Translations under genes and position numbers: made by a program
Notes under the pieces: generated by a model
Databases searched by the model: none
Told to the model about the DNA's origin: nothing
What the model saw: only the letters and a program-made list of their open reading frames with translations
Shown: positions 1 through 64,000 of the stretch, in pieces
Numbering within the stretch: position 1 is the stretch's first letter
How the letters are laid out: every line of letters starts with the position of its first letter
From: Pseudomonadota bacterium
Lineage (GTDB): Bacteria; Pseudomonadota; Gammaproteobacteria; Acidiferrobacterales; Acidiferrobacteraceae
DNA length: 64,000 nucleotides
Assembly (NCBI GenBank): GCA_021816625.1
Contig: JAKAXM010000012.1
Coordinates: 1-64,000, forward strand
Direction: 5' to 3'

Positions 1-292
1 GGAAGCGGCACAGCCGGTCCAGATGTACGGCCTCCGCGTCGCCGCGCGCGGCCTGGAAGGCATCGAGCGGTGATACGGGCGCCCCCGTGCGGCGTGAGAC
101 ACGCAGCAAGGCCTCGTAGGCCACGGGACGTTGATGCGCGATGCTAAGTATGGGCTGAAAAACCGTGCGCAGGAGCAGCCCCTCGTGGTAGGCGACAAAG
201 GCCGATCCCTCATAGCTGAGCTGGGCTTCCATCGCGGCGAGATCTTGTGGCCACCCCAAACCGGTAACGCTTTTAAGCTCCGGTCGATTCAT
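1..292 (-). CDS. EAL-domain protein, 5' part only (cut by window edge)
   Basis: Reading the minus strand from an ATG at 292 gives 97 residues open to the window edge. The start of an EAL (cyclic-di-GMP phosphodiesterase-type) domain is visible: FQPI at residues 45-48, YEALLR at 59-64 with the signature EAL intact, and LDRLCR at 91-96. About 44 residues precede the domain and contain no predicted membrane segment, so the protein is probably cytoplasmic. Whether the remaining catalytic residues are present, and whether other domains follow, lies outside the window. It is the first of three cyclic-di-GMP related genes in the first 28 kb. The 190 bases between this start and the next gene (293-482) hold nothing I can name, apart from the presumed promoter. 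Confidence 0.8.
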   Translation of the reverse strand, partial: MNRPELKSVTGLGWPQDLAAMEAQLSYEGSAFVAYHEGLLLRTVFQPILSIAHQRPVAYEALLRVSRRTGAPVSPLDAFQAARGDAEAVHLDRLCRF

Positions 293-482
293 GATGTGCC
301 TCCCCGTGGCTCACCCCGCGCACCGTGCAGCCATTCCCCGCCCGGGCGGCCTTTGTTCAGGGCCAGACTATGGGGCGGCCCTATGAAGTTTTGATGACGG
401 CTGGGATGTCCTCGTGCCGACCGGCGACGCAGGCCTTATGGGGCCGGGCGCAGGATCCGCTGTACGCGTGACCCGCGGCGCC

Positions 483-1670
483 TTACGCCCCCGGGGCCGG
501 TGTGGCGGCCGGGTCATCACCGCCGAGCGCATGGAAGGCGGTTATGAGGTCGTCCGGCGCCAAGGCCTCGAGACAGTCGGCGCGTCCACTCTGGCCGCAG
601 CCATCGAGTTCGCACGGCCTGCAGCTGTGCCCGCTCGTCAATAGACGGTAGCGTACCTGCCAGGGACCGAAGCGTCGTTCGGCCCCGGGCCCGAAGCAGG
701 CCAGGACCGGGACCCCCATGGCCGCCGCCACGTGCAGGGGACCTGAGTCGCTGCCGATAAAGACCCGTGCCGCCGCGGTAAGCGCTGCGAGTTCGGCGAT
801 AGTCAGGGTACCGGCCAGCGCATGGGTTAGGGGGCCGCGTCCGGCACACAAGGCCTCGACGAAGGCGCGCTCCCGGGCACCGGGGCCGCTCGTCACCGCT
901 ACGGCCCAGCCGGTGTGCTCGCAATGATCGAGGAAGGCGCGGCAGAGCGCGACCGGCAGGGTCCGTCCCGCCTGTCCGGCGGTGGGGGCGAAGAGCACGA
1001 ACCGGCCGGGTGCGAGGCCTCGTGCGGCGAGCCAGGCGGCGATGGCGTCCCGCGCGCCGGGCCCGGGTTCGAGGTGCGCGGCGCGCCCCGCGGCCCGTGG
1101 TTTTAAGCCTATGCGCCGCAACAGGTCGAGATGCAGTTCGGCTACATGCCGTGGTGCCTGGTAGGGACCGGGCGCGGGCAGGGTATGGGAAAACAGACGC
1201 CGCCACAGGACGCGTTTTAAGGGGGACCCATGGACGGTGGCCGCCGCTCCGACCGCATAGGGGATCGGCAGGAGCGCTATGAGCGCCGGTCCCCAGGAGC
1301 CGTCGGTCGTGTGCGGTGACTGGATCAGAAGGTCATAACCCCGGGCGCGCAGCCTACGAATCAAGGCCTGCCGGGGCCGTATCGTCGCCCACAGCCCTTT
1401 TTGACGCCACGCCGGATCTACAAGGAAGACCTCGGCGACCCCGGGGTGATGACGGAAGACATCGGCGAGCGGCGCATGGACTAGGACGTCGATGCGGCAA
1501 TCGCACTGGAGATCTTTCAAGGCAGTGATCAGCACCGACGACAAGACGGCGTCGCCCAGCAGTTGCGGCGCGATGATGAGGATGCGGCGCAGCGCGTCGG
1601 GCGGCACGGCATCGGCAGGGCGGGCCGGTCCCGGCGATGGCAAGGGAGACAATCGAACGGCGGGCGGCAT
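483..1670 (-). CDS. Glycosyltransferase family 9 (heptosyltransferase-like)
   Basis: A 395-residue protein of the ADP-heptose:LPS heptosyltransferase family (GT9; WaaC/WaaF/WaaQ type), which adds heptose to the lipopolysaccharide core on the inner face of the cytoplasmic membrane. The N-terminal Rossmann half begins with an RILIIAPQLLGDAV stretch near residues 29-42, and the C-terminal half has the family signature GSDSGPLHVAAAMGVP near residues 305-320, where the nucleotide sugar binds. Length is normal for the family. It lies 6 bases downstream of the sulfotransferase-like gene on the same strand and is almost certainly co-transcribed with it. The exact acceptor cannot be told from sequence; it may act on another surface glycan. 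The first 25 residues are proline-rich and the true start could be slightly internal. Confidence 0.88.
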   Translation of the reverse strand: MPPAVRLSPLPSPGPARPADAVPPDALRRILIIAPQLLGDAVLSSVLITALKDLQCDCRIDVLVHAPLADVFRHHPGVAEVFLVDPAWRQKGLWATIRPRQALIRRLRARGYDLLIQSPHTTDGSWGPALIALLPIPYAVGAAATVHGSPLKRVLWRRLFSHTLPAPGPYQAPRHVAELHLDLLRRIGLKPRAAGRAAHLEPGPGARDAIAAWLAARGLAPGRFVLFAPTAGQAGRTLPVALCRAFLDHCEHTGWAVAVTSGPGARERAFVEALCAGRGPLTHALAGTLTIAELAALTAAARVFIGSDSGPLHVAAAMGVPVLACFGPGAERRFGPWQVRYRLLTSGHSCRPCELDGCGQSGRADCLEALAPDDLITAFHALGGDDPAATPAPGA

Positions 1671-1676
1671 CAGGCC

Positions 1677-2903
1677 CTAGCCGGGCTCGGTCAAGATGCG
1701 CCGGGCGACCTGACCGCGAGATACGGGGACCGGTGCGGCAGCCGGCGTCCTCGGGTCCCTGGCGCCGGCCTCTTGTAGCCAGGCCTCATGACAGACCTCG
1801 GCGTGGATCAAGGCGCGCTCCCAGTAGCCGAGGAAGGCGCTATCCTCGGGACGCGCGGCGTAAACCGGGATGCGGCAGTCCTGCCAATCGATGGCGATGT
1901 TAAAGCGCCCGATTAGCGTGGCGTTCAGGGCGCGCCGGCCCGCCAGCGTCGATAGTGTTTCGACCGGTATAGTGAGATCACAGTGTCGTTGGGCGATTGT
2001 GATGGCAAGCGCAAAGACCGCCGCAAAGGCGCGCGCCGTGAGATCGGGATCGGCCGCCACCAGACGTTCGGCTGCGCGCGTCGCCCGCCCCATATCGCTG
2101 TGGTAGGCCAGGTTCGCAAGCCCCAGATCCGCGAGGTAGGCCGTGATCCAGGCGTCGTGGCGTCCCGCAAACAGGATCATGAACGGGCGCGTCAGGAAAT
2201 AAGTGTCGCCGTAGCGGGCCTGGCGATCGATGGCCGACCGCCAAAGGCCCAGCCCATCGCGGGTCAGGGCAATATGGACGCCTGGCATGTAGCGCTTGAA
2301 CCAGGGGACCCGGCCAAGCGACCGGCAGAAGCCGAATACGGGGCGCCGGCCTTGGGCTTGGGCGTATTCCACCAAGGCGCGCAGGTAGGCCTGCTGTTCC
2401 CGCAGGGGCGCCTCGTTCGCCAGATAATGGGCGTAGGGGAAGGTGAATTGGAAACCCCGCACGCCGCCGCCCGGATTCAATAGCCCGCTGTATTCCTGAT
2501 AGTAGGGTGCCTGGAGCAAAGGGTGGCCGGAGGGCCACGAGGCGGATGTCGATCGCGCGATATCGTCGCGAGTGAGGCCTTCTAGGACTTCATGGAAGGG
2601 CTCGTAGAAGGCGAGGTAGCGGTCCTGGGCCCGGAACTTGCTCCAGACGTAGGTCGATCCGGCGCGCCAGGGCGCGTGGATCCAGATAGGGGCATCGGGG
2701 GCGTGCGACACCGCGACGCCCGTATCGGCGGTGGGCTCTGTGACCGCGGTTTGGAGTCGCGCGATGTCTTGCATCAGGGCCTCGCGCCGGCGTCCGAGCA
2801 TACGCAGTTTCACCTTCATGCGCCGCGAGCGGATGTGTAAGTTGCCCAGCCGCAGACCGAGGGCGAGCCTCTGCATCCGCCGGCGCAGGGTGCCGCTTCT
2901 CAT
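1677..2903 (-). CDS. Sulfotransferase-family protein
   Basis: A P-loop protein of the PAPS-dependent sulfotransferase type. After an arginine-rich N-terminal stretch (residues 1-45) there is a 5' phosphosulfate-binding-like motif, APWRAGSTYVWS, at about 77-88, and later an LTRDGLGLWRSAIDRQ segment resembling the 3'-phosphate-binding arginine/serine motif. The open frame extends upstream to 3275, but that part runs antisense to the signal peptide of the outer-membrane protein gene and is poor in family-like sequence. I therefore chose the ATG at 2903 (408 residues), without a strong ribosome-binding site. The 6-base gap to the heptosyltransferase suggests joint action on a surface polysaccharide or lipid. 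Specificity is unknown, and a role as a small-molecule or glycan sulfotransferase is inferred from fold motifs only. Confidence 0.65.
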   Translation of the reverse strand: MRSGTLRRRMQRLALGLRLGNLHIRSRRMKVKLRMLGRRREALMQDIARLQTAVTEPTADTGVAVSHAPDAPIWIHAPWRAGSTYVWSKFRAQDRYLAFYEPFHEVLEGLTRDDIARSTSASWPSGHPLLQAPYYQEYSGLLNPGGGVRGFQFTFPYAHYLANEAPLREQQAYLRALVEYAQAQGRRPVFGFCRSLGRVPWFKRYMPGVHIALTRDGLGLWRSAIDRQARYGDTYFLTRPFMILFAGRHDAWITAYLADLGLANLAYHSDMGRATRAAERLVAADPDLTARAFAAVFALAITIAQRHCDLTIPVETLSTLAGRRALNATLIGRFNIAIDWQDCRIPVYAARPEDSAFLGYWERALIHAEVCHEAWLQEAGARDPRTPAAAPVPVSRGQVARRILTEPG

Positions 2904-3156
2904 AAGCAAACGGGTCCGTCGGGCAATCGCCCGCCTTCGTCGGGAATCCGGCGCGGGGCCTTCATATGCGCGTCTGAGCAGTACATGACCGTGATATGGT
3001 AGCGCAAGGACGGGCTTGATGGTGTGATAATTTGTGCGGCGGGCGCGGCCGGTCCGGTCCGGTCTTGTGCGCGCCTTGGGACCGTCTAGACTACCCCGTT
3101 CGGCGGGCCATGAGGGCACGCCCATAACAAGAGCGTTACACAAAGGAGATAATGAT

Positions 3157-3657
3157 ATGAAAAACCGTTTCGCCATGGCAGGCGCCGTCGCACTATTGGC
3201 TTTGCCGGCACTGAGTTTTGCGCGTGTCTGGGTCGGCGGCGATGTGGGCCTGACCGGGGGTGCCTTGGCCGGCACCTCGCCCGTCGGTGTCTACGGCGGC
3301 CTATCGACGCGGTCTTTTCCCGTAGGCATTGAACTGGGCTATCAGATACTAAGTGCCAACCCCACGGATATCGGACTTTTCACGGTAAGCGGTCTCTATC
3401 GCGTCGCCATCCCGCGCGCGCCGGGCATGCATTTCCTGGCGCGCGCTGGTGTTGCCAACATCAACAGCAGCCACAACGCCTATGTGCGCAATAGCACGCG
3501 ACCTTTGATCGGCGCGGGTGTGAGCTACCGCGTGCTGCGGCAGTTGGATCTGCGTGCTGAATACGACGTGATCTTCAATCCGCGCACCGCGGGCGGACCG
3601 AGCCAGAACGCAGACGAGCTGTTGTTGGGCGCGACCTACCAGTTCGCCGTGCGTTGA
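3157..3657 (+). CDS. Small outer-membrane beta-barrel protein
   Basis: A 166-residue protein with a clear Sec signal peptide (MKNR, then a hydrophobic run, cleavage likely after LSFA near residue 21). It continues with alternating, glycine-rich strands (VWVGGDVGLTGG, VGIELGYQ, LRAEYDVIF, LLLGATYQF) typical of an 8-stranded outer-membrane barrel (OmpA-like or opacity type). The ATG at 3157 is preceded at a good distance by AAAGGAG. The frame stays open back to 3034, but that extension lacks secretory features. The gene is monocistronic: it is divergent from the sulfotransferase and followed directly by a hairpin terminator. The last residues end in arginine rather than the usual aromatic, a small oddity for a barrel. 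Function beyond being a surface protein is not visible. Confidence 0.8.
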   Translation: MKNRFAMAGAVALLALPALSFARVWVGGDVGLTGGALAGTSPVGVYGGLSTRSFPVGIELGYQILSANPTDIGLFTVSGLYRVAIPRAPGMHFLARAGVANINSSHNAYVRNSTRPLIGAGVSYRVLRQLDLRAEYDVIFNPRTAGGPSQNADELLLGATYQFAVR

Positions 3658-3663
3658 TTTTTG

Positions 3664-3696
3664 GGGTGGCGGCACCGATGGGGTCGCCACCCTTTT
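3664..3696 (+). terminator. Rho-independent terminator after the outer-membrane protein gene
   Basis: An 8-bp perfect stem, GGGTGGCG (3664-3671) with CGCCACCC (3685-3692), is followed by TTTT. It lies 6 bases after the stop codon of the barrel protein and would also separate it from the convergent permease gene. Confidence 0.7.
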
Positions 3697-3729
3697 CCCC
3701 TGCCGTACGGGCGGTCCGAGGCCCGGCGC

Positions 3730-4497
3730 TTAGATCAAATATTTGATGCCGACGGCCGTCAAGAGGGCGAGTGTCGCACGCAGGAAGGTGCGCTGATTGA
3801 TGCGCATGTGTAAGTGGTTGCCAAGATAGAGGCCAAAGGCCGCGGCTGGCGCCATGAGCAGAAACACGAGACCCAAGACCTCGGTGAGCAGTCCCAAGCC
3901 TACATAAAGCCCCGCGCGCGCCACATTGTCCGCCAGTGCAATGGCCTGGAAGGTTGCGCGGAAGGCGCGTTTGTCCAAGTGGCGCATCTGCAGATAGGCC
4001 ACGAGCGGCGGCCCGCCACCCCCATACAGGCTCCCGATGATACCCCCAAAGACCCCGAGCGGCAGGGCCCAGGGACGGCCAATTTGGGGCATGCGTTCGG
4101 GTTTGGCTGCCACCGCATAGATGACGTAGGCCAGAATAAAGACGCCCAGAAAGAGGGTCAGACTCTGGGCTCGGGTGTGGGCCAGGACCACGGCCCCCAC
4201 GGCCAAGCCGACGAGCGAGCCCGGTATGAGCCAGGAGAGTTCGCGCCATTGCATTTCCCGCAGGTCGTAGGCGCCGAGCAAGACTGAACCGAGGAGGTCG
4301 AGCAGCAAGACCACGGGTACGACCTGCTTTACGGGAAAGCTGAGCGACAAGAGGGCGACGGAGATGAGCCCCGAGCCGAAACCTATGGTGGCGCGCACAT
4401 AGAAGGCGGCGAAGACCACGGCCTCGAGAAAGACGAGCAGGGCCGGCTTCTGGATGAGGTGGGCAACGGTCAGGTGATCCATCGGGTAGGCCGCCAT
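3730..4497 (-). CDS. TauE/SafE (TSUP) family permease
   Basis: An integral membrane protein of the sulfite exporter TauE/SafE family, about 255 residues. About eight hydrophobic segments are visible, including LLVFLEAVVFAAFYVRA, VVPVVLLLDLLGSVL, LVGLAVGAVVLAH and a glycine-rich SLYGGGGPPLVAYL loop that matches the repeated GxGG signature of the family. The family moves sulfite, sulfoacetate or other small organic anions, and the substrate here is unknown. The open frame continues upstream to 4620, but those 41 residues are charged and proline-rich and unlike the family start, so the ATG at 4497 (or 4482) is preferred. It is convergent with the outer-membrane protein gene. Confidence 0.85.
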   Translation of the reverse strand: MAAYPMDHLTVAHLIQKPALLVFLEAVVFAAFYVRATIGFGSGLISVALLSLSFPVKQVVPVVLLLDLLGSVLLGAYDLREMQWRELSWLIPGSLVGLAVGAVVLAHTRAQSLTLFLGVFILAYVIYAVAAKPERMPQIGRPWALPLGVFGGIIGSLYGGGGPPLVAYLQMRHLDKRAFRATFQAIALADNVARAGLYVGLGLLTEVLGLVFLLMAPAAAFGLYLGNHLHMRINQRTFLRATLALLTAVGIKYLI

Positions 4498-4875
4498 GAG
4501 CGGTCCGGGCCGGCTCGACGCAGGCACTAGTCTCTCCAGGGATTTTAAGGGAAAAGTATGATCGGGGGGTCCGCGGGCCCGGCGACTCCGAGCCGCCTTG
4601 CCGACGGGCCGCTGCCACATCGCCCGGCATCTTAGTGGACCCGGCGGGTGGAGCGCAACCGTCTCGTCGGGCCGGCCCGCGTATCTGGAGATCGCCGCGT
4701 CCGCTATACTTCACAGGACGTCTCCGAAGACAGGCGGTGGCATGGGGGGGTGGCGCCTTACGGGTTCCCAGCGCGGCGCGGCAAGTCGGCGCGCGGCGCG
4801 GTTGTGGGCGCCGTTTGCGATATGCCCAAGGCCCGTCTTACGGGCGCCCGATGGGGCGCCCGGGAGGCGTGAGCG
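4498..4875. other. Intergenic region, 378 bases, divergent promoters
   Basis: This lies between the divergent permease and PAS-GGDEF-EAL genes. No gene of its own was found; the open frames here look like GC-driven shadows. A TATACT hexamer at 4705-4710 is a possible -10 element for the downstream gene, but it lacks a recognisable -35 at 16-18 bases, so it is only a weak candidate. Confidence 0.35.
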
Positions 4876-7536
4876 GTGACCATGGATACTGAGCCAGGAT
4901 CCGGCGTCTGGCTGCGCCGGGCGCGGCCAGGCCCGGTGTTTGCGGCGGTCGCGGCCGTGGTCGTGATCACGATGGCGGGACTTACCGTGCTGATCCGCCG
5001 CGCCGAGCGCCAGGATGCGTGGCGGACGCTGGATAGCACGGTGCGCTTCGTCGCCGCCACGGCCCGCTTTGGCCTCGGGGATGAACGGGCGCAATGTGTG
5101 GTGCTGGCGCATGAGATCGCCGCTATACCGGGTCTGGCGAGCGGCCAGGCGGCGGCCGCCGCCCATGCGCTTTTGGTCGACTTTCGCGGGCGCCACCCGA
5201 CCGTAACGGGAGTGGCCCTCCTGGGCCCCCATGGCTCGCTATGGGCGCAGGCCGGCCACGCGCCGGGGCGGGCCGACCGCGCGCCCGCACGGGTCGGGCC
5301 CGCCGCGCTCGCGAACGGGCCGGTCTTCGCAGTCGGTCTCCCCCGCATGGCGGCAGGCGCGGAGAGGGCGCCGGTTTGGTATGTGTCACGGGTCGCAGGT
5401 CATGTCCGGTTCGTACTCTGGGTGCAGCTGCGTCTAGCCCGGCCGCGTCCGTCGTGGGCGATGTGGCCGTCGCTTCCCGGCACCACGACCGCGCTTTTAC
5501 GGGCCGATGGGCGCGTGGAGGCCTTGTGGCCCTGGTCGCCTGCGGGCATGCCCATGGTCAGGCAGGCGCTGCGCGCGGTCCCGGCCGCCCGCCGTAGCGG
5601 ACGCTTTGTCACGAACCGGGGTCACCAGCCCCCTTGTCGGGTCGTATTTCGGCGCGTCGCCGGCTACCCTTTGACCGCGCTCGTGTTACAAACCATGCGA
5701 GGCCCCGTAGGGGCCTGGGCCCGCGCGGCGCGGCTGCCGGCGTTTCTGGCGCTGCTTTTGCTGGGCGCCCTTGGTGCCCTGTACCGGTGGACGCAGGAAC
5801 GTCTGGCGCCGGTCCTGGCGGTTCCGCCAGTCCCTGGCGCCCGGGAAGGGCCGTTGGCGGGGGGGCCGGCCGCGGGGGTCATCCACTCTTTGGCCGACGC
5901 CGTTATCGTGACCGACCGCCAGGGACGCGTCGATTATCTGAACCCGGCCGCAGAGCGGCTCACAGGCTGGCCGGAGGGGGCGATACGGGGCGCCCGCCTC
6001 GCAGACGTGCTCCCCTGTTTGGACGAATACGACGGCACCGTGCGTGACGGGCTTGACGTCTGCCTCAAAGGGGATGCGCTGGGGCCCGAGGAGGTCTTGC
6101 TCTTTACGCGTAAGGGCCGGGTCATCTTGGTTGAGCGCAGCGCGGTGCCGCGGCGCGAGACGCAGGGCGTGACGGGCGTCGTGCTTACGTTTCGGGATGC
6201 CAGCGCCAAGCGCACGGTCGCGGAGCGGCTTGCCCATCAAGCGCGCCATGACCCCCTGACGGGGCTGCCCAACCGCATCTTATACGGCGAGCGGCTCGCC
6301 CAGGCCATTGCCGAGGCGCACGAGGTAAATGTCGCCATCGCCTTGATTTTTCTTGACGTCGACGGCTTCAAGGCCGTGAACGACTCGTTTGGACACAGTG
6401 CCGGCGATCAGGTGCTCGTGCTCATCGGCGAGCGGTTGCGGCGCGTCATGCGGGCGGCCGACACCGTCGCACGGCTCGGCGGGGATGAGTTTGCCGTCGT
6501 ATTGCCGGGCCTGAGCGGACCCCATGACGCCTTGCCGGTGGTCCAAAAGATCATGGCCATATTCGCAGCGCCCCTTACGGTGGCGCTCGGCGCCGTGCGC
6601 GTGGGCGTGAGTATCGGGATCGCCATCTATCCGCGCGACGGCCAGGATGCCCGTACCCTCGCTGAGGCGGCGGACGCGGCGATGTACGAGGCCAAGGCGG
6701 CGGGCAAGACCACATACCGCTTCTTCGACCAGGGTGCTGCACCCGGCCGGGTGAGCCGCGCCGCCGCGCTCCATGAACGTCTGCGGCAGGCCCTGGCACA
6801 CGACGAGTTCTGTCTCTTTTATCAACCGCAACTGCGTGTCGCCGACCACCAGCTCGTCGCTGTCGAGGCCTTGCTGCGCTGGATGGACCCAACCGAGGGC
6901 GTGAAGTATCCCTCAGAATTCCTGTTGGGGCTCGAGGAAGCAGGTCTCATGCCGGCGCTGGGTCTGTGGGTGCTTTCGGCGGCCTGCACGCAAAGCCGGC
7001 GCTGGCGGGACCTCGGTATCGCGCCCTTGCCGATCGCCGTCAATCTGTCGGTTCGAGAATGTTGCGAGGCGGGCCTCGCGACACTGCTGGCGCAGACCCT
7101 GCAAACCCACGGCCTTGGGGAGGGGGATCTCGTGGTCGAGTTCGCCGAGCACGTGCTCGGGGCGGAGGCGGCCGGCGGTTTGGCGGAGTTGCGGCTGATC
7201 GCCGACCGGGGGATCCGTCTCGTGGTGCAGAACTTCGGGGGCAGCGCGTCGAGCCTCGGTTATTTGCGGGACTTGCGCGTGGAGGCCTTGAAGATCGAGC
7301 CGGAATTCATCGCCGGGCTTGGCGATCACCACAAGGAGGCGGTCGTGCTCGCTATTATCGCCCTAGGCCATGCCCTCAAGTTGCGGGTCGTGGCAAGCGG
7401 GGTCGAGACCGTGGCCCAGTACCGGTTCCTTAAGGAGGCCGGGTGCGACGCCATTCAGGGGAATTTCATCGCGCCGCCGCTGAACGCCGAGGCGGCGACC
7501 GCCTACATGCGCGCAGCGCTCATCAGGGATGGTTGA
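4876..7536 (+). CDS. Membrane PAS-GGDEF-EAL protein, EAL domain degenerate
   Basis: An 886-residue cyclic-di-GMP signalling protein. A membrane segment at about residues 20-40, a periplasmic sensor region to about 280 and a second membrane segment near 290-310 precede a cytoplasmic PAS domain (about 335-445), a GGDEF domain and an EAL domain. GGDEF is intact at 535-539, with an inhibitory-site RAAD at 526-529, so diguanylate cyclase activity with product inhibition is expected. The EAL triplet is kept (664-666), as are the NLS asparagine and the LKI lysine. However, the metal-binding Asp-Asp of the usual DDFG motif is Gln-Asn (785-786), and the first Glu of EGVE is Ser (841), which should abolish phosphodiesterase activity. 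The EAL part may instead bind cyclic-di-GMP. The start is GTG at 4876; an in-frame ATG lies at 4882. Confidence 0.92.
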   Translation: MTMDTEPGSGVWLRRARPGPVFAAVAAVVVITMAGLTVLIRRAERQDAWRTLDSTVRFVAATARFGLGDERAQCVVLAHEIAAIPGLASGQAAAAAHALLVDFRGRHPTVTGVALLGPHGSLWAQAGHAPGRADRAPARVGPAALANGPVFAVGLPRMAAGAERAPVWYVSRVAGHVRFVLWVQLRLARPRPSWAMWPSLPGTTTALLRADGRVEALWPWSPAGMPMVRQALRAVPAARRSGRFVTNRGHQPPCRVVFRRVAGYPLTALVLQTMRGPVGAWARAARLPAFLALLLLGALGALYRWTQERLAPVLAVPPVPGAREGPLAGGPAAGVIHSLADAVIVTDRQGRVDYLNPAAERLTGWPEGAIRGARLADVLPCLDEYDGTVRDGLDVCLKGDALGPEEVLLFTRKGRVILVERSAVPRRETQGVTGVVLTFRDASAKRTVAERLAHQARHDPLTGLPNRILYGERLAQAIAEAHEVNVAIALIFLDVDGFKAVNDSFGHSAGDQVLVLIGERLRRVMRAADTVARLGGDEFAVVLPGLSGPHDALPVVQKIMAIFAAPLTVALGAVRVGVSIGIAIYPRDGQDARTLAEAADAAMYEAKAAGKTTYRFFDQGAAPGRVSRAAALHERLRQALAHDEFCLFYQPQLRVADHQLVAVEALLRWMDPTEGVKYPSEFLLGLEEAGLMPALGLWVLSAACTQSRRWRDLGIAPLPIAVNLSVRECCEAGLATLLAQTLQTHGLGEGDLVVEFAEHVLGAEAAGGLAELRLIADRGIRLVVQNFGGSASSLGYLRDLRVEALKIEPEFIAGLGDHHKEAVVLAIIALGHALKLRVVASGVETVAQYRFLKEAGCDAIQGNFIAPPLNAEAATAYMRAALIRDG

Positions 7537-7560
7537 TTTTGCGGGAGGTCATCCCCATTA
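7532..7560 (+). promoter_or_regulatory. Sigma-32-type heat-shock promoter of htpG
   Basis: GTTGATT (7532-7538), a 14-base spacer and CCCCATTA (7553-7560) closely match the known heat-shock consensus CTTGAAA-N13-15-CCCCATnT. The element overlaps the end of the upstream gene and lies about 50 bases before the htpG start, which fits a transcription start close after 7565. Confidence 0.7.
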
Positions 7561-7612
7561 GGCGCCTAGGAATTGTGGCTACTTCCATTTAAGTAGGGGT
7601 CTTGAGGCAGCG

Positions 7613-9484
<1,872 letters not shown>

Positions 9485-9550
9485 CCGGGTACGGGACGGC
9501 AAGCGGGGCGGTTCACGGCCGGTCGGGCGCGGGGATGCGCGGGGGTGGGC

Positions 9551-10432
9551 ATGACCGCGGCCTTGTATGAGACGCATCTGAGTCTGCCCCTTTTGCATCG
9601 CGGCAAGGTGCGCGATCTCTACGACGCCGGCCCTGATCATTTGCTGGTCGTGACGACCGACCGCTTATCGGCCTTCGACTGCGTGTTGCCGGACCCGATC
9701 CCGGGCAAGGGGCGCGTTTTGAACGCCATGTCGCGCTTTTGGTTCGCGCAAACCGCAGACATCGTCGCCAATCATGTCTCCGAGCGGCCGCTCGCATCCG
9801 TCCTTGCCGATCCCGCCGAGCGCGCCCTTGTGGCGGAGCGGGCCATGGTTGTGCGCCGTCTGCGGCCGGTGCCGATCGAGGCCATCGTACGCGGCTATCT
9901 GGCGGGATCGGCCTGGAAGGACTATCAGCGCACGGGTAGGGTGGCTGGCGCGCCGGTGCCGGCCGGATTGAGCGAGGCGGCGGTCCTGCCGGAGCCGATT
10001 TTCACGCCTTCGACCAAGGCGGCGGTGGGGGCCCACGACGAAAACATCTCTTTTGCGCAGGCCGAGGCCTTGCTTGGGCCCGCGCTGGCGGCGGCCGTAC
10101 GGGACATTAGCCTGCGGATCTATAAGCGCGCCGCCGCGCTTGCCCAACGCCATGGCGTGATCATTGCCGATACCAAGTTCGAGTTCGGCACGGACGCCGA
10201 GGGTAGGCTCGTCCTGATCGACGAGGTGCTTACCCCCGATTCATCCCGATTCTGGCCAGAGGCCTCGTACCGTATCGGCATGAGCCCGCCAAGCTATGAC
10301 AAACAGTATGTGCGGGACTATCTCGAGACCTTGGGTTGGGATAAGCGGCCGCCGGCGCCGCCCTTGCCGTCCGAGGTCCTGGCCCAGACCGCCGCCCGCT
10401 ACGAAGAGGCCCTGCGCGTTCTTACCGCCTAA
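9551..10432 (+). CDS. purC: Phosphoribosylaminoimidazole-succinocarboxamide synthase
   Basis: SAICAR synthetase of purine biosynthesis, which joins aspartate to CAIR using ATP. The N-terminal [10 protein letters not shown] (about residues 17-26) and [12 protein letters not shown] (about 36-47), the central [17 protein letters not shown] and the C-terminal [14 protein letters not shown] are the diagnostic stretches. At 293 residues it is the longer form found in many proteobacteria and in the yeast enzyme domain. A GTG lies 6 bases upstream at 9545; the ATG at 9551 agrees better with the family start. Confidence 0.96.
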
Positions 10433-10477
10433 GCCCCCCGGACGGGGGGCGCGAGGCTAGCCGCCCCGGGGGCGGCT
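10433..10477 (+). terminator. Two consecutive GC-rich hairpins after purC
   Basis: GCCCCCCG-GA-CGGGGGGC (10433-10450) begins immediately after the purC stop. It is followed by a second perfect inverted repeat, AGCCGCCCC-G-GGGGCGGCT (10459-10477). Neither has a T-run, so they may stop transcription inefficiently or protect the 3' end. Confidence 0.5.
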
Positions 10478-10501
10478 GTGCTACCGTGCCGGCAACGGCT
10501 C

Positions 10502-10586
<85 letters not shown>

Positions 10587-10618
10587 GGACGCCTGCCGGA
10601 GCCGGATCGTGGCCCATC

Positions 10619-10647
10619 TTGGCCGTTACCAAGCGAATCGGTATGAT
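10619..10647 (+). promoter_or_regulatory. Sigma-70-type promoter of tig (tig-clpP-clpX)
   Basis: TTGGCC (10619-10624), a 17-base spacer and TATGAT (10642-10647) lie 51 bases upstream of the trigger factor start. The -10 matches 5 of 6 and the -35 matches 4 of 6 consensus bases. Confidence 0.55.
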
Positions 10648-10697
10648 CGGCATAGGGTCGCACCTCCCCCAATCCCAATCTTTCGTGAGAAGGCAGC

Positions 10698-11990
10698 ATG
10701 CAAGTATCCATTGAAGCAACCGGCGGGCTTGGCCGACGGATGACGGTCGCGGTACCGGCCGAGCAGCTCGAGCGTGAGTTCACGGAACGGCTAAAGCGGC
10801 TGTCCCGCACCGCGCGGCTGGCGGGTTTTCGGCCCGGACGGGCCCCGCTGCGTATCGTCGAGGCCCAGTATGGGGGTAAGCTCCTAGACGAGGTGGCCCA
10901 GGATCTCATGCGCGACAGCTTCTACGATGCCCTGAACCGGGAGGGTCTGAAGGCGGCGGGTGGCCCGATCATCGAACCCAAGACCTTGGCCCGCGGCCAG
11001 GACATGCAGTATGTCGCAGTCTTCGAGGTCTACCCTGAAGTGAAGCGGGTGGATTTGAAGGATGTGGAGATAGAGCGGCCCACCTGCACGATCACCGACG
11101 ACGATGTCGAGCGCACGATAGAGGTCATGCGCCAGCAGCGCCGGACCTTTGCCGTCGTGGACCGGGCGGCCGCCGATGGCGATCAGCTCACGATCGATTT
11201 CGCGGGGACGCTCAATGGCGAGGCCTTCGCGGGCGGTAGCGCCGAGGGACACACGGTTATCGTGGGCGCGGGCACCTTGCTTCCCGATTTCGAAGCGGCC
11301 CTAAAAGGGGCGCGTCCTCAGGCCACGATCGATGTGCCGGTCAGCTTTCCGGCGGAATATGGGGTGGCGACACTCGCCGGCAAGACCGCCCAATTCCATA
11401 TCACGGTCCGGGCGGTAGCCGAGCCCGTGTTGCCGGCCGTGGATGAGGCCTTCGCGGCCGCGCTCGGGGTAACGGAGGGCGGTGTCGAGGCCCTGCGCTC
11501 TGAGGTACGCCGCAATCTCGAACGCGAGGCCGGGCGGCGGATTCGCGAACGCTTGAAAGCTGCGATATTCCAGAAACTGCGCGACGTTAACGCGCTTGAG
11601 GCACCCCAGGGCTTGGTGGAAAGCGAGGCCGCGCGCTTGCGTGAGACAACTCGCGCACAGCTTGCGAGCCAAGGCATGAGGACCGAAGGCCTGCCGGCCG
11701 ACAACGCCCCGTTTCGCGAACGGGCGGCCGAGCGCGTAACGCTTGGCATCATTCTTTCCGAGCTCGTCCGTAAACGCGATCTCAAGGCCGATGCCGCGCG
11801 CGTGCGCGCGCGCGTCGAGGAAATGGCGCAAGATTATGATGACCCGGCGCAGTTCGTGGCTTGGTATTACAGCAAGCCCGAACGTGTGGCCGAGGCTGAG
11901 TCGCTGGTCCTCGAGGATCAGACGGTAGACTTGTTAGTGGCGGAGGCGCGGGTTACCGATAAGGCCCTGCCCTTTACGGAGTTGACCTGA
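10698..11990 (+). CDS. tig: Trigger factor (ribosome-associated chaperone)
   Basis: A ribosome-bound chaperone and peptidyl-prolyl isomerase that meets nascent chains at the tunnel exit; 430 residues, the usual length. The N-terminal ribosome-binding domain contains the signature GFRPGRAPLRIVEAQYG (about residues 39-55). A central FKBP-type domain spans about 150-240 (QLTIDFAGTLNGEAFAGGSAE). The helical C-terminal domain is complete. It is the first gene of the tig-clpP-clpX order conserved in proteobacteria, and clpP follows 19 bases later. Confidence 0.97.
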   Translation: MQVSIEATGGLGRRMTVAVPAEQLEREFTERLKRLSRTARLAGFRPGRAPLRIVEAQYGGKLLDEVAQDLMRDSFYDALNREGLKAAGGPIIEPKTLARGQDMQYVAVFEVYPEVKRVDLKDVEIERPTCTITDDDVERTIEVMRQQRRTFAVVDRAAADGDQLTIDFAGTLNGEAFAGGSAEGHTVIVGAGTLLPDFEAALKGARPQATIDVPVSFPAEYGVATLAGKTAQFHITVRAVAEPVLPAVDEAFAAALGVTEGGVEALRSEVRRNLEREAGRRIRERLKAAIFQKLRDVNALEAPQGLVESEAARLRETTRAQLASQGMRTEGLPADNAPFRERAAERVTLGIILSELVRKRDLKADAARVRARVEEMAQDYDDPAQFVAWYYSKPERVAEAESLVLEDQTVDLLVAEARVTDKALPFTELT

Positions 11991-12009
11991 AAAATAAGCG
12001 GAATGATTC

Positions 12010-12633
12010 ATGACAAAGACGGAATTCGCTAACGACTTTTCGCCCATGGCCCAGCTCGTACCGATGGTGATCGAGACTACGGGCCGTGGCGAGCGCGCCT
12101 ACGACATTTATTCGCGGATGTTGAAGGAGCGCCTGATCTTCCTCGTGGGGCCGGTCGAGGACCACATGGCGAATCTGGTCGTGGCGCAGCTTTTGTTTCT
12201 CGAATCCGAGAACCCGGACAAGGATATCCATATCTATATCAATTCCCCCGGCGGTGCGGTCACGGCCGGCCTTGCCATCTACGATACCATGCAGTTCATA
12301 AAGCCGGACGTGAGCACGGTTTGCATCGGTCAGGCGGCCAGCATGGGAGCTCTGTTACTGGCGGGCGGGGCCGCGGGCAAGCGCTACGCCTTGCCGCATG
12401 CGCGGATGATGGTTCACCAGCCCTCGGGCGGTTTTCAGGGGCAGGCGACGGATATCGATATCCATGCGCGCGAGATCCTACGGGTGCGTGAACGTCTGAA
12501 TAACATCTTAGTCAAACATACAGGTCAGGACGTCAAGCGGATCGAGCAAGATACGGAGCGCGACAACTTCATGGACGGTCACGAGGCCGTCGCGTACGGT
12601 CTGATTGACTCGGTGATCGACAAGCGTAAATAG
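12010..12633 (+). CDS. clpP: ATP-dependent Clp protease proteolytic subunit
   Basis: A serine peptidase that forms the tetradecameric barrel of the ClpXP protease; 207 residues. The catalytic serine lies in [14 protein letters not shown] (about residues 107-120), the histidine in [12 protein letters not shown] (about 131-142), and the aspartate follows near 180. The start ATG at 12010 is preceded by AAGCGGAA. It is co-directional with tig, and clpX follows after 93 bases. Confidence 0.98.
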
Positions 12634-12726
12634 GGGGATATGCTAGACTGGTAGGAAAGAACGCGCGGGTCATGAGAAGGGGCTTTAGGTGGCTGGCCCG
12701 GCGAGTCCTTTGAGCGAGGTTCAGCA

Positions 12727-14019
12727 ATGGCAGATGACAAGCATGATGGCAAGGGCGAGAAGCTCCTTTACTGCTCTTTTTGCGGCAAAAGTCAGCACGA
12801 GGTCCGCAAGCTAATCGCGGGGCCGTCTGTATTCGTGTGCGACGAGTGCGTCGAGTTGTGCAATGACATCATCCGTGAGGAAGTGCAGGAGGAGACCGAA
12901 ATCGGGCTTGCCCGCAACAAATTCCCGAAGCCGCGCGAGATCAAGCAGATCCTCGACGAGTACGTGATCGGCCAGTCCACCGCGAAGAAGGTGTTGGCGG
13001 TCGCCGTCTACAATCATTACAAGCGCATCGAACACCAGGAAAAGATAGGCGACGTCGAACTATCGAAGAGCAATATCCTACTCATAGGGCCCACCGGCTC
13101 GGGGAAGACCTTGCTCGCCGAAACCCTGGCGCGGCTTCTGAATGTCCCGTTTACGATAGCCGATGCCACGACTTTGACCGAGGCGGGTTATGTCGGTGAA
13201 GACGTGGAGAACATCATTCAGAAGTTGCTTCAGAAGTGCGACTATGATGTCGAAAAGGCGCAGACGGGCATCGTCTACATCGACGAGATCGATAAGATCT
13301 CGCGCAAATCCGACAATCCCTCCATCACGCGCGATGTCTCCGGGGAGGGCGTGCAGCAGGCGCTCCTCAAGCTCATAGAGGGCACGGTAGCTTCTGTGCC
13401 GCCCCAGGGTGGCCGCAAGCATCCGCAACAGGAATTTCTGCAGGTCGACACGCGCAATATCCTGTTTATCTGCGGCGGCGCTTTCTCGGGTCTCGAGAAG
13501 ATCATTCAGGATCGTTCGGAGAAGAGCGGCATAGGCTTCAATGCGGAAATCAAGAGCCGTGTTATCAGCAAGCGCGCGAGCGACGTGTTCCGGGGGGTGG
13601 AGCCGGAAGACCTGATCAAGTTCGGTCTTATACCGGAATTCGTCGGCCGTTTGCCCGTGATCGCCGTGCTCGATGAGCTCGATGAGGCGGCCTTGATCCA
13701 AATCCTTACGGAACCGAAGAACGCGCTCATCAAGCAATATCAAAAACTCCTCAAGTTCGAAGGGGTCGATCTCGAGGTCCGTGATGAGGCCTTGGTCAAG
13801 GTGGCGCACCGGGCCATGGAACGCAAGACAGGCGCGCGGGGGTTACGGTCCATTTTGGAACATGTGCTGCTTGAGATCATGTTCGATCTGCCGTCACTTG
13901 AGAATGTGAAGAAGGTGGTGATCGATGAAGGCGTGATAGGGGATACGAGCAAGCCGTTGCTCATCTACGCCGATCACGAGGAGCAGGGTAGCCCGAAGCG
14001 GGCATCGACCCGGCCTTAA
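12727..14019 (+). CDS. clpX: ClpX ATPase, specificity subunit of ClpXP
   Basis: An AAA+ unfoldase that feeds substrates into ClpP; 430 residues. The N-terminal zinc-binding domain shows CSFC and CDECVELC (about residues 16-43), Walker A is [15 protein letters not shown] (about 122-136) and Walker B is [10 protein letters not shown] (about 183-192). The RKHPQQEF pore-loop region and sensor segments are present. It forms a unit with clpP. The 93-base gap before it contains no convincing independent promoter. Confidence 0.98.
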
Positions 14020-14069
14020 AGCCCTCTCCGACACCGCCACCTCCGGGCACTCGCCCCGTGTCCAGTGGC

Positions 14070-14099
14070 CTTGATTTTACGGGGCCGCGGGCCCATCTA
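14070..14099 (+). promoter_or_regulatory. Sigma-32-type heat-shock promoter of lon
   Basis: CTTGATT (14070-14076), a 14-base spacer and GCCCATCTA (14091-14099) resemble the heat-shock consensus. The element lies about 70 bases before the lon ATG at 14170. This also argues that the open frame upstream of 14170 is not translated. Confidence 0.6.
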
Positions 14100-14169
14100 C
14101 AGCCTGAAACGGCCGGCCGCGGATGGGTCCGGTCTCATGCTTCGGCGCCATGCGTCACGAGGGGTATCC

Positions 14170-16587
14170 ATGACTGAAGAATCCGATTTGTCGCCAGCGC
14201 CAGAACAGACCGCAGTCCCCGTGCTTCCGTTGCGGGACGTGGTCGTTTTCCCCCATATGGTGATCCCGCTGTTCGTCGGCCGTAAAAAGTCGATCAAGGC
14301 GCTAGAACGGGCCATGGAGGGGGGCAAGCAGATCATGCTGGTGGCCCAGAAGAGTGCCTCCGACGACGATCCGAGTCCGGCTGGCATCCATGTCATCGGC
14401 ACGGTCGCCAACATTCTCCAGCTCCTTAAGCTCCCCGACGGGACCGTGAAGGTCTTGGTTGAAGGCGAGCAACGGGCCGAGGTCGTGCGTTTCATCGAGA
14501 CAGGCGAGGCGTTCTCAGCACAGATCAAGAGGCTCGAGAGCGAAGCCCTAAACGACAAAGAGGGCGAGGCTCTCATGCGCTCGGTACTGAGCGAGTTTGA
14601 CCAGTACGTCAAACTGAACATGAAGATCCCGCCTGAGATCCTGACTTCGCTTGCGGGCATAGACGATGCGGGTCGGCTTGCCGATACGGTGACCGCGCAC
14701 CTTAGTCTTAAGATCGAGGAAAAGCAGCAGATACTGCAGATGCTGAACGTCCGTGATCGCCTCGAACACATTTTGGGCGTCATGGAATCGGAGATCGATC
14801 TTTTGCAGGTCGAAAAGCGCATCCGTGGCCGCGTGAAGCGCCAGATGGAGAAGAGTCAGCGCGAGTATTACCTAAACGAGCAGATGAAGGCGATCCAGAA
14901 GGAGCTTGGGGATCTCGAGGACAACCCGAGCGAGGCTGAGGATTTGGCCCTTAAGATCAAGAAGGCCGGCATGCCCAAAGAGGCACGCGAGAAGGCCCTG
15001 TCCGAGCTCAATAAGCTCAAGATGATGTCGCCCATGGCCGCCGAGGCCACAGTGGTGCGCAACTACATAGACTGGTTGCTTGCTGTGCCGTGGAAGAAAC
15101 ACAGCAAGATCCAGAAGGATCTGGCGGAGGCCGAACGGATCCTGGAGGCCGATCACTACGGGCTTGAGAAGGTCAAGGAACGGATCATCGAGTACCTTGC
15201 CGTTCAACAACGTGTCAATAAATTGAAGGGCCCGATTCTGTGTCTCGTGGGTCCGCCCGGGGTCGGCAAGACATCGCTTGGTCAATCGATTGCGCGAGCC
15301 ACGAACCGCAAATTCATCCGCATGTCGCTTGGCGGCGTGCGCGACGAGGCGGAGATTCGCGGTCATCGCCGGACCTATATCGGATCCTTGCCGGGCAAGA
15401 TCATCCAGAACATGGCCAAAGCGAAGACCCGCAATCCCCTGTTCATGTTGGATGAGGTCGACAAGATGGCCATGGACTTTCGGGGTGATCCGTCGTCGGC
15501 CCTACTCGAGGTCCTCGATCCGGAACAGAATCACGCGTTCAGCGACCATTATCTCGAAGTGGACTACGACTTGTCCGACGTGATGTTCGTTGCGACATCA
15601 AACAGCTTGAACATCCCGGGGCCCTTGCTCGATCGTATGGAGGTCATTCGGCTGTCTGGCTACACCGAAGACGAGAAGATCAATATCGCCATGCGCTACC
15701 TTGTCGACAAGCAAAAGCAGAATAACGGCCTGCGGGCCGATGAGCTGCAGTTGTCGGAGTCGGCGATTCGGGACATCGTCCGGTACTACACGCGCGAGGC
15801 GGGCGTTCGTAACCTGGAGCGCGAGATCGCAAAGATCTCCCGCAAGGTTGCGCGGGAGTTGTTGCTGGACAAGAAGCGTGACCACCTGACGGTGAATGCG
15901 AAGAACCTGGATAAGTATCTTGGTGTGCGCCATTTCCGTTACGGAATGGCCGAACAGACGAACCAGATAGGTCAGGTCACGGGGCTTGCGTGGACCGAGG
16001 TCGGGGGCGAGTTGCTCACCATTGAGGCGGCGTTGCTGCCCGGCAAGGGTAAGCTTACGATCACGGGCAAGTTGGGGGATGTCATGCAGGAATCGATCCA
16101 GGCAGCGATGAGCGTCGTGCGTTCGCGCGCAGCCTCGCTTGGCATCGCCGAGGACTTCTACCAAAAGCACGATTTCCATCTCCATGTCCCCGAGGGTGCG
16201 ACACCTAAGGACGGCCCTAGCGCCGGTATCGGTATGTGTACGGCCATGGTTTCGGTATTGACGGGTATTCCCGTGCGCGCGGACGTTGCCATGACCGGCG
16301 AGATTACCTTGCGGGGCGAGGTGTTGCCGATCGGTGGTCTGAAAGAGAAGTTGTTGGCGGCGCACCGCGGGGGGATCAAGACCGTGATCATACCGGAAGA
16401 GAACCAGAAGGATCTGGTGGAGCTGCCGAAAAACATCCAGGAATCGCTTGAGATTAAGCCCTTACGCTGGATCGATCAGGTCCTGGAGGTCGCCTTGGAG
16501 CGACGCCCCAAGCCGCTTGCCGAGGCCCCCGAGGGCGGCAAGCCGTTGGAAGCCGAGGCGCCGAATAAGGCGATTCGTACCCACTGA
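14170..16587 (+). CDS. lon: ATP-dependent protease Lon
   Basis: A hexameric AAA+ serine protease that degrades misfolded and regulatory proteins; 805 residues from this start. The N-terminal substrate domain begins at [20 protein letters not shown], Walker A is [15 protein letters not shown] (about residues 357-371), and the Ser-Lys catalytic dyad lies in DGPSAGIGM (about 680-688) with the lysine in the [10 protein letters not shown] segment. An open frame extends to 14065, but the ATG at 14170 has a GAGGGG ribosome-binding site, matches the family start and lies downstream of the heat-shock promoter. The last 30 residues are a charged, alanine/proline-rich tail. Confidence 0.97.
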
Positions 16588-16661
16588 GGCCTTGTCCCGA
16601 CGGCCGTGCGCCAGGGGTCGCTCGCCGGGGCTCCTGGCCTGCCGGTACCGCTGGGCTTGCC

Positions 16662-16691
16662 TTGACAGGGACCGGTGGCGACTTGTATAAG
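16662..16691 (+). promoter_or_regulatory. Sigma-70-type promoter of hupB
   Basis: A perfect TTGACA (16662-16667) is followed by an 18-base spacer and TATAAG (16686-16691), about 65 bases before the GTG start of the HU gene. Confidence 0.65.
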
Positions 16692-16755
16692 ACGTGTCTT
16701 ACCGCAAGGCTGGCAGCAGAGACCGGCTCTTTTGACCACTAGAAGGGAGTACCAG

Positions 16756-17028
16756 GTGAATAAATCCGAACTGATCGAGAAAGTGGCCGAACAGGCCGAT
16801 CTCAACAAGGCCTCGGCGGCGCGCGCGGTAGACGCCGTGTTTGACGCCATCACGCAGGGACTGCGCGATGGGGAAACGATCAATCTCGTGGGTTTTGGGA
16901 CGTTTTCCGTCGGCGACCGCGCCGCTCGTAGTGGCCGCAATCCCCGCACCGGCGAGACGATAGACATCGCCGCCTCACGAAATCCTCGCTTCAAGGCTGG
17001 CAAAGCCCTGAAGGATGCCGTAAATTAG
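16756..17028 (+). CDS. hupB: DNA-binding protein HU-beta
   Basis: A 90-residue histone-like nucleoid protein that bends and compacts DNA as a dimer. The sequence starts with [15 protein letters not shown] and contains the GFGTFSV turn and the DNA-wrapping arm [21 protein letters not shown]. The start is GTG at 16756 with a GAAGGGAG ribosome-binding site; the open frame upstream to 16675 overlaps the promoter and is not coding. It lies directly downstream of lon, as in many gammaproteobacteria. Confidence 0.97.
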
Positions 17029-17062
17029 CGAGCCTTCGGTGCTGGGTGCAAGCCCGTCGCGC

Positions 17063-17138
17063 GGGTGCTTAGCTCAGTTGGTAGAGCGTCGCCCTTACAA
17101 GGCGAATGTCGGGGGTTCGAGCCCCTCAGCACCCACCA
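17063..17138 (+). tRNA. tRNA-Val (anticodon UAC)
   Basis: A 76-base cloverleaf with acceptor GGGTGCT/AGCACCC, D-arm GCTCAGTTGGTAGAGC, anticodon arm TCGCC-CTTACAA-GGCGA presenting UAC, T-arm GGGGGTTCGAGCCCCTC and an encoded CCA. Confidence 0.97.
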
Positions 17139-17147
17139 TATGAGTCT

Positions 17148-17224
17148 GGAGTGGTAGTTCAGTTGGTTAGAATACCGGCCTGTCACGCCGGGGGTCGCGG
17201 GTTCGAGTCCCGTCCACTCCGCCA
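17148..17224 (+). tRNA. tRNA-Asp (anticodon GUC)
   Basis: A 77-base tRNA with acceptor GGAGTGG paired to CCACTCC, anticodon arm CCGGC-CTGTCAC-GCCGG presenting GUC, T-arm CGGGTTCGAGTCCCG and an encoded CCA. It is only 9 bases from tRNA-Val and probably processed from one transcript. Confidence 0.97.
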
Positions 17225-17234
17225 ATTTCAAGGA

Positions 17235-17258
17235 CAGGCCCTTTCGATAGGGGGCCTG
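17235..17258 (+). terminator. Hairpin between tRNA-Asp and ppiD
   Basis: CAGGCCC (17235-17241) pairs with GGGCCTG (17252-17258), 11 bases after the tRNA. There is no T-run, so it may be a weak terminator of the tRNA transcript or part of the ppiD leader. Confidence 0.35.
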
Positions 17259-17272
17259 ATCTTCCGTCCGTC

Positions 17273-19186
17273 ATGCTAAATGCACTCCGAGAAAAGACCC
17301 AAGGACTGATAGGCGCCGCTTTACTCGTCGTATTGGTGGTCCCCTTCGTCTTATGGGGGGTGAGTTCCTACTTCGGCGGCAGTCACGCGGTCTATGTCGC
17401 GCGCGGCCACGGGGTGCGCATCACGCAGGCCCAATTCGCGCATACGCTCGCGCGCCAACGCGCGGCCCTGGAACAGGCCTTTGGTAAAAACCTGAACCCG
17501 GCGCTCTTGAGTAGCCGCAAATTCAAAGAGGCGGTCCTAAAGAGCCTCATTAATAAGATGTTGCTCATTCGCGCGGCGAACCGCAGCGGCTATACCACCG
17601 ACCCCCGGCAGCTGGCGGCCGAGATCCGCGCCATCCCGGCGTTCCGCGTCAAGGGCCATTTCAGTCCGGCCCGTTATCGCGCCTTGCTCCAGGGGCAGGG
17701 ATTCACGGTCGCGGGCTTCGAGCGCCGGGTACGGGACTTCATGCTGCTCAATCAGCTAAAGACCGGTTTGCTCGCAAGCAGCATCGTGCCGAACCCAGAC
17801 ATCGTGGCGGCAGCCCGCCTGTTCGGCCAAAAACGGGCCTTTAGCTACGTCGTTCTGTCGCCGAAGGACTTCCGCACGACGGCCATCCCGAGCGCGGCCG
17901 AGATCGCCACCTACTACCAGGATCACGAGGCGGCCTTTCGTAAGCCCCAGCAGATCCGCGTTGCCTACCTGATCTTATCGCCGGACGCGGTGATGAAGAC
18001 CTTGCCCCACAAGGTCGGCATGGCGGCCTTGGAGCGGGCCTACCGCGACCATATCCAGCAGTTCACCCAGCCCGCCGAACGGCAGGTGCGCCACATCATG
18101 ATAGCGCTCCCCCCTCATGCGAGTGCGAGCGCGATTGCACGCGCCAACGCCACCTTGCTCGCCCTGCGCACGCGGCTTCTCCACGGCGCCTCCTTTGCGG
18201 CGCTGGCCCGGCAATATTCGCAGGACCCAAGCTCGGCCCCTAACGGCGGGCAGCTCGGCTTCGTGAGTGAATCCGATTTGTCCAAGGCCGTAGGCCCCGC
18301 GGTATTTGCACTGCCCTTGAAAAAGATCAGTGCGCCTATCGTCGGTCGTTCGGGAGTGCACCTCTTCGAGGTGACGGCCCTGCGTCCGGCGTCCGTAGAC
18401 CCCATCGCCTCAGTCACGGGTGAACTGACGCGCATGGTCCTGCACGCCCGCGCCCGTCGCCGCCTCTACCATGTCTCCGAGCGCTTGCGCAACGCCGCCT
18501 TCGAGCATCCCCATCACCTGGGCAAGGTGGCGCGCCGTCTGCATCTGACGTTGAAGACAAGCGGATGGTTTAGTCGTGCCGGGGGGGCGGGTATTGCGAG
18601 CCTGCCGGCCGTCGTCAAGGCGGTCTTTGCGCCCAAGGTGCTGGCCGGCCGCCGCAACACGCACGCGATACCGCTGGGCGAGGATGCCTTGCTGGTCGCC
18701 CATGTCATAGCGAGGAAGCCGCCCCAGACCCAACCCCTGGCTGCGGTCCGCGCCCTTATCATCCAGAAGATTCAGGCGGCGCGCAGTGCGCAGCGGCTCG
18801 CGGCCCGCCAGCAGCTGTTGCTCGCGGAACTGCGTAAGGGGGCTGCATTACCGGTAGTAGCGCGTCAGATGCATCTCGTGGTGGTACATCCCGCGCCGAT
18901 CGAGGCCGTCGCGCCGGGTCTCCCCCAGGGCCTCGTGCACGCCGTGTTTCGGGCCCCGCTACCGCAGGCCGGGAAGCCCGCGGTGGGCAGCGCCCACCTT
19001 GGCAAGGGTCGGCGCGCCGTCTTCGTATTGACCTCCGTGGTGCCGGGCGCCGTGAAACTCGGTGGCGCGCGTTATACGCGGCTTGCCAAGTCCCTGATCA
19101 CGGATAGCGGCATCCAGATGTACCTAGCCTACCTAAAGAGCTTACGCGAGCGCGCCCACATCCACATCCGCAGCCAGGCCCTCTAA
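17273..19186 (+). CDS. ppiD: PpiD-type periplasmic folding factor
   Basis: A 637-residue SurA-N/parvulin-family protein anchored in the inner membrane and facing the periplasm, where it assists folding of exported proteins near the Sec translocon. A short cytoplasmic N-terminus (MLNALREKTQG) is followed by one membrane segment (about residues 12-34), a SurA-like chaperone region and a parvulin domain at about 265-365 with RHIMIALP, FAALARQYSQDPSS, GGQLGFV and VHLFEVT. Its place after hupB and tRNAs matches the E. coli order. Confidence 0.93.
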   Translation: MLNALREKTQGLIGAALLVVLVVPFVLWGVSSYFGGSHAVYVARGHGVRITQAQFAHTLARQRAALEQAFGKNLNPALLSSRKFKEAVLKSLINKMLLIRAANRSGYTTDPRQLAAEIRAIPAFRVKGHFSPARYRALLQGQGFTVAGFERRVRDFMLLNQLKTGLLASSIVPNPDIVAAARLFGQKRAFSYVVLSPKDFRTTAIPSAAEIATYYQDHEAAFRKPQQIRVAYLILSPDAVMKTLPHKVGMAALERAYRDHIQQFTQPAERQVRHIMIALPPHASASAIARANATLLALRTRLLHGASFAALARQYSQDPSSAPNGGQLGFVSESDLSKAVGPAVFALPLKKISAPIVGRSGVHLFEVTALRPASVDPIASVTGELTRMVLHARARRRLYHVSERLRNAAFEHPHHLGKVARRLHLTLKTSGWFSRAGGAGIASLPAVVKAVFAPKVLAGRRNTHAIPLGEDALLVAHVIARKPPQTQPLAAVRALIIQKIQAARSAQRLAARQQLLLAELRKGAALPVVARQMHLVVVHPAPIEAVAPGLPQGLVHAVFRAPLPQAGKPAVGSAHLGKGRRAVFVLTSVVPGAVKLGGARYTRLAKSLITDSGIQMYLAYLKSLRERAHIHIRSQAL

Positions 19187-19196
19187 AGAGCCCTGT

Positions 19197-19260
19197 GCCT
19201 TGCACAAGGCTCCGAGCGGGCCCTTGTGCTTCTTGAGGGGCGGGGCTCTTTTAAGCCCCG
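19197..19260. terminator. Convergent hairpins between ppiD and fabI
   Basis: GCACAAGG (19202-19209) pairs with CCTTGTGC (19222-19229), and CGGGGCT-CTTTTA-AGCCCCG (19241-19260) forms a second stem. They fill the 93 bases between the convergent genes and probably end transcription from both sides, although neither has a strong T-run. Confidence 0.5.
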
Positions 19261-19279
19261 CGTCCCCGCTACGCGGCGC

Positions 19280-20071
19280 TTAGGTGGTGCCTTCTCCCAT
19301 GCCGATGATGTGATAGCCGGAATCGACGTAGAGGATCTCCCCTGTGATTCCGGAAGCCAAGTCCGAGGACAGGAAGGCGGCGGCGTTGCCCACTTCCTCG
19401 ATCGTGACGCCGCGGCGCAACGGGGCGTTGTGCTCGTAGAAATCCAGCATCTTACGAAAGTCGCTGATACCGGCTGCGGCCAGGGTCTTAATCGGGCCTG
19501 CCGATATGCCGTTGACGCGCACGCCTTGGGGGCCCAGGCTTTGGGCCAGATAGCGCACATTGGCCTCGAGACTCGCCTTGGCAAGGCCCATGACGTTGTA
19601 GTGCGGCACGACGCGCACGGCGCCGAGATAGGAGAGGGTAAGGAGCGACCCTTTGCGAGGCACTATCATGGGACGCGCCGCCTTGGCGAGCGCTGCGAAG
19701 CTATAGGAACTGATATTGTGGGCCTCGAGAAAGCCCTCACGCGTCACGGCATCGACGTAATCGCCCTCGAGTTGTTCGCGGGGCGCAAACGCCACGGAAT
19801 GGATCAGGATATCAAAGCCGTCGGACCACGCCGCGCTTAGTCGCGCAAAAACCGCCTCGATGTCGCTGTCGCGACCCACGTCACAGGGCAGTACGAGCCC
19901 GCTACCCGTCAAGGCCGCCAGGCCTTCCACGCGCCCTTTGACTTTCTCGTTTTGGTAGGTATAGGCAATCTCCGCGCCCTGCGCGTACATGGCTTGGGCA
20001 ATGCCCCAGGCGATTGACCGCTCATTCAATGCCCCTACGACGAGGGCGCGCTTGCCCGCCAAAAATCCCAT
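19280..20071 (-). CDS. fabI: Enoyl-ACP reductase (NADH), FabI type
   Basis: The last step of each fatty-acid elongation round; a short-chain dehydrogenase fold, 263 residues. The nucleotide-binding start is [16 protein letters not shown] (about residues 14-29), and the Tyr-x6-Lys catalytic pair lies in [20 protein letters not shown] (about 150-170). [13 protein letters not shown] is the substrate-loop segment of FabI. The open frame extends upstream to 20206, but the family start [13 protein letters not shown] at 20071 is clear. It lies 77 bases downstream of mltD on the same strand and could be read through from it. Confidence 0.95.
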
Positions 20072-20148
20072 GGTCACTCGGTCTCCGTAAAAGGTCGGCA
20101 GGGCGCCGCCGGTCTCGGCTAGGCGCCCTTTTAAGGATGGGGTGAATC

Positions 20149-21642
20149 TTATTCGGTTACGCGGGTTCTTGCCACTGCAGACGGCACGAGCGCCGGGGAG
20201 GCCCAAATGAGGATGCGTTGTCCTAGCCTCAGCACGCCATTGGCGTTCAGCACGTTCCAGCGTTCGAGCTGGCTTACATAGACCCGGTAGCGCGCGGCGA
20301 TGCTCCAGAGGGTATCGCCGGGCCGCACGCGGTGGATGATCTTGACGAGCCTATGGGTCCGGGCCAAGGCGACCTCGGGCCGTTGCCGTTCGTGGTTCGA
20401 GACGATCAGGCGCCGTCCGGCCATGGGAATGAGGAGACTTTGACCGACGTGGAGCAGGTTGCTGTAGAGATGGTTGGTCGAGCGTATCGAGGCCACGCTG
20501 ACACCGTATTGGCGGGCGATGCCATACAGGGTATCCCCCGGCACCACGCGATGCCGGGCCCACTGCATACGGTCCTGCGGGGGCAGCTGACTCAAGCCTT
20601 CGATCAGTGCCGCTTTCGTAGCGACGGGGACCAGGATGGTATGCGGCCCGTTGGGCGCGGTGGCCCAGCGCGTGAAGCCGGGGTTGATCGCGTAGAGTTG
20701 CTTCAACGACATATTGGCAAGGCGCGCGATGACGCTTAAGTCCACCTGCGATCCGGTGTTGACCCGCACGAAATAGGGGCTGTCGGGGATCGCGCGCAGC
20801 GTCAACCCGTATTTCGCGGGGTCGCGCACGATGTTCACGAAGGCCATGAGTTTCGGTACATAGTGTTCGGTCTGTAAGGGCAGACGCAGGTCGCGGTAGC
20901 GGGTCCCAAGCCCCAAGGCCTGGTTGTGCGCTATGGCCTGCTCCACCGTCCCTTGGCCGGCGTTGTAGGCCGCGAGCGCGAGATCCCAACTATGAAACTG
21001 ATGGTGCAGCGACTGCAGAAAATCCAAAGCGGCGTTGGTGGAAGCGATGATGTCGCGTTCCCCGTTGTACCACCAGTTGCTCTTAAGCCCCCACAGGCGG
21101 CCGGTCGCCGGTTCGAATTGCCAGAGACCGATGGCCGCCGATCGCGAATAGGCCTCCGGGGAGTAGCCGCTCTCGATGGCCGGAAGCAGCGCGATCTCCA
21201 TGGGCATATTGCGTTTTTGTACGTCCTCTACGATCTGATAGAGGTAAAGGTTCGCCCGCTGGAGCATGCGCTCCACGTACTGCGGGTTGTTCGCAAACCA
21301 TTGCTCGTAGCGCGCGACCCGCGGGCCTTCCATGCGGGGCAGGCGCAGACCCGCGCGAATCCGGTTCCATAAATTCGAATATTTGACGTCCGCCGTGTCC
21401 ACTGCAGACCCAGTCGCCGCTGGCGTCACCGCCGGCACCGGGCACTCTCCCACCCGTACGACGGATCGCGTCGGGGGGGTTGCGGGTGTGGAGACCTGAG
21501 TGGGTTGAGCGTCTTGCTTCGGTGGCGCGACGGCCGCCGTTTCTGTAAGTGGGGGTAAGGGCGCGGTCGCGCAACCCGCTAATGTGCTTAGGAGGACACC
21601 GAAGCCCGCAAAACGAAGCGTCTTATTGGAAGCGATTGCCAT
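20149..21642 (-). CDS. mltD: Membrane-bound lytic transglycosylase MltD
   Basis: A lipoprotein murein hydrolase, 497 residues, that cleaves peptidoglycan in the periplasm. The signal peptide ends in a lipobox LAGC (Cys near residue 24). A proline/threonine-rich linker leads to the SLT domain: [16 protein letters not shown] carries the catalytic Glu (about residue 158), with [15 protein letters not shown] and [13 protein letters not shown] after it. Two LysM peptidoglycan-binding repeats follow at the C-terminus, [17 protein letters not shown] and [17 protein letters not shown]. It is adjacent to gloB, as in E. coli. Confidence 0.95.
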
Positions 21643-21704
21643 GTGCGAATGCCGTTGTCATAAGGCCGAACTATAGGTTCTGGCCGCCTCTGCGTCAACG
21701 ATGC

Positions 21705-22478
21705 TTATCCTTTAAAATCATCCTTCCAGCGCCGTAGTGTAGCGAATACGGCCTCGTCCGTATCCGACCTTCGGGGATCGATCGCGGCGGCGGCGGCACG
21801 CACCCTGGCAAGAGAGGTCCGCAAAAAGGGATTAATCGCCCGTTCGTCGGCAATTGTGCTAGGGATCGTCGGCTCACCGGCGGCCAAACGGCGGCGCGCG
21901 CGGCGCTCGAAGGCGAGAATGGCCTCGTTTCCCGGCTCCACGGCCCGCGCAAAGGCGAGATTGGCCAGCGTATATTCGTGGCCGCAGTAGACGCGCGTCT
22001 CGGCGGGGAGGGCGGCCAGGCGCTTAAGCGAGGCATGGAGCTGGAAGGCGGTTCCTTCAAAAAGGCGCCCGCACCCGGCGACGAACAAGGTATCGCCGCA
22101 GAACACGCGGTCGCAGCCGAGATAGGCGACATGGCCGTGGGTATGCCCCGGGATAGCCAGAACTTTGTAGCATCCACCGGTGTCGGACTGTATGGTGTCA
22201 CCATCTTCGACCGGGTGCGTGACCCCGGGTATGGATTCGCGGGCCGGCCCGTAGACGGGGATCGCGAAGCGGCGCGCGAGCGCCTCCACCCCGCCGACAT
22301 GATCGCCGTGGTGGTGGGTGCAGAGGATACACGCGGGGGTCAGGCCCGCTCGTTCGAGGGCCGCGATGACGGGATCGGCGTCGCCCGGATCGACGACCGC
22401 CACAAAACCGGGTTTCGAGCCGGGGACGAGCCAGATATAGTTGTCCCGAAAGGCGCGGACTGCGATGACGTCGTCCAT
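21705..22478 (-). CDS. gloB: Hydroxyacylglutathione hydrolase (glyoxalase II)
   Basis: A metallo-beta-lactamase-fold thioesterase that hydrolyses S-lactoylglutathione in methylglyoxal detoxification; 257 residues. The metal-binding THHHGDHVGG (about residues 54-63), PGHTHGHVAY (about 110-119) and the FCGDTLFVAGCGRLFEG segment are intact. It is divergent from the methyltransferase gene with only 24 bases between the starts, so the promoters must overlap coding sequence. Confidence 0.96.
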   Translation of the reverse strand: MDDVIAVRAFRDNYIWLVPGSKPGFVAVVDPGDADPVIAALERAGLTPACILCTHHHGDHVGGVEALARRFAIPVYGPARESIPGVTHPVEDGDTIQSDTGGCYKVLAIPGHTHGHVAYLGCDRVFCGDTLFVAGCGRLFEGTAFQLHASLKRLAALPAETRVYCGHEYTLANLAFARAVEPGNEAILAFERRARRRLAAGEPTIPSTIADERAINPFLRTSLARVRAAAAAIDPRRSDTDEAVFATLRRWKDDFKG

Positions 22479-22502
22479 TTCGGGAAGTGTGAGGGGAAGG
22501 TA

Positions 22503-23249
22503 TTGGGGGAGTCAACGGTCAAGAGCCTGAGCGAGCGCATCGATCGCCTGCGCACATGGTTCGGCGGGTCCTTGGGGGAATCGCTCGAGGCCCTCGAGGC
22601 CCATCGCTTGCGCGAGATCCTGCCGGCCTTGGCCGGTACGTTCGCGGTGCAGGTCGGGTGGCTGGGGCGCCGGGACCTGCTCGAATCGAGTCCCACGGCC
22701 GTTCATGTGCTGGTCGACGCAGATCCCGTGCCTGGGCCTGCGCAATGGGTGCAGTCCTGCGGCGAGGCGCTGCCGTTTGACAGCAAATCGGTCCAGGTTG
22801 TGTTGTTGCCGCATGCCTTGGATCTATCCGCGGCGCCGCACCAGGTCTTGCGGGAGGCGCACCGGATCCTCGTTCCGGAGGGGCATATCGTGATTCTGGG
22901 GTTCAATCCGGTCAGTCTGTGGCGGCTGCCGTGCCTCTGGCGTCGCGCACGGGCCCCTTGGTGCGGTGACTGGATCGGCATCCGCCGCCTGAAGGATTGG
23001 TTGTCCCTGCTCGAGTTCGAATTGACGCAGGGCAGCATGTTGTATTACCGGCCCCCTCTCAAGCGCCAACGCTGGATGGACCGCTTATTCTTTCTTGAAC
23101 GCATGGGGGACCGCTGGTGGCCTCTGGGGGCGGCGGTCTACGTCCTGGTGGCCCGGAAGCGGGTGGCGGGCATGACCCCCGTGCTTCCTTCGATCCGCCG
23201 TTCCCGCCTGCGGTCGATTTCGCAACCGGCAGGGGCGCGCTATGGCTAG
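22503..23249 (+). CDS. Class I SAM-dependent methyltransferase
   Basis: A 248-residue protein of the methyltransferase family found between gloB and rnhA in many gammaproteobacteria (the E. coli counterpart at this place is YafS). The SAM-binding half is degenerate ([14 protein letters not shown]), but the post-motif [20 protein letters not shown] and [17 protein letters not shown] match methyltransferase-11 domains. I chose TTG at 22503, preceded by GAGGGGAAGG; the frame is open much further upstream, but there it is antisense to gloB. Substrate unknown. It overlaps rnhA by 8 bases, so the three genes form one unit. Confidence 0.78.
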
Positions 23250-23706
23250 CAAGGTCTTGATCTATACCGACGGGGCCTGTCGTGGTAACCCGGGGCCCGG
23301 AGGGTGGGGGGCCGTGTTGATGGCCGGTGGCCAGGAACGCACCGTGAGCGGCGCGGAGCCCTTGACCACCAATAACCGCATGGAACTGCTGGCCGCCATC
23401 TCGGCATTGAAGGCGCTCACGCGTCCTTGCGTGGTGGAACTCGTGACCGATTCGCAGTATCTGCGGCGTGGCGTGACCGAATGGCTAAGCCAATGGAAGC
23501 GCCGGGGCTGGCTTACGGCGGCGCGTAAGCCGGTCGCGAACGCCGATCTGTGGCGCGAATTGGAGGCGGCGGCCGAGGCTCACACCATCCACTGGCGCTG
23601 GGTTAAAGGGCACTCCGGGGATGCCGGAAACGAACGGGCCGACCGGCTCGCGAACGAGGCCATAGACGCGTTGCTGAAGGTGCGACGCCAGGAGCGGATA
23701 TCATGA
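23242..23706 (+). CDS. rnhA: Ribonuclease HI
   Basis: Degrades the RNA strand of RNA-DNA hybrids; 154 residues, normal length. The first catalytic Asp lies in [19 protein letters not shown] (about residues 8-26), the Glu in [10 protein letters not shown] (about 46-55), an Asp in [11 protein letters not shown] and the last Asp after the [13 protein letters not shown] segment. It overlaps the methyltransferase by 8 bases and dnaQ by 4. Confidence 0.97.
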
Positions 23707-24437
23707 GTAGACAGATCGTGTTGGACACCGAGACCACGGGTCTCGAGCCCGCCGAAGGTCACAGGATCATCGAGATCGGTGCGATCGAGGTCGTCAACCG
23801 CCGCCCCACCGGGCGCCGTTATCACCAGTATTTGAATCCCGATCGCGAGATCGACGCCGCGGCGATCGAGATCCATGGGATCACGAACGCCATGGTCGCC
23901 GACAAACCGCGTTTTGCCGAGATCGCCGGAGAGTTCATCGATTTCATCGCGGGTGGTGAGCTTTTGATCCACAACGCGGCCTTCGACGTCGGTTTTCTAA
24001 ACGCCGAGCTCGCCCGGGCCATCGCGGGCGGTTGCGCCCTGCGCGTCGCCACGATCGAGGCCTGCTGTGGCATCCAGGACACCCTAAGGCTCGCGCGCGC
24101 CCTGCATCCCGGCCAGAAGAACAGTCTCGACGCCCTATGCCGGCGCTATAGCATCGACAATAGCCACCGCGTCGTGCACGGTGCCTTGCTCGATGCCGAA
24201 ATCCTGGTCGATGTGTATCTGGCCATGACCGGCGGGCAGACGCCGCTGGCCTTTGAGGAAGCGACCAAGGCCGAGGTGGCGATTGCCGGCGCGGGGGTCA
24301 GCGTCTTTGGGGCCGCGGACGGCGCGCCTCTAATCGTGCCCCCAAGCCCCGAGGAACTCGCCGCCCATGAGGCCTATCTGGAGACTTTGGATCAGAAAAG
24401 CGGCGGCCGTTGCCTCTGGAAGCTGTTTCCGGGCTGA
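23703..24437 (+). CDS. dnaQ: DNA polymerase III epsilon subunit (3'-5' proofreading exonuclease)
   Basis: The DEDDh exonuclease that proofreads replication; 244 residues. Exo I is [10 protein letters not shown] (about residues 7-16), Exo II includes [15 protein letters not shown] (about 93-107), and Exo III contains [17 protein letters not shown] (about 160-176). A short C-terminal tail binds the alpha subunit in the family. It starts in the ATGA overlap with rnhA. In E. coli rnhA and dnaQ are divergent; here they are co-directional and overlapping. Confidence 0.96.
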
Positions 24438-24446
24438 GTGCGCGGC

Positions 24447-25607
24447 CTAGCGGGCCCCTGCGCGAAGGCGTGTCGCAAAGGCGAGCGCGCCCAGCGCGAG
24501 CAGCACGGCCAGCGTCCCGAAGGCCAGGCGATAACCCCCGACCCCTATGAGGGTGCCGGTGAGCACCGGGCCACTCGCTTGGCCTATGTCCATGATAGAC
24601 CGCAGTACCCCGATGCTGGCCCCAAAACCGCCGGTTTGAGCCCGGTCGGCGACCAGGGCCCCGGTGGCTGCGGTGGTCGCTGCGAAACCAAGCCCAAAAA
24701 GCGCATTGATCACAAGGAGCGAGGCGAATGCCGCGGTGTAGGGCAGCGCCGCGACGGCAGCCGCTCCGAGGGTGAGACCCCCGAGCACGAGCGGCGGGCG
24801 TCCGATCCGATCGGATAGGGCGCCGAGCCGCGGCTTGAACAGGACCACCATGCCAAGCTGTGTCCCCAGCAGAACGCCTATGGTCCACGCCGGCCAGCCC
24901 TGGTGCGCGGCGTAGACGGCGAGAAAGGCCTCTACCGAACCAAATACGAGATATTGCAGGGCCTCGATTAGGCTCGTTACGAGGACAACGCGATCGGCAA
25001 GGACGGCTGCGGTGTGGGTGCGGGCGCGCGATGGCATGGGGGCCTGAGCCTGTGCGGCGTCCTGGCCCGTGGCGCTGATGCCAATTGTCAAGGCCAGAAC
25101 CCCGGTTACGGCGCAACCCAGAAAGACCCCCGGGAAGCCGGTTGCGGAGATCAGCGCGCCCCCCAGGAAGGGGGCTAGTGAGCGCCCCGCCGTGCTGACC
25201 GCGCTATAGACAGACAGGGCATGGCCCCGTCCTTGCGGGTAGCGGGCGGCGATCTCGGCGCCGACGACGGTCCCAAAGATCGCGGTCGCAAAGCCATGGT
25301 AGAAACGGACGATCGCCAGTTCCCCGACGGTATGTACGAGCAGGTAGAGTAAAGGGGCGGTAGCGAATACGAAGAGTGATGCGATCAGGAGCGGGCGCGC
25401 GCCCAGCCGGTCACGTAATAGTCCCGCCGGCAGGCTCACGATGATGCCGGGTACGGTCGAGGCCATGACCGCCCAGCCGATCAGGGCCGGCGAGGCCCCC
25501 AGGGAACGCGCAAAGAGCGGAAGCGTCGGGGTCTTGGCCATCGTCGAACTCAAAAGCGCGCAGGCGCCCGTGAGCGCCATGGCCGTCAGGAAGGAGAGTC
25601 TACGCAC
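24447..25607 (-). CDS. Major facilitator superfamily transporter
   Basis: A 386-residue polytopic membrane protein with about 12 hydrophobic segments in two halves. The MFS loop 2-3 motif appears as GLLRDRLGARPLLIAS (about residues 62-77), and its second-half counterpart is GALSDRIGRPPLVLGG (about 258-273). The size and motifs fit drug or small-solute exporters, but the substrate cannot be told. It is convergent with dnaQ (9 bases between stops) and divergent from the alpha/beta hydrolase. Confidence 0.9.
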   Translation of the reverse strand: MRRLSFLTAMALTGACALLSSTMAKTPTLPLFARSLGASPALIGWAVMASTVPGIIVSLPAGLLRDRLGARPLLIASLFVFATAPLLYLLVHTVGELAIVRFYHGFATAIFGTVVGAEIAARYPQGRGHALSVYSAVSTAGRSLAPFLGGALISATGFPGVFLGCAVTGVLALTIGISATGQDAAQAQAPMPSRARTHTAAVLADRVVLVTSLIEALQYLVFGSVEAFLAVYAAHQGWPAWTIGVLLGTQLGMVVLFKPRLGALSDRIGRPPLVLGGLTLGAAAVAALPYTAAFASLLVINALFGLGFAATTAATGALVADRAQTGGFGASIGVLRSIMDIGQASGPVLTGTLIGVGGYRLAFGTLAVLLALGALAFATRLRAGAR

Positions 25608-25762
25608 GGCCGCTCAGGCACAATGATGGAGCATGATAGGAGATCCTAGGGTCTGCTCAAAGCGCCCAGCATAACGCAAATGGCGGCGTAGGGGGCACAG
25701 GGGCCGTTGTCTCCCGTGTGTCGCGTTGGATTCGGGGGCGGTGTGGCCAAGAAGGAGGTACG

Positions 25763-26674
25763 GTGGGCGATAGCGCAGCCCGAGACTCGGGTAGCACCGG
25801 TGGTGCCCATGCGATCATATTGCCGGACGGGCGCACGCTGCATTATCGGGACTACGGTCCGCGCGATGGCGCACCTATCCTCTATTGTCATGGTTTCCCG
25901 AGCTCATCCGCCGAGGCGCAACTCCTAGGGCCTGTGCTGTCGACCGAGGGGGCGCGGCTCATCGCCCCCGACCGGCCCGGGTATGGAGGCTCGAGTCCGC
26001 TCGCCCGTCGCACCCTAAAAGGGTATGCCGACGATGTCCGCGTGTTACTCGATCGGTTGAGCGTGGCGCGGGTCGCCGTGCTGGGTGTTTCGGGCGGCGG
26101 GCCCTATGCGCTGTCCCTGTTGGCGGGCCTGCCGGATCGTGTCAGCGCCGGCGCCTTGGTGGCGGCCTTGGGACCCCCCGCAGTCCTGCAGGCGCGGCGC
26201 GGAGACTTCATAGGCCCGTTACGCGCGGCGCTTTGGGCGGTCGGCGCGCGTCCAGGTCTGGCGCCGTGGCTTGCCCCGCCGGTCATGCATCTCATGCGCT
26301 GGCGCGAGGGCTTGAATATCCCCGTACGGTTCGTATCTCCGGCGGACCGGCTGGTGTTGGCCGATCCCACGGTACGCGCCGTATTGCGGGCGGCGCAACG
26401 CGAGGGTTTGTGTCAAGGACCACAGGCAGCGGCCCAGGACCTGCTTTTATACGTCCGGTCTTGGGGTTTTGCCTGGACGGACATTGGTCCTAAGCTTGCC
26501 CTTTGGCACGGACAGGCCGATCGCGTGGTACCGGCCGCGGTCTCGGTCGCGATGAGTCGCCTGTTGCCCGGGGCGCGCCTTTGTCTGCGCCCCGGCGAAG
26601 GCCATTATTCCTTGGCGGTCCGTGAGGGTGGGGCCGTCATACGCGCGCTTAGCTCTGATGGAGGGCGGTCTTGA
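25763..26674 (+). CDS. Alpha/beta-fold hydrolase
   Basis: A 303-residue hydrolase with the oxyanion-hole HGFPSSS, the nucleophile elbow GVSGGGPYAL (Ser of G-x-S-x-G), an aspartate in the HGQADRVVP segment and the catalytic histidine in GEGHYSLAV. The start is set by a strong AAGGAGGT placed 5 bases before GTG at 25763; the frame is open to 25718. Substrate unknown. Its last 26 bases overlap the convergent GAF-GGDEF-EAL gene. Confidence 0.87.
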   Translation: MGDSAARDSGSTGGAHAIILPDGRTLHYRDYGPRDGAPILYCHGFPSSSAEAQLLGPVLSTEGARLIAPDRPGYGGSSPLARRTLKGYADDVRVLLDRLSVARVAVLGVSGGGPYALSLLAGLPDRVSAGALVAALGPPAVLQARRGDFIGPLRAALWAVGARPGLAPWLAPPVMHLMRWREGLNIPVRFVSPADRLVLADPTVRAVLRAAQREGLCQGPQAAAQDLLLYVRSWGFAWTDIGPKLALWHGQADRVVPAAVSVAMSRLLPGARLCLRPGEGHYSLAVREGGAVIRALSSDGGRS

Positions 26675-28436
26675 GCCAGTGGCGGGCCGCCCGCGCCGGC
26701 AGTTCCGGGGCCACCAGCAGACCCTGGGCGTAGCGGCAGCCCAGGCCTTCGGCGATCTCACGCTGGGCCGTGCTGTCCACGCCGCCTGCATAGAGTTGCA
26801 GGCCCAAGGCACCGGCGCCGGCGCTTAAGGCCTGCAAGAGCCGCAGTTCGGCGGCATCGCCCGAGAGCGCGCATTTGACTGCATAGAAGGCCTGGTCGGC
26901 CACGTAGGCAAAGCCGGCGCGTTTGTGGCCGTGGAAGTGATCGAGTAGGACACGGAAGCCACGTTCCTTGAGATGGGCCGCAAACTGCGTCCCAGCCGCG
27001 GCGTTTGCGAGCATGGCGTCTTCGGCAATCTCGATCACCATGATGCCATGGACGCCCAAAACCTCATCTCGCCATTGCCGCAGGCGCTCCGGTAGCTGCA
27101 CGTCATGGAGATCGGGGCTATGGAGATTGATGTGCAAAGGGACGCCGCTTTCCCGGAAGATGTCTCCGTCGGCTTCGATGAGGTTTAGGAGGCGCTCGAG
27201 CAGGCGCGTACGTAACAGGCCCTCGGTGAGGTCGGCGATGTCCTCTTCCCGGACTACGGACCCGTAGGCCTTGGGCCAACGCAGGCAGGCCTCGAGACCT
27301 ACGGTAACGCCTTCGCAATCGACTATCGGCTGGAAGCTTGCCTGCCACCGCTCCTCCAAGACCGCGACCTCGACGTCGCGGCGCAATTGGCTGCGCAACG
27401 CAAGCCGCGCCGTGTTGGTGCGTTCGAAGCAGCGGTACTGGTTGCCGCCGTTGCGCTTGGCCTCGTACATCGCTTGGTCTGCGTGTTGCAAGAGAATCTC
27501 GGCGGAATGGTCGTCGAAGGGGTATATGGTGATACCGGCACTGAGCGTCACGGCCATGCTATGACCGTCGATGACGAGAGGCTCGCGGCCTTTGAGCAGG
27601 ATCCGATCGAGTACGCCCTCGATCTGCTCGAGGTGTGCGACGTCTTCCATGAGGATGACGAATTCATCGCCCCCATAGCGGCTCACGGTATCGGTAGTCC
27701 GCAGCGTTTCCCCGAGCCGGTCGGCAATGGTGGCAAGCAGGCGATCACCGGCCTCATGCCCGAAGGCATCATTGATCTGTTTGAAGCCGTCGATGTCGAT
27801 CAGCGCCACCACGAGCAGGCGATCCCCGCGCAGTGCCCGGCGGCGCGCATGCGCGAGACGATCCATGAGAACCCCGCGGTTGGGTAGGCCGGTTAGGGCG
27901 TCGTGATGCGCGTCACGCGCGAGCGCGGCCTCGAGTGCCGAGCGGTAACAGGCATTGCCCATGAAGGCGGCAATGGCCTCGATGAGCAGGAGCGTGCGCC
28001 GCCCTGGCGGTCGCCGCGGCCGCGTTCGCCAGGCCACTACCAGCGCGCCTTCGAGGCGGCCGGCCACGGGTATCGGTACGGCGAGGCTCGACCGGACCCC
28101 AAGTTCAATGAATTCCGGGATGGCCGCGGGATGACGGCGGTAGTCGGCGGTGTAGACCGGCGCCCCGCAAGCCAGCATCTCTCCGACGATCCCGCGGTCG
28201 CAAGGGAAGCGGAACTGCCCCAGGCGCACAGCCTCCGCCGCGCTCAGCCCAAAGAAAAACTGGTAACGCAGCTGTTCGCCATGACGCAAGACGAGTCCCG
28301 CGCAATCGGCGCCCCCAGCCAAGGCTGCGGCCTGCGCCGCCTTCAGAAAAAGGCGATCGAACTCAAGGGTAGTCGCAAGCTCCCGAAACAGCTGTTCGGG
28401 TTGGGATCGCAGGGTCGCGTTTTTGCGTGCCGGCAT
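26649..28436 (-). CDS. GAF-GGDEF-EAL protein with degenerate EAL domain
   Basis: A soluble cyclic-di-GMP signalling protein, 595 residues from this start (an in-frame ATG lies at 28484). A GAF sensor covers about residues 20-170, the GGDEF domain about 180-345 and an EAL-like domain about 365-590. YGGDEF at 254-259 is intact, and the inhibitory RTTD lies 5 residues before it, so diguanylate cyclase activity is expected. The EAL signature reads EAC (382-384), the usual DDFG reads DHFH (499-502), and the EGVE motif reads GGVD (551-554), while the NL asparagine, the IEIAE glutamate and a lysine are kept. Phosphodiesterase activity is therefore unlikely, and the domain may bind cyclic-di-GMP or partners. 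It is transcribed in the same direction as the upstream nir-siroheme operon but separated from it by about 140 bases. Confidence 0.9.
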   Translation of the reverse strand: MPARKNATLRSQPEQLFRELATTLEFDRLFLKAAQAAALAGGADCAGLVLRHGEQLRYQFFFGLSAAEAVRLGQFRFPCDRGIVGEMLACGAPVYTADYRRHPAAIPEFIELGVRSSLAVPIPVAGRLEGALVVAWRTRPRRPPGRRTLLLIEAIAAFMGNACYRSALEAALARDAHHDALTGLPNRGVLMDRLAHARRRALRGDRLLVVALIDIDGFKQINDAFGHEAGDRLLATIADRLGETLRTTDTVSRYGGDEFVILMEDVAHLEQIEGVLDRILLKGREPLVIDGHSMAVTLSAGITIYPFDDHSAEILLQHADQAMYEAKRNGGNQYRCFERTNTARLALRSQLRRDVEVAVLEERWQASFQPIVDCEGVTVGLEACLRWPKAYGSVVREEDIADLTEGLLRTRLLERLLNLIEADGDIFRESGVPLHINLHSPDLHDVQLPERLRQWRDEVLGVHGIMVIEIAEDAMLANAAAGTQFAAHLKERGFRVLLDHFHGHKRAGFAYVADQAFYAVKCALSGDAAELRLLQALSAGAGALGLQLYAGGVDSTAQREIAEGLGCRYAQGLLVAPELPARAARHWLKTALHQS

Positions 28437-28573
28437 GGACGCTCTCTGGTTGTGGCGCACGCGCGCATCGGCGTGATGGGGCAAGAAGGCCCTCTGGCGC
28501 TGCTAAGGGGGGCCGTTGGCAGGTAATGATAGTCGTAAATATGGCCCCGCGGCCGCACCGACGCGTGAACGGG

Positions 28574-28966
28574 TTATGACGGGCGATAGACGGCGGTAGG
28601 CTGTGCGCAGAGCGCGTGGGCCAGGGCGGACAGGATCGCCGCTTGTTCGCCGAGGGCCGGATCGACCTCGAGGCGGGCGTCGGTATGGTAGTCCAGCCAG
28701 GCCGTGAGGAGATGAGGGAGATCGTGGTCCAAGTGCCGGCCGGAACTCAGAAAAAGCGGTGACACCCGCAGTGTCCGGCAACCCTGGCGGTATAGGTCAT
28801 CGAGGACCGTGGAAACCGTGGGTGTACATTTTTCGAGATAACAAAGCGCGACGATGCGGCTCGGATCGCACGCCGCAAGCGTTTGCGCGAGCACCTCGAA
28901 GGGGGCGCGCCAGCGTAGGCTCGTCGAGCCATGTGCGACCAATACGTGGGCGTAGGCTGTGCTCAT
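28574..28966 (-). CDS. cbiX: Short CbiX/SirB-type chelatase
   Basis: A 130-residue class II chelatase that inserts iron or cobalt into sirohydrochlorin. The first metal-binding His lies in VLVAHGST (about residues 8-15), and the second lies in the SGRHLDHDLP segment (about 75-84), the family's HxxxDLP pattern. Its length is half that of common bacterial SirB and equals the small homodimeric CbiX form known from archaea. It overlaps cobA by 4 bases (ATGA) and is the last gene of the nitrite reductase operon, so its likely job is siroheme for NirB. Confidence 0.85.
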   Translation of the reverse strand: MSTAYAHVLVAHGSTSLRWRAPFEVLAQTLAACDPSRIVALCYLEKCTPTVSTVLDDLYRQGCRTLRVSPLFLSSGRHLDHDLPHLLTAWLDYHTDARLEVDPALGEQAAILSALAHALCAQPTAVYRPS

Positions 28967-29739
28967 GAGGCGGCGCGGTGCCGGATGCTGACGGGATGCA
29001 TGCGCTCGCAGACTCCGCTATCGCGCAGCCCGACGACGTCGCCTACGATGATAACCGCAGGTCCCGCGAGCCGCGTCCGCGCACACGCCGTGGCGAGATC
29101 GGAAAGCGGCGCCTCCACCTCTTTTTGGATCACGGTCGCCGATTCGACGGCGAGCGCCGGCGTGGCCGGGGACCGGCCGGCCCGGATCAAGGCCGCACTG
29201 ATATCGGCAAGCGTACCAAGGCCCATATAAATGACGAGGGTATCGGCGCCGCGGGCGACCGCCGCCCAGTCGATAGGCCGGGCGGCGGGTGCGCAATGGC
29301 CGGTCACAAACAGCACGGACTGGCTCAGCGCGCGGTAGGTCAAAGGCACGCCGGCGTAGGTGGCCGCGGCGGAGCCGCTCGTGATGCCCGGGACGACCTC
29401 ATAGGGGATGCCGGCGGCGCGCAGGGCCATGCATTCCTCCCCGCCCCGGCCGAAGATGAACGGATCGCCGCCTTTGAGGCGCACGACGCGCAGACCCTCA
29501 CCGGCCGCACGTATGATCTGCTCATGGATGCTCATCTGCGGCGTGGAGGGCCGCCCGGCGCGCTTACCCACGAACACGCGCCGCGCGCGGGGGTGGGCGA
29601 GATCCAAGATCTCGGGCGCGATCAGCGCATCATAGAAGATGATGTCGGCCTGTCCCAGGAGCCGGGCAGCCTTCAGGCTGAGGAGTTCGGGGTCACCGGG
29701 ACCTGCCCCAATGAGGGCTACTTTAGTCGTGGTGTTCAT
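28963..29739 (-). CDS. cobA: Uroporphyrinogen-III C-methyltransferase
   Basis: SUMT methylates uroporphyrinogen III twice to give precorrin-2, the entry to siroheme and cobalamin; 258 residues. Visible are VALIGAGPGDPELLSLKA (about residues 7-24), RLKGGDPFIFGRGGEE (about 82-97), the PGITSGSAAATYAGVPLTYR segment and MGLGTLADI. The ATG at 29739 has a GGAG ribosome-binding site; the open frame upstream to 29808 is antisense-like and overlaps the previous gene. It has no precorrin-2 dehydrogenase domain, unlike CysG, so that step must be encoded elsewhere. It overlaps the ybiB-like gene by 17 bases. Confidence 0.95.
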   Translation of the reverse strand: MNTTTKVALIGAGPGDPELLSLKAARLLGQADIIFYDALIAPEILDLAHPRARRVFVGKRAGRPSTPQMSIHEQIIRAAGEGLRVVRLKGGDPFIFGRGGEECMALRAAGIPYEVVPGITSGSAAATYAGVPLTYRALSQSVLFVTGHCAPAARPIDWAAVARGADTLVIYMGLGTLADISAALIRAGRSPATPALAVESATVIQKEVEAPLSDLATACARTRLAGPAVIIVGDVVGLRDSGVCERMHPVSIRHRAAS

Positions 29740-30805
29740 AGGGGTCTCCAGAGAGGGGCCCGGATCGACCGATCCGTTTATAGGCATCCGGTAGATCCGA
29801 AGCGACACCGCTCATGACGAGCAGGCACGCCCCTTGGTCGCATATAGGGGCTGGGATCGGACGGTGTCCGGCCAGCACCTCTTCAATGAACAGACAGGTG
29901 TGGCCGACACTAGAGTCGGAGGGGAGCGCAGGGATCTCGGTAAGCGGTGCGCGGTCTTCGGCAAACCATGGCCGGAGGTGGCCGTCTACGATGCCGGTCA
30001 AGGCCGGGCGCCGCCGCGGGTGCGCCACGGGCTCACCTTCGCAACCGCGCAGGACCAGGGCGTGTGCGCGCGCCGCCCGGAAAAACCCCTGCATCTTTTC
30101 CAGGTAAGGTGGGTGCGTGACGGCTGCGCACAGGATGGCGGTTTCCGCAAAGGGGTTGAATAGTTTTACGATCGTGTGGGCGCTCGAACGGACGCCGAGC
30201 TGGCGGCGCAGCGACAATATGGCGGCAAGACGCGGATGCAGGGTGTCGAGCGCGACGTAGGCGAGGCGATGGTCCGCGAGTTGTTCTTGCAGGGTGTAAC
30301 GGTTGGGGGCGGGGGCAAAGCCTAGGGCCGCGAGGATCTCCCCTGTGCTCACGCGCACACTCGGATCGTGGCGGGCGAGCGCGAGGCCGCCCTCATCGGC
30401 GATCCCACCATAGGCGCCGTGGATGAGCACCGGCACGCCCGCGCGGGCCAACAATAAGGCCAGCAACGGCAATAGATTGACGTGGCGGCGGCCCCCGTTG
30501 TAGGAGGCGAACACGACCGGGCGTGGCCCCGCCGGCAGCGGGACTGGGACGAGGGCCTCTTCGGTCGCCCGCACAAAGCCCAGCAGTTCGCCGATCGATT
30601 CGCCCTTGAACCGAAAGGCGGTCCAAAGAGCACCCTGGGCGATCGGTGAGAGCTGCCCGCTCAGCCATTCGGCAAACAGCAGTCGTGCCGCCTCGGGGTT
30701 TAGGTCGCCGGCATGATGGGGGCCGCGCGCCACCGCCGCGAGGAGGCCTGGGATATCCTGGGCCGGCATCTGGGTCGACATCTCCACGGTGCGGCCGAGG
30801 CTCAT
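29723..30805 (-). CDS. ybiB: YbiB/TrpD2-family protein (phosphoribosyltransferase fold)
   Basis: A 360-residue relative of anthranilate phosphoribosyltransferase. The helical N-terminal domain (about residues 10-80) and the core start FASYNGGRRHVNLLPLLALL (about 105-124) match YbiB/TrpD2 proteins, while the GTGGD substrate loop of true TrpD is missing. YbiB proteins bind single-stranded nucleic acid and have no proven enzyme reaction. The start at 30805 overlaps the nirD stop (ATGA). Its place inside nirB-nirD-cobA suggests some part in nitrite or siroheme metabolism, but that is inferred from context only. Confidence 0.85.
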   Translation of the reverse strand: MSLGRTVEMSTQMPAQDIPGLLAAVARGPHHAGDLNPEAARLLFAEWLSGQLSPIAQGALWTAFRFKGESIGELLGFVRATEEALVPVPLPAGPRPVVFASYNGGRRHVNLLPLLALLLARAGVPVLIHGAYGGIADEGGLALARHDPSVRVSTGEILAALGFAPAPNRYTLQEQLADHRLAYVALDTLHPRLAAILSLRRQLGVRSSAHTIVKLFNPFAETAILCAAVTHPPYLEKMQGFFRAARAHALVLRGCEGEPVAHPRRRPALTGIVDGHLRPWFAEDRAPLTEIPALPSDSSVGHTCLFIEEVLAGHRPIPAPICDQGACLLVMSGVASDLPDAYKRIGRSGPLSGDPYEHHD

Positions 30806-31143
30806 AGGGGTAGGCCGATCAGGATGCGCCCGTCCGTGACGCGCACGGGCCAAGTCCGTACCTGCCCCACATCTGGCGCGCAGGCCTGGCCGCAGGTGAG
30901 ATCTATGCGCCAGTTATGCAGAGGACAGTAGACGCTATGACCGGATACGGCGCCCTCGGCGAGCGGGCCGCCCTTATGGGGGCAGCGGTTGTCGATCGCA
31001 AATATCTCATCGCGCTCATTGCGCAAAAGTGCGATCTCGCCGCCGGGAACGACGACGAGCCGGCCGCCGAGGGCGGGCAGATCGGTGAGCGCGGCCACGT
31101 CCTGCCAACGGATCGCAGTGGAAGTATCCGGGATGCCGGTCAT
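30802..31143 (-). CDS. nirD: Nitrite reductase (NADH) small subunit
   Basis: A 113-residue Rieske-type protein that accompanies NirB in the cytoplasm. Unlike many NirD proteins it keeps what looks like a full [2Fe-2S] binding pattern, CPHKGGPL at about residues 49-56 and CPLHNW at about 68-73, so it may carry a cluster. It starts in a 4-base overlap with nirB; the open frame upstream to 31209 lies inside nirB. Confidence 0.93.
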   Translation of the reverse strand: MTGIPDTSTAIRWQDVAALTDLPALGGRLVVVPGGEIALLRNERDEIFAIDNRCPHKGGPLAEGAVSGHSVYCPLHNWRIDLTCGQACAPDVGQVRTWPVRVTDGRILIGLPL

Positions 31144-33581
31144 GACGCGCCTCCGGGCCCGAGGGCCTGCGTATGGATCGTAAGCTCGCCGCCCACAGCC
31201 GCCGCCCACGGGTCCGATTCTTGGCTCACCGCAAGCCGCAGTTCGGCGGCCAGTCGGCGGCGCGTCGCAGGATGGTCCAGCACCGCCGCCTTGATGTGCG
31301 CGAGTCCGACGCGCTCGATCCAGGGGGCCGTGCGTTCGAGGTAATAGGCCTCTTTACGATAGAGCTGCATGAAGGCCTCGGCGATTTCTATGACCTCGTC
31401 TTCGGTCTTGACCTTGGTGAGCAGATCGCCGCCGCGCAGCTTCGTGCCGCCATTGCCGCCCACATAGATCTCCCAGCCCGAGTCGACGCCGATGACGCCG
31501 AAGTCCTTGATCGTGCTTTCGGCGCAATTACGCGGGCAGCCCGAGGCCGCGAGCTTCACCTTGTGCGGCGACCACATTCTCTCCAGGCGTTTTTCGAGCG
31601 CGATGGCCAGATGGGTGCTGTCTTGCGTCCCAAACCGGCAGAAGTCGGTGCCGACACAGGATTTGCAGGTGCGCAAGGCCTTGCCGTAGGCGTGCCCCGA
31701 CGGCATACCTATCTCGGCCCATATCGCCGGCAGATCTTGTTTGCGGACCCCCAGGAGATCGATGCGCTGGCCGCCTGTGAGCTTGACCAGCGGGACGGCA
31801 TAGCGTTCCGCGACAGCTGCGATGCGTTTGAGTTCCCCGGGTGTAGTGACGCCGCCGTACATACGAGGGATGACCGAGTAGGTGCCGTCTTTCTGGATGT
31901 TGGCGTGCACGCGCTCATTTACAAAGCGCGCCTGCGGGTCGTCTGTCGCTTCCACGGGCCAGGCCGTGCGTACATAGTAATTGACCGCGGGGCGGCAGGT
32001 CGGACAGCCGCCCGGCGCCTTCCACTCGAGGGCGGCAAAGACGGCGCGTGCCGACAGAAGTTTGCGGGTCACGATGGCATCGCGCACCTCGTCGTGAGTG
32101 AGATCGGTGCAGGCGCATAGCGTGCGGCGCGGGGGCGTGGTCTCATAGAGCCCGCCTAGGGTGCTTGCCAGCAGTTGCGCGACGAGATCGGTGCATGAGC
32201 CGCAGGAGGCGCTGGCTTTGGTACAGCGCCGGACATCGTCTACGGTAAAAAGTCCCTGCGCGCGGATCGCGTGCACGATGGTGCCCTTGCTGATCCCGTT
32301 GCAGCCGCAGATCTCGGCTGTATCGGGCAGCGGGTCCACGGCGCTCGCGGGTCCATGACGGGCATCGTTGGCCGGTTCGCCAAACAATAAGTGATCGCGC
32401 AATGCCGAGACATCGGCGCCGGCGCGCAGCAGCTGAAAGAGCCAGGGACCAAGCGCTGTGTCACCGTAGAGCAGGATGCCATGCAACTTGCGGTCACGCA
32501 GGACTACCTTTTTGTAGATGCCGGCCGTGGGGTCGAGCAATGAGATCTCTTCGCAGGCAGGGTCGCCTACGAAATCGCCGGCGGAAAATAGGCTTATCCC
32601 GGTGACCTTGAGCTTGGTGCTCGTAAGTGAGCCCGTGTAGCGCAGCCGGCCGTATTGGGCGAGGTGGTTGGCGGCGACCTTCGCTTGCTCGAACAGGGGG
32701 GCCACAAGACCGTAGGTCGATCCCCGATGCTGTACGCACTCACCGACAGCGTAGATTCGCGGGTCGAAGGTCTGGAGGGTATCGTCGACGATGATGCCGC
32801 GTTCGCACTGAAGACCTGCCGCCTGCGCGAGATCGATACGGGGCCGTATACCCACGGCAAAGACCAGCAGATCGGCGGGGAGTTCGCGTCCGTCCGTGAG
32901 GCGTACACCGCGCACGCGGTCGTCTCCGAGGATGGCGCAGACCTCGGCCGGTAAGCACAGGGCAAGCCCCCGCGCGATCAGACTTTTGTGGAGGAGTTCG
33001 GCGCCCGTGCGGTCCATCTGCCGGTCGAGGAGCCAGGGGTGGCGGTGGATGACGGTGACCTGCACACCCTGTTGCGCCAAGCCGTAGGCAGCCTCCAGGC
33101 CGAGCAGGCCGCCGCCCACGATGACCGCCGTGCGGCCCGGTTCCAGGGCCTGCATCACCCTCACGTCTTCCCAGGTCCGGTAGGTGACGACCCCGGGCAG
33201 CTGCCGGCCGGGGATGTCGGGCACAAAGGGGTAAGAGCCTTGGGCGAGCAGCAGTCGATCATAAGGCAGCGCCAGGCCATCGCTCGTCGTTACGGTCTTG
33301 CGGCCCCGATTGATGGCCGTCACGCGGTGCCCGGCGTGGAGCGTGATGCCATGCTCGTGATACCAGTGCCAGTTATTGAGTACCGTGTCTTCGAAGGCCA
33401 TTTCGCCGGCCAGTACCGGGGACAGGAGGATGCGGTTGTAATTGGGACGCGGTTCATCGCCGCAGACGGTGATGGTGTAATGGTCGGGCGCCATCTTGAG
33501 GAGTTCCTCGATGGTGCGTATCCCGGCCATGCCATTACCCACTACCACCAGGCGCGGTTTTTTGTCGTTGCGATCGGTCAC
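31140..33581 (-). CDS. nirB: Nitrite reductase (NADH) large subunit
   Basis: An 813-residue flavo-siroheme enzyme that reduces nitrite to ammonium with NADH in the cytoplasm. FAD-binding VVVGNGMAGIRTIEEL is at residues 12-27, NAD-binding VIVGGGLLGLEAAYGL near 150-165, and a BFD-like [2Fe-2S] region has CGCNGISKG and SCGSC (about 415-465). The siroheme/[4Fe-4S] half contains CKSCVGTDFCRFGTQ (about 636-650) and SGCPRNCAEST (about 677-687), with all four cluster cysteines. It is complete. A sigma-54 promoter and an NtrC-like site lie just upstream. The operon continues nirD-ybiB-cobA-cbiX with overlaps throughout. Confidence 0.97.
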   Translation of the reverse strand: MTDRNDKKPRLVVVGNGMAGIRTIEELLKMAPDHYTITVCGDEPRPNYNRILLSPVLAGEMAFEDTVLNNWHWYHEHGITLHAGHRVTAINRGRKTVTTSDGLALPYDRLLLAQGSYPFVPDIPGRQLPGVVTYRTWEDVRVMQALEPGRTAVIVGGGLLGLEAAYGLAQQGVQVTVIHRHPWLLDRQMDRTGAELLHKSLIARGLALCLPAEVCAILGDDRVRGVRLTDGRELPADLLVFAVGIRPRIDLAQAAGLQCERGIIVDDTLQTFDPRIYAVGECVQHRGSTYGLVAPLFEQAKVAANHLAQYGRLRYTGSLTSTKLKVTGISLFSAGDFVGDPACEEISLLDPTAGIYKKVVLRDRKLHGILLYGDTALGPWLFQLLRAGADVSALRDHLLFGEPANDARHGPASAVDPLPDTAEICGCNGISKGTIVHAIRAQGLFTVDDVRRCTKASASCGSCTDLVAQLLASTLGGLYETTPPRRTLCACTDLTHDEVRDAIVTRKLLSARAVFAALEWKAPGGCPTCRPAVNYYVRTAWPVEATDDPQARFVNERVHANIQKDGTYSVIPRMYGGVTTPGELKRIAAVAERYAVPLVKLTGGQRIDLLGVRKQDLPAIWAEIGMPSGHAYGKALRTCKSCVGTDFCRFGTQDSTHLAIALEKRLERMWSPHKVKLAASGCPRNCAESTIKDFGVIGVDSGWEIYVGGNGGTKLRGGDLLTKVKTEDEVIEIAEAFMQLYRKEAYYLERTAPWIERVGLAHIKAAVLDHPATRRRLAAELRLAVSQESDPWAAAVGGELTIHTQALGPGGAS

Positions 33582-33647
33582 ATCTTATCCCTCGTGCGAG
33601 TCGCGCCAGGCAGGCAGCCCGGCAAGCTTTTTCTTAAGCGAGCCCAG

Positions 33648-33663
33648 AGCAAGCATCGTGCCA
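33648..33663 (-). promoter_or_regulatory. Sigma-54 promoter of the nirB operon
   Basis: On the minus strand the sequence reads TGGCACG-ATGC-TTGCT, an essentially perfect match to the RpoN consensus with the -24 GG and -12 GC at the correct spacing. It lies about 67 bases before the nirB start. Confidence 0.8.
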
Positions 33664-33704
33664 GTGGCAGATGTCCCTCAATCGGGCGGGCGCGCCCGGG
33701 ACCC

Positions 33705-33722
33705 TGCACCAAAATGATGACG
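33705..33722 (-). promoter_or_regulatory. NtrC-type enhancer site upstream of nirB
   Basis: The plus-strand sequence TGCACCAAAATGATGACG matches the enteric NtrC site TGCACCAAAATGGTGCAA in its whole left half and spacer, with the right half partly degraded. It lies about 45 bases upstream of the sigma-54 -24 element. A weaker GCACC-N5-CGGGC is found about 30 bases further out (33736-33750), close to three helical turns away, the spacing usual for NtrC site pairs. Confidence 0.6.
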
Positions 33723-33828
33723 CAGCCCTTCTTGCGCACCAGATCCGGGCAGGAGGGTGGCTGCCGGCAGCCCTTGACGGGCGCCCGCAGCGGCCCCATA
33801 TAGGGCGCGGATGGTAGCGGAGGGGCCT

Positions 33829-34002
33829 ATGATGAAGGATGTGAAACGGACCGTATTGGGGGTAGGCCTCGCGCTCCTCATGATTTGGGCGGCGCTGCTC
33901 GTCATGCACCTGCTGTTGGCCTTGGTCTGGGTCTTTTTTTGGGTAGGCCTGATCGGGGTCCTGGTAGCCCTGGTGCTCCACGCGCTTGAGCGATTTGTCT
34001 GA
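33829..34002 (+). CDS. Small two-segment membrane protein
   Basis: A 57-residue hypothetical protein consisting of a short basic N-terminus (MMKDVKR) and two hydrophobic segments, about residues 9-27 and 29-50, ending in ALERFV. The start is set by GGAGGGG 4 bases upstream. It is divergent from nirB across the regulatory region and 77 bases before the BI-1 family gene. No family recognised. Confidence 0.6.
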   Translation: MMKDVKRTVLGVGLALLMIWAALLVMHLLLALVWVFFWVGLIGVLVALVLHALERFV

Positions 34003-34017
34003 TGTCCGCGCGGGGCG

Positions 34018-34026
34018 TGCTATGAT
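34018..34026 (+). promoter_or_regulatory. Extended -10 promoter element
   Basis: TGCTATGAT (34018-34026) is a TGnTATGAT extended -10 located 54 bases before the BI-1 family start. No good -35 is seen at 16-18 bases, as is common for extended -10 promoters. Confidence 0.45.
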
Positions 34027-34079
34027 GGGGGCGTCATTGGTGATGTATCGTTGCCGTTTTTACGGTGAGGAGGGCCTAC

Positions 34080-34766
34080 ATGGCTCGTTCTAATTTGTTT
34101 CCGGATTCCCCGTCGGTCGGCTACTCAAGCGGTTATTCCGTCACGACGGTCATACATCGCACATACGCGCTGCTCGCGGCGACCTTGCTCTTTAGTACAT
34201 TGACCGCCGTGGTGGGCATGCGCGCAGCCTTCGCCTATCAGCATCCGATCATGATCATGATCGCCGCCTTTGCGAGCCTGTTTGCGGTTCAGTGGACCGG
34301 CGGCAAGGGCAGTCCGATGGCTGTGCCTTTGGTCTTTCTCTTTACCGGACTCATGGGTCTTTCCATAGGTCCGGTCATCGCCATGTACCTGCGTCTGCCC
34401 GCGGGCCCGACGATCGTCGCCGAGGCGTTGCTCGGCACGACCGTGATTTTCGGGAGCCTGTCTCTTTACGCCCTGATATCGCGCCGCAATTTTAACTATC
34501 TGGGCGGCTTCCTGATGACGGGCCTCGTGATCGTCGTGCTGGGAGGGCTTGCGAACCTCTTTTTTCACCTCGCCGGGTTGCAGCTCGTGATCGCGGGGAT
34601 GGCCCTCTTGGTGTTCTCGGGTCTTGTATTGTTTGACACGAGCCGCATGATCAACGGCGGAGAGACGCGGCCGGTCATTATCGCGGTAAGTCTCTACCTC
34701 GACGTCTTGAACATCTTTATGTCACTCCTTGAGATCCTGGGCGCCCTGCAAGGCCGGCGCGACTAA
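34080..34766 (+). CDS. Bax inhibitor-1 / YccA family membrane protein
   Basis: A 228-residue integral membrane protein with seven hydrophobic segments after a soluble 25-residue N-terminus. The pattern LTGLMGLSIGPVIAMY, the VFGSLSLYAL-like segment and the C-terminal FDTSRMINGGE...YLDVLNIFMSLLEILG are typical of the UPF0005/BI-1 family; E. coli YccA, a modulator of the FtsH protease, is a relative. The ATG at 34080 has GAGGAGGG upstream. The role here is inferred only from family. Confidence 0.9.
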   Translation: MARSNLFPDSPSVGYSSGYSVTTVIHRTYALLAATLLFSTLTAVVGMRAAFAYQHPIMIMIAAFASLFAVQWTGGKGSPMAVPLVFLFTGLMGLSIGPVIAMYLRLPAGPTIVAEALLGTTVIFGSLSLYALISRRNFNYLGGFLMTGLVIVVLGGLANLFFHLAGLQLVIAGMALLVFSGLVLFDTSRMINGGETRPVIIAVSLYLDVLNIFMSLLEILGALQGRRD

Positions 34767-34769
34767 GGG

Positions 34770-34899
34770 AAAAGGGCGGGGCGTGCGCCGCCTTTGGGGC
34801 CTTAAGGGGACGCCCTACCCGGCTTCTGTGGGTTGGCAGGCCCAGTTATCCGTTTTCTCTCAAAGACTGTGGCTGTGTGCGGCCCCCCTGGGGGGCCGC
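34770..34899. other. Hairpin-rich intergenic region before the cytochrome gene
   Basis: Two inverted repeats lie in this spacer. GGCGG-GGCGTGCG-CCGCC followed by TTT near 34776-34795 could terminate the BI-1 gene. GCGGCCCCCC-T-GGGGGGCCGC at 34879-34899 is a 10-bp perfect stem without a T-run. No gene is visible in the 221-base gap. Confidence 0.45.
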
Positions 34900-34987
34900 C
34901 GGCTGCACGCGCGGCTTGCCCTGGTGGCGCGCCTCGCTTAGGCTTTAAGGCCGATCACGACGGGCGATAGGGCCTGGGAGGGCGGGG

Positions 34988-35497
34988 ATGAGGATGGGTT
35001 GGGTCAGGACGGCAGTGACGGCGTGGACGGCCGTCGTGCTCGCAAGCGGGGGTGTGGCGCAGGCCGCCGGCATTCCCGCGAATCTTCAGAAGGCAGTGGC
35101 GGCGGGCGCGCGCATCTTTAAGGACGACAGCTTCGGGGGTCACGTAAGCCCGGTCGAAGACGCGGCGCGCGCGTTTGCGAGCATGGGCGGCCCCAAGGCG
35201 GGCGCGCCCCGTTATGTGACCTGCGCGACCTGCCACATCAATGGCGGGCTCACCCGCGGGCGGCTTGCCAATGGCAAACGCATACCGAGCCTGCGCAACG
35301 CGGCTGCCATCTTTCCGCGTTACAACGCGAAGACGCATCGTATGGTGACGCTCGAGGCCCAGATCCGCCACTGCGTGCGCTCCGGCATCAAGGGGCGGCC
35401 GCCGGCCTACGGTGGACAGACGATGGCCGATCTCATGAGTTATTTGGGGTCGATCGCCGAGGGGCAGCGCATCACCATCGGCGGCCCGGCCTCATAG
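34988..35497 (+). CDS. Single-heme c-type cytochrome, TsdA/SoxX-like
   Basis: A 169-residue exported protein. The signal peptide spans about residues 1-26 (cleavage near VAQA). One heme-binding CATCH is at about 78-82, followed by NGGLTRG, PSLRNAAAIFPRYN, LEAQIRHCVRSGIKG and MADLMSYLGSIAEG. This downstream pattern resembles the catalytic domain of thiosulfate dehydrogenase TsdA and of SoxX/SoxA cytochromes. A methionine near 146 or 120 could be the second ligand. It is probably periplasmic electron transfer, perhaps in sulfur oxidation, which is inference. glgA begins 8 bases after its stop, an unexpected pairing. Confidence 0.8.
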   Translation: MRMGWVRTAVTAWTAVVLASGGVAQAAGIPANLQKAVAAGARIFKDDSFGGHVSPVEDAARAFASMGGPKAGAPRYVTCATCHINGGLTRGRLANGKRIPSLRNAAAIFPRYNAKTHRMVTLEAQIRHCVRSGIKGRPPAYGGQTMADLMSYLGSIAEGQRITIGGPAS

Positions 35498-35505
35498 GCC
35501 GGGCC

Positions 35506-36933
35506 GTGCGCGTCCTTTTCGTTGCCTCCGAGTGTGATCCCTGGGTCAAGACCGGCGGCCTCGGTGATGTGGTCGCGGCCTTGCCTGCGGCGCTTGCGCG
35601 TGCGGGTGTCGAGGTGCGCGTGTGTCTGCCCTTTTATCGGTCCGTGCGCCGGCAAGTGGATGCCGCACGATCGTGTGCAACCGTACTTGGGACCGTCATC
35701 CGCGAGGCGCGCTTGCCGAGCGGGGTACCTGTCTACGCCGTGGATGCCCCTTGGCTGTTTGATCGCGACGGCGGCCCGTATCAGGACCGTAGCGGCCAGG
35801 ACTGGGCCGACAACGGTGCCCGCTTTGGCCTCTTTGGGCGGGTGAGTGCCATCCTCGCGAGCGCCGAGAGCCCGCTCACGTGGCGACCGGACATATGGCA
35901 TGGCCATGATTGGCAGGCGGGGCTTGGTCCGCTGTGGCTCAAAAACGGGCTCGCGCGGCCGGCCGCCTCGCTCATGACCATCCATAACCTGGCCTTTCAA
36001 GGCCTGTTCCCGCCCAACCTCGTTGCGACCCTCGGCCTGCCGCCGGCCACTTACGCGGTTGAGGGCGCGGAATTTTACGGCCAACTGTCGTTTCTGAAGG
36101 CCGGCCTTCACTACGCCTGTGCGCTCACCACGGTGAGCCCCCGCTACGCGTGCGAGATCCAGGAGGAGACGCATGGCTGTGGTTTGCAGGGCCTGTTGCG
36201 GCGGCGGGCCGGCGACCTGACCGGGATCGTGAACGGGATCGATGAACAGGTCTGGGACCCGGCGCGTGACCCGCTGATCGAAGCCCGCTATGACGCCAGG
36301 GATTGCGCCGGTAAACGCCTCAATAAGGAGAGCCTGCAGCGCCGCTTCGGTCTAAGCATCGATCCGGCCCGACCGCTTTTGGTTACGGTGAGCCGCCTTA
36401 CCTGGCAAAAAGGCATTGATATCGCGGTGGGCGTGGCCGATGCCTGGGTGGAGGCAGGGGGGCAGTGGATCGTGCTGGGGTCGGGCGAGCCGGACCTCGA
36501 GGCTACGGTGCGTGCGCTCGCGGACCGCCATCCGCAGGCGATCGCCGCCCATATCGGGTTTGACGAGACCTTGGCGCATCGCCTCGAGGCCGGTGCCGAT
36601 CTTTTTCTCATGCCGTCGCGGTTCGAGCCGTGTGGCCTCAATCAAATGTATAGTCAGCGCTACGGGACGCTCCCGGTGGCGCGCGCCACCGGGGGTCTCG
36701 CCGACACGATCGAGGATGTTGATGGGGATGGTGCTACGGGCACCGGGTTTTTGTTTGACGAGGCAAGCCCCGCGGGCCTATGGGGCGCGCTCGCACGGGC
36801 GCTTTCGGTCTATCGCGATCCGCCGCGTTTTGCAGCGCTCAGGGCGCGGGCGATGAGCCGCCATTTTTCCTGGGAGCAGAGCGCGGCCCGTTATGCCGAT
36901 ATCTATGAACGCCTAAGCCGTGCACCTTGTTAG
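35506..36933 (+). CDS. glgA: Glycogen synthase (ADP-glucose)
   Basis: A GT5 glycogen synthase, 475 residues, that transfers glucose from ADP-glucose to the non-reducing ends of glycogen. The ADP-glucose-binding KTGGLGDV is at residues 16-23, and the C-terminal nucleotide site SRFEPCGLNQMYSQRYG is at about 372-388. The start is GTG, directly at the conserved RVLFVASE beginning. It lies 8 bases after the cytochrome gene and is convergent with glk, with 3 bases between stops. Confidence 0.96.
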   Translation: MRVLFVASECDPWVKTGGLGDVVAALPAALARAGVEVRVCLPFYRSVRRQVDAARSCATVLGTVIREARLPSGVPVYAVDAPWLFDRDGGPYQDRSGQDWADNGARFGLFGRVSAILASAESPLTWRPDIWHGHDWQAGLGPLWLKNGLARPAASLMTIHNLAFQGLFPPNLVATLGLPPATYAVEGAEFYGQLSFLKAGLHYACALTTVSPRYACEIQEETHGCGLQGLLRRRAGDLTGIVNGIDEQVWDPARDPLIEARYDARDCAGKRLNKESLQRRFGLSIDPARPLLVTVSRLTWQKGIDIAVGVADAWVEAGGQWIVLGSGEPDLEATVRALADRHPQAIAAHIGFDETLAHRLEAGADLFLMPSRFEPCGLNQMYSQRYGTLPVARATGGLADTIEDVDGDGATGTGFLFDEASPAGLWGALARALSVYRDPPRFAALRARAMSRHFSWEQSAARYADIYERLSRAPC

Positions 36934-36936
36934 CGA

Positions 36937-37959
36937 TCAGGTAGCGGCGCGGCGTGCCTGCGCGAGGCCGTAGGCGGCCGTGCCCATGAGCGTGGCATTG
37001 GGATTCGTTACGACATGTACGGGAATGTCGGCCAGAAGTTTAGCGAAGCGGCCCTTGGCGCAGAAGGTCTGCACAAAGCGCTCGGCGCTCAGGAGTGGCA
37101 GCAGGCGCGGGGGGATCCCTCCGGCCACATAGACGCCGCCAAGGGCGAACACGGTGAGCGCGAGATTGCCGGCCTTGGCGGCCAGGATGGTCAGGAAGGC
37201 CTCAACGGTCGCTTGGCAGAGCGGGCAGGGGCTTTTGGGATCAAGGGCTGCCGCGAGGATTACCGGGGTGCGGTCCAAAGACGTGGCCAAGGCCGCGGCC
37301 ACGGCCGGGGACTCGCGTGAGAGTTGTTGGTCGCGCAAGAAATCGTAGAGATGGGGGATACCCTTGCCCGAGCACACGAGTTCGAAACTCACATGATCGA
37401 CATGCCGGCGCAGATAGGGGATGAGGCCCGCCAAGTCTTCCCTCGGAGGCGCAAAATCGGCGTGCCCCCCTTCCGAGGGTTGGGGACAGTAACGCGCGCC
37501 ATCCCAGACCAGAAAGGCCTCGCCTAGGCCCGTGCCCGGGGCGATCACCGCCTTCGTGGCCCCCGGCACGTCACGGCCGGGGTTGAGCGTCTTCACATCC
37601 GCGGCGCCGAGCAACGGCACGGCGTGGGCGAGGGCAGCCAGATCGTTTAGGATGTCGACGGTGCGCAAAGACAGCGCGGCCGCGAGGTTTTGGGCATCGA
37701 CTTCCCACGGGAGGTTGGTCAGCTGGGCGCGGCCCCCGACGACGGGGCCGGCGACATCTAGGCAGGCGTGAGCTACCGTCAGGCCAGCGGTCGCGAGGAA
37801 CTCACCGAGCAAGCTCTGCAGGTCGGGATATTCGGCACTTTTGAGGCGCGCCCGCGCCACCGGTTGCGCCAGACCTTCCCGGGCCGACAGGATCAGGAGA
37901 TCGGTCTTCGTGCCGCCGACATCACCTACCAGCACTAGTTCGTTTGTCTCGGCGCTCAC
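36937..37959 (-). CDS. glk: Glucokinase
   Basis: A 340-residue ATP-dependent glucokinase of the E. coli Glk family. The phosphate-binding GDVGGTKTDL is at about residues 12-21, LNDLAALAHAVP at about 107-118, the adenosine-site APGTGLGEAFLVW at about 141-153, and the EGGHADFAPP segment lies near 164-173. I start at GTG 37959, which has GAGG upstream and matches the family start; the longer frame to 38118 overlaps gnd. It can phosphorylate glucose released by GlgX, MalQ, TreS or TreZ products. Confidence 0.94.
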   Translation of the reverse strand: MSAETNELVLVGDVGGTKTDLLILSAREGLAQPVARARLKSAEYPDLQSLLGEFLATAGLTVAHACLDVAGPVVGGRAQLTNLPWEVDAQNLAAALSLRTVDILNDLAALAHAVPLLGAADVKTLNPGRDVPGATKAVIAPGTGLGEAFLVWDGARYCPQPSEGGHADFAPPREDLAGLIPYLRRHVDHVSFELVCSGKGIPHLYDFLRDQQLSRESPAVAAALATSLDRTPVILAAALDPKSPCPLCQATVEAFLTILAAKAGNLALTVFALGGVYVAGGIPPRLLPLLSAERFVQTFCAKGRFAKLLADIPVHVVTNPNATLMGTAAYGLAQARRAAT

Positions 37960-38117
37960 AGTATGGCCTCGTGGTCGGGCGCGCCCGCGTGCTCCTAATG
38001 GTAGCGCACTCCGCCAAGGCGCACAGCGCCGCGTAAGGACCGCGGGCCGAATGGCTAGTGTGCATGCCGGAGGCTTAACGTTTAAGCTGTCGCGAGGTGC
38101 GGCCAGGAGGGATGGCA

Positions 38118-39131
38118 ATGCGAATCGGCATGGTAGGTTTGGGGCGCATGGGCGCCAACATGGGACTGCGCCTCGGGCGCGCCGGGCATGAGTGCGTGGG
38201 TTATGCTCGGAGCCCCGGGACGGTCGCGGCGTTCAAAAACCAAGGGGGCCTTGGGGCTTACTCATTGGCCGAACTCGTGGGCTCGCTAACGGCACCCCGC
38301 GTGATCTGGTGTATGGTGCCGGCCGCGACCGTAGACGGCCTGCTCACCGAATTGCGGCCCCTCCTGGCAGCCGGCGACACGGTCGTCGATGGCGGCAATT
38401 CGTTCTACCAGGATGACATCCGACGCGCCGCCGAGCTTGGCTCCGCCGGTATCAACTACGTCGACGTCGGCACGAGCGGCGGCGTTTTTGGGCTGGAGCG
38501 CGGCTATTGTCTCATGATCGGTGGCGATGCCGCCCCGGTCGCGGCCCTAGATGCCCTATTCCGTGCGCTCGCCCCTGGACCGTTGGCTGCCCCCCGGACC
38601 CCAGGCCGTCCCAGCCCGCCCGCCGGTGCGGAGCTTGGTTATCTCCATTGCGGTGCGCACGGTGCCGGTCATTTCGTGAAGATGGTCCACAATGGCATCG
38701 AGTACGGACTCATGGCCGCCTATGCCGAAGGGTTCAATATTCTCAGACAGGCCAATATCGGTGCGGTCGACCATCCGCAGGACGCCGAGACCGCGCCGCT
38801 TCGGCATCCTGAACACTTTCAATATGACATCGATATCCCCGAGGTTGCGGAACTCTGGCGGCGTGGCAGTGTGGTGAGTTCCTGGCTACTCGACTTGACG
38901 GCGGCGGCGCTGTGCGCAAACCCAAGTCTTTCCGGGTTCGCAGGACGCGTCGCCGATTCCGGTGAGGGGCGCTGGACCGTCGAGGCGGCCGTTGCCGAAG
39001 GCGTACCGGCTCCGGTCATCAGCGCGGCCCTTTATGCGCGCTTTGGTTCGCGCGGTCATGCCGATTTTGCGGACCGCATTCTCGCGGCCATGCGCTATCA
39101 ATTTGGAGGACACGAGGAGAAGGGCGCGTGA
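38118..39131 (+). CDS. gnd: 6-phosphogluconate dehydrogenase, decarboxylating (short GndA type)
   Basis: Oxidises 6-phosphogluconate to ribulose 5-phosphate; 337 residues, the short NAD-type form. The nucleotide fold GMVGLGRMGANMGLRL is at residues 4-19, DGGNSFYQDD at about 93-102, the TSGGVFGLERGYCLMIGGD substrate loop follows, and catalytic GHFVKMVHNGIEYG lies near 188-201. A proline-rich insert of about 20 residues (about 157-177) separates the two last elements, which the family normally joins directly. The ATG at 38118 has AGGAGG upstream (another ATG lies at 38112). It is divergent from glk. Confidence 0.93.
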   Translation: MRIGMVGLGRMGANMGLRLGRAGHECVGYARSPGTVAAFKNQGGLGAYSLAELVGSLTAPRVIWCMVPAATVDGLLTELRPLLAAGDTVVDGGNSFYQDDIRRAAELGSAGINYVDVGTSGGVFGLERGYCLMIGGDAAPVAALDALFRALAPGPLAAPRTPGRPSPPAGAELGYLHCGAHGAGHFVKMVHNGIEYGLMAAYAEGFNILRQANIGAVDHPQDAETAPLRHPEHFQYDIDIPEVAELWRRGSVVSSWLLDLTAAALCANPSLSGFAGRVADSGEGRWTVEAAVAEGVPAPVISAALYARFGSRGHADFADRILAAMRYQFGGHEEKGA

Positions 39132-39143
39132 CGTGGGCACGGA

Positions 39144-39231
39144 TTAGGGTCTAGTTCGCTCCGGGGCTTGCGCAAAGCGCAAAGGCGCGTTAGGGTCTAG
39201 GACAACGCTAGCCGCCTGTCTGGCGGCGGCT
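39144..39231. repeat. Direct repeat pair and hairpin between gnd and pgi
   Basis: The 11-base sequence TTAGGGTCTAG occurs twice, at 39144-39154 and 39190-39200. It is followed by an inverted repeat AGCCGCC/GGCGGCT at 39210-39231 that could be a terminator for gnd. The repeats may be regulator sites or chance. Confidence 0.4.
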
Positions 39232-39295
39232 CTATCCAGGAAGCGAGGTCGAAGGAACGACCCGAATCAGGACTTATGGCTAGGAGGAGGCCGCC

Positions 39296-40981
39296 TTGGA
39301 TCATGACTTCGATGCACCGGCTGGGGATAAGCCCCCGGCGTCAACGGGTGGTGTGGGAGGGCTGCGCGGCCTTCCGGAATGGCATGCCCTCGAAAATCAC
39401 TTTCATGTCGTCGAGAAACTGACCCTGCGGGCGCTTTTCGATGCGGATCCAAACCGCGGGACAGAGCTTGCCGCGGAAGGTGCCGGACTCTATCTCGATT
39501 ACTCCAAGAATCGCATCACGCGCGAAACCATGCGGTTGCTGCTCGATCTCGCGCGTGCACGGGGCATTGAATCGCGGCGCGATGCCATGTTTCGCGGCGA
39601 GCGCATCAATGTGACGGAAGACCGCCCGGTCTTGCATGTGGCCTTGCGCGCGCCCGAGGACATGCGGATCGCAGTCGACGGCGCAGACGTTGTCCCCGAG
39701 GTCCACGCAGCGCTCGCGCACATGGCCGATTTCGCCGAAAAGATCCGCACGGGGGCCTGGCGCGGCTACACCGGGAAACGCATTCGCGCAGTGGTCAATA
39801 TCGGTATTGGAGGTTCTTATCTCGGCCCCGAGATGGCCTATCAGGCCTTGCGCCCCTTTGCGGATCCCGACATCGCCGTGCGCTTCATCGCCAACATCGA
39901 TGGCGAGGCCTTTGCCACTGCGGTCGCGGGCCTAAACGCCGAGGAGACGCTTTTCATCGTCTGCTCGAAGACCTTCACGACCCAGGAGACCATGATGAAC
40001 GCGCGCACCGCGCGCCGCTGGTGTGTCGCGGCGCTCGGAAACGACGCCGCGGTCGCCGCCCATTTCGTTGCGGTTTCGACCAATGTCGCAGAGGTCGCGC
40101 GCTTTGGGATCGACGCCGCGCACATGTTCGTGTTTTGGGACTGGGTCGGCGGACGGTATTCGCTGGGTTCGGCGGTAGGCCTGTCGCTCATGATCGCGAT
40201 TGGGCCGCAACAGTTTATGCAATTGCTTATCGGCTTCCGGGACATGGATGACCATTTCCGGTCCGCACCGCTCGCGCGCAATCTACCGGTTTTGATGGCC
40301 ATGATCGGTATCTGGTACAACAATTTCTTCGGCCTCGAGACGCAGGCCATTCTGCCCTATGCGCATGGTCTGATGCGTCTTCCGGCCTATCTGGAACAGC
40401 TCCAGATGGAAAGTAATGGCAAGCATGTGGATTTAGCCGGCCGCCCCCTGAGCTATCAGACAGGGCCCATCATCTGGGGCGAACCGGGGGTCGATGCGCA
40501 ACATTCGTTTTACCAGCTCTTGCATCAGGGCACGAAGATCGTCCCCTGTGACTTGATCGGATTCTTGCGGCCGGTCGTCGATGTCGCCGGGCACCATGAC
40601 ATCCTGACCGCCAATCTTTTCGCGCAAGCCGAGGCCCTGGCCTTTGGCCGTAGTCCCGAGGCTTTGGCCGCCGACGGCGTCCCGGATGGACAGATTTCGT
40701 ATCGAGTCTGCGTAGGCAACCGTCCCTCTACCATCATTCTGGGGGAACGGCTGGATCCGCGTACCTTGGGTGCGTTGATTGCCCTCTATGAGCACAGCGT
40801 CTTCACCCAAGGGGTGGTGTGGGATATCGATTCCTTCGACCAGTGGGGGGTCGAGCTTGGCAAGGTATTGGCGCGGCGTATCATCGCGGAACTGCAAAAT
40901 CAAGAGGCAGGCGAGGCCCATGATAGTTCGACGCGTGCCTTGATCAGGCGCTATCTCGCCGCGCGCACCCGCGCGCATTAG
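39296..40981 (+). CDS. pgi: Glucose-6-phosphate isomerase
   Basis: Interconverts glucose 6-phosphate and fructose 6-phosphate; 561 residues. Visible are [20 protein letters not shown] (about residues 164-183), the signature [19 protein letters not shown] (about 284-302), [11 protein letters not shown] (about 365-375) and the catalytic [19 protein letters not shown] (about 398-416). It starts at TTG 39296, preceded by AGGAGGAGG; the ATG inside is out of frame, so the rare start is well supported. It supplies glucose 6-phosphate toward glgC. Confidence 0.96.
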
Positions 40982-41100
40982 GGGGCGGAGTACCCGCGGA
41001 TCGCCGTGTGGCAAGCCGCGGCTTTAAGGAGATGCCCCGGTGGGTGCAGTAGGCTGCCGCGTGTCCCGAGCATTATTTTAAGATAAAGGAATCATGTCCC

Positions 41101-42366
41101 ATGGATCAGGCACCGCGCTTCGTGAGCGAACTCACCCGACGGACCTTGGCGCTCATCCTGGCCGGTGGCCGAGGTTCGCGCCTTAAGCATCTGACTCTGT
41201 GGCGCGCAAAGCCTGCCGTGCCGTTCGGTGGCAAGTTTCGCGTGATCGATTTTCCCTTATCGAATTGTGTCAATTCCGGAATCCGGCGCATCGGGGTCCT
41301 GACCCAGTACAAGGCCCATTCCCTCATTCACCACATCCAGAAGGGCTGGGGGACGTTGCGCGGCGATTTTGGCGAGTTCGTTGAGCTTCTGCCGGCCCAA
41401 CAACGCATCGAATCGTCGTGGTATGCAGGGACTGCCGATGCCGTATACCAAAACCTCGACATTGTGCGCAATCATGCCCCTGACCATGTCCTGATTCTCG
41501 CAGGCGACCATGTCTATAAAATGGACTACGGCCCCATGATCGCCTACCACGTCAAAAAGCGCGCCGATCTCACCGTGGGCTGCGTGCACGTGCCGCTGGA
41601 TCGGGCGAGCGAGTTTGGTGTCATGGCCGTCGACGACGATGGACGCATATCACGGTTTGATGAGAAGCCGCCGCAGCCGACTCCCACCGTGCCGGGTGGC
41701 CAGACGGCGCTTGCGTCCATGGGAATATATGTCTTTAGCGCGGGATTTCTGTACGAACAATTGATCAAGGATGCCGATCGCAAGACCTCGCGACACGATT
41801 TTGGGCACGACATCATCCCGGAGGCCTTGCCGCGCTATCGGGTGATGGCGTACGCCTTCGCCAGCGCTCACACGGGGCAATCGGCCTACTGGCGGGATGT
41901 GGGTACGCTGGATGCGTATTGGGAGGCCAATATGGAGTTGATCGACGTGACCCCCGAGCTCAATCTGTACGATACCTCATGGCCGATTTGGACCTACCAG
42001 GAACAGCACCCACCGGCCAAGTTCATTTTTGATGAAGACGATGGACGACGAGGTATGGCGGTAGATTCGATGGTGTCGGGCGGTTGCGTGATCTCGGGGG
42101 CCAAGATCCATCATTCGCTGCTGTTTTCCGCGGTGCACGCGCATTCATATGCCGAGGTCACGGATTCCGTGGTGATGGGTAACGTCGACATTGGCCGGCG
42201 CGCACATATCCGCCGCGCGGTCATCGACAAGGGTTGCCGGATTCCGCCGGATGCGATCATAGGCTGGGACCGCGCCGCCGACGAACAACGCTATCACGTC
42301 ACGCCAGGCGGGATCGTGGTGGTGACCCCGGAGATGTTGGGCCAGGATCTGCACCATGCCCGATAA
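41101..42366 (+). CDS. glgC: Glucose-1-phosphate adenylyltransferase
   Basis: ADP-glucose pyrophosphorylase, the committed and usually allosterically controlled step of glycogen synthesis; 421 residues. The nucleotide loop LAGGRGSRLKHLT (about residues 20-32), AKPAVPFGGKFRVIDFPLSN (about 36-55), the SWYAGTADAVYQN segment and the C-terminal left-handed helix repeats are present. AAAGGA lies 10 bases before the start. It overlaps the GH57 gene by 11 bases, so the two are translated from one message. Confidence 0.97.
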   Translation: MDQAPRFVSELTRRTLALILAGGRGSRLKHLTLWRAKPAVPFGGKFRVIDFPLSNCVNSGIRRIGVLTQYKAHSLIHHIQKGWGTLRGDFGEFVELLPAQQRIESSWYAGTADAVYQNLDIVRNHAPDHVLILAGDHVYKMDYGPMIAYHVKKRADLTVGCVHVPLDRASEFGVMAVDDDGRISRFDEKPPQPTPTVPGGQTALASMGIYVFSAGFLYEQLIKDADRKTSRHDFGHDIIPEALPRYRVMAYAFASAHTGQSAYWRDVGTLDAYWEANMELIDVTPELNLYDTSWPIWTYQEQHPPAKFIFDEDDGRRGMAVDSMVSGGCVISGAKIHHSLLFSAVHAHSYAEVTDSVVMGNVDIGRRAHIRRAVIDKGCRIPPDAIIGWDRAADEQRYHVTPGGIVVVTPEMLGQDLHHAR

Positions 42367-44056
42367 GGGAGGTCTGGAGCTCGTTTTGTGCTGGCACATG
42401 CATCAGCCCCAGTACCGGCGCAGTGCCGATGGCGTGTACCAGCAGCCCTGGGTCTATCTGCACGCCATCAAGGATTACGCCGATATGGCGGCCCACCTGG
42501 AAGCCGTTCCAGCGGCCCGCGCAGTGGTCAATTTTGCGCCTATCCTGCTCGATCAGATCGCCGATTACGTCACGCAGGTGGAGACGCATCTGCGTCACGG
42601 TACGCCGCTACGCGACCCGGTCCTGGCGGGCCTATCCGAGGTGTACCCCGCGTCTGCCGCCGATCGTGCGGCCCTCGTCGCGAGCTATCTGCGCGCCAAT
42701 CCGACGCGCATGATCGACCGGTTTCCGGTCTTGCGCCGGCTATCGGCGCTCGCTGCCCCCTTGCGGGAAGATCCGCGCCTGGGCGGCTATGTGAGCGATA
42801 CCTATCTGCGCGATCTGGCGGTTTGGTATCACCTGGCGTGGGTGGGTGAGACGGTGCGTCGCGATGACGCCCGCGTAGCGGCCCTTGCCGCGCAGGCGCA
42901 AGGGTTCGAGGCATCGGCTCTTCGGGGTCTCTTGGCGCTTATAGGCGAGGTGCTGGCAGGCCTCGTGCCGCGCTACAAGCGCCTGGCCGATGAGGGTCGC
43001 GTGGAACTGTCCTTTACCCCCTATGCGCACCCCATCATCCCTTTGATGTTGGATTTTGCGGTCGCGCGCGAGGCACAGCCCGACATCATTTTACCGAGGG
43101 CGCACCATTATCCGGGGGGTCTGGAACGTGCCCGTTGGCAGATACACGCAGGTCAAGCCGCCTTTCGGCGTCATTTCGATCGGGAGCCGGCCGGCTGCTG
43201 GCCGGCGGAGGGCGGGCTGAGCGCCGCGCTGCTGGCCCTGCTGGATGAAGCGGGGGTGTCGTGGACGGCGAGCGGCGAACGCGTGTTGCGCCACAGCTTC
43301 GCCGCCCAATCCCGGGGGGGGGACGAGGCGAGCGTGCACCGTGCCTTTGCCGTGCCCAGCAGCAGGCTCCGTTGTTTTTTCCGGGACGACGGGCTGTCGG
43401 ACCTTATCGGGTTTTCCTATGCACACTGGCACGCTGACGACGCGGTCGCGAATCTCCTTTCGCATTTGGAAAACATTGCGCGGCTGTCTGCGGCCGAAGA
43501 GCCCCCGCTCGTGGCGATCATTATGGATGGCGAAAACGCCTGGGAGTATTACCCCGAGAACGGCTATTACTTTCTCCGAACGCTCTATGAGCGGCTCGCG
43601 GATCATCCCGTCATCCGGCTGACGACCTTTTCCGATTATTTGGCGCGTCACGCAGTGCCTGCGGAATTGCCGCCCTTGGTCGCGGGCAGTTGGGTGAATG
43701 GGACCTTTGCTACCTGGATCGGCAGCCCCGACAAGAATCGCGGTTGGGATATGTTGGTGCAAGCCAAGATCGATTACGACCGCGTCATGGCCACCGGGCG
43801 CCTTACCCCCGAGGAGCGCGCGCGGGCGGCCGAGGCACTGGCCGTCTGCGAGGGCTCCGACTGGTGCTGGTGGTTTGGGGATTACAACCCGCGTGCCTCG
43901 GTCATGGATTTCGAGGCGCTCTATCGGCGTCACCTTCATGATCTTTACGACATCCTGGGGGTCACGCCACCGGCCTTTATAGACGAGGCCTTTACCGAGC
44001 AGCAGCGCGAGGAGATCGGGCGTGGGGGCGCTATGCGGGCGGCGGACGCCGTATGA
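42356..44056 (+). CDS. Glycoside hydrolase family 57 protein (amylase-like)
   Basis: A 566-residue cytoplasmic GH57 enzyme. Family region 1 is LCWHMHQPQYRR (about residues 9-20), the region-3 nucleophile Glu lies in GCWPAEGGLS (about 281-290), the region-4 acid Asp is in FFRDDGLSDLIGFSYAHWH (about 341-359), and region 5 is IMDGENAWEYYPENG (about 388-402). All active-site regions appear intact, so it should cleave or transfer alpha-glucan chains, as alpha-amylase or 4-alpha-glucanotransferase. The exact reaction is not decided by sequence. It overlaps glgC by 11 bases and malQ by 4. Confidence 0.9.
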   Translation: MPDKGGLELVLCWHMHQPQYRRSADGVYQQPWVYLHAIKDYADMAAHLEAVPAARAVVNFAPILLDQIADYVTQVETHLRHGTPLRDPVLAGLSEVYPASAADRAALVASYLRANPTRMIDRFPVLRRLSALAAPLREDPRLGGYVSDTYLRDLAVWYHLAWVGETVRRDDARVAALAAQAQGFEASALRGLLALIGEVLAGLVPRYKRLADEGRVELSFTPYAHPIIPLMLDFAVAREAQPDIILPRAHHYPGGLERARWQIHAGQAAFRRHFDREPAGCWPAEGGLSAALLALLDEAGVSWTASGERVLRHSFAAQSRGGDEASVHRAFAVPSSRLRCFFRDDGLSDLIGFSYAHWHADDAVANLLSHLENIARLSAAEEPPLVAIIMDGENAWEYYPENGYYFLRTLYERLADHPVIRLTTFSDYLARHAVPAELPPLVAGSWVNGTFATWIGSPDKNRGWDMLVQAKIDYDRVMATGRLTPEERARAAEALAVCEGSDWCWWFGDYNPRASVMDFEALYRRHLHDLYDILGVTPPAFIDEAFTEQQREEIGRGGAMRAADAV

Positions 44057-45528
44057 CGGAGGGTCATGTGCCGGCAGCGGCCGTTCTTGACCGCCGGAGG
44101 CTCGGGGTGTTGCTGCACCCAAGCTCCCTGCCGGGGGCAGGTCCCAAAGGCGATCTCGGTTGCGGGGCGCGGCGTTTCGTGGATACGCTTGTGGCGGCGG
44201 GCGTATCGATCTGGCAGGTGTTGCCGCTTGGGCCGCCGGGTGGTGGCTCGCCCTATAATAGTTCTTCGGCCTACGCCGGCGATCCAGGCCTCATCAGTCT
44301 CGAGGATCTGATGGAGTCTGGACTGCTTACCGCCGCCGAGGCGCAGGAAGGGCTTGCTGATGAGGGCGCGCGGCGACGCGTCATCGGTGTCGCCTGGCCG
44401 CGCTTTCAAGGGCGCCCGGCGGAGATGCGCGCGCTTGCAGATTTCGGCAGGCGCCACGAGGCGTGGCTTACGGATTATGCGCTCTACGGCTGCATCAAGG
44501 AGCAGTGTGCGGGGGCGCCGTGGTGGGAATGGCCGCCGGCATTCAAGGACCGCGACGCAGCGGCGTTGGCGACCATTCGGGAACACGTCTCCTGTCAGTT
44601 GCGCATCTTCGAGCAGTTTTTGTTCTTTCAGCAATGGCATGCCTTGCGGGCCTATGCCGCCGCGCGCGGCGTGCGCTTCTTCGGCGACATCCCGATCTTC
44701 GTGGCCGAAGATAGTGCCGATGTATGGGCGCACCGCGATCTCTTCGTACTGGATGCCTTTGGACGTCCCGAGATCGTCACGGGCGTGCCCCCCGATTACT
44801 TCTCGGCCCACGGCCAGCGCTGGGGCAATCCTCACTATCGCTGGGAGCGTATGGAGTCAGACGGTTTCGCGTGGTGGCAAGCGCGCATCGCGACCCAGCG
44901 CGATCTGTTCGACTGGATCCGGATCGATCACTTCCGGGGTTTCGCGGGGGCGTGGGCGATCCCGTTTTCTGCGGCGACGGCGACGGTCGGCGAATGGCGT
45001 CCGGTTCCGGGGGATGCGTTGCTCAAGGCCCTGCGCGCAAGCTTGGGCGAACTGCCGTTAATCGCCGAGGATCTGGGCCTTATCACAGATGATGTCTATG
45101 CCTTGCGCGACCGTTACGGTCTGCCTGGGATGCGCGTCTTGCAGTTTGGTTTTGATGGCGACCCGCGCAACCCCCATCTGCCTCATAACTATGATGAGAA
45201 CTGCGTCGCCTATACGGGCACTCATGACAATGATACGACCGCAGGCTGGTATGCGGGGCTCGCCCCTGCCGAGCGCGAGCGGGCCATCGAGTACCTGGGC
45301 ACAGACGACATCGTGCCAGCGCTTGTGCGCGCGGTCATTGCCTCGGTCGCGCGGTTTGCGATCATCCCCTGGCAAGATGTGCTGGGGCTCGGCAGTGCCG
45401 CGCGCATGAATACCCCGGGGGTACCGGAAGGCAACTGGCGGTTCCGGTTCTCTTGGTCTGAGGTGTCGTCCCGCGAGCTTGGCCGCCTCGCGCGGCTCGC
45501 CTTTCTCTACGGCCGCAAGACCCCCTGA
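44053..45528 (+). CDS. malQ: 4-alpha-glucanotransferase (amylomaltase)
   Basis: A GH77 enzyme, 491 residues, that transfers maltodextrin segments and releases glucose. LLHPSSLPG (about residues 18-26), GDIPIFVAEDSADVWAH, the nucleophile region IRIDHFRGFAGAW (about 292-304), the general acid in LIAEDLGLI and the GTHDNDTTAGWYAG segment are conserved. It starts in the ATGA overlap with the GH57 gene. The end is followed by a 413-base spacer. Confidence 0.96.
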   Translation: MTEGHVPAAAVLDRRRLGVLLHPSSLPGAGPKGDLGCGARRFVDTLVAAGVSIWQVLPLGPPGGGSPYNSSSAYAGDPGLISLEDLMESGLLTAAEAQEGLADEGARRRVIGVAWPRFQGRPAEMRALADFGRRHEAWLTDYALYGCIKEQCAGAPWWEWPPAFKDRDAAALATIREHVSCQLRIFEQFLFFQQWHALRAYAAARGVRFFGDIPIFVAEDSADVWAHRDLFVLDAFGRPEIVTGVPPDYFSAHGQRWGNPHYRWERMESDGFAWWQARIATQRDLFDWIRIDHFRGFAGAWAIPFSAATATVGEWRPVPGDALLKALRASLGELPLIAEDLGLITDDVYALRDRYGLPGMRVLQFGFDGDPRNPHLPHNYDENCVAYTGTHDNDTTAGWYAGLAPAERERAIEYLGTDDIVPALVRAVIASVARFAIIPWQDVLGLGSAARMNTPGVPEGNWRFRFSWSEVSSRELGRLARLAFLYGRKTP

Positions 45529-45941
45529 TCCGCGGCTTGTTGAGGGAAGCTCCGATTGAGCCCCCATACCCAAGCCGCCACGGCGCAATAGCGCAGGTTT
45601 AAAGGGATAAAGGGCGTAGGCGAGATTACCTTAAGCCTCCGGCCCCATGCCCCGGGCGCAAGACTTGACGAACCGGCGTTACCGTCATAAGGGCGTCGTA
45701 AACGCAGTCGAGCGCTCGCCCATCTCGACCTTATGTCCAAACGCCCGTTACGGCCCCTGCGGACGTCGCCCGTCCGCAAAACAGCAAGCGCTCCTCAGAA
45801 TAATACCAAAAAGTGCCCTATACGGCCTCGCCAGACGCCTCTCGCGTCCGAAATCCCGTCCGTGTGTGGCCCTTGCGGCGCACGGTGTCGGAAATGCCCG
45901 GCAGTTCGGTGATTCTTGCGGTTTTACGGCCGGACTGCTGT
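45529..45941. other. Non-coding spacer between convergent malQ and glgP
   Basis: These 413 bases have no convincing gene; the open frames on both strands lack a ribosome-binding site and known motifs, and the region looks less GC-rich than its neighbours. A small hairpin, GGACG-TCGCC-CGTCC, is near 45760-45776. I see no terminator with a T-run, and no insertion-sequence ends. Confidence 0.4.
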
Positions 45942-48497
45942 TTAGAGCCACACCATGCACCCCATCTCGAAGCGGTGCATGAGCAGCGGGTGATAGGGGA
46001 ACAGGCGTACCCGCAGACTTTGTAAACCTGGCGTGCGCGGTTCGTGACGCAAGCGCCATAGCAAGCGACCCTCCTCGTCGACCCCGGCGTGGGTGAAGGC
46101 CACCTGTTCGCGTAAGACATACTCGCCATTATCGTCCAGGCCTTCGAACAGACACTCGACGACCAAGTCCTCGGCGGTCAGGCCGTTGCCATGGACGTGG
46201 ACCGAGATCTCGAGGGTGGCACCCGCCGTAAGGGCCTCGGGCATAGGTCCCGGGTTTTGGAGTCGCACACCAGGCCACGCCGCGGCGACACGGGCCTTCC
46301 AGGCGGCGAGCGTGCGCGCCCCCCGGGCGTTGTCTGCGGCGAGCGCGCGGGCGTGAGTCGCGGCCTTGTGGTAATAGTCGCGGGCATATTCCGAGACCAT
46401 GCGCTCGGCGTTGAATACGGGCATGGCCTGGCGCATCGCAGCCTTCGACATGGCGATCCAGGGTTTTGAGTAACCGTGCTCGGCGGCATCAAAATAGAGC
46501 GGCACGACCTGCTGTTCGAGGACATCGAGGATCTCGGCGCCTTCCTCGCGGGCCCGCTGGGCGCTCTCGATAGGCCCCTTGTGGGGGCAAATGCCCCAGC
46601 CGTTGTCGCCGGTGTACCCCTCGCCCCACCACCCATCGAGGATGCTGAGATTCACGATACCGTTGATCGCGGCCTTCTGGCCAGACGTGCCGCTTGCCTC
46701 GAGGGGGTATTCTGGGGTGTTCAACCAGACGTCGACACCGGTTACCAGTCGCCGGGCAAGGGCGAGGTCATAGCCTTCGATCAGGATGATCTTGCCCTCG
46801 AATTCGGGGCGGCGCGAAAAGTCATGGATCAGGCGGATCAGGTTTTGCCCCGGATGGTCATGGGGGTGGGCCTTGCCGGCAAACAGCAAAAGCAGGGGAT
46901 GGTCGGGATCGTTCAGGAGGCGCGCCAGCCGTTCCGGGTTTTCAAACAAAAGCCCGGCGCGTTTATAGGTCGCAAAACGTCGCGCGAAGCCGATTACAAG
47001 CGGCCCCTTGGTGTCAGGCTCGAGCTGACGTGTCAGGCGCCGGATCACGCCTTCGCCGACCCCGTTACGGCGGTACTGGCGGACGACCCGGGTCTTGACG
47101 GCTTCAAGCATGGTGCTCTTTAGGGATTGATGGACGCTCCAGTAGCTATGGTCCGGGATCCCATCGATCCGGTCCCAGTATGCGGCCTCGGTCAACTTGT
47201 TGCGCCATTCACTTCCGAAGCGCACGTCGAATAGACTGCTCCATTCGTGGGCCAGGAAGGTCGCGACATGGATTCCGTTCGTGACATAGCCCACCGGGTT
47301 TTCTGCCCAGGGGATCTGCGGCCATATATAGGCCTCCATCCGCGATGCCACCCCGCCGTGGATGCGACTTACCCCGTTGTGCAGGCGTGAGCCGCGCAGG
47401 GCGAATGCGGTCATATTGAAGCCCCCTTGGCTTATGGGGCTCGAACCCAGGGACTTAAGGGTCCCGAGGTCGATCTTAAGGTCCGCCACGTAGGGTTCCA
47501 GATAGCGCCCAAAAAGTTCCTCATCGAAGATGTCGTGACCCGCCGGTACCGGGGTGTGGGTCGTAAAGACGGTCCCCGCCGCAACCATTTCCAGTGCAGC
47601 CTCGAAATCGAGACCGGCGGCCGTGTGTTCCCGGCAGCGCTCCACGATCTGGAAGGCCGGATGACCTTCGTTGATATGCCAGACGGTGGGATCGAGGCCG
47701 ACGGCGCGTAGGGCACGCACGCCCCCTATGCCCAATACGATCTCCTGTTGCAGCCGGGTCGTGCGGTCGCCCCCATAGAGCTGGCAGGTGATGGCGCGGT
47801 CAGCGGACGCGTTCGCGGGGATATCGCTATCCAAGAGATAGAGCGTGATATGGCCGGCCATGACCTGCCAGACCTTCAGGGCGACCGTGCGTCCTGGTAG
47901 TGCCACCGTCACCAGTAGGTCGTGTCCATCGGCGCCCCGTACCGGCACGACCGGTAGATCCGCCAGCACGGCCGGCGCCGTGCCCACGATCTGGTTGCCT
48001 TGGTTGTCGATGGTTTGCGTGAAATAACCCTGGCGATAGAGCAAACCCACGGCGACGAAGGGAAGCCCGAGGTCGCTTGCGGCCTTACAATGATCGCCCG
48101 CCAGGATGCCAAGCCCGCCGGAATAGATCTGCAGGCTTTCATGAAACCCGAACTCAGCGCAGAAGTAGGCTACCAGGTCGCGCTTGGGATCCAGCGGAAT
48201 GAGTTTCGAGGGGATGCGTTCGGCGTGGTAGGCATCGTGCAGCGATAGTGCCCGCTGGTATTCCTCAAGAAATATAGGGTCTTGCGCCGCCTCGTCGAGC
48301 CGCGATTGGGCGACTCGCCGGAGCATGAGCTTGGGATTGCGGCCGCAGCGCTCCCATAGCGCCGGGTCGAGGCGCACGAAGAGCGAGCGGATCGGCCGAT
48401 TCCAGCTATAGAGCAGATCCCCGGCAAGCTCCACAAGCCGCGCGAGGCGATTGGGGATGATGGGTTGAACTTCCAAGGGATAGCGAGTACTGGACAC
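45942..48497 (-). CDS. glgP: Alpha-glucan phosphorylase (DUF3417 type)
   Basis: A GT35 phosphorylase, 851 residues, that releases glucose 1-phosphate from glucan ends using pyridoxal phosphate. It is the form with an N-terminal DUF3417 region (ARLVELAGDLLYSWNRPIRSLF, about residues 15-36 in two parts). The core has YSGGLGILAGDHCKAASDLG, NEGHPAF and the pyridoxal-lysine region EASGTSGQKAAINGIVNLS. The frame is open to 48812, but conserved sequence begins at the GTG at 48497, which I take as the start. It faces away from glgB. Confidence 0.93.
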   Translation of the reverse strand: MSSTRYPLEVQPIIPNRLARLVELAGDLLYSWNRPIRSLFVRLDPALWERCGRNPKLMLRRVAQSRLDEAAQDPIFLEEYQRALSLHDAYHAERIPSKLIPLDPKRDLVAYFCAEFGFHESLQIYSGGLGILAGDHCKAASDLGLPFVAVGLLYRQGYFTQTIDNQGNQIVGTAPAVLADLPVVPVRGADGHDLLVTVALPGRTVALKVWQVMAGHITLYLLDSDIPANASADRAITCQLYGGDRTTRLQQEIVLGIGGVRALRAVGLDPTVWHINEGHPAFQIVERCREHTAAGLDFEAALEMVAAGTVFTTHTPVPAGHDIFDEELFGRYLEPYVADLKIDLGTLKSLGSSPISQGGFNMTAFALRGSRLHNGVSRIHGGVASRMEAYIWPQIPWAENPVGYVTNGIHVATFLAHEWSSLFDVRFGSEWRNKLTEAAYWDRIDGIPDHSYWSVHQSLKSTMLEAVKTRVVRQYRRNGVGEGVIRRLTRQLEPDTKGPLVIGFARRFATYKRAGLLFENPERLARLLNDPDHPLLLLFAGKAHPHDHPGQNLIRLIHDFSRRPEFEGKIILIEGYDLALARRLVTGVDVWLNTPEYPLEASGTSGQKAAINGIVNLSILDGWWGEGYTGDNGWGICPHKGPIESAQRAREEGAEILDVLEQQVVPLYFDAAEHGYSKPWIAMSKAAMRQAMPVFNAERMVSEYARDYYHKAATHARALAADNARGARTLAAWKARVAAAWPGVRLQNPGPMPEALTAGATLEISVHVHGNGLTAEDLVVECLFEGLDDNGEYVLREQVAFTHAGVDEEGRLLWRLRHEPRTPGLQSLRVRLFPYHPLLMHRFEMGCMVWL

Positions 48498-48921
48498 GTT
48501 GAGGACCTTTGAAATCGCAAGGGCGGGGCGCCCCCGTCTCTTGGTATTATGCCACAGTGCCCATGGCGCCTTGCTATCCATAGCACGGATCGGGCCGCCG
48601 TGGCAGGGCCTTTTGGACCCGACCTTCTGATCGTGCCCAAGCTTAGCGCATGGTCTGCCCCATTGTGGCTCGGACATGGGTCTCTGTTTTGTGAATGGCG
48701 GTACTGTGTATGCTCTCACGCTCATAGAATGGTGACCTGGTACAAAGTCTGTTCCTTGTTGTTTTTTAAGGGGAGCCGGCCGCACGAGCCGCGTTGCGCG
48801 CGTGCCGCGCATATTTCGCTACTTGTCATCTGGTGGCATCGTCCGTAACATGCCTTGTTAGGTCTGGTCCCGCGGGCGCGCCGCGTGGCATGGATCCACC
48901 ACCGACAACGGAGGGCAGGGA
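48498..48921. other. Divergent promoter region glgP / glgB
   Basis: A 424-base spacer between divergent genes, without a gene of its own. For glgP a CATAAT -10 (minus strand, 48546-48551) lies about 50 bases before the GTG. For glgB a promoter candidate is listed separately. The open frame through part of this region is the unneeded extension of glgP. Confidence 0.45.
48823..48851 (+). promoter_or_regulatory. Sigma-70-type promoter of glgB
   Basis: TTGTCA (48823-48828), a 17-base spacer and TAACAT (48846-48851), about 70 bases before the glgB start. It probably drives the whole glgB-glgE-treS-glgX-treZ-treY run, since later gaps are short. Confidence 0.5.
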
Positions 48922-50874
48922 ATGCCAAGCGGAACGCAGGCGGAGCGCGCGGCGCTGGTCGAAAGCCCCGCATCCTGGTTCAGCCCGGAGGACATTTACC
49001 TCTTTCGGGAAGGGCGCCACGTTCGGCTCTATGAAAAGCTCGGGGCTCACCCGACTTCCATCGAAGGCCAAGCCGGCGTGCATTTTGCGGTATGGGCGCC
49101 CAATGCGGAGTCGGTGTCAGTCATCGGTGATTTCAATGGCTGGCGTAAGGACTCCCACCCGTTGCGGGTTCGGGATGACGGGTCCGGTATATGGACGGGC
49201 TTTATCGCAAATATGAAGGCCGGCGCTCTCTATAAATACCACTTACGGGCGCGTGGATCCGGCTATGAGGTCGAGAAGGCCGATCCCTTTGCGTTTTGCA
49301 GCGAGCAGCCCCCTAGAACGGCGTCGATCGTCTGTGACCTCGGGTATGGCTGGGGCGACCGGCCGTGGCTCGCGCAACGGGGCGAGAAGTTCGCTTTGAC
49401 GGCACCTGTCAGTATCTACGAGATTCACGCGGGTTCGTGGCGGCGGGTGCCGGAGCAGGGTGGACGCTGGCTCAGCTATAAGGAACTCGCTGCGGTTCTC
49501 CCGGCTTATGTGGCGGATATGGGGTTTACCCATGTCGAGTTGATGCCTCTCACCGAGCATCCCTTCTATGGATCCTGGGGATACCAGACCACGGGTTACT
49601 TTGCAGCGACTGCGCGTTTTGGCCCGCCACGCGATCTGATGGCGCTCGTCGACGCCCTGCACAAGCAAGGTGTCGGCGTCATCTTGGATTGGGTGCCGTC
49701 ACATTTCCCGACCGACCTCCATGGCCTTTCCTATTTCGACGGCACTCATCTCTTCGAGCATGCCGATCCGCGGCGCGGATATCATCCCGAGTGGCACTCG
49801 AGCATATTTAATTACGGACGCCACGAGGTCCGCTCCATACTCATTTCGAGCGCGATTTTCTGGCTGGACCTGTTTCACATGGATGGATTGCGCGTTGATG
49901 GCGTGGCGTCCATGCTCTACCGGGACTATGCGCGCCTCCCCGGGGAGTGGGTACCAAACGCTGCTGGCGGTAAGGAAAACGAGGAAGCCATCCAGTTTTT
50001 GCGGGACCTGAATGAGGCGGTCTATCGGCACTATCCCGATGTCCAGACCATTGCGGAGGAGTCAACGGCCTGGCCCCAGGTCTCGCGCCCGGTCTATACA
50101 GGCGGGCTCGGCTTTGGTTATAAATGGAACATGGGCTGGATGCATGACACCCTTGAATACATGAAACGGGAGCCCGTGTACCGAAAATACCATCAGGGGC
50201 AGCTCACCTTTAGTCTTTGGTACGCCTTCCAGGAAAACTTTGTCTTGCCGCTGTCCCACGACGAGGTGGTGTATGGCAAGGGGTCGTTGATTGGGAAGAT
50301 GCCGGGCGACGATTGGCAAAAGTTCGCGAACTTAAGGCTGCTATTGGCTTACATGTTTTGCCATCCGGGCAAGAAGCTGCTTTTCATGGGCGCCGAATGG
50401 GCCCAGTGGCGCGAGTGGGCGCACGAAGGGAGCCTGGATTGGCACCTGCTCGCGCACGAGACCCATCAGGGTATACAGCGGCTCGTGCGTGATCTCAATG
50501 GGCTTTATCGCCGTGAGCGGTCGTTGCACGCCCGGGATTGCGAGGAGGCCGGCTTTCGTTGGCTCGATAACAGTGACTGGGAACAAAGCGTCATCAGTTT
50601 CTATCGGCTCTCCGCGGAGGACGAGCCGGTGCTCGTGGTGTGTAATTTCACACCCGTGCCGCGGCACAACTACCGACTGGGCGTCATGAGAAGCGGCTAC
50701 TGGCGTGAGTTATTCAATAGCGATGCGCGCGCCTATGGGGGCAGTGGTCAGGGGAACCTCGGTGGGCTAGAGACGGCACCGGTGGCGGCCCATGGCGAAT
50801 TTCAGGCACTGAACCTCGTGTTACCCCCTTTGTCGCTCTTGTGCTTCAAGGCCCCAGCGCGGGCCGGGGGCTAG
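48922..50874 (+). CDS. glgB: 1,4-alpha-glucan branching enzyme
   Basis: A GH13 enzyme, 650 residues, that introduces alpha-1,6 branches into glycogen. It has one CBM48 domain (about residues 45-135, GVHFAVWAPNAESVSVIGDF) but lacks the extra N-terminal N1 domain of the E. coli enzyme. The nucleophile Asp lies in MDGLRVDGVASMLYRDY (about 317-333), the acid Glu in TIAEESTAWP (about 373-382), and LPLSHDEVVYGKGS is intact. The ribosome-binding GGAGGGCAGGG precedes the ATG. glgE follows after 5 bases. Confidence 0.97.
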   Translation: MPSGTQAERAALVESPASWFSPEDIYLFREGRHVRLYEKLGAHPTSIEGQAGVHFAVWAPNAESVSVIGDFNGWRKDSHPLRVRDDGSGIWTGFIANMKAGALYKYHLRARGSGYEVEKADPFAFCSEQPPRTASIVCDLGYGWGDRPWLAQRGEKFALTAPVSIYEIHAGSWRRVPEQGGRWLSYKELAAVLPAYVADMGFTHVELMPLTEHPFYGSWGYQTTGYFAATARFGPPRDLMALVDALHKQGVGVILDWVPSHFPTDLHGLSYFDGTHLFEHADPRRGYHPEWHSSIFNYGRHEVRSILISSAIFWLDLFHMDGLRVDGVASMLYRDYARLPGEWVPNAAGGKENEEAIQFLRDLNEAVYRHYPDVQTIAEESTAWPQVSRPVYTGGLGFGYKWNMGWMHDTLEYMKREPVYRKYHQGQLTFSLWYAFQENFVLPLSHDEVVYGKGSLIGKMPGDDWQKFANLRLLLAYMFCHPGKKLLFMGAEWAQWREWAHEGSLDWHLLAHETHQGIQRLVRDLNGLYRRERSLHARDCEEAGFRWLDNSDWEQSVISFYRLSAEDEPVLVVCNFTPVPRHNYRLGVMRSGYWRELFNSDARAYGGSGQGNLGGLETAPVAAHGEFQALNLVLPPLSLLCFKAPARAGG

Positions 50875-50879
50875 CGTAG

Positions 50880-52889
50880 GTGGCGCGGGGGGCGCAGCGC
50901 GACGCCGGGTCGGGAGACGGGCGCGGCCGGGTCGTCATCGAGGCGGTCACGCCCATGATCGACTGCGGCCGATTTCCGATCAAGCGCGCATTGGGGGATG
51001 AGGTCATAGTGACCGCCGATGTCTTTGCCGACGGTCACGATCGCGTCGCCTGCGAACTCTGGGTGCGCAAACCCCGCGGGCGCGCCTGGAGTCACGCGCG
51101 CATGGTGCCGCTTGGCAATGACAGCTACCAGGGTCGTTTTGAGACCAGCGAGCTCGGCCTCTATACCTACACGGTGCGCGCGCATATCGACCGCTTTGGT
51201 TCCTTGGTCGCAGAGCTCGAGCGCCGGCCCGTCGATGATCCGGATCTGCCGCTTGTCATAGCGCAGGCCGCCGATCTGATCTTGCAGGCGCTCGAGCATG
51301 CCCCGGCGCGCGAGGCGCGGGCCTTGCAGGGCGCGCGGGCGGCGCTCCTTGCCAAAGGCGAGTTCGCCCAAAAGCGTGCCATGCTTTTAGACGAGACCCT
51401 GGCGATGCGAGTCTACCGTTTTACGCCACCCCTCTATGAAACGGTGTTCGAGCGCGAACTCACCGTGCGCGTCGATCCGGCGCGGGCGCGCTTCAGCGCC
51501 TGGTATGAGTTTTTCCCGCGTTCGGTCGGGGGTTCTGGCGGATCGCCCTTGCTGCACGCCAAGGGAATGCTTGCTTATGCCGCGCGCATGGGATTTGACG
51601 TCGTCTATCTACCACCCCTTTCACCGATCGGCGAGCAACTGCGCAAGGGACCCAATAATAGTATGAGTCAAAGCCCCGCAGACGTCGGCAGCCCCTGGGC
51701 TATAGGGAGCCGCAAGGGGGGGCACAAGACAATATCTCCTGATCTCGGGACGCTTGCCGATTTTCGGGACTTTTGCGCCGAGGCGGCCCGTCTAAGTCTA
51801 GCCGTGGCCGTCGACATCGCCTTTCAGTGTGCGCCGGATCATCCTTATGTAAAGGAGCACCCTGATTGGTTCCGGCATCGCCCGGATGGAAGCATACAGT
51901 ATGCGGAAAACCCGCCAAAGAAGTACCAGGACATCTATCCTCTAGATTTCGAGACTGAGGATTGGCAAGCACTGTGGCAGGAGTTAAAGAGCGTCATACT
52001 GTTTTGGATCGCCGAGGGCATCCGCATCTTCCGTGTCGATAATCCTCACACGAAGGCCTTTACGTTCTGGGAATGGCTGATCGCAGACATCAAGTCCACC
52101 TATCCCGATGTATTGTTCCTCGCAGAGGCCTTCACGCGGCCCAAGGTGATGCATAGGCTTGCGAAGCTCGGATTCACCCATTCCTACACCTACTTTACGT
52201 GGCGCAATACAAAGCATGAGCTCACCGAATACTTCACGGCGCTGACGCAAAGTCCGGAACGGGATTATTTTCGTCCCCACGTCTGGCCCAATACACCGGA
52301 CATACTTCCAGGTTATCTCCAGCACGCCCCTCGCGCGGCCTTCATCATCCGCCTGGTTCTGGCGGCCACCTTGAGCGCCAACTATGGGATCTACGGACCG
52401 GCCTTCGAGCTCATGGAGTCCGAACCGCGCGAAAGCGGCAGCGAGGAATATCGTGATTCCGAAAAATATCAGTGCCGGCAATGGGACATAGAGCGCCGCG
52501 ATAGTCTCTCCGAGCTCATCGCCCGGGTAAACCACATCCGTCGTACGAACGGGGCCTTGCAGTCGGATCGGAACCTGCTCTTTCATCCGGTCGACAACGA
52601 TCAGCTGATCTGCTACAGCAAGGCATCGGATGACGGAATATCGCTCGTACTAGTGGTCGTCAATCTCGACCCGCATCACCGGCAGGCCGGTTGGATCGAT
52701 TGGCAGGTGCCATCGGCCGATGGCCTGGCCGCCCGGCCCGTGCAAATGCACGATCTTCTTTCTGACGCCCGGTATTTGTGGACCGGTGGGCGCCACTACG
52801 TGGATATATCTCCGCAGCAGATGCCGGCCCACATCCTGTGCCTGCGGGGCTATGTGGGCCGGGAGAACGACTTTGATTACTACCGTTAG
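50880..52889 (+). CDS. glgE: Alpha-1,4-glucan:maltose-1-phosphate maltosyltransferase
   Basis: GlgE extends alpha-1,4-glucan with maltose units from maltose 1-phosphate; GH13_3, 669 residues. The N-terminal start VTPMIDCGRFPIKRALGD (about residues 23-40) is diagnostic. The catalytic nucleophile lies in IFRVDNPHTKAFTFWEW (about 384-400) and the acid in LFLAEAFTRPKVMHRL (about 412-427), and the PNTPDILPGYL segment follows. The start is GTG at 50880, right after glgB, a family-like N-terminal length. treS-mak begins 7 bases after its stop. Confidence 0.96.
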   Translation: MARGAQRDAGSGDGRGRVVIEAVTPMIDCGRFPIKRALGDEVIVTADVFADGHDRVACELWVRKPRGRAWSHARMVPLGNDSYQGRFETSELGLYTYTVRAHIDRFGSLVAELERRPVDDPDLPLVIAQAADLILQALEHAPAREARALQGARAALLAKGEFAQKRAMLLDETLAMRVYRFTPPLYETVFERELTVRVDPARARFSAWYEFFPRSVGGSGGSPLLHAKGMLAYAARMGFDVVYLPPLSPIGEQLRKGPNNSMSQSPADVGSPWAIGSRKGGHKTISPDLGTLADFRDFCAEAARLSLAVAVDIAFQCAPDHPYVKEHPDWFRHRPDGSIQYAENPPKKYQDIYPLDFETEDWQALWQELKSVILFWIAEGIRIFRVDNPHTKAFTFWEWLIADIKSTYPDVLFLAEAFTRPKVMHRLAKLGFTHSYTYFTWRNTKHELTEYFTALTQSPERDYFRPHVWPNTPDILPGYLQHAPRAAFIIRLVLAATLSANYGIYGPAFELMESEPRESGSEEYRDSEKYQCRQWDIERRDSLSELIARVNHIRRTNGALQSDRNLLFHPVDNDQLICYSKASDDGISLVLVVVNLDPHHRQAGWIDWQVPSADGLAARPVQMHDLLSDARYLWTGGRHYVDISPQQMPAHILCLRGYVGRENDFDYYR

Positions 52890-52896
52890 GCGCGCC

Positions 52897-55800
52897 ATGC
52901 AGAAAAAACCGAAAGCCGAGGTGTCGCGCATCGCCGATGACCCATTGTGGTACAAAGACGCGGTCATTTATGAATTGCATGTCCGGGCGTTCTATGACGG
53001 CAATGGTGATGGCATCGGGGACTTCGTGGGTCTTAGCGAGAAGCTCGACTATCTGCAAGACCTGGGGGTCGATACGATCTGGGTGTTGCCGTTTTACCCA
53101 TCACCCATGCGTGACGATGGTTACGATATATCGGATTACCGTAATGTCCATCCGGACTATGGGACACGGCGCGATTTTCTGCATTTCGTGCGTGCGGCCC
53201 ATGAGCGGGGCCTGCGTGTCATCACGGAACTCGTCATCAATCATACCTCCGACGAGCACCCTTGGTTTCAGGCGGCCCGCCGCGCCCCCGTGGGATCGCA
53301 AAAGCGCGACTTCTATGTGTGGAGCGACACGGTCAAGAAATTCGAAGACACGCGTATCATTTTTACGGACTCCGAGAAATCGAACTGGGCCTGGGATGAC
53401 GTTGCGGACGCCTATTATTGGCATCGCTTCTTCGTTCATCAGCCGGATCTTAACCATAATAACCCGCGAGTCGTTAAGGCCGTAGTTCGTGTCATGGAGT
53501 TTTGGCTGAGTTTAGGGGTCGACGGCCTGCGTCTGGATGCCATCCCTTACTTATGCGTCCGGGAAGGAACGAACAACGAAAACCTCCCCGAGACGCACGC
53601 CGTGGTGCGCTATATGCGATCGGTGATCGATAGCCGTTACCGTAACCGTATGCTTCTAGCCGAGGCCAATCAGTGGCCGGAAGATGTGCGTGATTACTTT
53701 GGGAACGGCGATGAATGCCATATGGCCTACCATTTCCCCTTGATGCCGCGCATGTATATGGCGATTGCGCAGGAGGATCGCCACCCCATCGTGGAGATCA
53801 TGAAGCAGACGCCCGACATACCCGACAGTTGCCAGTGGGCGATATTCCTTCGCAACCATGACGAACTGACGCTCGAGATGGTCACGAATAAAGAACGTGA
53901 CTACATGTATCAAATGTACGCCGCTGATCGCAAGGCGCGGTTGAACCTTGGCATCCGTCGCCGGCTCGCCCCCCTCATGGACAATGATTACGACAAGATC
54001 CGACTCATGAATAGTTTGCTGCTATCCATGCCCGGCTCGCCCATCATTTATTACGGCGATGAGATCGGTATGGGCGACAACATCTATTTGGGCGACCGTA
54101 ACGGGGTGCGGACACCGATGCAGTGGAGCCCGGACCGCAACGCAGGCTTTTCGCGCGCCGATCCTCAGCGGCTGTTTTTGCCGCCGATCATGGATGCCGT
54201 GTACGGATATGGTGCAGTCAATGTGGAGGCGCAGGCCCGCGACCCCTCGTCGCTTCTGAACTGGATGCGGCGCATGTTGGCGATACGCAAAGGCACCCGG
54301 GTCTTTGGTCGCGGGACCCTTAACTTTCTGGAGCCCGGCAATCGCAAGATCCTTGCATACCTGCGCGCGCTGGGCGATGAGACGATCCTGTGCGTAGCCA
54401 ACCTGTCGCGCTCCGCGCAGCCCGTGGAGCTCGACCTCTCGGCCTACAAGGGGCGGGTCCCCGTGGAGCTGATCGGGCGTACGCCATTTCCGCCGATCGG
54501 CGAACTGCCTTATCTCCTTACCCTTCACGGTCATGGTTTCTACTGGTTTCGGCTGGCCTTGGACGGCGAGGTGCCGGCGTGGCATGAAGAGCGTCTGCCG
54601 CCGGATGAGCTCCCGCTCCTCGTACTTTTCGATGGTTGGCGCAGCCTGTTCCGGGAGCGGGTCGTGCCGTGGCGGTCGGCCATGGCCGACCGGGTCCGCG
54701 CGCAATGGGAGCAGGATGCCCTGGCACGTTTTATAAGGGCCCAGCGTTGGTATGCCGAAAAGGGCGCAGGCCCCTTGCGGATCGCCATGACCGAGACCGC
54801 GGAATGGGTGGGGGGCGACAATCGCTTCTTTTTCACGCTCGTGGACGTCGACGCCGGTTTGGGTCCGACGCGTTATTTTGTTCCGGTCTCCTTGGTATGG
54901 GAGACCGACCACGAGACCCGCATGCGCTCCCTTTTGCCGCTTGCCATGGCCCGTGTCCGGCAACAGGCGGCGCTCGGGGTGCTGGGCGATGCCTTCGCCG
55001 ACGATGTCTTTTGCCGGAGCGTGGTAGCCGCCATCCGCGATCGCTTGCGTCTGCCGGCAGAGGCCGGCACGGTTCAGGGTGTCCCGGTCGGTCCTGAGAT
55101 CGTCTTGCGTCCCGATGAGCCCGTCCATAGGCCGAGTACCCACAGCACGAATACCGCAGTCGCGATCGGCGACCACCTGTTTCTCAAGGGTTACCGTAGG
55201 TTGCAGGAAGGCGTAAACCCGGAGGCGGAGATGGGCCGATTCTTGTGCGAGGTTATCGGGTTTGCCCACACAGTCCCCGTGCTCGGGACGCTCGAGTACC
55301 GCAGTAGCGCGGGGGTCCCCATGACCCTTGCCTTGCTGCAATCCTACATCGAAAACCAGGGCGACTGCTGGAGCTATACGCTGAACTATCTCGAGAACCA
55401 CCTTGAGCTCTGCCGGAACGCGAGTGGCCTGCCCTCCGACGAGGAGGATGCCCATGGCGGTTATCTCGCCCTTGTGCGCACGCTCGCCTTGCGCACCGCG
55501 CAGATGCATCTGGGTCTTGCCACTCCCACGGGCGACGCGGCATTCGATCCGGAACCCTTGACGGCGGCCGATGGAGATCGATGGGTCGCGCGGGTGCGCG
55601 CCGAGATCGATGAGACGCTGGCCATGCTGACGGCTCGTCTGCCGACTTTGCCACCCGAGGCGCAGGGTGATGCACATGCGTTGCTAGCCGTGCGCGACCA
55701 AATGCTCGGGAAGGCTGTCTTGGAGGAGGCCACGCAGGGACAGAAGATTCGTTACCACGGCGATTACCATCTGGGCCAGGTCTTATTGCAGAAAAACGAT

Positions 55801-56226
55801 TTCGCGATCACCGATTTCGAAGGTGAGCCGGGACGGCCGATTGCGGAGCGGCGCCAAAAAAACACGCCCATTCGTGATGTTGCCGGGATGTTGCGGTCCT
55901 TCAATTATGCCGCGTATACGGCCCTTGACAGCGTGACGCTGGGCCAGGCGGAGTCTGCCGCGGCCCTGCTCCCCCATGCCCGAGCCTGGGAAACGGCGGT
56001 GGCACGGGCCTTTGTGGCCGCCTATGAGACGGCCATGGCCGGCACGTCGCTATGGCCATGCTTTGCGCAGGCCCGGGAGTGGCTGAACCTCTTCGTGCTC
56101 GAGAAGGCCTTCTATGAACTGCGCTATGAGATGAACAATCGGCCGCAAAACGTAGCAATCCCGCTGCGTGGGCTCCTGCACCCGGTGATCTCCCGGGATA
56201 CCGATACGGGAGCGGTCGATTCCTAG
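52897..56226 (+). CDS. treS: Trehalose synthase-maltokinase fusion
   Basis: A 1109-residue two-domain enzyme. The N-terminal GH13 trehalose synthase (about residues 1-560) interconverts trehalose and maltose; ELHVRAFYDGNGDGIGDF, DGLRLDAIPYLCVREGT, LLAEANQWPEDV and FLRNHDELTLEMV are conserved. The C-terminal kinase-like half (about 610-1100) phosphorylates maltose at C1 with ATP; the catalytic HGDYHLGQVLL and FEGEPGRPIAERRQKN are present. Fusion lets maltose pass straight to the kinase, whose product feeds GlgE next door. The open frame upstream to 52720 lies inside glgE; the ATG at 52897 is the family start. Confidence 0.96.
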   Translation: MQKKPKAEVSRIADDPLWYKDAVIYELHVRAFYDGNGDGIGDFVGLSEKLDYLQDLGVDTIWVLPFYPSPMRDDGYDISDYRNVHPDYGTRRDFLHFVRAAHERGLRVITELVINHTSDEHPWFQAARRAPVGSQKRDFYVWSDTVKKFEDTRIIFTDSEKSNWAWDDVADAYYWHRFFVHQPDLNHNNPRVVKAVVRVMEFWLSLGVDGLRLDAIPYLCVREGTNNENLPETHAVVRYMRSVIDSRYRNRMLLAEANQWPEDVRDYFGNGDECHMAYHFPLMPRMYMAIAQEDRHPIVEIMKQTPDIPDSCQWAIFLRNHDELTLEMVTNKERDYMYQMYAADRKARLNLGIRRRLAPLMDNDYDKIRLMNSLLLSMPGSPIIYYGDEIGMGDNIYLGDRNGVRTPMQWSPDRNAGFSRADPQRLFLPPIMDAVYGYGAVNVEAQARDPSSLLNWMRRMLAIRKGTRVFGRGTLNFLEPGNRKILAYLRALGDETILCVANLSRSAQPVELDLSAYKGRVPVELIGRTPFPPIGELPYLLTLHGHGFYWFRLALDGEVPAWHEERLPPDELPLLVLFDGWRSLFRERVVPWRSAMADRVRAQWEQDALARFIRAQRWYAEKGAGPLRIAMTETAEWVGGDNRFFFTLVDVDAGLGPTRYFVPVSLVWETDHETRMRSLLPLAMARVRQQAALGVLGDAFADDVFCRSVVAAIRDRLRLPAEAGTVQGVPVGPEIVLRPDEPVHRPSTHSTNTAVAIGDHLFLKGYRRLQEGVNPEAEMGRFLCEVIGFAHTVPVLGTLEYRSSAGVPMTLALLQSYIENQGDCWSYTLNYLENHLELCRNASGLPSDEEDAHGGYLALVRTLALRTAQMHLGLATPTGDAAFDPEPLTAADGDRWVARVRAEIDETLAMLTARLPTLPPEAQGDAHALLAVRDQMLGKAVLEEATQGQKIRYHGDYHLGQVLLQKNDFAITDFEGEPGRPIAERRQKNTPIRDVAGMLRSFNYAAYTALDSVTLGQAESAAALLPHARAWETAVARAFVAAYETAMAGTSLWPCFAQAREWLNLFVLEKAFYELRYEMNNRPQNVAIPLRGLLHPVISRDTDTGAVDS

Positions 56227-56294
56227 ATGCTGGGTGGGCGGCGTCGGCGTCTGATGGACCCGGGGCCTCGAAGGCATTCAAAAGAGGGATGGCA

Positions 56295-58475
56295 ATGACG
56301 GTAAATGAGGAGCGGCTGCGCGGGGCGGGGCGGTCGTCTGGGCGGTTTGCCGTGTGGCCTGGCCGGCCCTATCCGCTGGGGGCGACCTGGGATGGCGAGG
56401 GGGTGAACTTTGCGTTATTTTCAGAGCACGCAGAAGGTGTCGAGTTATGCCTCTTTGCCGAAGACGGGCGCCAGGAGACCGCGCGCATCCCTTTGCGCTG
56501 GCAGACCGACCAGGTGTGGCACTGTTACCTCCCGGAGGCGCGCCCCGGTTGGCTCTATGGGTACCGGGTCTATGGTCCCTACGATCCCAAGAACGGCCAC
56601 CGGTTCAACGCCAACAAGCTCCTGCTCGACCCCTACGCCAAGGCGATTGCTGGGCAGTTGCGCTGGAATAACGCCGATTTTGCCTATCGTGTCGGCCATC
56701 GCCACGAAGATCTCTCGTTCGACCGCACCAATAACGCGCCCTTCATGCCCAAGTCGCGGGTCGTCGAGTCGGCGTTCAGTTGGGGCGACGACCGGCTGTT
56801 ACGGACGCCCTGGCACGACACCATTATCTACGAACTGCATGTCAAAGGCTTCACCTATCAGCACCCCCTGGTGCCGCATGGCTTGCGGGGGACTTATGCC
56901 GGGTTGGGTTCGGCGCGCGTCATAGAGTACTTGAAGACCCTTGGCGTGACCGCAGTCGAGCTCATGCCGGTACATGCCTTCATCGATGACCGCCATCTGG
57001 TCGAGCGCGGCCTGCGCAATTACTGGGGCTACAACTCGATTGGATTCTTTGCCCCCGATTCCCGTTATTCGGCAAGCGGCGAGGTGGCGGAGTTCAAAAC
57101 CATGGTCAAGGCCTTCCACTCTAATGGTATCGAGGTCATTCTGGATGTCGTATACAACCATACGGCCGAAGGCAATCACATGGGCCCGACCCTGTCGTTC
57201 AAGGGGATAGACAACTTGTCCTATTACCGCTTGAGCCCGGCTGACCCCCGTTATTACATGGATTTCACTGGCTGTGGCAATACGCTCAATATGATCCATC
57301 CACGCGTTCTGCAGCTCATCATGGACTCCCTGCGTTACTGGGTTCTCGATATGCACGTCGATGGTTTTCGGTTCGACCTTGCCTCTACGCTCGCGCGCGA
57401 GCTGCACGACGTAAACCGGCTATCGGCCTTTTTCGATATCATCCACCAGGATCCGGTCTTGTCGCAGGTCAAGCTCATTGCCGAGCCATGGGATCTGGGG
57501 GAGGGCGGTTATCAGGTCGGCAACTTTCCCGTGGGCTGGACGGAATGGAACGGCAAATATCGGGATGCAGTGCGCGCCTACTGGAAGGGGGAGGGCGGCG
57601 TGATCGGGGAGCTTGCGTACCGGCTGACCGGTTCGAGCGATCTCTACGGTCATGGCGGGCGTAACCCCTACGCATCGATCAATTTCGTGACGGCGCATGA
57701 CGGATTTACCCTACAAGACCTCGTCAGTTACAACACCAAGCATAACGAATCGAATGGGGAGGACAATCGCGACGGGACGGATAACAACCTATCCTGGAAT
57801 TGCGGGATCGAGGGCCCGACGGACGATCCCAAGGTGCGGACCTTGCGGGCCCAGCAGAAGCGCAACATGATCGCGACCCTCCTTCTCTCTCAGGGCGTCC
57901 CCATGATCTTGGCTGGCGATGAGATCGGGCGTACGCAGCGCGGCAACAATAACGCCTACTGTCATGACGATGCGCTAAATTGGGTGAACTGGGAACTCAC
58001 GCCCGAAGAGCACGAATTCATGAGTTTCGTGCAGCACGTAATCCAGATCAAGCAGGCACATAAGGTCTTTCGCCGGCGCTCGTTTTTTCAGGGCCGGCGG
58101 CTGCGCGGCGGAGACATCAAGGACATAACGTGGTTGAAACCAGACGCGACCGAGATGACTGACGAGGAATGGCAGCAGGCGTTCGCGCGCTGCCTGGGCT
58201 TGTTCCTGGCGGGCGAAGGGCTGGAGGAATGTGATGAAAAGGGGCGCATGATAGGCGATGTCGATTTTCTGTGGCTCTTGAACGCCCATCATGAAGAGAT
58301 CCCGTTCATGCTCCCCAGGAATCGGGTATTCGGATGGCAGGTCGAGATCGATACGAGTTATGCCGGGCAGACGGCCCCGGTCGGGACGGTCATAACGACC
58401 GGAAGCTATCCACTGCAAGGGCGCTCGCTCGTGCTATTGCGCGCGGCTGCGCCCGACCGGCGGGCGGGGGCGTAG
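56295..58475 (+). CDS. glgX: Glycogen debranching enzyme
   Basis: A GH13_11 isoamylase-type enzyme, 726 residues, that hydrolyses alpha-1,6 branches, favouring outer chains shortened by phosphorylase. CBM48 (about residues 15-110, YPLGATWDGEGVNFALFSEHA), the nucleophile Asp in HVDGFRFDLASTLAREL, the acid Glu in KLIAEPWDLGEGGYQ and the FVTAHDGFTLQDLV segment are conserved. An ATG at 56289 touches the AGAGGG ribosome-binding site; the one at 56295 is spaced correctly, so I chose it. Beyond glycogen recycling, its linear chains are the ideal substrate for treY nearby. Confidence 0.95.
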   Translation: MTVNEERLRGAGRSSGRFAVWPGRPYPLGATWDGEGVNFALFSEHAEGVELCLFAEDGRQETARIPLRWQTDQVWHCYLPEARPGWLYGYRVYGPYDPKNGHRFNANKLLLDPYAKAIAGQLRWNNADFAYRVGHRHEDLSFDRTNNAPFMPKSRVVESAFSWGDDRLLRTPWHDTIIYELHVKGFTYQHPLVPHGLRGTYAGLGSARVIEYLKTLGVTAVELMPVHAFIDDRHLVERGLRNYWGYNSIGFFAPDSRYSASGEVAEFKTMVKAFHSNGIEVILDVVYNHTAEGNHMGPTLSFKGIDNLSYYRLSPADPRYYMDFTGCGNTLNMIHPRVLQLIMDSLRYWVLDMHVDGFRFDLASTLARELHDVNRLSAFFDIIHQDPVLSQVKLIAEPWDLGEGGYQVGNFPVGWTEWNGKYRDAVRAYWKGEGGVIGELAYRLTGSSDLYGHGGRNPYASINFVTAHDGFTLQDLVSYNTKHNESNGEDNRDGTDNNLSWNCGIEGPTDDPKVRTLRAQQKRNMIATLLLSQGVPMILAGDEIGRTQRGNNNAYCHDDALNWVNWELTPEEHEFMSFVQHVIQIKQAHKVFRRRSFFQGRRLRGGDIKDITWLKPDATEMTDEEWQQAFARCLGLFLAGEGLEECDEKGRMIGDVDFLWLLNAHHEEIPFMLPRNRVFGWQVEIDTSYAGQTAPVGTVITTGSYPLQGRSLVLLRAAAPDRRAGA

Positions 58476-58505
58476 GCGATTGGATCCGGTGGGCGGGTAA
58501 AGGCT

Positions 58506-60386
58506 ATGACGGCGATGGATGAGAAGCCTACGGCAGAGTCCGGTGCGGTGGCGCGCCACGAGCCTTTGCCGTTTGGTGCAGAATGCCTGGACGCAGGCGT
58601 GCGCTTTCGTTTGTGGGCGCCGAACGCGGCGACGGTGGCAGTGGTCTTGACCTCTGAAGAGAGCTGCGTGACGCTGCCCATGGAGCGTCGGGATCAGGGA
58701 TGGTTCGAGCGGGTTACTGATAAGGCCGGTCCCGGCAGCCGGTACCGCTACCGCATCGACGGTGGTCTCTTGGTCCCGGACCCGGCGGCCCGATTCCAGC
58801 CCGAGGATGTCCACGGTCAGAGTGAGGTTATCGATCCTCGCGCCTTCCGCTGGCAGGACGCGCAGTGGCGAGGGCGCCCGTGGGAAGAGGTGGTCATCTA
58901 CGAACTGCATGTCGGGACCTTCAGTCCCGAGGGGACCTATGCCGGGGCTGCCCGGCGGCTTCCGGCCCTGCGGGATCTGGGCATTACCGCGATCGAGCTC
59001 ATGCCGCTTGCCGATTTTCCCGGGCGCGCTAATTGGGGCTATGACGGCGTCCTGGTGTTCGCGCCCGATAGCAGTTACGGCCGACCCGATGATTTGAAGG
59101 CCCTCGTGGCCGCGGCGCACGCCTTGGGGATCATGGTGTTCCTAGACGTCGTCTATAACCATTTCGGTCCCGACGGCAACTATCTTTCGGCTTACGCCCC
59201 GGCATTTTTCACGGCCCGGCACCGCACGCCTTGGGGGGATGCCATAAACTTTGACGGCCCCGGGAGCCCCGAGGTGCGCGCCTTTTTTATCGCGAACGTC
59301 CGCTATTGGTTGAATGAATATCATTTCGATGGGCTACGCCTGGATGCCGTCCATGCGATCGTAGACGACTCCCCGACCCATATCCTCGCGGCGCTGGCCG
59401 CATCAGCGGCTGAACTGCGCGTCGGTGGGCGGGAAATCCACTTGATCCTCGAGAACGAGAACAACACTGCGGCCTATCTTGCGCAGGACGGATCGCCCGC
59501 CTATACAGCGCAATGGAATGATGATATCCACCATGTACTCCACGGACTTTTGACGGGCGAGACCGAAGGCTATTACGCGGATTACGCGGACCGGCCATTA
59601 GCGCTTCTCGGCCGCTGCCTTACGGAGGGCTTTGCCTACCAAGGCGACTTTTCGGTATACCGCGGCAATGCACGTGGCACGCCTGCGACAGACTTACCAC
59701 TCACGGCCTTCGTAAACTTCTTGCAAAACCATGATCAGATCGGCAACCGCGCGTTGGGCGAACGTATCGGAGTGCTGGCGGATCCGGCGGCGGTGCGGGC
59801 AGCCACTGCCATCTTGCTGATCGCGCCTTCACCGCCGCTCTTATTCATGGGGCAGGAATTCGGGTGCACCCAACCGTTCTTGTTCTTTTGCGACTTCGCA
59901 GACGAGCTGGGGCGTGCCGTCACGGCCGGCCGCCGGCAGGAGTTTGCGCGTTTTGCACAGTTCGCCGATGCCAAGGCCCAGGCACTTATTCCCGACCCTA
60001 ATGATCGCGCGACCTGGCGGCGCAGCCAGATCGATTGGACCACAGCGGATAGCGCGCCGGGGCGGGCGTGGATGGCCTTGCACCGGGAGCTACTGACCCT
60101 GCGCGCTCAGATCATCGTCCCATGCCTCAAGGCCGGACGTATAGGCCGACGGACCTACGAGGTCTGGGGAGATCGCGGTTTGCAGGTTTCCTGGGAGCTT
60201 GGCTGCGGATCCACTTTGCGCCTGCTCGCCAATTTAGGCGATAGAAAACAGATCCATGCCCAGGCGCACCGCGGCGGACATACCTTTTACGGAAGTCCCG
60301 GCGCGCTCGCCGATCCCCAGACGTTCGGCCCTTGGGAGGTGCGCTGGGAACTCGTGGCGGCCCGCGCTAAGGACCTGCCGCAGTGA
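58506..60386 (+). CDS. treZ: Malto-oligosyltrehalose trehalohydrolase
   Basis: A GH13_10 enzyme, 626 residues, that cuts free trehalose from the end of maltooligosyltrehalose. A CBM48 (about residues 18-105, VRFRLWAPNAATVAVVL), VIYELHVGTFSPEGTYAGA, the nucleophile Asp in FDGLRLDAVHAIVDD, the acid Glu in LILENENN and the NHDQIGNRALG segment are intact. The start ATG at 58506 has GGGTAAAGG upstream. It overlaps treY by 4 bases. Confidence 0.96.
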   Translation: MTAMDEKPTAESGAVARHEPLPFGAECLDAGVRFRLWAPNAATVAVVLTSEESCVTLPMERRDQGWFERVTDKAGPGSRYRYRIDGGLLVPDPAARFQPEDVHGQSEVIDPRAFRWQDAQWRGRPWEEVVIYELHVGTFSPEGTYAGAARRLPALRDLGITAIELMPLADFPGRANWGYDGVLVFAPDSSYGRPDDLKALVAAAHALGIMVFLDVVYNHFGPDGNYLSAYAPAFFTARHRTPWGDAINFDGPGSPEVRAFFIANVRYWLNEYHFDGLRLDAVHAIVDDSPTHILAALAASAAELRVGGREIHLILENENNTAAYLAQDGSPAYTAQWNDDIHHVLHGLLTGETEGYYADYADRPLALLGRCLTEGFAYQGDFSVYRGNARGTPATDLPLTAFVNFLQNHDQIGNRALGERIGVLADPAAVRAATAILLIAPSPPLLFMGQEFGCTQPFLFFCDFADELGRAVTAGRRQEFARFAQFADAKAQALIPDPNDRATWRRSQIDWTTADSAPGRAWMALHRELLTLRAQIIVPCLKAGRIGRRTYEVWGDRGLQVSWELGCGSTLRLLANLGDRKQIHAQAHRGGHTFYGSPGALADPQTFGPWEVRWELVAARAKDLPQ

Positions 60387-63325
60387 AGGCAGGCCGAGGG
60401 TACGCGCTACCACAGGCCCGGCCGCGCGCCACCTATCGTCTGCAGTTTTATAGCGGGTTTCGTTTCCGCGACGCGATGCCTGTCGTGAGTTATCTCGCCG
60501 CTCTCGGCATAAGCCATTGTTACGCCTCGCCCTATCTAAAGGCACATACCGGAAGCGTGCACGGTTATGACATTGCTGATCACTCAGTGCTCAATCCCGA
60601 GGTCGGGACCGAAGCGGAGCGAACGGCCTTCGTGCAGGCGCTCACGTCTCAGGGTATGGGGCAGATCCTCGATGTCGTCCCCAATCACATGCGCGTCGAC
60701 GACCCGAACAATCGTTGGTGGTGGGATGTGCTCGAGCGCGGCCGCCGATCGCGCTTCGCCCATTATTTCGATATCGATTGGGAGACGCCCGAGCGCCCCT
60801 ACGAGGATAAGGTCGTAGTGCCGATCCTGGGTGGCCTTTATGGCGAGGTCTTGGAGTCGGGGGAGATACGGCTGGATTTCGAAGCTGATGCCGGTCGCTT
60901 CGTGATTCGGTATTACGATCATGTCTTGCCGATTGGCCCGCAGTCCTATCCGCGCCTGCTCGCGGAGGTAGCGCGGGCCGTGGCGGGGCTGGGATCGGAA
61001 GCGGAGTCGTTGTGGCAGGAGATATCCGCGCTGATAGCCGGCTTTGAACAGGTCGTAGGAGAGGCGCAGGAGGCGCGCGATGAAATGGCGTGGCGTGCCG
61101 AGATGCAGAGGCGATGGGCCACCTGGATCGCGACCTGCGCTGAATGCCAGCAGGCCTTGGCGCGGGTTTTGGACAGCTACAACAGCGGTGAGGATGCGGG
61201 TCGGCACCGTTTCGATGCCCTGCACGAGCTCTTGGAGGAACAGCATTACCGGCTCACGTTTTGGCGGGTGGCGGGTTATGAGATCAATTATCGACGCTTC
61301 TTTGACGTAAGTGAGCTTGCCGCCTTGCGCATGGAAGATCCGGAGGTCTTTGCCGCCACGCATGCGCTCATTGGGCAGTGGATCGCAGCAGGTGCAGTCG
61401 AGGGTCTGCGTATCGATCATCCCGATGGCCTGCGTGACCCCAAGGCCTATTGCGAGCGGTTGCAGGAATGGGTGACAGGGCTGGGACCCCGCGGGGGCCG
61501 GGACTCCGGGAGGGCGGGCCCCATTTATCTGGTTTTGGAGAAGATCCTGGCCGCCACGGAGACCTTGCCGGGCGATTGGCGCTGCGACGGCACGACCGGC
61601 TATGACTTTATGCGGCTTGTGACAGGCCTACTCGTCGACCCGGAGGGGGCAGCTGGCATCGACGCCGCCTACGGTGGCTTCGTCGATGGGCCCGACGACT
61701 ACGCGCGCATGCTCTATGAATGCAAGGGGCTCGTGATGCACACGAGTCTCGGCAGCGAGATTTACGCGTTAGGTCTCGCGCTCGATCGTATTGCCGAACG
61801 CGACCGACGCACCCGGGATTTCACGTTGTCGGCACAAAGGACAGCGCTCTTTGAGATCGTCGCTTGTTTTCCGGTGTACCGTACCTATGTGACGGAGGGG
61901 CACGTGAGCGCCGACGACAGGCGCTGGATCGATGCGGCCTGCGAGGCAGCCCAAACCCGCAACCCCTTGGTCGAGCCGGGGGTGGTCGCGTTCATTCGGG
62001 ACCAGCTTTTGTTGAACGATTGGGCGCAGCGGGATGCCGAGGAGCGGGCGGCGGTCCTCGAATTCGTGGCGGCCTTTCAGCAATACACGGCCCCCGTCAT
62101 GGCCAAGGGTCTCGAGGATACGCTGTTTTACCGCTACAACCGCTTCGTCGCCTTGAATGAGGTGGGCGGCGACCCGTCCCGTTTCGGGGTGTCTGCAGAG
62201 AGTTTTCATGCCGCCAATGTCGAGCGTCTTGCGCGCTGGCCCGGATCCTTGCTGGCCACGGCGACGCATGACACGAAACGCAGTGAGGATATGCGCGCAA
62301 GGCTTGCGGTGCTGGCGGAGATCCCGGCCCAATGGGCCCGGCAGGCACAGAAGCTCAAGGCTCAAAACGCCCATCTGAAGTCAGTGGCAGGCCCAGGCGC
62401 CCCTACGGGGCGCGATGAATATCTTTTCTACCAGAGCCTTGTCGGCATCTGGCCCTTGCGCGATCGCGAGCCGGTATGGGATGACCTTCGCAGACGACTC
62501 AAGGACTATATGCTAAAGGCGGTACGGGAGGCCAAGGCCGAGACGAGTTGGGTGCGGCCCGACACCGACTACGAAGCGGCCATGTTGCGATTCGTGGAAG
62601 GGGTCATGGATCCCGTCCGTAATGGCGCAGGCCTCGAGGCGTTGGCCGCGTTTATAAAACCGCTGGCGCGTGTCGGGCTTTTTAACGGCTTGAGCCAGAC
62701 CGTGCTCAAGCTGACCGCCCCCGGCGTACCTGATTTCTATCAGGGCAGCGAGTTATGGGATTTCAGTCTCGTGGACCCCGACAACAGGCGCCCGGTCGAC
62801 TATGCGTTACGGTACGGGGCGCTTGCGGATGTCGCCCGTTTTGACGACCTGCCCGCGCCTGCGCGCGCCCCGTTTCTGGCCGATCGGCTCGCACAGATCG
62901 AGGACGGTCGTATCAAGATGCACATCATACGGTGTCTATTGCGCGCCCGGCGCGATCACGGCCCGCTTTTTGAAGAGGGGACCTATCGGCCGCTTGCTTT
63001 TCGGGGCGCGGGGTCACGCCACCTCGTGGGCTTTATGCGTATCTGGCGCGACGAGGTGCTGGTCGTGATTGTGCCCCGCTATTATTGGGCATTGAGTCGC
63101 GGCGGCACGCGCTTGCCCCTGGGTCCCGAGGTCTGGCATGACACGGTTCTTGGTACGCCCCCCGAGTGGCCCCTGCGCGGTGCCTATAATGTGCTGACGG
63201 GCGCGTCGTGGTCTCCCCGTGCCGCGGCCGATCCTGCGGTGGCCGATCTTCTCGGACCCTTTCCGGTAGCCGTGTGGCACGGGTTGCGACGCCAAGACCT
63301 GAGGCCGGATTCCGTGTTAGGCTAA
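60383..63325 (+). CDS. treY: Malto-oligosyltrehalose synthase
   Basis: A GH13_26 intramolecular transglucosidase, 980 residues, that turns the reducing end of a maltodextrin into a trehalosyl unit. The N-terminal ATYRLQFYSGFRFRDA (about residues 13-28), DVVPNHMRVDDPNNRWWWDV, the nucleophile Asp in GLRIDHPDGLRDPKAY (about 345-360), the acid Glu in YLVLEKIL and TATHDTKRSEDMRAR are conserved. The start is GTG in a GTGA overlap with treZ, indicating coupled translation. Length is at the upper end of the family. Confidence 0.96.
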   Translation: MKAGRGYALPQARPRATYRLQFYSGFRFRDAMPVVSYLAALGISHCYASPYLKAHTGSVHGYDIADHSVLNPEVGTEAERTAFVQALTSQGMGQILDVVPNHMRVDDPNNRWWWDVLERGRRSRFAHYFDIDWETPERPYEDKVVVPILGGLYGEVLESGEIRLDFEADAGRFVIRYYDHVLPIGPQSYPRLLAEVARAVAGLGSEAESLWQEISALIAGFEQVVGEAQEARDEMAWRAEMQRRWATWIATCAECQQALARVLDSYNSGEDAGRHRFDALHELLEEQHYRLTFWRVAGYEINYRRFFDVSELAALRMEDPEVFAATHALIGQWIAAGAVEGLRIDHPDGLRDPKAYCERLQEWVTGLGPRGGRDSGRAGPIYLVLEKILAATETLPGDWRCDGTTGYDFMRLVTGLLVDPEGAAGIDAAYGGFVDGPDDYARMLYECKGLVMHTSLGSEIYALGLALDRIAERDRRTRDFTLSAQRTALFEIVACFPVYRTYVTEGHVSADDRRWIDAACEAAQTRNPLVEPGVVAFIRDQLLLNDWAQRDAEERAAVLEFVAAFQQYTAPVMAKGLEDTLFYRYNRFVALNEVGGDPSRFGVSAESFHAANVERLARWPGSLLATATHDTKRSEDMRARLAVLAEIPAQWARQAQKLKAQNAHLKSVAGPGAPTGRDEYLFYQSLVGIWPLRDREPVWDDLRRRLKDYMLKAVREAKAETSWVRPDTDYEAAMLRFVEGVMDPVRNGAGLEALAAFIKPLARVGLFNGLSQTVLKLTAPGVPDFYQGSELWDFSLVDPDNRRPVDYALRYGALADVARFDDLPAPARAPFLADRLAQIEDGRIKMHIIRCLLRARRDHGPLFEEGTYRPLAFRGAGSRHLVGFMRIWRDEVLVVIVPRYYWALSRGGTRLPLGPEVWHDTVLGTPPEWPLRGAYNVLTGASWSPRAAADPAVADLLGPFPVAVWHGLRRQDLRPDSVLG

Positions 63326-63369
63326 GGGTCTCGAACCCCACGATTCAAGGGAGCGCGGACCGTCGCGAT

Positions 63370-63918
63370 ATGGCCAAACAGTATCCCGGCATCTCCGAAC
63401 AATGGGCGCGGTTCATTTCCGAGCAGCACATATTTTTTGTGGCGACGGCCGCGCCCGAAGGCCGCGTCAACGTGTCCCCCAAGGGTCTCGATTCGTTGCG
63501 GCTCCTTGGCCCCAATCGGCTCGTATGGCTCAATCTCACCGGGAGCGGCAATGAGTCGGCGGCCCATGTCCAAAGCATGCCGCGCATGACGCTCATGTTT
63601 TGCGCCTTCAGTGGCGCGCCGGTCATTTTGCGGCTCTACGGCGAGGCCCGCGCCGTTCACCAGAAAGACCCGGCATGGCCGGAGTTGTACGCCTTGTTTC
63701 CGCCCACGCCCGGCGCCCGCCAGATCTTCGACGTTGCGGTCGACCTCGTGCAGACCTCCTGTGGGTTCGGGGTCCCGTATTTCGATTTCCGGGGGGATCG
63801 CCCCGATCTTCGGGAATGGACCGAGAAGAAGGGGGAAGAAGGTGTGCGCGAGTACTGGCGGACGCGCAACGCAGTCAGTCTAGACGGTCTGAAAACCGGG
63901 ATCTCTGAGCAAAACTGA
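63370..63918 (+). CDS. Pyridoxamine 5'-phosphate oxidase-family protein
   Basis: A 182-residue FMN-binding split-barrel protein. The sequence FFVATAAPEGRVNVSPKG (about residues 22-39), LVWLNLTGSGNESAAHV and the RMTLMFCAFSGAPVILRLYG segment match the family of general stress/flavin oxidoreductase-like proteins (DUF related to PNPOx). It has no PdxH-specific C-terminal signature, so it is not the vitamin B6 enzyme. Function unknown. It follows treY by 44 bases; the upstream open frame lies inside treY. Confidence 0.87.
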   Translation: MAKQYPGISEQWARFISEQHIFFVATAAPEGRVNVSPKGLDSLRLLGPNRLVWLNLTGSGNESAAHVQSMPRMTLMFCAFSGAPVILRLYGEARAVHQKDPAWPELYALFPPTPGARQIFDVAVDLVQTSCGFGVPYFDFRGDRPDLREWTEKKGEEGVREYWRTRNAVSLDGLKTGISEQN

Positions 63919-63924
63919 ATCGCG

Positions 63925-64000
63925 CTAATCGAACTCGTGCTCGACCATGAACCAGGTCGACCAGCGTGGCGTGGGGACCGAGGTCATGTAGGCCCTTTGC
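63925..64000 (-). CDS. 3' end of an unidentified gene (cut by window edge)
   Basis: A minus-strand frame enters from the window edge and ends at a TAG at 63925-63927. The visible residues alternate as in a last beta strand (for example RWSTWFMVEHEFD), suggesting an outer-membrane barrel protein, but 24 residues are too few to decide. It is convergent with the flavin-binding gene. Confidence 0.4.
   Translation of the reverse strand, partial: QRAYMTSVPTPRWSTWFMVEHEFD

Follow-up and report, generated by a model that had tools for sequence, protein, structure and literature searches.

The gene at 4876-7536 of the window, by which we mean the whole stretch of 64,000 nucleotides analysed here, encodes a GGDEF-EAL protein with an altered EAL active site, and the question is what such a domain does behind an intact GGDEF domain. 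The initial annotation had predicted a cyclase whose EAL domain only binds ligand or partners. Our own answer is that the product is probably a membrane diguanylate cyclase, with an EAL domain that would be non-hydrolytic and kept as a regulator of the cyclase. Cyclase activity, the absence of hydrolysis, the regulatory role and ligand binding are what we infer from the sequences; a cyclase with an inactive regulatory EAL domain is a pattern already known in other bacteria.

The frame contains no stop codon, and the PAS, GGDEF and EAL domains all score above the Pfam cut-offs in a Pfam scan (Table 1). The GGDEF assignment is given by PF00990 (157.4 bits against a cut-off of 23.8) and TIGR00254 (146.4 against 37.4), the EAL assignment by PF00563 (189.9 against 31.3) together with the predicted TIM-barrel fold, which superposes on 4rni_A (TMt 0.93, 1.8 A) and 2r6o_A (TMt 0.93, 1.5 A). 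No NCBIfam equivalog reached its cut-off among the 25 best of 30. The promoter/terminator scan found no promoter-like site, and three terminator-like sites with 2.0 expected.

Table 1. Features of the sensor-PAS-GGDEF-EAL gene and its immediate neighbours.
Feature	Position	Strand	Basis or remark
Whole gene, sensor-PAS-GGDEF-EAL	4876..7536	+	886 aa, GTG start, open frame
Hydrophobic segment 1, residues 22-40, likely membrane helix	4939..4995	+	Kyte-Doolittle peak 2.61
Likely extracytoplasmic dCache-like sensor, residues 41-283	4996..5724	+	ortholog profile vs 3lif_A
Hydrophobic segment 2, residues 284-302	5725..5781	+	Kyte-Doolittle peak 1.95
PAS domain, residues 335-441	5878..6198	+	PF00989, 55.1 bits
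GGDEF domain, residues 456-611, catalytic residues intact	6241..6708	+	PF00990, 157.4 bits
RxxD inhibitory-site motif, R526-D529	6451..6462	+	codon reading, orthologs
EAL domain, residues 634-868	6775..7479	+	PF00563, 189.9 bits; predicted fold
EALLR, residues 664-668, ExLxR kept	6865..6879	+	codon reading, orthologs
Q785-N786 replacing DDFG aspartates	7228..7233	+	codons, PDB-chain alignments, orthologs
K806-I807-E808, KIE replacing KID, Lys kept	7291..7299	+	codons, orthologs
S841 replacing first Glu of EGVE	7396..7398	+	codons, PDB-chain alignments, orthologs
htpG, neighbour in 15/15 orthologous loci	7613..9484	+	context, outside proposed mechanism
TauE/SafE-family permease, divergent neighbour in 13/15 orthologous loci	3730..4620	-	gene context

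The two hydrophobic peaks in the N-terminal part are consistent with two membrane helices, which we regard as likely. A further Kyte-Doolittle peak of 2.0 lies at residues 822-840 inside the EAL domain, so that the scan is not specific by itself. A profile of the N-terminal region, built from 10 of the 16 orthologous proteins described below, matches PDB entry 3lif_A (E 3.4e-8); the Pfam family dCache_1_like was hit in two of these ten rows (best E 0.0014) and is absent from the row of the protein itself. The AlphaFold2 model was made from three sequences and has a mean pLDDT of 55.8, with 440 residues below 50. Use was made of its GGDEF-EAL portion alone, where ten-residue blocks mostly reach pLDDT 64-92, the sensor lying below 50 and being unusable. 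Its best fold match in Foldseek is PA0575 (5m3c, E 1.1e-43).

The active site itself could be read from the codons. CAG (7228-7230) encodes Q785, AAC (7231-7233) N786 and AGC (7396-7398) S841. In phmmer alignments with the structurally solved EAL domains of 5m3c and 4rnh both motifs are free of gaps, a single one-residue gap lying between them, and Gln785-Asn786 falls on the two aspartates of DDFG and Ser841 on the first glutamate of EGVE. The protein thus lacks the DDFG aspartates and the EGVE glutamate by which a catalytic EAL phosphodiesterase is recognized. The same substitutions had been proposed in the initial annotation, along with retention of EAL, the asparagine (Asn723) and the lysine (Lys806) and an intact GGDEF domain with its inhibitory site, and all of this is borne out: E664 of EAL, N723, E755, E758, K806, E844 and Q861 are kept, and GGDEF (535-539) and RxxD (526-529) are whole in the codons and in all 16 orthologs. 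Two changes come in addition, namely Glu808 at the aspartate position of KID and an altered loop after DDFG (GGSASSL vs GTGYSSL).

What these losses would mean for the metal sites can be judged from PA3825, where the ligands described are a Glu, an Asn, an Asp and the first DDFG Asp for the M1 metal, and the second DDFG Asp together with Asp183 for the M2 magnesium (PMC5301497). The corresponding ligands we infer by motif, taking Asp183 as the aspartate of KID. On that mapping three of the four M1 ligands would be kept (Glu664, Asn723, Glu755), and neither aspartate of M2, with Asn786 and Glu808 standing in their places. The catalytic base is given as the first Glu of EGVE, and its absence is scored as an inactive EAL domain (PMC12900916).

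Orthologs were sought in 60 related genomes. Among the matches listed, near-full-length close matches occur in 12 of 13 further genomes from the same genus and in three of four further genomes of the family, all three belonging to a second genus (g2), and the count of 16 is made up of 13 proteins from the genus and three from g2. The thirteenth of these genus genomes, G006, counts neither for nor against, its best match being partial and distant and its contig ending inside htpG. The 16 proteins form a single clade (support 100/98), and in all 15 orthologous loci the gene adjoins htpG, with purC, tig, clpP and clpX next in line. The TauE-like permease gene is found in 13 of them, the contigs of the other two stopping before its position. 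In the window these downstream genes, with lon, occupy 7613-16584 (+) and are protein-quality genes; lon is present in 13 of the 15 loci, that is wherever the examined stretch extends that far. The open-access literature searched held nothing on an arrangement linking htpG with such a cyclase.

The glutamate of EGVE is gone in 16 of 16 orthologs (Ser in eight, Ala in five, Gly in three), and 15 listed cyclase and RxxD positions are identical in all of them, a combination that agrees with the predicted cyclase with a non-hydrolytic EAL domain. QNFG is found in 13 of 13 genus proteins, while the three g2 orthologs retain DDFG and show AGVD for EGVE. Since Q and N are invariant in all 13, Q785-N786 is neither chance nor a reading error, and on the sequences at hand the change is old and fixed in the genus. 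The simplest order of loss would be the base first and the aspartates later, on the branch to the present genus. The nearest outgroup (98/94) is L039 from genome G015, contig C10, which has DDFG and EGVE intact; it was rejected as an ortholog, the neighbouring genes being different. L039 is in the opposite state, with SENKF in place of GGDEF, no RxxD, and whole EAL motifs.

We propose that the dCache-like extracytoplasmic sensor and the cytoplasmic PAS domain would control the pairing of GGDEF domains, and that the paired domains would synthesize c-di-GMP, with the RxxD site providing feedback. The EAL domain would fold but be without c-di-GMP hydrolysis, one complete metal site being unable to form and the catalytic base gone. 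Its role would instead be regulatory: it would influence how the cyclase domains pair, probably as a brake of the kind reported for E. coli DgcE, and in the present species it may additionally bind c-di-GMP via ExLxR.

DgcE appears to be the closest described protein; it was compared by its description and by the NCBIfam diguanylate cyclase model PRK09776, which we take to represent DgcE and against which the protein scores 278.5 bits (cut-off 1135). DgcE is described as a MASE1-PAS3-GGDEF-EALdeg membrane cyclase in which the EAL domain has an inhibitory effect and works against oligomers (PMC6510439). Both proteins are membrane-anchored and carry PAS and a degenerate EAL domain, and the GGDEF domain is working in DgcE and intact here. 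DgcE has MASE1 and three PAS domains, whereas the present protein has a putative dCache-like sensor and one PAS domain; a Pfam scan detected no MASE1 in it, and two hydrophobic segments near the N-terminus are found instead. According to the same description the EAL domain of DgcE is without all key binding residues, whereas ExLxR, Asn and Lys are kept here, and with ligand-binding residues missing only from the DgcE domain the two proteins may not work alike. PAS-GGDEF-EAL cyclases with an inactive EAL domain are also described from Komagataeibacter xylinus; in those proteins the motifs are conserved and a degenerate loop 6 is given as the cause of the inactivity (PMC10333796), while here metal and base residues themselves are lost. 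PA0575 (5m3c) is the top match both in sequence (E 2.4e-96) and in fold, but it keeps DDFG and EGVE in the phmmer alignment. In the open-access literature searched we found no paper on a Q-N signature (QNFG) of an EAL family, and none on an inactive or binding EAL domain with altered DDFG.

A different function for the EAL domain is possible but unlikely, namely that of a FimX/LapD-type receptor that senses c-di-GMP and signals to a partner or across the membrane, with control of the cyclase secondary. FimX and LapD likewise have a non-catalytic EAL domain with ExLxR as binding motif (PMC3527489, PMC3032553, PMC5301497, PMC10333796), and FimX, which is without DDFGTG, is reported to bind c-di-GMP still (PMC5301497, PMC3527489). 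The protein at 4876-7536 retains ExLxR, reported as the c-di-GMP-binding motif of inactive EAL domains (PMC10333796), and the NCBIfam LapD model covers its GGDEF-EAL part; the score is, however, 137.8 bits against a cut-off of 1020, and the GGDEF domain is intact here but degenerate in LapD and FimX (PMC3527489, PMC3032553, PMC5301497). The protein is thus no LapD by that model, nor did the Pfam scan find a HAMP domain. Among the orthologs ExLxR is present in ten of 16, that is in 10 of 13 from the genus, the EALLR of the present protein included, and in none of the three from g2. The other genus proteins have EVFLR, EVFLR and EALLC, and those of g2 EVLVQ, EVLLQ and EVLVQ. Binding of c-di-GMP by the EAL domain is therefore plausible in the present species, but with the motif missing in 6 of 16 orthologs it would not be a role shared by the whole family.

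It is distinctly unlikely, in our view, that the Q-N pair is a fixed redesign, in which a one-metal or metal-free pocket would let c-di-GMP gate the cyclase and so provide a second product feedback besides RxxD. Such a redesign would have come about in steps: the base would have gone ahead of the divergence of the two genera, and the aspartates would have given way in the present genus only, with the sister protein L039 taking the opposite course (GGDEF broken, EAL intact).

Whether the EAL domain is maintained at all can be judged from its conservation. The mean pairwise identity among the 13 genus proteins is 38.7% for residues 41-280, 61.9% for PAS, 75.8% for GGDEF and 62.9% for EAL, and in 78 of 78 pairs the GGDEF domain is more similar than the EAL domain, on average by 12.9 points. 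This, and motif states that vary by lineage (EVF, EALLC, EVLVQ), would be expected of a decaying relic that is tolerated since the protein functions as a cyclase alone. We consider such a relic quite improbable, given that frame and fold are maintained across two genera and that 60 of the 235 EAL columns do not vary within the genus, namely Q785, N786 and 58 others, E664, E755, K806 and Q861 among them. Moreover, intact proteins too show EAL identity below that of GGDEF. For a paralog whose GGDEF and EAL domains are both intact the values are 79.2 for GGDEF vs 74.5 for EAL (GGDEF higher in five of six pairs), where the orthologs of the present protein from the same four genomes give 81.1 vs 68.9 (six of six). 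In a set of 13 intact proteins drawn from elsewhere in the order, outside this family, the figures are 61.2 vs 56.4 (65 of 78). A paralog with an active EAL domain (11 proteins, 10 genomes) shows the reverse, 75.3% vs 84.2% with GGDEF higher in 0 of 55 pairs; beside it the contrast looked large, but the GGDEF domain of that paralog is without RxxD. The gap of 12-13 points here thus compares with about 5 in proteins with both domains intact. A clear decay of the EAL domain was rejected, as the intact controls deviate in the same direction (5/6, 65/78) and the excess is modest; the domain is modestly relaxed in the present genus rather than given up. For g2 (three orthologs, 79.9 for GGDEF vs 80.3 for EAL) there is no relaxation at all, despite the lost base.

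That the domain still hydrolyses c-di-GMP through an unusual site is very improbable: E664, N723, E755, K806, E844 and Q861 are retained, and residual activity is reported as possible in degenerate EAL proteins, with PigX as the example (PMC10333796), but both DDFG aspartates, the KID aspartate and the EGVE glutamate are all replaced.

Other altered EAL domains were observed as well. The window contains a second GGDEF-EAL gene at 26706-27911 (-), with GGDEF and RxxD intact and a degenerate EAL domain (DHFG, no KID, AGGVD), and at 38-172 (-), the very start of the contig, an EAL-family fragment of 24.4 bits (cut-off 31.3). In genome G000 (L001-L021) the DDFG pair is altered in 6 of 21 distinct EAL domains and the EGVE glutamate absent in 4 of 21; L001 and L006 share one pair of domains, which enters the count a single time, L022 is a fragment below the family cut-off, and L012, L014 and L019, which fell under the BLAST cut and are absent from the paralog motif rows, are included among the 21. 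In five of the six altered cases the preceding GGDEF domain is intact and has RxxD; L015, the sixth, has GAGEF. L097 (G010), L098 (G001) and L020 (G000, contig C4) form a paralogous trio (100/100) with degenerate EAL motifs; their tree neighbours L093-L096 and L099 retain DDFG and EGVE, which points to a parallel loss in that family.

It is common for a working cyclase to be followed by a degenerate EAL domain. To our knowledge, one can seldom see in which order such domains lose their residues. In the present case a single syntenic family would show the loss of the base first and of the metal ligands second over two genera, and it includes a subclade that keeps ExLxR and a sister protein, L039, with the opposite loss. 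With this stepwise order, subclade and sister protein, the family would offer a usable natural series for the effect of a dead EAL domain on a live cyclase.
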